From a virus, in the IMG/VR virus record IMGVR_UViG_3300031758_000608, positions 1-22,763 of that record: a stretch of DNA of 22,763 bases, one strand, 5' to 3'. A program made the position numbers and the translations under genes. The notes under the pieces are model-generated. The model was not told where the DNA came from. It worked only from the letters and a program-made list of their open reading frames with translations, and searched no databases. Below, piece by piece: positions 1-22,763 of this stretch (position 1 is the first letter of the stretch; each line of letters begins with the position of its first letter).

Positions 1-846
1 TCTGTAAAATACCAAAACTATTTAGCAGAAGAATTAGACAAAGGATTACAATACTCTGAGTACATCGGACAAGGAGCAAATCGCATGATCGAATTTGCTG
101 AATACCTTGGAGAAAACATCAATGCTAACCGCGATTACGCACAGTATATTGCTGAAAGGCTTGATCAAAACATCGGATACTCTGAATACATCGCTGAATC
201 TCTTAACGGAGGAACAGTAGTAGGTGGAAGAAGCGTTCTTGGTGGAGTTGCTGGATTAAACGAGTCTACTTCAATCGATAACCTAATCTCTAAAGTAGAT
301 GCAGTTATCACTGAAGTCAACAGTTCTTCAGCTAAGGCTGTTCTTGAAGGTAAATATCCTTTCTTAAAGGTTATGAGCGAAAACAACAAGAAGTCTTTCC
401 ACGGTCTAGACACAGACAGCAAACAAGCAATCGTTGAAGCTCTTAACGGTTCCCTATGGTTCAATGAGAACGATGTATTAGGAATCATGGAAGCAGTTCT
501 TAATCACAAAAACGAAAACGTTCCTAACTATGTTAGATTCATGCCAGTTGATTACAAGTCACTATGGTCTGAAATGAACGAGAGCGAAAAGAACAGAATC
601 CACGCTAAAGCTCAACTTTACACAGTAAACACTCCTTACCAAGCCAAAGCGTTTTGGGACGAAATGGACCTAAGAGGAGTACAATACAGAATTGAAGAAG
701 GTAAACAACAAAATAAATTGCAACAACTCAACGAAAGCCAAAGTACAGAAGGTATGATGCCTGTTAATCAGGTAGTTGAGATGCAGAGAGGTTACTCTCA
801 TAGTTATCTAGAAAATCTACAGAGATCTGCAGATCTTCGAAAATAA
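1..846 (+). CDS. Scaffold/prohead core-like protein, 5' end outside the window
   Basis: The frame is open from the first base, so the gene starts left of the window; 281 residues are visible, and the first ATG at 85 is probably internal. The first ~71 visible residues are 14-residue repeats of the type Tyr-x-x-Tyr-Ile/Leu-Ala-Glu-x-Leu-Asp/Asn (see repeat entry), which fit two heptads each and so an amphipathic coiled coil. The remaining ~210 residues are acidic/polar and helix-rich, ending near a Gln-rich stretch. The gene lies 28 bases before the major capsid gene, the place of the core scaffold gene 22 in T4. Role as internal scaffold, cut up by the prohead protease, is inferred from position, composition and the Ile/Leu-x-Glu sites; I do not see direct similarity to T4 gp22. 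It could instead be another internal head protein. Confidence 0.6.
   Translation, partial: SVKYQNYLAEELDKGLQYSEYIGQGANRMIEFAEYLGENINANRDYAQYIAERLDQNIGYSEYIAESLNGGTVVGGRSVLGGVAGLNESTSIDNLISKVDAVITEVNSSSAKAVLEGKYPFLKVMSENNKKSFHGLDTDSKQAIVEALNGSLWFNENDVLGIMEAVLNHKNENVPNYVRFMPVDYKSLWSEMNESEKNRIHAKAQLYTVNTPYQAKAFWDEMDLRGVQYRIEEGKQQNKLQQLNESQSTEGMMPVNQVVEMQRGYSHSYLENLQRSADLRK
10..213 (+). repeat. Five tandem 14-codon repeats in the scaffold-like gene
   Basis: Visible residues 4-71 divide into five units of 14: starting at Tyr4, Tyr18, Phe32, Tyr46 and Tyr60 (the last cut to 12). Aligned unit starts are YQNYLAEELD, YSEYIGQGAN, FAEYLGENIN, YAQYIAERLD and YSEYIAESLN. Four of five carry Leu/Ile-x-Glu. 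The DNA copies are diverged at codon level, so selection has kept the protein pattern rather than recent duplication. The array probably continues to the left of the window. Confidence 0.85.
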
Positions 847-874
847 CAAAAACTAAAAAAAATCATTTTAACAA

Positions 875-2512
875 ATGGCACGTACAAAAATTTTCAGACG
901 TTCAAGCGACAATCGTTTGACAAACACCTGGAAGCCGATTTTGGAAGGATATGGTGCAGACGTTGCAAAGACTCCATGGTTAGCTGAGTATGCTCACAAC
1001 CACGCGATCTTTGATAACGCTACTCCATTGTTCGAACAAACTGCTCCTGGCGTATTTTTACAAACTCCTGGATCTCTTGGTGGATTCATGGGTAACCCAG
1101 TAGCTCCTACAGCTTCTCAAACTCCATTTACTGGTGGTGCAAAGAACTCTTACTCTGACTCTGGTTCAGGTGATAAGTTCCCATCTTTGTTACCAGTAGC
1201 GATTCAAGTTGCTGCTAAAACTATTGGTTTTGACCTAGTTCCTGTAATCCCTATGGATTCTCCAGTTGGATTCCTTCCATACTTGGATTATCTATATGCA
1301 GGTGGTAGAACTGGTGCTGGTGACTTTGATCCTTATTTAGTTAAGATCGAAGGTGCATACGCAGACGATTTCCCTACTGCAACTCCTGGTGATGCAATCA
1401 CAGTGAGTGGTTCTGGTGCTGGTGACTTTACACTTCACTTCGTAGGTTACTCTCGCGTAGACGGTCAATTGATCGCTAAGGTAGTATCAGATGCTGGTAC
1501 AAACACCCTTGCTAATTCAATCGTAGGTAACACAGTTACAATCGGAGGTAACGCTTCAGGTGCTACTACTGGTGTTGCATTAGTTTCTGCTTTAGAAAAC
1601 CATATCTCTGGTTTCACTTCAGTTTCAGATGCTGACTATGCAGGTACTGACTTTAGCGGTTCATACCTTCCTACTACTGGTACTGTTCCTAACGGAATGT
1701 CTCGTGAGGCTGGTGAGAACTCTAAGTTCCGTCAAATGGGTCTAAGAATGTTCACTAAGTTTGTTGAAGCTAGAACTGACCAAGTTTCTATCTCAGCAAC
1801 AGTTGAGCAGATCCAAGACTTGAACAGAGTATGGAACTACGACGTTATCTCTATGTTAGAGAACGTTGCAGTAAACGATCTTGCTCAATCTATCAACAAG
1901 CAACTTGTTGACCGTGTATTCCAAATGGCTGATGTTCACAATGCTGAGATCGACCTAGTTGAAGGTGCTGGAATCACAACTCTTGACCTTTCTACAGGTA
2001 CAGGAGGTTTCGAAAACGTTTCTACATTGCAACGTAGATTAGTTACTAAAGTTCTTGAACTTGCTAACTTGATCTACCACAGAGGACGTTTCGGAGCTGG
2101 TACTTTCATGGTAACTAACGGACGCCTTGCTTCTGCATTGGCTGATGTTGCTGGTTACTCAATCGCACAAGTTCCAACTGATATGACTGGTGTTGCTGGA
2201 AACCTTTACCCTGCTGGTAAAGTTTACGGTGTACAAGTTTATGTTGACCCTAACTTATCTTGGGGAGATACTAGACTTGCTATCGGTCGTAAAGGTGCTG
2301 ACGAAGAGCCTGGAGTTAAATTCATGCCGTACATCATGGCTGAATCTCTTCAGACTATCGCAGAGGGTACATTCTCTCCAAAAATCGGTATGAAATCTCG
2401 TTACGCGATTACTGAAGCTGGATGGCACCCTGAAACACAGTATGTTAACATGGATATCCAAGGTGATATCGCAGTTCTTACTGGTGGTGTTGCACCTGCA
2501 AACTTTAGCTAG
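875..2512 (+). CDS. 23: Major capsid protein, T4 gp23-like
   Basis: 545 residues, close to T4 gp23 (521). It forms the hexamers of the head shell. The N-terminus is basic (residues 1-20) and followed by a Trp-Leu-Ala-Glu stretch at 35-38 that matches the Leu/Ile-x-Glu site cut by T4-type prohead proteases; a second candidate is Ile-Leu-Glu at 22-24. Residues ~165-245 are rich in Gly, Thr, Ser and Val and look like an inserted beta domain. The C-terminal third, with the Glu-Ala-Gly-Trp-His and Gln-Tyr-Val-Asn stretches near the end, is typical of the gp23 family. The start has no clear Shine-Dalgarno but a long A-rich leader, and a strong terminator follows 20 bases after the stop, so it ends its transcription unit. 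Codons look well optimised, as expected of a very abundant protein. Confidence 0.93.
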   Translation: MARTKIFRRSSDNRLTNTWKPILEGYGADVAKTPWLAEYAHNHAIFDNATPLFEQTAPGVFLQTPGSLGGFMGNPVAPTASQTPFTGGAKNSYSDSGSGDKFPSLLPVAIQVAAKTIGFDLVPVIPMDSPVGFLPYLDYLYAGGRTGAGDFDPYLVKIEGAYADDFPTATPGDAITVSGSGAGDFTLHFVGYSRVDGQLIAKVVSDAGTNTLANSIVGNTVTIGGNASGATTGVALVSALENHISGFTSVSDADYAGTDFSGSYLPTTGTVPNGMSREAGENSKFRQMGLRMFTKFVEARTDQVSISATVEQIQDLNRVWNYDVISMLENVAVNDLAQSINKQLVDRVFQMADVHNAEIDLVEGAGITTLDLSTGTGGFENVSTLQRRLVTKVLELANLIYHRGRFGAGTFMVTNGRLASALADVAGYSIAQVPTDMTGVAGNLYPAGKVYGVQVYVDPNLSWGDTRLAIGRKGADEEPGVKFMPYIMAESLQTIAEGTFSPKIGMKSRYAITEAGWHPETQYVNMDIQGDIAVLTGGVAPANFS

Positions 2513-2532
2513 TATTAAACTAACTATAAAGG

Positions 2533-2560
2533 AAAAAGGAACCTTCGGGTTCCTTTTTCT
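2533..2560 (+). terminator. UUCG-loop terminator after the capsid gene
   Basis: An 11-bp perfect stem (arms 2533-2543 and 2548-2558) closes on a TTCG tetraloop and ends in a run of five T. The arm sequence AAAAAGGAACC gives an A-run on one side and a T-run on the other, so it can work on both strands. It closes the capsid transcript and could also stop leftward read-through from the minus-strand operon that ends at 3148. Confidence 0.92.
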
Positions 2561-2570
2561 TGTTTATAGG

Positions 2571-2582
2571 GATAAATAAATA
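2571..2582 (+). promoter_or_regulatory. Candidate late promoter (T4 TATAAATA type)
   Basis: GATAAATAAATA begins 13 bases past the terminator stem and 24 bases before the start at 2595. T4 late promoters are a lone -10 element TATAAATA read by gp55/gp33. The same core ATAAATAA stands before the plus-strand genes at 10855 and 12672 at nearly the same distance. I found no such core before the minus-strand genes. The late sigma gene itself is not in the window. Confidence 0.6.
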
Positions 2583-2594
2583 AAACGAACAAAG

Positions 2595-2762
2595 ATGAAT
2601 AAAGAACAAGTAATCGGAATAGTAAGACACTGCTTAACTTTTATAGGCGGTCTCTTAATCATGAAAGGAATCGTTGATGAATCTACTTCAAACGAAGTTA
2701 TTGGTGGAATAATTACCTTGGTTGGTACCATCTGGTCAATTGTTGAAAAAAACAAAGCATAA
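2595..2762 (+). CDS. Small two-helix membrane protein, possible holin
   Basis: 55 residues: a short charged N-terminus (Met-Asn-Lys-Glu), a hydrophobic segment at about 5-25, a polar turn at 26-34 (Val-Asp-Glu-Ser-Thr-Ser-Asn-Glu), a second hydrophobic segment at about 35-50, and a basic tail (Glu-Lys-Asn-Lys-Ala). The Gly-Gly pairs in each helix and the short loop resemble small phage holins of the Pam3-gp28 type, from memory. It follows a late-type promoter, as a lysis gene should, and precedes the next gene by 6 bases, so the two are likely co-expressed. No lysin gene is beside it in this window, so the function is only suggested. A structural or superinfection-related membrane peptide is the alternative. 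Confidence 0.72.
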   Translation: MNKEQVIGIVRHCLTFIGGLLIMKGIVDESTSNEVIGGIITLVGTIWSIVEKNKA

Positions 2763-2768
2763 GGAATA

Positions 2769-3134
2769 ATGGCAACATTTGCATCAGCCTTTTTAGGCAT
2801 ACTTTCGCAACTAAAGGTCTTACACTGGCAGACCAAATCATATGCAAAACACGTTGCATACGGAGAAGCGTATGAGGTTCTAGACGGCCTAGTAGATAGC
2901 TTTACTGAGATCTATATGGGAAAATACGGTAGAGTAATCATCGAACAGGACGATTCTATTAACTTAGTAAACATCGGTGAGATGGACCAAGACGAGTTCT
3001 TAGGAGTAATTTGTGAGTTCTTATTGTCTCTAGACAATCAATTAGATTCTAATAAGGATACTGACTTATTAAACCTGCGTGACGAGATGTTAGCAGAAAT
3101 CAACAAGCTTAAATATCTATTGACTCTACAATAG
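2769..3134 (+). CDS. Dps/ferritin-like four-helix protein
   Basis: 121 residues, helical throughout. Residues 19-47 read Leu-His-Trp-x-Thr-Lys, then His28, Asp43 and Glu47. Dps proteins have a His-Trp-Asn start to this region and ferroxidase residues His-x14-Asp-x3-Glu; the spacing His28-x14-Asp43-x3-Glu47 here is the same, while the first His (His19) is 9 rather than 12 residues from the second. Similar short proteins occur in T4-like and jumbo phages (I recall a DUF5856 family). At 121 residues it is shorter than cellular Dps (~165). The start follows a GGA-containing leader 4 bases after the holin-like gene. Role could be iron handling, DNA protection in the virion, or only a retained fold; no evidence here decides. 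Confidence 0.75.
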   Translation: MATFASAFLGILSQLKVLHWQTKSYAKHVAYGEAYEVLDGLVDSFTEIYMGKYGRVIIEQDDSINLVNIGEMDQDEFLGVICEFLLSLDNQLDSNKDTDLLNLRDEMLAEINKLKYLLTLQ

Positions 3135-3147
3135 AATCTATTTCCAG

Positions 3148-4137
3148 TCAATCTTTAGAACTAAAGCCTATCGTTTTTTCGTTAGGCTTTTTTATTTTAG
3201 GTTTGACCTTCATGCCTTCAAGCAAGGCAATCGCCTCATCGAACGTCTTATCTAATAGGAATACTGATATGACTAGTTCTTTTAGGTGGGATAGGGACAT
3301 GTCCTCTGTTCTCTTTATCCAACGAACCACGTCTATATCTTCTATCTTTTTTCCTAGTTTTGCTCTTAGGTATGCCTCCCTGATCTCAGAATTAGGCATG
3401 TCAACCTGATATCTACGGTCAAATCTAGACGGACGATTAGAGATACGTTCTTCTAGTTTTTCTGGATAATTGGTCGTAGCGATGTAGACAACGTTTTCTA
3501 TCTGCTTAACTCCGTCTAAAATATTTAGCAATTGGCTGGTTGCATACTTGCCTTCTCCGGCAATTGCTTCCAAGTCTTCAAGGATTACTACGATCGGCCT
3601 AGTCGGCTCGATGCTTCTAAACAAGGGCATGAAATCGATAAAGTAATCTACTGAATCTTCGTCCTTGATGTTTATCACAAGTCCTCCAAGCTGAATGATT
3701 TGCTTAACGCAGAGCTGTATGATTCCAGACTTACCGCAACCCGGCTCGCCATATAGAAGAATACCTCTCTTGTGAACGAACTTATAATTGCTATAGAGTT
3801 CTTTGCTTTCCCAAAATCGGTTGATGTCAGAAAGGATCTCTTGGATCTCAGCAGAAGGTAACTCATACAGTTCATCGGTCTTAAATGGAAGACGTTTTAA
3901 GATGACTTGATTTACGTCCCTATTGTAGACAGGTTCGTATAGGCCTGAAGGAACTGATGCTATCGTTGCGTGGGCAGGACAATATTCACCGTCAGACAAG
4001 GGTCTCCAACAGGAAACCTTTTTTGTATCATCAACTTCGTTTGGTTTTGAAGCATTCCCTTCAAGCATGATGTCTAAGTTACTTAGTTCTTCGGCTATAT
4101 CGATTCGTGTTTTAATCGCTTTATTTTTTCCCATCAT
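3148..4137 (-). CDS. AAA+ ATPase
   Basis: 329 residues. The AAA module spans about 120-270: Walker A GEPGCGKS at 130-137, Walker B Ile-Val-Val-Ile-Leu-Glu-Asp around 182-188, sensor Thr-Thr-Asn at 221-223 and an arginine-finger stretch with Arg238, Arg241 and Arg242 (Pro-Ser-Arg-Phe-Asp-Arg-Arg). This is the FtsH/BCS1/proteasome-ATPase branch, which unfolds or remodels proteins. There is no protease or membrane segment. The N-terminal ~110 residues are not recognised and hold two Cys (43, 53) in a Cys-Trp-Arg-Pro...Tyr-Cys-Pro context. Last gene of the leftward operon, joined to the previous gene by an ATGA overlap; two in-frame ATGs (4137, 4134) compete as start. Substrate unknown; it could be a chaperone in head assembly or host remodelling. 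Confidence 0.88.
   Translation of the reverse strand: MMGKNKAIKTRIDIAEELSNLDIMLEGNASKPNEVDDTKKVSCWRPLSDGEYCPAHATIASVPSGLYEPVYNRDVNQVILKRLPFKTDELYELPSAEIQEILSDINRFWESKELYSNYKFVHKRGILLYGEPGCGKSGIIQLCVKQIIQLGGLVINIKDEDSVDYFIDFMPLFRSIEPTRPIVVILEDLEAIAGEGKYATSQLLNILDGVKQIENVVYIATTNYPEKLEERISNRPSRFDRRYQVDMPNSEIREAYLRAKLGKKIEDIDVVRWIKRTEDMSLSHLKELVISVFLLDKTFDEAIALLEGMKVKPKIKKPNEKTIGFSSKD
3163..3195 (+). terminator. Rightward terminator inside the end of the opposing AAA gene
   Basis: AAAGCCTA at 3163-3170 pairs with TAGGCTTT at 3183-3190; two more G-C pairs form inside around a T6 loop, and TTTTTATTTT follows. It ends the plus-strand transcript of the Dps-like gene. Read on the minus strand there is no T-run after the stem, so it should act mainly rightward. 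It lies within the last codons of the AAA gene. Confidence 0.75.
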
Positions 4138-4430
4138 CTCTTGTTTCTAGACTTCTTTTTTCTTTTAGACTCAATCGCTGTCGATTCTGCTAATATTTCA
4201 TATCTTTGATGATAGACTGTTAAGTCGTCTACGAGTATTGGAGTGACCTTTTTTCCATGGTAGTATGGATCATAGATCCAAGACCGATAGATGTTTTTAC
4301 CAGTAGGATCGTTCTTGATGTAAACTGTGTCTCTCTCTAAGTTAGAAACAACTAGGTCATTACTAACAAAGTTTGCTTGAGCAAAGGCTAATCCTGAAGA
4401 TAAAAAAAGTACTAATAACGTGATTTTCAT
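4134..4430 (-). CDS. Small exported protein with signal peptide
   Basis: 98 residues. Met-Lys then a hydrophobic core (Ile3-Leu14) and Ala-Phe-Ala/Gln at 15-18 make a Sec signal peptide with a cut before Gln, a pattern common in Bacteroidota. There is no lipobox Cys, so it is not a lipoprotein. The mature part (~80 residues) has several Tyr and Asp, few recognisable motifs, and ends in a strongly basic tail (Lys-Arg-Lys-Lys-Lys-Ser-Arg-Asn-Lys-Arg). It should act in the periplasm or outer membrane. It overlaps the AAA gene by four bases (ATGA). Possible roles are lysis or superinfection exclusion, but I do not recognise it. Confidence 0.78.
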   Translation of the reverse strand: MKITLLVLFLSSGLAFAQANFVSNDLVVSNLERDTVYIKNDPTGKNIYRSWIYDPYYHGKKVTPILVDDLTVYHQRYEILAESTAIESKRKKKSRNKR

Positions 4431-4465
4431 TTTGTATGTTTTATGCTAGTTATACTTGGAAGAAA

Positions 4466-5824
4466 TTAAAAAGTTTTATTCAAGGCCTTTTTTAGCTCTA
4501 AAAGATCACTTTTATACATTTGAATGGGCTCAATGCTTCTAATTTTCTCTAACTCTGCTTCCTTACCTTCTAACTGGTTTAGCAACTCTTGAAACTTTTC
4601 TAGAGTCAAGGTATGGATTGCCATGTTTAGTAAGTAATTGTAAGAACCATCTACTTGATCAAAATCAGCAGTCTCTAAGTAAAGTATGATTTGACTCTTA
4701 GGAACGTTGTTTACCACTAGTTCCCCATCGATTATTGCCTTAATGAAACGTGCTCTATTTGATAACACCAAGAGTTCTGACTCTAGCTTGTTTATTATGT
4801 GAGCCTTTCTTTTTGAGTAATAGCTCAATCTAAAGTCAACGAAATACTCGATTATCTCTTTGGCTGTGGTAAATATCTTAAGTTGGCCGTTTTCATCAAG
4901 AACGGTAAAGTTTTCAGTCTGTTTTTCTTCCATCTTTAGAAGTCGTTCTAGCTTGACTGAATCTTTGATGGTCTTTAGGTCTTCCCTTCTAAACTTTATG
5001 GTGTAGTTGATGTTAGACTTACAGTTGTTTTCGTATGCTGCAATGCTGCGTTTTTCCTCAATGTTGATCAGATGCTGGTCAAACTTCTCATAAGTGACGG
5101 ATGGAGGTAATTCAGAAACAGCAACAGTTGATGTGTTTTTTATCTCATACTTACCTCTAAATATCCAAGAAAGGTGAGAGTCTGGTGATTGGATACACTC
5201 TCCATTAAATTCTAGATACCATGGAGAAGGGTCTTCAAACCTTTTACCCTCAAGCTTCTTTAGACAAGCATCAATTAGGTTGATTGGGTTTCGGTTTAGG
5301 ATGTTTGTCGCAAAGCCTACAGCGATTCCACTTCCTCCGTTTAGGAGAACAGTTGGAATTATGGGTAAGAAGAACATGGGTTCTATTTCATTACCTTCCT
5401 CGTGTCTAGACTCTAACAGTTCAAAGTCCTTGTAAAGCAGTCTAAAGTTGGGATGTAGCTTGGTGGATATGTATCGAGGAGCACCTGCTTCTGGAGAACG
5501 TAAGGAACCGAACTGTCCTATTGAATCTAACACAGGCATTGAATTTTTAAACTTTTGTGCCATAGTAATTATAGCGCCGTTTAGAGATCCGTCACCGTGA
5601 TGATAGTGAGCATCTGAGGCAACCTTTCCTGCGAGTTGGAATATCTTCAATGGCTTCTCATTTCCAGTCCTCCAGACCCTATTTGCGACGAATATTATCT
5701 TTCTTTGAGTAGGCTTAAAGCCGTCTATCACTGAAGGGATTGCTCTTTCTTCAACGACGTATTTTGCGTATTCTTTATAGTCAGTATCTAAGTATTGAGT
5801 TATAGTCTTTACTTCTGGTCGCAT
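4466..5824 (-). CDS. 52: T4-type DNA topoisomerase II, medium subunit (gp52, GyrA-like)
   Basis: 452 residues, near T4 gp52 (about 440). It is the DNA breakage-reunion subunit of type IIA topoisomerase. The catalytic tyrosine is Tyr118 in Gly-Ala-Pro-Arg-Tyr-Ile-Ser-Thr, with the usual Arg before it; the winged-helix region includes Asp-Gly-Phe-Lys-Pro-Thr-Gln-Arg at 34-41 and Ala-His-Tyr-His-His-Gly-Asp-Gly at 72-79. The Gly-Ser-Gly-Ile-Ala-Val-Gly-Phe-Ala-Thr-Asn stretch is the conserved tower entry. There is no GyrA C-terminal beta-pinwheel, so it should relax rather than supercoil DNA, as in T4. It works with the large subunit at 6286-8157; both lie in the same operon, separated by two small genes. 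Confidence 0.95.
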   Translation of the reverse strand: MRPEVKTITQYLDTDYKEYAKYVVEERAIPSVIDGFKPTQRKIIFVANRVWRTGNEKPLKIFQLAGKVASDAHYHHGDGSLNGAIITMAQKFKNSMPVLDSIGQFGSLRSPEAGAPRYISTKLHPNFRLLYKDFELLESRHEEGNEIEPMFFLPIIPTVLLNGGSGIAVGFATNILNRNPINLIDACLKKLEGKRFEDPSPWYLEFNGECIQSPDSHLSWIFRGKYEIKNTSTVAVSELPPSVTYEKFDQHLINIEEKRSIAAYENNCKSNINYTIKFRREDLKTIKDSVKLERLLKMEEKQTENFTVLDENGQLKIFTTAKEIIEYFVDFRLSYYSKRKAHIINKLESELLVLSNRARFIKAIIDGELVVNNVPKSQIILYLETADFDQVDGSYNYLLNMAIHTLTLEKFQELLNQLEGKEAELEKIRSIEPIQMYKSDLLELKKALNKTF

Positions 5825-6144
5825 TTAAAATATTTGTTAGTTTTTAAGTAATCGAAGAGCTCGTCAACGTTTGCTATTATTTCTACCTCTTCCTCATCAG
5901 TTGTAGAATAGGCCTTTATGTCTTCTCTACCGATTCCATCATTGATTGCCCCTTTTTCATACATAAACCAATTATACCAATCTAGGCCATCAGTAGTAAG
6001 TATTTGTGATAATAAAAGGTTGGAAATCTCGTTACCAGTATCAGTAAAGTCTAGTAGGTCTATTCCGACTTCGAACGCAGCGTCGATTTTTTTGGAGCGC
6101 ATCACCGACAGCTCAATTAGTTTTTTGAAGTCTGAAAGAATCAT
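5809..6144 (-). CDS. Unknown acidic protein between the topoisomerase genes
   Basis: 111 residues, not recognised. It is acidic, with a Trp-Tyr-Asn-Trp-Phe cluster around residues 55-60, an Asp/Glu-rich run Thr-Thr-Asp-Glu-Glu-Glu-Val-Glu, and a C-terminal helix ending in Lys-Tyr-Phe-Lys-Cys-Asp. No signal peptide or membrane segment. It overlaps the start of gene 52 by 16 bases, so its translation may be coupled to that of the topoisomerase subunit. Its start is preceded by a 17-base sequence that also stands before the gene at 14914 at exactly the same spacing. A topoisomerase partner is conceivable from position only. Confidence 0.75.
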   Translation of the reverse strand: MILSDFKKLIELSVMRSKKIDAAFEVGIDLLDFTDTGNEISNLLLSQILTTDGLDWYNWFMYEKGAINDGIGREDIKAYSTTDEEEVEIIANVDELFDYLKTNKYFKCDQK

Positions 6145-6147
6145 AAA

Positions 6148-6164
6148 TTTAGGTTATTTTTTAT
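6148..6164 (-). promoter_or_regulatory. 17-base start-codon leader, copy 1
   Basis: Read on the minus strand it is ATAAAAAATAACCTAAA, three bases before the ATG of the 111-residue gene. The identical 17 bases occur at 14918-14934, again three bases before an ATG. A-rich leaders in place of Shine-Dalgarno sequences are known for Bacteroidota translation starts. Confidence 0.5.
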
Positions 6165-6178
6165 GTTCTACTCTGAAA

Positions 6179-6289
6179 TCATAAAAAAGTTCTAACTAAC
6201 CACCAAACTATGGAAACGATGCCTATTATTCCGATCAGCCAAATCGCTATAAACTTTGGAGCACGTTGGTGTTCGTTGTAATACTTCAT
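6179..6289 (-). CDS. 36-residue single-helix membrane peptide
   Basis: A short frame between the topoisomerase large subunit and the 111-residue gene. Its ATG overlaps the topoisomerase stop as ATGA. It starts Met-Lys-Tyr-Tyr-Asn-Glu-His-Gln-Arg, then a hydrophobic helix from about residue 14 to 32 (Ile-Ala-Ile-Trp-Leu-Ile-Gly-Ile-Ile-Gly) with a Trp-Trp pair, and ends Arg-Thr-Phe-Leu. The charged head and single transmembrane helix are typical of phage small membrane peptides. The ATGA overlap and the good coverage of an otherwise empty gap make it likely to be real. Function unknown. Confidence 0.65.
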   Translation of the reverse strand: MKYYNEHQRAPKFIAIWLIGIIGIVSIVWWLVRTFL

Positions 6290-8157
6290 TCATCTTCATT
6301 ATTTGCTAAGATCCTCTCCTTTCTAGGTTTAGAATCTCCTCCGAACCAGGCCTGTAGTGATTCTTTATAGTCTTTGTCGTTCTTTAGCTGTACTAAGTAT
6401 GGATTCTTGATTATCTCTTCGTATTCGCTATCCTCTAACGCAGCAAGTCCCTTTTTGTATTCTATTTCCCAAGAGCTTACTTGGTTCTTTTTACTCCACT
6501 TTTCAAACTCATCGTTTGTGTAAAAATTAAGTGCCTTCGTGCCTTTTTTGGCAACAACTAACGGAGTCATCACCTTATAGACTCTACCCTGATCAAAGAG
6601 CTCAGGCCAATACCTATCGAAGAAGTTTATGAGAAGAGAAGCGATCGAATTACCGTCTGGATCAGCATCTGTGTAGATATAGATCCTTCCATATCGTAAA
6701 CTGTTTGGTTCTTCGCCTAGTTTCAAGCCTAGTGAAGCCATTAACTGAACGGCCTCATCGTTTTTGATGATTTCGGAGCTTTTCATCTCACTAACGTTGA
6801 TAAACTTACCCTTTAGTGGAAAAGCACCAACCGTTTGTGTGTCTCTAAACTTACGAACTGCAGAAAGAGCAGAAAGACCTTCATATATTCCTAAAACACA
6901 GACTCCGCGATCGCCCTTTCGTTGGGCATCGATTAGTTTGGGAATCTTGGTCTTGTCTAGGTTACTATTTAGCTTTCTAAGCTCAGCTCGTTCTTGGGCT
7001 AGGGCTTTTTTCTCAACCCAGTCTAAGACTGACTGAATTATTTCGGACTTGAACACAAGTTTGGCTAACTTATCAGTAACCTCATGTCTAGTGCCGAAAT
7101 CTTTTACTTCAGTTATCAGTTTTTCTTTTGTCTGTGAGCTAAAGAAGGAATTTATGATGGTAGAATCGATAAAGACATAGAGATGGTTACGAATATCGCT
7201 AGGTTTTACCTCAACTCTGTGCTTTTTCTTAATCATCTCTCTTAGCTGAGCTATGAGTTGATTTGTGATGTATTCTACGTGAGTTCCGCCATCTTTAGTG
7301 TGAACAGAATTGACGAAACTTACGTTTTGAAAGCCATTTTCTGACTTAGCAAAACCTATCTTCCAGTTTTTAGTCTCTTCAAAGAAGTACTCATCTGCAT
7401 AAAGCTTGATGTATTCATCAAAGCTCTTAAACTTAAGCACAAAGTCCTTTTTTTGACCGTCTTTTATCTTGGTCAGCTTTAAGGTAAGTCTATTGTTACA
7501 TGCGACTAGGTCTAAGCATCTCTTAAAGAGTATTTGAAACGATTTTTCATCGATTTTCTTCATCTTGAATCTTTCTAGGTCTGGAAAGAACTCGATTTCA
7601 GTAAATCCTCTTTTTGCAGGATTGATCTTAGCAGTAGACCGTTTGCTCATGTTATTTGTGAAGGTCTGTTCAAATCGATTGGTGCCGTCACAGGTAGATA
7701 TTGAGAAAGTCTTGCTAAATATGTTAGTTAATGTGGAACCGACACCGTTTGTTCCAGCAACCGTTCGTTGCTCAGTGTCATCGAAGTTTGAACCGGCCTT
7801 TAGGTTAGAGAAAATCATTTCTGGAATCCATTCTTTGTGGACTGGGTGCTTCTCTACTGGGATACCACCATTGTCCCAAACGATTATTCCATTTGTGTCT
7901 AGGTTTATTGTGACTCTGATCTCGTTTAACTTGGGATTTCTTCTGTGTTCATCCACTGAGTTTGAAACGATCTCATCAAAGATCTTAATGAATCCTGGAT
8001 TGTAGTGAACTTCTTCAATCGTCACCTTTTCGCCATCATATAGGTATTGATCACCAGTATGAATCGCAACAGATCCAATATACATGGACGGTCTAAGAAG
8101 AACGTGTTCTGTGTCTGTTAGTTTTTGATACTTGCTTTCTATTGATTTTTTAGCCAT
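6286..8157 (-). CDS. 39: T4-type DNA topoisomerase II, large subunit (gp39 with gp60 part, GyrB-like)
   Basis: 623 residues, the ATPase and TOPRIM subunit. GHKL ATPase domain: Asp-Glu-Ile-Val-Ser-Asn66-Ser-Val-Asp-Glu, Asp-Asn-Gly-Gly-Ile at 95-99 and Gly-Thr-Asn-Gly-Val-Gly at 135-140. The TOPRIM domain has Glu426 in Tyr-Glu-Gly-Leu-Ser-Ala and the acidic motif Thr-Asp-Ala-Asp-Pro-Asp-Gly at 496-502. A Tyr-Lys-Lys-Gly-Leu stretch follows near 567. In T4 this polypeptide is split between genes 39 and 60, the latter with a bypassed coding gap; here it is one intact frame. It overlaps the upstream helicase stop by one base (TAATG) and the downstream small gene by ATGA, so the set is translationally linked. 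It works with the gp52-like subunit. Confidence 0.95.
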   Translation of the reverse strand: MAKKSIESKYQKLTDTEHVLLRPSMYIGSVAIHTGDQYLYDGEKVTIEEVHYNPGFIKIFDEIVSNSVDEHRRNPKLNEIRVTINLDTNGIIVWDNGGIPVEKHPVHKEWIPEMIFSNLKAGSNFDDTEQRTVAGTNGVGSTLTNIFSKTFSISTCDGTNRFEQTFTNNMSKRSTAKINPAKRGFTEIEFFPDLERFKMKKIDEKSFQILFKRCLDLVACNNRLTLKLTKIKDGQKKDFVLKFKSFDEYIKLYADEYFFEETKNWKIGFAKSENGFQNVSFVNSVHTKDGGTHVEYITNQLIAQLREMIKKKHRVEVKPSDIRNHLYVFIDSTIINSFFSSQTKEKLITEVKDFGTRHEVTDKLAKLVFKSEIIQSVLDWVEKKALAQERAELRKLNSNLDKTKIPKLIDAQRKGDRGVCVLGIYEGLSALSAVRKFRDTQTVGAFPLKGKFINVSEMKSSEIIKNDEAVQLMASLGLKLGEEPNSLRYGRIYIYTDADPDGNSIASLLINFFDRYWPELFDQGRVYKVMTPLVVAKKGTKALNFYTNDEFEKWSKKNQVSSWEIEYKKGLAALEDSEYEEIIKNPYLVQLKNDKDYKESLQAWFGGDSKPRKERILANNEDE

Positions 8158-9758
8158 TACTTTTTCGCTAATTTTTTTATCTTTAGTGCCTCTTTAAAAT
8201 AGGTAGGAACGTCAGTGGTCTGTAGGATCTGATCAAAACATTCGTCAAGAATGTAGGTCTCTGCCCAATCTTCCTCGTTTCTTATTGATCTACCATAAGC
8301 CTGTAAAATGTCGATCAGGGCCTTCCAATTGTACCATTCTGGACGAGTTTCAAGCCTCTTTTTTATCTTTTTACTCATGAGGTTCGGAAAAGGAACCTTA
8401 AGAATCACTTGGAACCTAGAAAAATCGTCCTTTAAGTCTATTCCATTAATCATAGACGGTGAGACCAGCACTGTGCTTTTTTCAGACTTTAGGTGTTTTT
8501 CTAAAGAAGCTTCCCTAGTGGAAGAATCGTGGAATATCAACCTAGCATCTTCAATTGAGGACTTTATCCAGTTACTGAATTCATAGGTAGACGTGTGTAT
8601 TATTCCTTTCACCTGATAATTTTTCTTAAGAATCACGTCTATGATTGGAACTGCTCTACTGAAGGTGTCCTTCTTATTGTAATAAGACATCTTGCCGAAT
8701 TTTGCATAGATGACTGGTCTTTTCTCAGGTTTAAAAGGGCAAGGAAGGCTTAGATAACTAACGTCTTCGCCTTCTATTCCCATAATAAAAGAGAAAAGGT
8801 CCCGATCAAGAATGGTACCGGACATCATAATCACGTGATCATACTCTCTCCAAAATAGATCATTTAGATATATGTTTCCCCAAATAGGTTCCGCTAGGAT
8901 CCTTATTTTACCAAACTGATCGAGATCCTTTTCAAAGATCCAATTGCTCTCGTAGTTTTCTTTATCTTTTACGAATCTGCCGAACTTACAAAGAGCCTTA
9001 TCGGCATGGTCTGCCTTTCTTAGTAGTTCAAGCTTCTTCTTTTTGTTTCTTATCTCCTTTGCCTCAGTTATGAGTTCCTCAGCCCTATCTCCCAACAAAG
9101 GAATTAGGACATCAGCGACATACTCAGATAACTCGTTAAGAGAAGTTATGTTTTCTAGGTCTTTCTCCATCCAGTCTCTCCATATCTCAAGAAGCTTTAA
9201 AGAACGTTCTGAGTATACTGATGAGATGAAATCACAAAAGGTCTCTTCAAAAGAGTGAGCCTCATCTATTATCAAGAGCCTAGACTTACGTTCAGCCAAC
9301 ATGTCTGGCGAATACATTGAATATGCCGTGATCAGGTGAAAGTTTGTGATGCTAAGTGGGCTACGTAAGAATCTACCTTGAGCTACCTTATATGGACAAG
9401 CGGTGCAGCTTGATTTGGCTGCTTGATTCAATACTGTTGCTTCTCCACAATTCATGCTGTGTGTCCTACACCAATAATTACTTTTGCCTTTAAGGTTAGC
9501 TGCAAACGGAAAGTCTCTTATGTATTGTTCTTGCAGTAATTTCGTGTTTGTTAAGATATCGATCTTTGCCTTTTTAGCAAACCCATTACGATACCATTCA
9601 GAGATCATGACAGCTGCGTATGATTTACCTACACCAGTCGGTGCATCGATCATTATGAACTTCTTACCGGAATCTATTTCGTTTTTTACGAATTCCAGTA
9701 TTTGAGCCTGTTGTTCTCTAGGTTCAAACTCAAGTTCAATCTCTGCGCTATTTGCCAT
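8157..9758 (-). CDS. XPD/DinG-type iron-sulfur SF2 helicase
   Basis: 533 residues. Motif I is Ala-Pro-Thr-Gly-Val-Gly-Lys-Ser at 39-46 and motif II Asp-Glu-Ala-His at 165-168. Between them are four Cys at 97, 104, 118 and 121 (spacing x6, x13, x2), the place where XPD and DinG bind a 4Fe-4S cluster. Motif VI is Gln-Ala-Tyr-Gly-Arg-Ser-Ile-Arg-Asn at 486-494. Such helicases unwind DNA 5' to 3' and act on forks, R-loops or damage. T4 itself has no XPD-type helicase (Dda is SF1, UvsW lacks the cluster). It sits between a DNA glycosylase and the topoisomerase, which suggests replication-coupled repair. Its ATG directly abuts the stop of the preceding 56-residue gene. It is shorter than E. coli DinG (716). 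Confidence 0.9.
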   Translation of the reverse strand: MANSAEIELEFEPREQQAQILEFVKNEIDSGKKFIMIDAPTGVGKSYAAVMISEWYRNGFAKKAKIDILTNTKLLQEQYIRDFPFAANLKGKSNYWCRTHSMNCGEATVLNQAAKSSCTACPYKVAQGRFLRSPLSITNFHLITAYSMYSPDMLAERKSRLLIIDEAHSFEETFCDFISSVYSERSLKLLEIWRDWMEKDLENITSLNELSEYVADVLIPLLGDRAEELITEAKEIRNKKKKLELLRKADHADKALCKFGRFVKDKENYESNWIFEKDLDQFGKIRILAEPIWGNIYLNDLFWREYDHVIMMSGTILDRDLFSFIMGIEGEDVSYLSLPCPFKPEKRPVIYAKFGKMSYYNKKDTFSRAVPIIDVILKKNYQVKGIIHTSTYEFSNWIKSSIEDARLIFHDSSTREASLEKHLKSEKSTVLVSPSMINGIDLKDDFSRFQVILKVPFPNLMSKKIKKRLETRPEWYNWKALIDILQAYGRSIRNEEDWAETYILDECFDQILQTTDVPTYFKEALKIKKLAKK

Positions 9759-9929
9759 CTATATCTTTTCTATGATCGTTTTAAGATCAACTGCAACTTC
9801 ATCTTCAATGGGTTGAGTCTTTCCCTCTTTTTGTCTTTTTAGTATTGACTTTAAAGTCGTTTCACAACATACTTTCACTATCTCCTCTTCCCTCTTACTA
9901 AACTTTGGTTTTAGAAATCTAAATCGCAT
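9759..9929 (-). CDS. 56-residue basic protein before the helicase
   Basis: A short frame that fills the gap between the glycosylase and the helicase. It begins Met-Arg-Phe-Arg-Phe-Leu-Lys-Pro-Lys-Phe, continues with a charged helix holding a Cys-Cys pair (21-22), and ends Lys-Thr-Ile-Ile-Glu-Lys-Ile. Its TAG stop is followed immediately by the helicase ATG with no spacing, which points to coupled translation. No membrane segment. I do not recognise it; a small helicase partner is possible from position alone. Confidence 0.6.
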   Translation of the reverse strand: MRFRFLKPKFSKREEEIVKVCCETTLKSILKRQKEGKTQPIEDEVAVDLKTIIEKI

Positions 9930-9949
9930 CTTGTTTAATTTAATTCTTT

Positions 9950-10759
9950 CTATAGAACTAAGAGATCGGCTTTTGGTTTTAATTGGCTATCGTGATACCA
10001 AATGGCTCGCCCAGTCCCATCTATCTTTTTTTGAGACTTTCCATAACATTGGATCCACTGCCCAAAACTAAACCTTGGAATCTTAAATGGACTCTCCCAA
10101 TCCTTTAACTGGCCTCCACCTAATTGATAGGCTTCTAGAGGAAGTCTTTTACATAATTCGGTGATCAATGGATTTTTAGTTAAGGCCTTTCTAGCTTCCT
10201 CAAATGGATCTTGAGAGGCACGATATAGTATCTCTGCCCTAAGATAGTTGCCTATTCCATTGAAATATCTTTGGTCTAGTAACACTTCACATATTGGTTT
10301 TGAAAATGCGGATCTTTTCAAGTTATCACTAATGTTCTCTAAAAAAGAATCATGCTCTTCTACAGGACAAGGCCCTCTGTTTTGAGACCAACTTTCAACT
10401 ACCTTCCATTTTGCGAATCTACGTACATCGACTAGACACAACGATGAGAATCCAATTGCATTAAACTTAACGTGCGTGTGTTTTGGAGGCTCTTCACCCG
10501 CATTAATCCACTTCCAGTGACCTGACATTCCCATAGAGAAGCTCATCTTCATAAAGATTTCTCCTTGAATGATGGAAAGAAGCAGTTCTTTTCCTCTGGC
10601 TTCCGCAGATATTCGAAATACCTGAAGGTCTGAAGGTTGAACTATTCCTAGCTTCCTAGCAACTGCACTTTCAGAAAAAGAAATGCTAGTAAAGTCTTTG
10701 TTATCGCAGACATCATTTATATAGTCTGACATTATTCGTATTTCTGCTAATTCCGGCAT
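9950..10759 (-). CDS. Fpg/Nei-family DNA glycosylase with a zincless finger
   Basis: 269 residues. It starts Met-Pro-Glu-Leu-Ala-Glu: after Met removal Pro2 is the nucleophile and Glu3 the acid of bifunctional glycosylase/AP lyases that remove oxidised bases. Lys57 (Arg-Gly-Lys-Glu), Met-Ser-Gly-His at 78-81, Asp-Val-Arg-Arg-Phe at 111-115 and the helix-two-turn-helix Asn-Gly-Ile-Gly-Asn171-Tyr-Leu-Arg-Ala-Glu are family marks. The C-terminus lacks the four Cys of the usual zinc finger; instead Gly-Thr-Gly-Arg251-Ala-Ile-Trp-Tyr matches the zincless finger of animal NEIL1 (Gly-Arg-Thr-Ile-Trp-Phe) and giant-virus Nei enzymes. First gene of the leftward operon with a helicase and topoisomerase. 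Glycosylases of this family are unusual in T4-like phages. Confidence 0.9.
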   Translation of the reverse strand: MPELAEIRIMSDYINDVCDNKDFTSISFSESAVARKLGIVQPSDLQVFRISAEARGKELLLSIIQGEIFMKMSFSMGMSGHWKWINAGEEPPKHTHVKFNAIGFSSLCLVDVRRFAKWKVVESWSQNRGPCPVEEHDSFLENISDNLKRSAFSKPICEVLLDQRYFNGIGNYLRAEILYRASQDPFEEARKALTKNPLITELCKRLPLEAYQLGGGQLKDWESPFKIPRFSFGQWIQCYGKSQKKIDGTGRAIWYHDSQLKPKADLLVL

Positions 10760-10827
10760 AACATAAGAATACTAAAAATTCTTTAACACTTAAACTTTTA
10801 ATTACAGGAAAAAAGCTTAGATTAAAA

Positions 10828-10840
10828 GATAAATAATAAA
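10828..10840 (+). promoter_or_regulatory. Candidate late promoter (T4 TATAAATA type)
   Basis: GATAAATAATAAA; the ATAAATAA core starts 26 bases before the ATG at 10855. It lies in the 95-base divergent space between the glycosylase gene and the rightward virion genes, which holds no gene of its own. Same core and spacing as the elements at 2571 and 12643. Confidence 0.6.
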
Positions 10841-10854
10841 AAAATTAAGATACA

Positions 10855-11082
10855 ATGGCAAATCCAGTTATGAATTACAATCAGTTCATGGCAGCTTTCA
10901 AAAGAGCAGAGTCTGGTTATAGAGGTAAAGCTAACGTTGCAGCTCATGACAAAAACGGTTCTGCAAAACTTAATCAAGGTTTAGTTGAAGGTCCTGTAAA
11001 AGGAAAAGGTACTCCTCACATCGATAAGTACACTAAATCTTACATGGCAACTGCTAAGAAGAAGAATATCGTAGGTAAATAA
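10855..11082 (+). CDS. Unknown small basic protein, first of the second late cluster
   Basis: 75 residues, basic, rich in Lys, Gly, Ala and Asn, with no membrane segment. It begins Met-Ala-Asn-Pro-Val-Met-Asn-Tyr-Asn-Gln-Phe, and the rest has the low-order look of a DNA-binding or internal head protein (Lys-Gly-Lys-Gly, Thr-Ala-Lys-Lys-Lys). The late-type promoter 26 bases before the start suggests high late expression. An internal head or small virion protein is the best guess; no family is recognised. Confidence 0.75.
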   Translation: MANPVMNYNQFMAAFKRAESGYRGKANVAAHDKNGSAKLNQGLVEGPVKGKGTPHIDKYTKSYMATAKKKNIVGK

Positions 11083-11093
11083 TTTAACCTTAA

Positions 11094-11357
11094 ATGAAAA
11101 GAGCAATCGAAAGATTTGAACAATACGCTCTATTTGAAAAGAAGGGCGATCTCAAAAAGCTAGTCGGAAAAGACGAAGACGAAGAGTTGACGGTGAACGA
11201 CGCCAAGCGATTGGGTGTTAAGATTGCTAACATGGATGGTGAAGACAAGAAAAAATACGTCGGAATCATTAACTTCTTAGGAGCTTCGTGTAACATCTAT
11301 AACGAGATCTGGAAGAATTATAGAAGAACCCGAGACAGAAAAGAACGAAATGCATAA
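11094..11357 (+). CDS. Unknown small charged protein
   Basis: 87 residues, highly charged and helical. The N-terminus Met-Lys-Arg-Ala-Ile-Glu-Arg-Phe-Glu-Gln-Tyr-Ala-Leu-Phe-Glu is followed by a Lys/Asp/Glu-rich middle (Lys-Asp-Glu-Asp-Glu-Glu) and a basic C-terminus. It follows the 75-residue gene by 11 bases and overlaps the next gene by 8 bases. No family is recognised. Its N-terminal Leu-Phe-Glu at 13-15 matches the prohead protease pattern, which would fit a head protein, but that is weak evidence. Confidence 0.75.
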   Translation: MKRAIERFEQYALFEKKGDLKKLVGKDEDEELTVNDAKRLGVKIANMDGEDKKKYVGIINFLGASCNIYNEIWKNYRRTRDRKERNA

Positions 11358-12627
11358 GCTATTTGAAAATTCTTATGACGACGCCTCAGAAATAAAAGAC
11401 GGCGGCTTTGTTTTTCAAGCGATCTTAAGTTATGACATGAGATGGTCAATAGTTGACGGCGAAGCTAAATATGATCAACGTTGGGTAGAAGGAAAGCTAC
11501 ATCAAGTAGACGTTTATCCAGACCTAAAATTCATGGAGGGTTATGCTACCCTAAATTACGTAGTACTTAGTGAAGTCAATCTATTCAAGAGAAAGTTAGA
11601 TCTTGCTACTGAATACATTAAGATGGCTTTTTCTAAGGGCTACGCTGATGAGATAAACGGAATAGCGTCTACTCAAAAAGACCCTATCGGAGGCGGAATT
11701 CCTGACATAGTTCCACCAGAAGAAGATGAACTAGCTAACATCGATTTTACTGAAGCTTTAAGAAAGGCTGAAGAAGCAAAGAACAAGAACAAGCCGAGCG
11801 AAGATTCAACAGTGGCTGGTGAAATTGGCCAAGGACAAAAACAGATAGCTTTACCTGGAGCCAAGAATGAAGCTGACTCTTCAAACCTACCGGCGACTAC
11901 TGGAGGTTCTCAACAACTAACGACCACTGGAGGTTCTCAACAACTAATGACGACTGATGGAGAATCCCAAAACACTGAAGAAACTGCAGAAGAGGAAGAA
12001 AAACCGCCTGTAGTACAGGAGAATCCTAATCCAGAGCCAGTTAACGTTCCACCTACTTCAGAAGAAAGAAAGGCGATAAACGACAAATACTTTAAAGGAA
12101 CTACTATACAGATACGATTCGAAGCAAAAAGAGTCGTTCTTAGGGAGATATCAACAAGTAGTGTAGACTCAGGAAGACCTACGTGTACCTTAAAGCTTTC
12201 TACTGGAATGGTAGATACTTTAGACGGACAGCCCATAAATTCTTGGAATGGATTTAAGATCTATGCAAGCGGTGCTCCGTTTGATGGAATGGCGATAGAC
12301 AACGAAACTGTTCCACCTATCTCGAAGGCAATGATGTATGATCCTATCGATAACGCAAATGACTTGATATTTAGAACATTATTACCTTCTCTTTATCTTG
12401 AATTCTCAGGAGACTCTGCAAAGATCGATACTTACAATAACAGATCAGCGCAAGTAGGATTTAAAACAGAAATTGATTTTGACGAAATATTCAAGGAAAA
12501 AGGATCGACTCCTGTAATTGAACCAGAAGAAGGAGAAGAGGAAAGCGGTGAAGCTGAATCAGACGAAGAGACTTCTACTGAAATTGCAAAAGCAATTCCT
12601 CCTAGCGAAAAAACAAAAGGTGGATAA
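11350..12627 (+). CDS. Unknown virion-cluster protein with a low-complexity linker
   Basis: 425 residues. An N-terminal domain (about 1-110), a long disordered acidic linker (about 120-240) with Thr-Thr-Gly-Gly-Ser-Gln-Gln-Leu repeats at 183-190 and 192-199, a C-terminal beta-rich domain (about 240-385) with regularly spaced Gly, and an acidic tail (Glu-Glu-Gly-Glu-Glu-Glu-Ser) ending Lys-Gly-Gly. Two folded parts joined by a flexible tether are common in tail and baseplate proteins. It overlaps the preceding gene by 8 bases and is followed by the tail tube gene with its own promoter. I do not recognise a T4 counterpart; tail completion, neck or baseplate roles are all open. Confidence 0.8.
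   Translation: MHKLFENSYDDASEIKDGGFVFQAILSYDMRWSIVDGEAKYDQRWVEGKLHQVDVYPDLKFMEGYATLNYVVLSEVNLFKRKLDLATEYIKMAFSKGYADEINGIASTQKDPIGGGIPDIVPPEEDELANIDFTEALRKAEEAKNKNKPSEDSTVAGEIGQGQKQIALPGAKNEADSSNLPATTGGSQQLTTTGGSQQLMTTDGESQNTEETAEEEEKPPVVQENPNPEPVNVPPTSEERKAINDKYFKGTTIQIRFEAKRVVLREISTSSVDSGRPTCTLKLSTGMVDTLDGQPINSWNGFKIYASGAPFDGMAIDNETVPPISKAMMYDPIDNANDLIFRTLLPSLYLEFSGDSAKIDTYNNRSAQVGFKTEIDFDEIFKEKGSTPVIEPEEGEEESGEAESDEETSTEIAKAIPPSEKTKGG
11899..11947 (+). repeat. Two 22-base direct repeats in the linker
   Basis: ACTGGAGGTTCTCAACAACT with AA following occurs at 11899-11920 and 11926-11947, period 27 bases (nine codons). A third diverged unit may follow (Thr-Thr-Asp-Gly-Glu-Ser-Gln). The copies are identical in DNA, so the duplication is recent or maintained; the linker length could vary between relatives by slippage. 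Confidence 0.9.
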
Positions 12628-12642
12628 TTCACTGGAAAGAAA

Positions 12643-12652
12643 AATAAATAAC
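12643..12652 (+). promoter_or_regulatory. Candidate late promoter before the tail tube gene
   Basis: AATAAATAAC; the ATAAATAA core starts 28 bases before the ATG at 12672. It lies in the 44-base gap after the 425-residue gene, and is the third plus-strand copy at similar spacing. Low-complexity A/T sequence makes chance matches possible, but the placement in three out of three gene-start gaps argues against that. Confidence 0.55.
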
Positions 12653-12671
12653 TAAAAATAATCTACACAAA

Positions 12672-13247
12672 ATGGCAGGTTTACCGTATTGGACAAACTC
12701 GACGGCAGCGGTTAATTACTATGAACCGATCTACCAAAACCAATTTGAAGTAATTCTTACGCCTCCACCGGTAGTCAGTGGACCAAACGTTGCTTTACTC
12801 GTTGAACACGTAACTAAGATATCGGGTCTACCTGATGTTAATTCGGCAGGTCAGTTAGTTGATCAAGAGTACAAGTTCGCAAAGCGTAGCTTTGCTGCAT
12901 CGGTTCCAGACACTACTACAGCGGACATTGACATTAGCTTTACTGTCAACTTGAATGAGGAGAATGACGCATACGTTTACAACATCTTAAGAGCTTGGAA
13001 CGATATAGTTTACAATCCACAAAGCGGTGCCCAAGGTCTTAAAAGAAATTACGTAGGTGAATGTGCAGTAGTTATCTTTAACAAGGCTGGTGAGATCTTT
13101 AGAGAGTTTAAGTTTCCATCAATCATTCCAAACGGTGGACTTAAGTCAATGGAGCTGGACTACACAGCGACTGGAATATATGAACTTAGTATGAAGTATA
13201 GAGCCGATTACTGGATCGAAACTAGAATCGGACAAATAAACGTATAA
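12672..13247 (+). CDS. 19: Tail tube protein, T4 gp19-like
   Basis: 191 residues; T4 gp19 is 163. The gp19 family forms the stacked hexameric rings of the inner tail tube of contractile tails. Visible family marks: the N-terminal Tyr-Tyr-Glu-Pro-Ile-Tyr-Gln-Asn-Gln-Phe-Glu-Val-Ile followed by a Gly-Leu-Pro loop, the Phe-Ala-Lys-Arg-Ser-Phe strand, a Tyr-Asn...Ala-Trp-Asn-Asp-Ile-Val-Tyr-Asn helix around 115-125, and the C-terminal Glu-Leu-Asp-Tyr-Thr-Ala-Thr-Gly-Ile-Tyr-Glu strand. It has its own candidate late promoter, as a very abundant protein would. In T4 gene 19 is followed by gene 20 (portal) and lies near gene 23; here the capsid gene is about 10 kb away, so the order differs. A tail-tube paralogue or tube initiator is possible. 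Confidence 0.85.
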   Translation: MAGLPYWTNSTAAVNYYEPIYQNQFEVILTPPPVVSGPNVALLVEHVTKISGLPDVNSAGQLVDQEYKFAKRSFAASVPDTTTADIDISFTVNLNEENDAYVYNILRAWNDIVYNPQSGAQGLKRNYVGECAVVIFNKAGEIFREFKFPSIIPNGGLKSMELDYTATGIYELSMKYRADYWIETRIGQINV

Positions 13248-13251
13248 GAAT

Positions 13252-13896
13252 ATGGAAATGTTCAACACACACAGAAGAGACTTATTGGGATTTGAAGATT
13301 ACATGGACCTTAAGAAGCCTGGCTTCGGAGGACCTAAATCAGCTATTCCTTCAAGAGATGCTAAGGGTAAGTCAATAGATAAGAGCCCTAAGCTTGCTCA
13401 ATATCGCAGAACTGTTGAACGCGATCCTGCATTCTCACATAAAGTATGGGACTCTACATATAAGGCAATGACTCATGACTTGGTGTACAAACAAGAAGGT
13501 AAAAAACCTTTTACTTATCCTGATCCATACTTGACTGCATATCCAACGGTTGAGGTTGGAGAAATAGACGAAAACACGAACGTTGTTTCTTTTAGTCGTT
13601 TTGTAAACGAAAACGATGAACCAGAAGAAGGATTCATGCCTGAAGACTATCCAGAAGACACTTATCCGGAAGGAACGGATGAAACTGATTATCCTACCCC
13701 ATACGATGATAAAGGATTACCTTTAGCTACATCTGATATTAAGGAAATTGAAGCTAGATTAAGAGGATATGAAGGTTCTGGTAGAACAGGATCTGAAGAG
13801 TCTGATGAGTATGGTCTAAATCCAACTGATGCTGAAAATCCACTAGGATTAACTAAAGAAGAAATGGATAAGTTTTTAGCTGACTTAAATCGCTAA
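13252..13896 (+). CDS. Unknown acidic protein after the tail tube gene
   Basis: 214 residues. The N-terminal half is basic and Pro-rich (Lys-Lys-Pro-Gly-Phe-Gly-Gly-Pro-Lys), the middle is acidic with repeated Pro-Glu-Asp-Tyr-Pro / Tyr-Pro-Glu-Gly-Thr / Tyr-Pro-Thr-Pro-Tyr patterns (about 130-155), and the C-terminal part is helical. It likely has disordered parts. Two in-frame ATGs at 13252 and 13258 are both possible starts. It follows the tail tube stop by four bases and is probably translated from the same late message. Its stop overlaps the stop of the converging gene. Virion or assembly role inferred from position; no family recognised. Confidence 0.75.
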   Translation: MEMFNTHRRDLLGFEDYMDLKKPGFGGPKSAIPSRDAKGKSIDKSPKLAQYRRTVERDPAFSHKVWDSTYKAMTHDLVYKQEGKKPFTYPDPYLTAYPTVEVGEIDENTNVVSFSRFVNENDEPEEGFMPEDYPEDTYPEGTDETDYPTPYDDKGLPLATSDIKEIEARLRGYEGSGRTGSEESDEYGLNPTDAENPLGLTKEEMDKFLADLNR

Positions 13897-14306
13897 TCTT
13901 CTTTTATTAAGTTCAAGATCGCTATCTTAGGATGAGAGATTATCTCTTCATCTTCTTCTAAGTCTTTTGATGGAATCATTAGATAATCAAATTCTATTTC
14001 CTGGTATTCCTCGTTAATGAAATCTATAGAATTCAATATTGTGCTAATCGATAGGTTAGCATTCAAGTAAATGATTCTTGTATATTTCTTATTCTTTACC
14101 TTGATTGCCTTGTCTAAAAGCTTTTTTACTTCATAGTTTAGCAAAAAGGATTGTACTTTATTCGGTACGATGAATCTGGTGTTAAACTTGTCTTTTACGA
14201 TCTTAGTAACATTGAGAATATAGTCAGTCTTGCTCTTTTTAGAAAAGGCTCCTATAAAGCTTTTGTATTCTCTAACAAAAACGACTTCTATCTTTCTCTT
14301 CTCCAT
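13893..14306 (-). CDS. Unknown protein at the end of the replication operon
   Basis: 137 residues, with alternating beta-like and helical stretches: Val-Val-Phe-Val-Arg at 8-12, a middle run Arg-Ile-Ile-Tyr-Leu-Asn-Ala-Asn, and an acidic Glu-Asp-Glu-Glu near the end. A small alpha/beta fold is suggested by the pattern. It starts one base after the dCMP deaminase stop and is the last gene of the leftward operon. Its TAG shares bases with the TAA of the converging gene. No family recognised, no membrane segment. Confidence 0.72.
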   Translation of the reverse strand: MEKRKIEVVFVREYKSFIGAFSKKSKTDYILNVTKIVKDKFNTRFIVPNKVQSFLLNYEVKKLLDKAIKVKNKKYTRIIYLNANLSISTILNSIDFINEEYQEIEFDYLMIPSKDLEEDEEIISHPKIAILNLIKED

Positions 14307-14307
14307 C

Positions 14308-14727
14308 CTATATGTCCAAGTGGATGACTTCTATGCCAGCCTCTCTAAGTATTTTTACTCCAGAAATGTCTCTATATTCTTCTCGATATATGACTCTCTT
14401 TATTCCAGCCTGGATTATCATTTTAGAGCAGTCTTTACAAGGAGAATATGTGACGTATAACGTAGCTCCATCTGTGTTTTGAGTAGACCTAGCTACCTTT
14501 AACATCGCATTGGCTTCTGCATGAAGAACGTACCAGTGAGTGTCACCGTTAGCGTCTTCACAATCGTTTGGAAAACCCTTAGGCGTTCCATTAAACCCAT
14601 CAGAAATTATGGTTCCGTCCTTTACTATCAGTGCGCCGACCTTCTTGCGTTTACAACAAGAAAGAGCGGACCACTCAGTGGCCATCTTAAGGTAAGTCAA
14701 GTGATATTTTAGATCCTTTTGAGTCAT
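14308..14727 (-). CDS. cd: dCMP deaminase
   Basis: 139 residues. Zinc-binding and catalytic motifs are His69-Ala-Glu71-Ala-Asn-Ala and Pro96-Cys97-Lys-Asp-Cys100, the usual HAE and PCxxC of the cytidine/deoxycytidylate deaminase family. A Cys-Cys pair at 24-25 resembles the T4 enzyme. It turns dCMP into dUMP for thymidylate synthesis, in the cytosol. T4 cd is 193 residues, so this is a compact form. Its start overlaps the upstream membrane-protein gene by 41 bases; a start at Met15 (14685) would remove the overlap but also most of the first helix, so the longer start is preferred. It lies in one operon with the thymidylate-synthase-like enzyme. Confidence 0.93.
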   Translation of the reverse strand: MTQKDLKYHLTYLKMATEWSALSCCKRKKVGALIVKDGTIISDGFNGTPKGFPNDCEDANGDTHWYVLHAEANAMLKVARSTQNTDGATLYVTYSPCKDCSKMIIQAGIKRVIYREEYRDISGVKILREAGIEVIHLDI

Positions 14728-14914
14728 TCTTTTCTTTTGGTGTTTTATTTAATGGTCCAACTACTAAAATGTTGATTATTAGCTCTATTGAAATCCACTG
14801 CATATAGTTGGGTTCGACTCCAAATATGCTCTTTAGTCCTGTCCAAATGTAAACATACTGACAGATAAGTGCAGTTAGGAAAAAAGTCGCTATGCTTATT
14901 AGAAACTGTCTCAT
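14687..14914 (-). CDS. Small two-helix membrane protein
   Basis: 75 residues. Transmembrane segments at about 3-24 (Phe-Leu-Ile-Ser-Ile-Ala-Thr-Phe-Phe-Leu) and 39-54 (Trp-Ile-Ser-Ile-Glu-Leu-Ile-Ile-Asn-Ile), and a charged C-terminal tail (Lys-Glu-Lys-Asn-Asp-Ser-Lys-Gly). It begins with ATGA on the stop of the preceding gene and runs 41 bases into the dCMP deaminase gene in another frame. The tail lies over the deaminase start, so its sequence there is doubly constrained. Unknown function. Confidence 0.7.
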   Translation of the reverse strand: MRQFLISIATFFLTALICQYVYIWTGLKSIFGVEPNYMQWISIELIINILVVGPLNKTPKEKNDSKGSKISLDLP

Positions 14915-15789
14915 GAGTTTAGGTTATTTTTTATCCAAGTCATCAATTCATCTCCTGTGGTTGAAGAAGCATCGTTTTGAGTAGAGAACAGTCTATTAAA
15001 TAGAGGAGAAGGCTTACCTTCTACTGAAACCAGTTCTTCTCTAACTTGAGGAATCTTGAGTGGTTCAAACTCTTCTTTAATCATTCTTTCAACTAGATCG
15101 AAATGTCTTTCGTAAACGTGAAAAGAATTTGCAATGTGAGTGTATGTACCTAGTTCCAACTCCTTAAATTCTTCTCCACCGTGCGTCACTAAGTGAAATA
15201 ACATTTGGGATTGTAAAGTAGCAAAGAATGCGATATCTGTAGGTAATCCTAGGATCACATCATTGCTTCTCATGCTAACCGTTAGGTTAAGCTTGTTGTC
15301 TCGTATCTGGAAGATTCCATACATCGTGCACACAAAATCTTTGTTTCCAACCCTTTGATGGATAGGTAGATTGAAGTGCATCACTGCTTGTCTGCTATCT
15401 TTATCTTTTCTTAAGGATTCAAATGCCCAATGATATTGAGTAAATCCATGTTCGTTTGGCGTAGAAAACAGGAGATGACCATATGCTGAATTGACTGTGC
15501 CATCCTCGTTTTGAATCGATTCCCAAAACTTAGCAAACTTTGAAATGTATTCAACATCGTTTCTTCCCATGAAATACCATAAGAGTTCAGCCGAAATGTA
15601 TTTGAATTGAGAAGAACGAACCGGGTTTTCGTAAAGACACGAAAGAGGATCTTCTATGATTAGAGCAACGTCACAATTCTCCTTAATCTCCATATCCCTA
15701 GGTCGAGTGACATACTCAGGAAAAGTAAATAAATCAATAAGGCTTTTTTGATAGGCCCCAGCAAATGTTTCAGATCTGTAAGTTAACAT
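14911..15789 (-). CDS. Thymidylate synthase superfamily enzyme, probable dCMP hydroxymethylase
   Basis: 292 residues. The nucleophile is Cys154 (Asp-Phe-Val-Cys-Thr) and the phosphate loop Met-Arg174-Ser-Asn-Asp-Val. Aligned without gaps to E. coli ThyA from Cys146, residue Asp185 (Leu-Pro-Thr-Asp-Ile-Ala) takes the place of Asn177, which picks dUMP. T4 gp42, dCMP hydroxymethylase, has Asp there and also shares Asp-Phe-x-Cys-Thr, Ile-Arg-Asp-Lys, Met-Arg-Ser-Asn-Asp-Val and His-Val-Tyr-x-Arg-His-Phe (224-230). The Asn-Ser-x-Tyr-Gly near 100 is also gp42-like. So the substrate is probably dCMP and the product 5-hydroxymethyl-dCMP (or, less likely, 5-methyl-dCMP). No folate-enzyme or glucosyltransferase gene is in the window. 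Automated annotation may call it thymidylate synthase. The TM gene downstream overlaps by ATGA. Confidence 0.85.
   Translation of the reverse strand: MLTYRSETFAGAYQKSLIDLFTFPEYVTRPRDMEIKENCDVALIIEDPLSCLYENPVRSSQFKYISAELLWYFMGRNDVEYISKFAKFWESIQNEDGTVNSAYGHLLFSTPNEHGFTQYHWAFESLRKDKDSRQAVMHFNLPIHQRVGNKDFVCTMYGIFQIRDNKLNLTVSMRSNDVILGLPTDIAFFATLQSQMLFHLVTHGGEEFKELELGTYTHIANSFHVYERHFDLVERMIKEEFEPLKIPQVREELVSVEGKPSPLFNRLFSTQNDASSTTGDELMTWIKNNLNS
14918..14934 (-). promoter_or_regulatory. 17-base start-codon leader, copy 2
   Basis: ATAAAAAATAACCTAAA on the minus strand, three bases before the ATG at 14914, identical to the element before the gene at 6144. Here it also codes for the end of the preceding enzyme (Ile-Lys-Asn-Asn-Leu), so it serves as coding and leader sequence at once. 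Confidence 0.5.
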
Positions 15790-15832
15790 ATAAGTATTAT
15801 ATTAAGAAAGAGTAAAAAGGTTTCAAATAAAG

Positions 15833-17503
15833 TTAGATCTTTACTATTTCCATGTCTGAAAAGTGATCTACTTGGTTTACTATTATTCGATAATCGAAGA
15901 ATTCTTCAGGTAAGGCTTCGTGTGAGACCACGAATATTGTCATGTTATACTTCTTAGCGTATTCCTTTAGGATCGCGATCGACTTATAAACGTTGTTCTT
16001 GTCTAATGAACTAAAGATCTCGTCCAAGAACATCACGTTCATCTGGCTATGTTTCATCTTGATTATCTCAATGAATGCTAATAAGACTATTAAATTCATC
16101 TTTTTACGTTGTCCGCTGGAAAGACTTTCCGGTGATATGTCTAGCCCTAAGTATGTTATGTGAGGATCGAATTCGTTATCAAACTCAAAAGCAAACTTAA
16201 ATTCTAACTTTTCAGATATCTCTTGAATCCTAGCATTTAGAGTAGGAATTATCTTATCAATCATTGATTTCTTTATTCCAGAATCAGATAGCAGGTCGTC
16301 TAAGCTTAAATATATCACCTTTTTCTCAGTAAAGGAGGCTAGTGTCGTCTTATCTTCTTCTATTTGAGTCTTGACTGATTCTATTATCTGTACTAGTGAT
16401 TCTGACGAGTCGTCTGATTCATCCTTTTTTTGAGATTCAGCAAGTGATTTCTTGAGTGAGTTTAAGTCTGCAGAAATTGAATACTTCGAAGAGTCTAAAT
16501 CAGTCTTTTCAGATAAAAAAGAGGTCTGTTTTGAGTTTAGATCAGAATAGGCTTTTTGTTTTTCAGGTAGAGAAACCTTTAGCTCTTCTAATTTCTCTTC
16601 GATCTTACTCTTTACTTCTAGAGAAGAGTCAGAATGAAGGTCATTCAAGCAATGAGGGCATCGATTCTTAGAATAAACTTCTAATTTAGAGTTTAGGTCG
16701 CGTATTCCATTCTTGATCTTATTAACCTCTTCTTCAGAAGACTTTAATAGGGAATTCACCGAATCCATTTGAGTCTTTAGATTAGAAAGAGCCGTGGTGT
16801 TTTGGTCTAATTCTGCTTGCTTCTCTGCGATCGCAGCAATCAACTCACCCTCTATCTTTTGTTTCTTAACTGTTAGCTTTTCCTTTAGCGAAGAGAGCTG
16901 CTCTGAGTAGGTTTCTAAGTTTCTTTGGTTTCTAGATATTGAGGACTCCAGTAAATCAGACTCGCTCTTTATTTCTCGTAACGACTCTTTTACTTTAGCT
17001 CGCATGTCAGAAAGAATGTCTATTCCAAATATCCTATCGACTATCTTTCTCTTATCGTCTTTGCTTAGGTTGACGAATGACTTGAAATCGTCAAAAGAAA
17101 GGCTTATCGTGTTGCAAAACACGCTAAATGGAATCTTAGATAGCTCTTCTTCAATAAACTCATCAACCTTTCTCTTATCGGGTAAGTTAAAGACGTTATC
17201 GTTTATCTTTATGTTGCTAAAATTAGGGTCTATTCCTCGATCTAACTCAATAGTTTCACCTGAAGTAGTCTCAAACTTGACTTGAGTATATGCGTTCTTG
17301 TTTATCCAATTAGGAATGTCTTTCATCTTACGAATCGCAGACCTTCCATATATCGAAACAGTCAGAGCTTCTTTGATTGAAGACTTTCCTGCACCATTTT
17401 CGCCCTCTACTAATATAAGCTTAGGACCATCATCAAACTTGAAGGTCTGTAACTTATTTCCATATGAAAGTATGTTCTTATAGGAGAACTCTAAAAGCTT
17501 CAT
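15833..17503 (-). CDS. 46: Recombination nuclease subunit gp46 (Rad50/SbcC-like)
   Basis: 556 residues, near T4 gp46 (560). Walker A is Gly34-Glu-Asn-Gly-Ala-Gly-Lys40-Ser. A long coiled coil (about 170-400) is broken by a zinc-hook Cys282-Pro-His-Cys285. The C-terminal ATPase half has the signature Leu-Ser-Ser-Gly-Gln-Arg-Lys-Lys, Walker B Val-Met-Phe-Leu-Asp-Glu-Ile-Phe-Ser-Ser-Leu-Asp and His switch Val-Val-Ser-His-Glu. It binds and tethers DNA ends and drives the gp47 nuclease in recombination-dependent replication. Its start overlaps the gp47 stop by ATGA, so the two subunits are made together. It ends 43 bases before the next gene; that gap is A/T-rich and could hold a promoter, but I could not support one. 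Confidence 0.95.
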   Translation of the reverse strand: MKLLEFSYKNILSYGNKLQTFKFDDGPKLILVEGENGAGKSSIKEALTVSIYGRSAIRKMKDIPNWINKNAYTQVKFETTSGETIELDRGIDPNFSNIKINDNVFNLPDKRKVDEFIEEELSKIPFSVFCNTISLSFDDFKSFVNLSKDDKRKIVDRIFGIDILSDMRAKVKESLREIKSESDLLESSISRNQRNLETYSEQLSSLKEKLTVKKQKIEGELIAAIAEKQAELDQNTTALSNLKTQMDSVNSLLKSSEEEVNKIKNGIRDLNSKLEVYSKNRCPHCLNDLHSDSSLEVKSKIEEKLEELKVSLPEKQKAYSDLNSKQTSFLSEKTDLDSSKYSISADLNSLKKSLAESQKKDESDDSSESLVQIIESVKTQIEEDKTTLASFTEKKVIYLSLDDLLSDSGIKKSMIDKIIPTLNARIQEISEKLEFKFAFEFDNEFDPHITYLGLDISPESLSSGQRKKMNLIVLLAFIEIIKMKHSQMNVMFLDEIFSSLDKNNVYKSIAILKEYAKKYNMTIFVVSHEALPEEFFDYRIIVNQVDHFSDMEIVKI

Positions 17504-18612
17504 TGATCGTAGTGTTTTGTGTTTCTAAGCGAATCGTATATTTCTTTGAATTTATCACTTATCTGAATAGATTGATAGTTCGGTAGGTTTAGTTCCAATA
17601 ACTTCTCATCAAGTATCGTGAATATGTTATACTCATAGGTCGAATCTAGTTCAACTTCGCTTCTAGACTTTATTTGTTCTAGAGAATATGACGAAAATTC
17701 CAATCGACGATGGCCTAAGTCTTTAACTAGATCAGTAAACCTTGCAATTGAGAACCTTTGTGAAAAGTTAGACTCGATTGAAACGTCTACGAAGTTATTG
17801 TGAAAAATGTTCTTTAATTCTGCTAAGTTAAAGTCTAATAGGTCAGTTGCCTCAAACTTTAGGTGTTTTGGAGATAGAGTATTTGGAACAAACTTCTCAG
17901 TCACTTCAGATCCACTGACGTCTAGTACATAAAACCCTTTCTCGTTTCCCCTATCTCCCCTGTCCATCTCATAAGGAGTTCCAACATAAAGAACGTTTCC
18001 TTTTTCTTGGCGGATGTGTATGTGTCCTGAAAATATTCGTTTAAAATCAATTATGTCTGAAGCTTCTAGTCCATGTTCAAGCTTTGTGACCTTATTTAGG
18101 TTAAATCCTTTAAAATCAGTATGGCAGAATACGTGAGTGGCTGAAGAGTTCTTCTTGATCTCCGACTTTAGGTTTTCTAGGTTTTCTATCCAAGGAAGCA
18201 TTAAGAACTTGTGAGAGTTTATCTTTAACTGTTCAGGCTTCTCAAATATGTGAAAGTTCTTGAATATCTTATCAAAACCTTCTAAAGAATGGGTGTCTGT
18301 TCGATCTTTGTAGTAAACGTCATGGTTTCCAAGTATCACATAGACTCCTCTAGTAAACTTCTTAGTGAAGGCTTCAGCTATCTTTATTGAGAGCTTATAG
18401 ATTCGAGTATTAGTCGATTCTCTTACGTGATTCCAATCCCCTACTTGTACGAGTATGTCTGTTTTTGGGTCAAATCCTTCTTCATCAACCTTCTTTAAAA
18501 AGAAATTGACTAAATAGTCGTATTGTATTTCTGACCATTCTAGCGAATTATTTCTCACACCAAGGTGCAGATCGCCTAGAACGAATATCTTTCTAATGTT
18601 TTCTAATATCAT
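17500..18612 (-). CDS. 47: Recombination nuclease subunit gp47 (Mre11/SbcD-like)
   Basis: 370 residues (T4 gp47: 339). Calcineurin-like phosphoesterase motifs in order: Gly-Asp14-Leu-His16, Gly58-Asp59-Trp-Asn-His62, Gly-Asn96-His97-Asp98, His164 (Phe-Cys-His-Thr-Asp) and Gly-His197-Ile-His199. These bind two metal ions for 3'-5' exonuclease and endonuclease activity. Most relatives have Gly-Asp-x-x-Asp at the second motif; here the last Asp is His62, a change found in other phosphoesterases and probably tolerated. A C-terminal domain after ~260 should contact gp46. The gene overlaps the upstream 75-residue gene by ATGA and gene 46 by ATGA. Confidence 0.94.
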   Translation of the reverse strand: MILENIRKIFVLGDLHLGVRNNSLEWSEIQYDYLVNFFLKKVDEEGFDPKTDILVQVGDWNHVRESTNTRIYKLSIKIAEAFTKKFTRGVYVILGNHDVYYKDRTDTHSLEGFDKIFKNFHIFEKPEQLKINSHKFLMLPWIENLENLKSEIKKNSSATHVFCHTDFKGFNLNKVTKLEHGLEASDIIDFKRIFSGHIHIRQEKGNVLYVGTPYEMDRGDRGNEKGFYVLDVSGSEVTEKFVPNTLSPKHLKFEATDLLDFNLAELKNIFHNNFVDVSIESNFSQRFSIARFTDLVKDLGHRRLEFSSYSLEQIKSRSEVELDSTYEYNIFTILDEKLLELNLPNYQSIQISDKFKEIYDSLRNTKHYDQ

Positions 18613-18836
18613 TGTTGTGCAGCTAACGTGTCTATGTCTATTACTCTAACTATGCTTTCAAGTTTAGCGACGACTTCTGCCCTATCGCTTGCGCTTGAAA
18701 AAGAATAAACAGTAGGTGAGGCATTCGTATTATCAGAAATAGTTAAGTCAACTGTAGAAGTCTCTTCGATGCTTACTACTTGGTCTAGGTTCAAATACAC
18801 TGAACCTGATAAATGTGTTAGCTTGATAAAAGTCAT
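18609..18836 (-). CDS. Small beta-rich protein, FlbD-like appearance
   Basis: 75 residues. Starts Met-Thr-Phe-Ile-Lys-Leu-Thr-His-Leu-Ser-Gly-Ser, then Tyr-Leu-Asn-Leu-Asp-Gln-Val-Val-Ser-Ile-Glu-Glu, a pattern reminiscent of the short bacterial FlbD family (Ile-Lys-Leu-Thr...Gly-Ser...Asn-x-Asp...Ile-Glu-Glu). The rest is Ser/Thr/Val-rich with a C-terminal helix. The resemblance is only in a short stretch and says little on function. It is coupled to both neighbours: TAATG with the upstream gene and ATGA with gene 47. Confidence 0.72.
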   Translation of the reverse strand: MTFIKLTHLSGSVYLNLDQVVSIEETSTVDLTISDNTNASPTVYSFSSASDRAEVVAKLESIVRVIDIDTLAAQQ

Positions 18837-19393
18837 TAGTGTATTCTTTTTTTATGCATTTTTCCGTCTAGGAAGTTATATTTCTTGTCAAGTTCAACTA
18901 ATAGTAGCTCTTGAGCGTCTGTGTCTAGGGCATCAAATATCTTTTTATAGTCGAAACCAGAAAAAGAAGATATTGCTTCTAAAACATAAATTGGACTGTA
19001 AAAGGTGGTGTTTTGACCTACTTCGTCCAATGAAGTGTGTATCTTATTAAAGATGACGTTTATTTCATCCTTAGCAAATTTATTCTTAAATACTAGAGAG
19101 TTGTCGATTGAATGAAAGACCATTTTATTTAGTGAGTCATCCTTTTTGATGGTATCAAATATTCCATCCATGATAAACTGTGTCTCTAGGTTTTCTTCGT
19201 ATTCATAAACATCCTTTAGGTATGAGTCTGAATAGTCAGACGATACTGATATCTTTTTTGAGAACTCATACTCGCCAGTGTCGCGTAACCCTTCTCCAGT
19301 ATTGTATCGGTTGTTGAAGATCTTATCTTCTTTGTGTACGAATTCTTCTGATCCGTTTAGGTTTTCATCGTTTTCATAATCATCTTTTGACAT
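18836..19393 (-). CDS. Unknown acidic protein between helicase 41 and gene 47
   Basis: 185 residues. The first ~65 residues are very polar and acidic (Asp-Asp-Tyr-Glu-Asn-Asp-Glu-Asn, Tyr-Ser-Asp-Ser-Tyr) and probably disordered; residues ~66-180 are helical with spaced hydrophobics (Phe-Ile-Met-Asp-Gly-Ile-Phe-Asp-Thr-Ile, Tyr-Val-Leu-Glu-Ala-Ile-Ser-Ser-Phe), ending Lys-Met-His-Lys-Lys-Arg-Ile-His. Position between the replicative helicase and the recombination nuclease suggests a replication accessory protein. It does not look like T4 gp59, which is basic. Start ATG lies 14 bases after gene 41. Confidence 0.75.
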   Translation of the reverse strand: MSKDDYENDENLNGSEEFVHKEDKIFNNRYNTGEGLRDTGEYEFSKKISVSSDYSDSYLKDVYEYEENLETQFIMDGIFDTIKKDDSLNKMVFHSIDNSLVFKNKFAKDEINVIFNKIHTSLDEVGQNTTFYSPIYVLEAISSFSGFDYKKIFDALDTDAQELLLVELDKKYNFLDGKMHKKRIH

Positions 19394-19407
19394 TAGATTT
19401 AATTATT

Positions 19408-20895
19408 TTATATTGAGGCAAAGAGGGAATCATAATCTTCATCTGTCTTTACCGGAGAACTCTTTTGTTCTTCTATTTTTTTATCTATTTCTTGATATTC
19501 CTCGCGAAGCTCGTCTGCCATTCTATTTACTTCTTCGTCATCACTATAGAACTCGCTGTTTGAGCCGACTTCCTCAGCTAACCTAAAGAAGTCCTTGTGC
19601 ATGGAATAGAACTTGTAACTTTCCTCATAACCATTATCACGATTTGCAATAACTTTAATCTTCATTCGGCTTTCTAATGGGCTTCGCATCAGACCAAATA
19701 AAGCATCGACTGTGTGGATCAAACCAAACGATTCAGCAACTGCGTCCATCCCTAAGTCAAAGTTATCAACGTCTTCTCTACGGATTTGAGTTGCACTAAC
19801 TATACACCATTCATTTCTCATTGCGATCCCTCTAAGCTCCTCAGAAATCATCTTGATCTTTTCATATAGACCGTTTTGATCCTTGATAGGTCTAAGAAGA
19901 TTTAAGTAGTCAACGACTATTATCTTGAACTTTTTGTTCATTTTCTGTTCTAGTCGTAAGAAGTAGTTCTCAATGTCGATTGCGGTTGCTCCACCGGTTG
20001 GAAACTCTTTGACTATAAGTTCACCGACTGGCCTTCCGCTAGCCTTTAGTTCGTCTATCTTGTCTCTAATAAGCTTAGAAGCAGTTTCATCTGTTATTCG
20101 AGCATAATCGTCTGATTTAATGCTTAAGATGTTTGAACCTATACGTTTCATATAAGCACGATCAGCGAGTTCCACAGTAACTAGTCCAGTGACATTACCT
20201 GCTAAGAATGATCTAGCTGCGATATTTCCAAGTACCATTGACTTACCGACCTTAGGTCGACCTTGAAATACGACTAGGGATTTGGAGTTCCAACCTCCAC
20301 CTTGAACCTTATCCAAAAAAGGAAAACCGGTAGGGCTACCTGTTTTAGAAATCTGAATGTGGGATTCAGGATTAAAGAAGTTAAGTCCACTGTCTCCGCT
20401 TGAGAAGTTTATGGCAAGCTTGTTACTTATGTCATTTCTTACCTTTTGTGAGATTTGATCGATGTTTTCAGGATCGATTGCAGTAGTCTTTAGATAGGTA
20501 AAAAGATCGGCAACAGTTAGGTTTAGGTTTCTAAGAAGAATGAATGACCTTACGTATTTGTAAAGGTAATCATAATTGTATTCGCTTAATGAAAAAGCAT
20601 AGAGGTCTTCAAACTCTTCATCAGTTACTGAACAGTTAAGTAGTTCTAGATAGTTTCTTAATTCTTTTGGATTCGGAATCTTCTCGTACTCTTTAAAGAA
20701 CTTAAGAGCCACCTTAAATGATTCTTGTCGAAGGTCATCGTTAAAATAACTCGGCTTAACCATGGTGATAAGTTCTTCTTTTCTTAAAGAGTCATGGTTG
20801 CTCGGCTTAATGTCGTTAACATCATTTCTGGTGTTAAGCAAAAAGTTCCAAACCATTTTCTCTAAAGAGTCAATATTTTCCGTGAAATCAATCAT
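19408..20895 (-). CDS. 41: Replicative DNA helicase, gp41 (DnaB-like)
   Basis: 495 residues (T4 gp41: 475). RecA-fold motor from about 185: Walker A Gly212-Arg-Pro-Lys-Val-Gly-Lys218-Ser, an Glu-Leu-Ala-Asp step near 242, Walker B Ile-Ile-Val-Val-Asp-Tyr-Leu-Asn-Leu-Leu around 325-334, a Ser-Ala-Thr-Gln-Ile-Arg-Arg motif 3, and an arginine finger region with Ala-Asn-Arg-Asp-Asn-Gly. The N-terminal ~160 residues are helical, as in the collar of DnaB-type helicases. It unwinds DNA 5' to 3' ahead of the replication fork with primase. The 8-base overlap with the upstream small gene links their translation. The acidic C-terminal tail (Asp-Asp-Glu-Glu-Val) is typical of the phage form. Confidence 0.94.
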   Translation of the reverse strand: MIDFTENIDSLEKMVWNFLLNTRNDVNDIKPSNHDSLRKEELITMVKPSYFNDDLRQESFKVALKFFKEYEKIPNPKELRNYLELLNCSVTDEEFEDLYAFSLSEYNYDYLYKYVRSFILLRNLNLTVADLFTYLKTTAIDPENIDQISQKVRNDISNKLAINFSSGDSGLNFFNPESHIQISKTGSPTGFPFLDKVQGGGWNSKSLVVFQGRPKVGKSMVLGNIAARSFLAGNVTGLVTVELADRAYMKRIGSNILSIKSDDYARITDETASKLIRDKIDELKASGRPVGELIVKEFPTGGATAIDIENYFLRLEQKMNKKFKIIVVDYLNLLRPIKDQNGLYEKIKMISEELRGIAMRNEWCIVSATQIRREDVDNFDLGMDAVAESFGLIHTVDALFGLMRSPLESRMKIKVIANRDNGYEESYKFYSMHKDFFRLAEEVGSNSEFYSDDEEVNRMADELREEYQEIDKKIEEQKSSPVKTDEDYDSLFASI

Positions 20896-21256
20896 TTATC
20901 TGATAAAAATGTGTTAATGCTTTTTTTGTAAACAGGATCGACTCGCCTTTTGAAACAAGGTAGTCTTCCTTTAGTAGTTCCTTTAAAGATTGAACTATCT
21001 CTTCCTTAAAGGTTTCATCTTTTAACTTATCTCCAAAAACATATTTTAGAGACTTCGAAGAAAATTTAAAGGAGCTCATTTCGAGCTCCTTTGTCTTGGC
21101 GTTATGTACTTTAATCAGATATTGCGAAATTTCAAATAGGGGATAGAATGTATCTCGCACTGATTCCTCTCCATGTAAACCAAGATAGTATTTTATGGGA
21201 AGGTCTTCCTTAATTAAGAGTGTCATCGTCATCGTTAAGATTTGATAACTCATCAT
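20888..21256 (-). CDS. Unknown small protein in the T4 gene 40 position
   Basis: Up to 122 residues. The ATG at 21256 would overlap uvsX by 47 bases; the ATG at 21226 gives 112 residues and a 17-base overlap and seems better, since the first ten residues (Met-Met-Ser-Tyr-Gln-Ile-Leu-Thr-Met-Thr) look shaped by the uvsX frame. The C-terminal ~60 residues (helix, helix, then Leu-Val-Ser-Lys-Gly-Glu-Ser-Ile-Leu-Phe-Thr-Lys) read like a winged helix. In T4 the small gene 40 lies between uvsX and 41, but I see no clear sequence likeness to gp40. A 10-bp hairpin and an internal AAGGAG-ATG start lie inside (see repeat entry). Confidence 0.72.
   Translation of the reverse strand: MMSYQILTMTMTLLIKEDLPIKYYLGLHGEESVRDTFYPLFEISQYLIKVHNAKTKELEMSSFKFSSKSLKYVFGDKLKDETFKEEIVQSLKELLKEDYLVSKGESILFTKKALTHFYQIND
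21068..21092 (-). repeat. Perfect 10-bp inverted repeat with an internal start codon
   Basis: Arms AAAGGAGCTC (21068-21077) and GAGCTCCTTT (21083-21092) with a 5-base loop, inside the small gene before helicase 41. On the minus strand the upstream arm holds AAGGAG and an ATG (21079) follows after six bases, partly in the loop. That ATG is in frame and would give a 63-residue protein of the C-terminal half (20888-21079). After the stem on the minus strand comes TTTAAATTTTC, so it might also act as a weak terminator. Confidence 0.7.
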
Positions 21257-22409
21257 TCTCTAAAAGATCGATTTCTTCTTGAGTTTCAGGGAATTTAAAA
21301 GTTGGTTTGATTACTTTTTCATCAAGTTCCTTTAGGACGTCATCGGTAAATAGCTTAGAAGTAAAGAAGTCTTTAACTGGGACCAAGTCTCCACTGTGAC
21401 GAATCACGTAGCTCTTTCCTAGTTTCTTAGGTAAGAAGTAAAACTTTTCTCCTCCTACTTCAAACTCAGAGCATAGCGACTGTTCGTCTGCTTTTAACTT
21501 AGAAAACTCCTTTTCAGTTAGCTTATTTCCTCTACCCGCTCCACAGTTTTCCCAATTTACGAATTGCTCTAGTCCAACGAACTTGTTCATACCTTTATGG
21601 AAGGATATGTGAAATTCTATGTCAATCGGTTTAGCTAAACGATTCTTTCTAGTCTTGGATCTAACTATGATTCCTGTTGTAGTCTTTGCCTCGTCTCTTA
21701 GAGTACCTTTGCTCAACATCAAGATGATTGAAGCTGAAAACTCAGGACCTCCGCCGCCAGACATACCCTTTGGAGTGTATTGATCCATTGAGGCATATGT
21801 GTGATTAGTAAAAATGAAAGGAACCTTTAGGTTAGATAGATCGAGAGTAAACGACTTAAACATCGCTCTTAGTTCTTTAGATCTAAGACCCATATCGGCT
21901 GCGTTCTTACCTGCATCCATGTCTCTTTTACTCTTGTCGGTATCTAACATACCTACTGAATCTACGAAGATTGCTGCCTTCAGACCGGTGGTTTCCTTCA
22001 TGGTGTCAATAAAGTCATTGATGAAGAACTTAACGTCACTGATTAGACCCATACGAAGGTATTTCAACTTGTCTAGGTCGACTCCAAACTTTTCATAGTC
22101 TGAACGGTCTATCGCTCCCTCAGTATCGATGTAAAATACAAAATAGTCTTTCTTTTGTAGCTCACGAACAGCGTTTAAACATAGGAAAGTCTTACCTGCA
22201 CCAGAATCTCCAGCGATCCCAATGCTTCTAGTGTTTGGATATCCTCCAAAGAGGGAACCAGATAACTGTGCATTCAATAAGTAGTTTCCAGTAGGAATAT
22301 ACTCATCAATGTCAGAAAATCCCATTAGAGTGACCTTTGATTTTACTTTTTTCTCAAGAAGGTCGTTGAATTTATTAAATGCTGAAATTGCATCTTTTGA
22401 GCTTGACAT
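21210..22409 (-). CDS. uvsX: UvsX recombinase (RecA-like)
   Basis: 399 residues (T4 UvsX: 391). RecA core with Walker A Gly67-Asp-Ser-Gly-Ala-Gly-Lys73-Thr, the catalytic Asp-Thr-Glu-Gly-Ala step near residue 96, Walker B Ala-Ala-Ile-Phe-Val-Asp-Ser-Val-Gly-Met around 146-155, and the DNA-binding loop region with Met-Ser-Gly-Gly-Gly-Gly. It coats single-stranded DNA and pairs it with duplex, driving recombination-dependent replication with gp41, gp46 and gp47, all in this operon. The C-terminal tail is very acidic (Asn-Asp-Asp-Asp-Asp). The leader is A-rich with no Shine-Dalgarno. The gene is followed within a 17- or 47-base overlap by a small gene, as gene 40 follows in T4. Confidence 0.95.
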   Translation of the reverse strand: MSSSKDAISAFNKFNDLLEKKVKSKVTLMGFSDIDEYIPTGNYLLNAQLSGSLFGGYPNTRSIGIAGDSGAGKTFLCLNAVRELQKKDYFVFYIDTEGAIDRSDYEKFGVDLDKLKYLRMGLISDVKFFINDFIDTMKETTGLKAAIFVDSVGMLDTDKSKRDMDAGKNAADMGLRSKELRAMFKSFTLDLSNLKVPFIFTNHTYASMDQYTPKGMSGGGGPEFSASIILMLSKGTLRDEAKTTTGIIVRSKTRKNRLAKPIDIEFHISFHKGMNKFVGLEQFVNWENCGAGRGNKLTEKEFSKLKADEQSLCSEFEVGGEKFYFLPKKLGKSYVIRHSGDLVPVKDFFTSKLFTDDVLKELDEKVIKPTFKFPETQEEIDLLENDELSNLNDDDDTLN

Positions 22410-22453
22410 AAGATATTGTTTTATTTTCTTTTACAAAAAATTCTAAAAAAGTT

Positions 22454-22763
22454 CTATTCTGAGATATAAGAAAGAAGTAAAAGAGTACAAGATAGGACTA
22501 GTGAATCTGAGACCTCGCCGTTTACTACTCTGCTCAGCCTAACTTTATCTAAGGCGTGCTTAGCATTAGGATTAGAGTAAGAAAAACCAGTAGGCTCATC
22601 GGAATACTGGTTTAAATTAATGGCATAGGTCTTATATGTCTTGTGAAATGGCGCTCCATGTTGAACATTTCCTAAGTAGTAGATGTCGTTTGGATCGACT
22701 TTTTCTACTCCTAATTCATCGCTGATACAGCTTATTAATGAATCGTGGTAAGTATCAAAATCG
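22454..22763 (-). CDS. Unknown protein, 5' end outside the window
   Basis: The last 102 residues of a minus-strand gene, with the stop TAG at 22454-22456. Visible: Asp-Phe-Asp-Thr-Tyr-His-Asp-Ser at the left edge, then Ile-Tyr-Tyr-Leu-Gly-Asn-Val-Gln-His-Gly-Ala-Pro-Phe-His-Lys, Tyr-Lys-Thr-Tyr-Ala-Ile-Asn-Leu, and a hydrophobic C-terminal helix (Leu-Val-Leu-Ser-Cys-Thr-Leu-Leu-Leu-Leu). The pattern beta-strand with Leu-Gly then Phe-x-Lys-x-Tyr recalls the late strands of Nudix folds, but the Nudix box itself would be outside the window, so I do not assign it. It lies 44 bases upstream of uvsX and may start the same operon. Confidence 0.7.
   Translation of the reverse strand, partial: DFDTYHDSLISCISDELGVEKVDPNDIYYLGNVQHGAPFHKTYKTYAINLNQYSDEPTGFSYSNPNAKHALDKVRLSRVVNGEVSDSLVLSCTLLLLSYISE
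22584..22613 (-). repeat. 9-bp inverted repeat inside the partial gene
   Basis: AAACCAGTA (22584-22592) pairs with TACTGGTTT (22605-22613) around a 12-base loop. On the minus strand a TTTTT run follows the stem, so it has the shape of a weak terminator, but it lies within coding sequence and may be chance. Confidence 0.45.

Follow-up and report, generated by a model that had tools for sequence, protein, structure and literature searches.

Genes and repeat units at the locus

The window, a 22,763-bp IMG/VR fragment (IMGVR_UViG_3300031758_000608), opens inside a gene whose product carries five 14-residue units placed head-to-tail (positions 10–219 within ORF 1–846; Table 1). As the original prediction had it, these tandem units lie just upstream of a gp23-type capsid gene, are spaced by exactly 14 residues and bear four Ile/Leu-x-Glu sites: [IL]xE occupies unit positions 5–7 in four of the five (LAE, LGE, IAE, IAE), the odd one out being unit 8, whose IGQ is replaced by IAE or VAE in several relatives. 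When the ORF, or only the array, was shuffled 20,000 times, no run of [YF]xx[YH][ILV] motifs at this spacing exceeded two, against five observed. These shuffles, together with conservation across 41 non-redundant arrays, rule out a chance or low-complexity repeat.

The full gene, which the prediction advised obtaining so that the repeats could be counted, is present at 5086–7074 of contig L010 (IMGVR_UViG_3300031857_024670), a sequence 100% identical to the window over their overlap. It starts with TTG and encodes 662 aa with 11 units, of which the window holds numbers 7–11. Comparison of arrays showed the half-unit insert TLNNSVK to be specific to the window's clade.

Table 1. Features of the capsid-gene region, with coordinates in the window
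Feature	Position	Strand	Remarks
Protease–scaffold fusion gene, 3′ part	1–846	+	Codons 382–662 of 662; 5′ end open; by comparison with the identical contig L010
Protease domain and units 1–6	Left of window end		Present in L010
SVK, end of the 7-residue half-unit insert TLNNSVK between units 6 and 7	1–9	+	
Unit 7, YQNYLAEELDKGLQ	10–51	+	LAE at 22–30
Unit 8, YSEYIGQGANRMIE	52–93	+	IGQ, without [IL]xE
Unit 9, FAEYLGENINANRD	94–135	+	LGE at 106–114
Unit 10, YAQYIAERLDQNIG	136–177	+	IAE at 148–156
Unit 11 (last), YSEYIAESLNGGTV	178–219	+	IAE at 190–198; 3′ half degenerate
Predicted C-terminal helical domain	274–843	+	Homologous to PTm1 and pT24 protease–scaffold C-termini
gp23-type major capsid protein	875–2512	+	Pfam Gp23, 4e-34
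LFE in gp23 homologue, putative propeptide cleavage site	1028–1036	+	Analogy with T4 gp23 propeptide end

The fusion gene directly precedes gp23, so its scaffold part sits between the gp21 domain and gp23, the gene position of T4 gp22. Aligned gp23 homologues share an [ILMVF]xE (LNE, INE, LFE or similar) about 45–55 residues in, within the propeptide and in the part that corresponds to the T4 gp23 cleavage region; the propeptide of T4 gp23 measures 65 residues (PMC9026906). We expect the gp23 homologue to be the main substrate of the fusion protease.

Several neighbours deserve mention in their own right. Directly upstream of the fusion gene, the window's clade has a DnaJ-like co-chaperone gene (L010:4056–5033; Pfam DnaJ), and in LR745206, at about 461 kb (L041), a DnaJ-like gene adjoins a small ORF of three scaffold-like units. 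A few genes downstream of gp23, a 590-aa protein (L011:9949–11721) is built of SGGxxNTASGxxSTVSGG repeats along nearly its whole length. In the window, the capsid gene is closely followed, on the opposite strand, by an AAA+ ATPase-type gene (3148–4137, minus strand); BCS1-type ATPases have been linked to head assembly in a jumbo-phage survey (PMC7824862).

A gp21-type protease fused to a predicted helical scaffold

The gp21-type protease that was to be sought upstream turned up in the same polypeptide as the array. Sequence and model agree that the N-terminal domain of the fusion protein is a prohead protease of this type (Peptidase S77/U9): residues about 23–158 match Pfam Peptidase_S77 (1.1e-10), the fusion protein matches the head maturation protease family phrog_207 (2.9e-36), and a PDB sequence profile search links the protease to T4 gp21 (3.5e-6). 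For the predicted fold (AlphaFold2), the best PDB matches were the T4 gp21 chains of 5jbl (Foldseek E 1.3e-9, TM 0.75 on the target), followed by herpesvirus assemblins. Catalytic H78, S133 and D155 are invariant among 28 relatives, and H78 and S133, the latter being the initial Ser of SSR, fall opposite the two residues that the 5jbl construct carries as Ala. T4 gp21 cleaves after L/I-x-E (PMC9026906), a specificity presumed for the fusion protease, with which the [ILMVF]xE of gp23 propeptides in relatives and the Glu-only position 7 of the units (see below) agree. Another huge phage (L082; LR756508:156000–162000) encodes a gp21-type protease with a long insertion directly after GELDHPD, the flanks of which resemble an intein (CLKKHSAQALTVDGF...TGNS).

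The array spans residues 294–454 of the complete protein. It is predicted to form a near-continuous helix (289–450), broken only at the 7-residue insert; its pLDDT of 40–50 is low, as expected for an array modelled without partners, and confidence in the full-length, single-chain model is low except for the protease and the C-terminal domain. The C-terminal 190 residues are predicted as a helical domain and match the C-termini of the protease–scaffold proteins of Tenacibaculum phages PTm1 and pT24 (97.5%). Aligned with seven gp22 proteins (hhalign), this domain showed no detectable similarity to T4 gp22 (probability 0.25%), and its reading as a gp22 homologue was rejected.

Could the scaffold also be made without the protease? 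Met245 (L010:5818–5820), just before a conserved VT, is invariant in 28 relatives; the stretch preceding it is A-rich (63% A), like the start context of gp23, with an excess of A-ending synonymous codons (z 4.7). An invariant Met behind an A-rich stretch makes a second start, yielding a protease-free scaffold product, plausible as an inference from sequence. Lambda C/Nu3 is a precedent. T4 gene 21 also has an internal start (PMC9026906).

Distribution of the array

A profile search recovered at least 478 relatives in IMG/VR, of which 80 were kept. The corresponding search of bacterial genome assemblies gave three, all in Bacteroidota metagenome bins, one being a Psychroflexus MAG; the hosts of array phages are probably Bacteroidota. 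Arrays are present in LR745206 (634,780 bp), LR756504 (636,363), LR756502 (642,428) and LR756501/503 (735,411), lengths that coincide with the four largest complete genomes in the huge-phage survey by Al-Shayeb et al. 2020 (634, 636, 642 and 735 kb; PMC7162821). Among the 41 non-redundant arrays, the number of units ranges from 8 to 15, mostly 11–15 and rarely 8–10. It does not scale with genome size: contigs of 207–253 kb have 11 units and those of 435–735 kb have 11–13. A role of array length as a ruler of capsid size was rejected on this ground.

Each unit resembles the T4 capsid-targeting sequence

What is conserved within a unit? Reduction of 92 arrays to the 41 non-redundant ones left 419 inner units, in which information content is highest at Tyr4 (3.83 bits), Tyr1 (3.76) and Glu7 (3.56), followed by Ala6 (3.09), Ile13 (3.04) and L/I/V5 (2.91); positions 2, 3, 8, 10, 11 and 14, which are polar, carry 1.0–2.4 bits. 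Tyr accounts for 91% of residues at positions 1 and 4 alike, the remainder being almost all Phe or His, and Glu for 90% at position 7. The motif [ILVM]xE stands at positions 5–7 in 377 of the 419 units, and [IL]xE is denser in the arrays (5.8 per 100 residues) than in shuffled arrays (2.2) or the rest of the protein (3.0). No unit contains proline. Insertions within arrays measure 7, 14 or 28 residues, so that the helical register is kept; all other gaps reflect hits outside the array.

These positions can be compared with the capsid-targeting sequence (CTS) of T4 IPIII, MKTYQEFIAE, for which suppressor mutagenesis assigned targeting mainly to residues 4 and 7 and processing to residues 8 and 10; Asp at residue 10 allows targeting and inhibits processing (PMC9026906). 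Unit positions 1, 4, 5 and 7 correspond exactly to CTS residues 4, 7, 8 and 10. The aromatics on which CTS targeting depends are found at unit positions 1 and 4, and the residues that permit processing (Ile8 and Glu10, with no Asp) have their counterparts at positions 5–7. On this alignment, Glu7 is the putative P1 residue of a protease site.

Alternatively, the array might be nothing but a coiled-coil rod, in which helix packing and salt bridges hold Tyr, Ile and Glu constant, [ILV]xE is coincidental and the fusion serves to keep protease and core together. A repeat length of 14, or twice seven, and inserts of seven residues suit such a register, as does the near-continuous predicted helix, and Tyr1, Tyr4 and Ile13 are conserved about as well as Glu7. 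The two readings part over aspartate: a protease site excludes Asp at position 7, whereas a coiled coil alone tolerates it. At position 7 the Glu:Asp ratio is 377:0, while positions 3 (222:75; p 5e-30 for the comparison with position 7) and 10 (46:196) accept both acids. Units were located with a PSSM that had itself been trained on similar ones, at a threshold of 8 bits; as units mostly score 20–39 bits, far above it, a single Asp would not hide a unit. Moreover, the preference for Glu over Asp recurs outside any rod, at the last position of the N-terminal tags described below (53:3, 26:4, 22:1 and 7:0 in the four array phages), and scaffolds of this kind are normally destroyed before packaging (PMC9026906). 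We therefore regard a mere rod as unlikely.

Single N-terminal copies of the motif in array phages

Single copies at protein N-termini are a line of evidence independent of the array. The pattern [YFW]xx[YFH][ILVM]xE was sought in residues 3–11 of the called ORFs of nine phages, four with the array and five for comparison; as a null, residues 2–20 were shuffled within each gene, and the reversed motif and internal positions served as further controls. In the 735-kb phage, 54 of 964 genes carry the tag; shuffling gave a mean of 2.55 and at most 8 in 1,000 rounds, and the reversed motif gave 2. The 635-kb phage has the tag on 26 of 895 (shuffled mean 2.1), the first 400 kb of a 435-kb contig on 22 of 544 (1.0) and a 207-kb relative of the window on 7 of 237 (0.44). 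In T4, two of 247 genes match, and these are exactly IPII and IPIII. Counts were at background in phage G (2), phiKZ (0), S-PM2 (1) and PTm1 (2). Shuffling, reverse-motif and internal-position controls together rule out that the enrichment is an artefact of N-terminal composition.

With the tag removed, the 109 tagged proteins fall into 89 clusters, their bodies mostly unrelated, which marks the tag as a transplantable signal. Among these bodies are PPK2, RimK-like ATP-grasp, NUDIX, RNA ligase, methyltransferase, exonuclease and endolysin-type domains as well as many unknowns; primase and exonuclease homologues occur among the tagged genes. Few tagged orthologues are common to different genomes, so direct evidence from conservation is slight for the tag. 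The consensus of array and tag differs at position 4 (Tyr in the array, mostly Phe in the tag) and at position 6 (Ala as against Asn/Lys).

An unbiased scan for gapped triples in residues 2–16 ranked [ILVM]xx[YFW]xx[YFW] first in each of the four array phages. This looser form marks 8–15% of genes, versus 2–4% after shuffling, with 13–15% in three huge phages; in the control phages G, phiKZ, T4, S-PM2 and PTm1 it was at background. Genomes with the loose pattern, which is wider than the cleavable tag, include LR756501, LR745206, IMGVR_UViG_3300032236_001850 and L058–L068. The class may comprise uncleaved tags or another signal, and we do not claim all of its members as head cargo.

Within the window, no complete gene has the strict tag; two ORFs come near it, at 10855–11082 (MANPVMNYNQFMAAF) and 11094–11357 (MKRAIERFEQYALFE). 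Elsewhere, two small huge-phage proteins have the unit itself at or near their start: one at 716,346 of LR756501 (MSAYDEYLREEMNKTRAYSEYVAS), with tag and second unit 14 residues apart, and one at about 460.4 kb of LR745206, with three units from an internal MNYEDYIAES. A third protein, at about 620 kb of LR756501, bears three units near its C-terminus. A DPYGEE[DN]W motif recurs among several small proteins of LR756501 (L170, L180, L069 and others), some of them also N-terminally tagged. The 462-kb LR756500 (L074–L076) shows highly uniform MKYIxEYEEF[IL]LE-type N-termini on 15 of 72 genes in three stretches, two of them picked for motif hits, although Glu has been lost from several units of its own array.

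The tag could instead mark a target other than the head, for example an intracellular compartment made by the phage, its likeness to the units being convergent. That the loose pattern covers 13–15% of genes in three huge phages, nucleic-acid enzymes included, speaks in favour of this. However, the same strict pattern retrieves from T4 precisely the known CTS proteins, the Glu of the protease site is part of the enriched motif, and phiKZ, which builds a nucleus-like compartment, lacks the tag. A non-head destination thus appears distinctly unlikely.

Discussion

What is the function of the repeats? We consider it probable, with some reserve, that they form the core-building middle of a prohead protease–scaffold fusion found in T4-type (gp23) huge and jumbo phages, and that units and tags alike are cut after [ILV]xE in the head. 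Sequence itself shows the fusion, the array with its register and conservation, the missing Asp at position 7 and the enrichment of tags; helix and protease fold are predicted. Packing of the core, recruitment of cargo, cleavage and release of peptides before DNA packaging are the steps that we infer. Each chain joins its gp21-type serine protease to a long predicted helix of 14-residue units, followed by a C-terminal domain likewise predicted to be helical. Within each unit, the aromatics at positions 1 and 4 would serve targeting and packing, and [ILV]-x-Glu at positions 5–7 would be the protease site. Array helices would pack into the prohead core, and cargo with one N-terminal copy of the closely similar tag would join the same core by resembling a unit. 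After closure of the shell, the protease would cut behind [ILV]xE in the gp23 propeptide, the cargo tags and every unit, and the core would dissolve into roughly 14-mers, leaving space for DNA.

More tentatively—possible, but short of an even chance—the cargo tag mimics one scaffold unit: the largest known phages would build the prohead core from a poly-CTS scaffold that shares its chain with the protease, 25 to more than 100 different proteins would be drawn into the head by the single scaffold-like unit at their N-terminus, and the same protease would later remove this tag. Against the model of a cleaved core with tagged cargo stand the mismatch of array and tag consensus at positions 4 and 6, and the array of the huge phage L015, in which several units have lost their Glu, yet whose genome has clear tags. 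The breadth of the tag, with its loose form on 8–15% of genes and homologues of primase and exonuclease among the tagged, also implies an uncomfortably large cargo for a signal meant for the head alone. An array of receptors, whose units stay uncut and each dock one tagged cargo protein to set its copy number, would be favoured by the likeness of unit and tag (expected for self-association of like helices) and by the 11–15 units kept in most lineages, but is very unlikely, given that it leaves [ILV]xE and the absence of Asp in the units unexplained and that unit number is unrelated to genome size.

The original prediction read the repeats as a possible multivalent core scaffold carrying T4-like targeting and cleavage signals. 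In large part it is supported; two points need correction. Protease and head-gene context are indeed present, but as a protease–scaffold fusion rather than a separate scaffold. And while the conserved positions match the CTS residues for targeting and processing, the array is internal and therefore not a CTS in the sense of an N-terminal tag.

How does this arrangement relate to known systems? T4 gp21 (Peptidase S77/U9, 5jbl) is alike in fold, in His/Ser/Asp, in its place next to gp23 and in the presumed L/I-x-E specificity, but is a separate protein of 212 aa, whereas here the protease is joined to scaffold sequence and fills the N-terminal third of the 662 aa. In T4 and the T4-like phages compared (S-PM2, R11Z, Ac42, ACP17 and Mendera), protease and scaffold each have a gene of their own. 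T4 gp22 shares the position between the gp21 domain and gp23, the helical character and many [IL]xE sites, but shows no sequence similarity by hhalign and lacks the 14-residue array. The T4 CTS (IPII, IPIII) has the same aromatic-x-x-aromatic-aliphatic-x-Glu, in T4 as a single copy at the N-terminus of cargo, here as 11–15 tandem copies inside the protease–scaffold; the huge phages, unlike T4, have dozens of single N-terminal copies besides the array. Similar in architecture are PTm1 (ORF-300) and pT24 (BPT24_140), annotated as 'prohead core scaffold(ing) protein and protease', in which a fused protease and scaffold with a homologous C-terminus likewise stands directly before the capsid gene; these fusions lack the array, and PTm1 lacks tag enrichment. 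In phiKZ (gp175) and SPN3US (gp245), a distant gp21-type protease cuts many propeptide-bearing head proteins after x-x-Glu, but with A/S/G-x-E specificity, long propeptides and no confirmed gp22 counterpart (PMC5694885); our analysis found neither array nor tag in phiKZ.

Parts of this picture were already known. Fusions of protease and scaffold are on record for PTm1 and pT24, and the gene family itself has been deposited, as the 70% identity of the C-terminal domain to that of UniProt A0A6J5PWK8 (uncultured phage, 657 aa) attests; this entry takes its name, 'Peptidase U9, T4 prohead protease', solely from the protease domain, and we found no description of the array. Searches of the open-access literature brought up no account of either the array or the tag enrichment, the CTS papers found there being concerned with T4, P1 and SPN3US.

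These results bear on how CTS-tagged proteins enter the core of T4 and on what scaffolds the heads of giant phages. If a scaffold can consist of tandem, CTS-like and cleavable units, this suggests that the tag would work by imitating the scaffold. Were this true, the proteins injected by the largest known phages, among them many of unknown function, could be listed from genome sequence and the list put to the test; the tag on dozens of their proteins may reveal how these phages load proteins into their heads.
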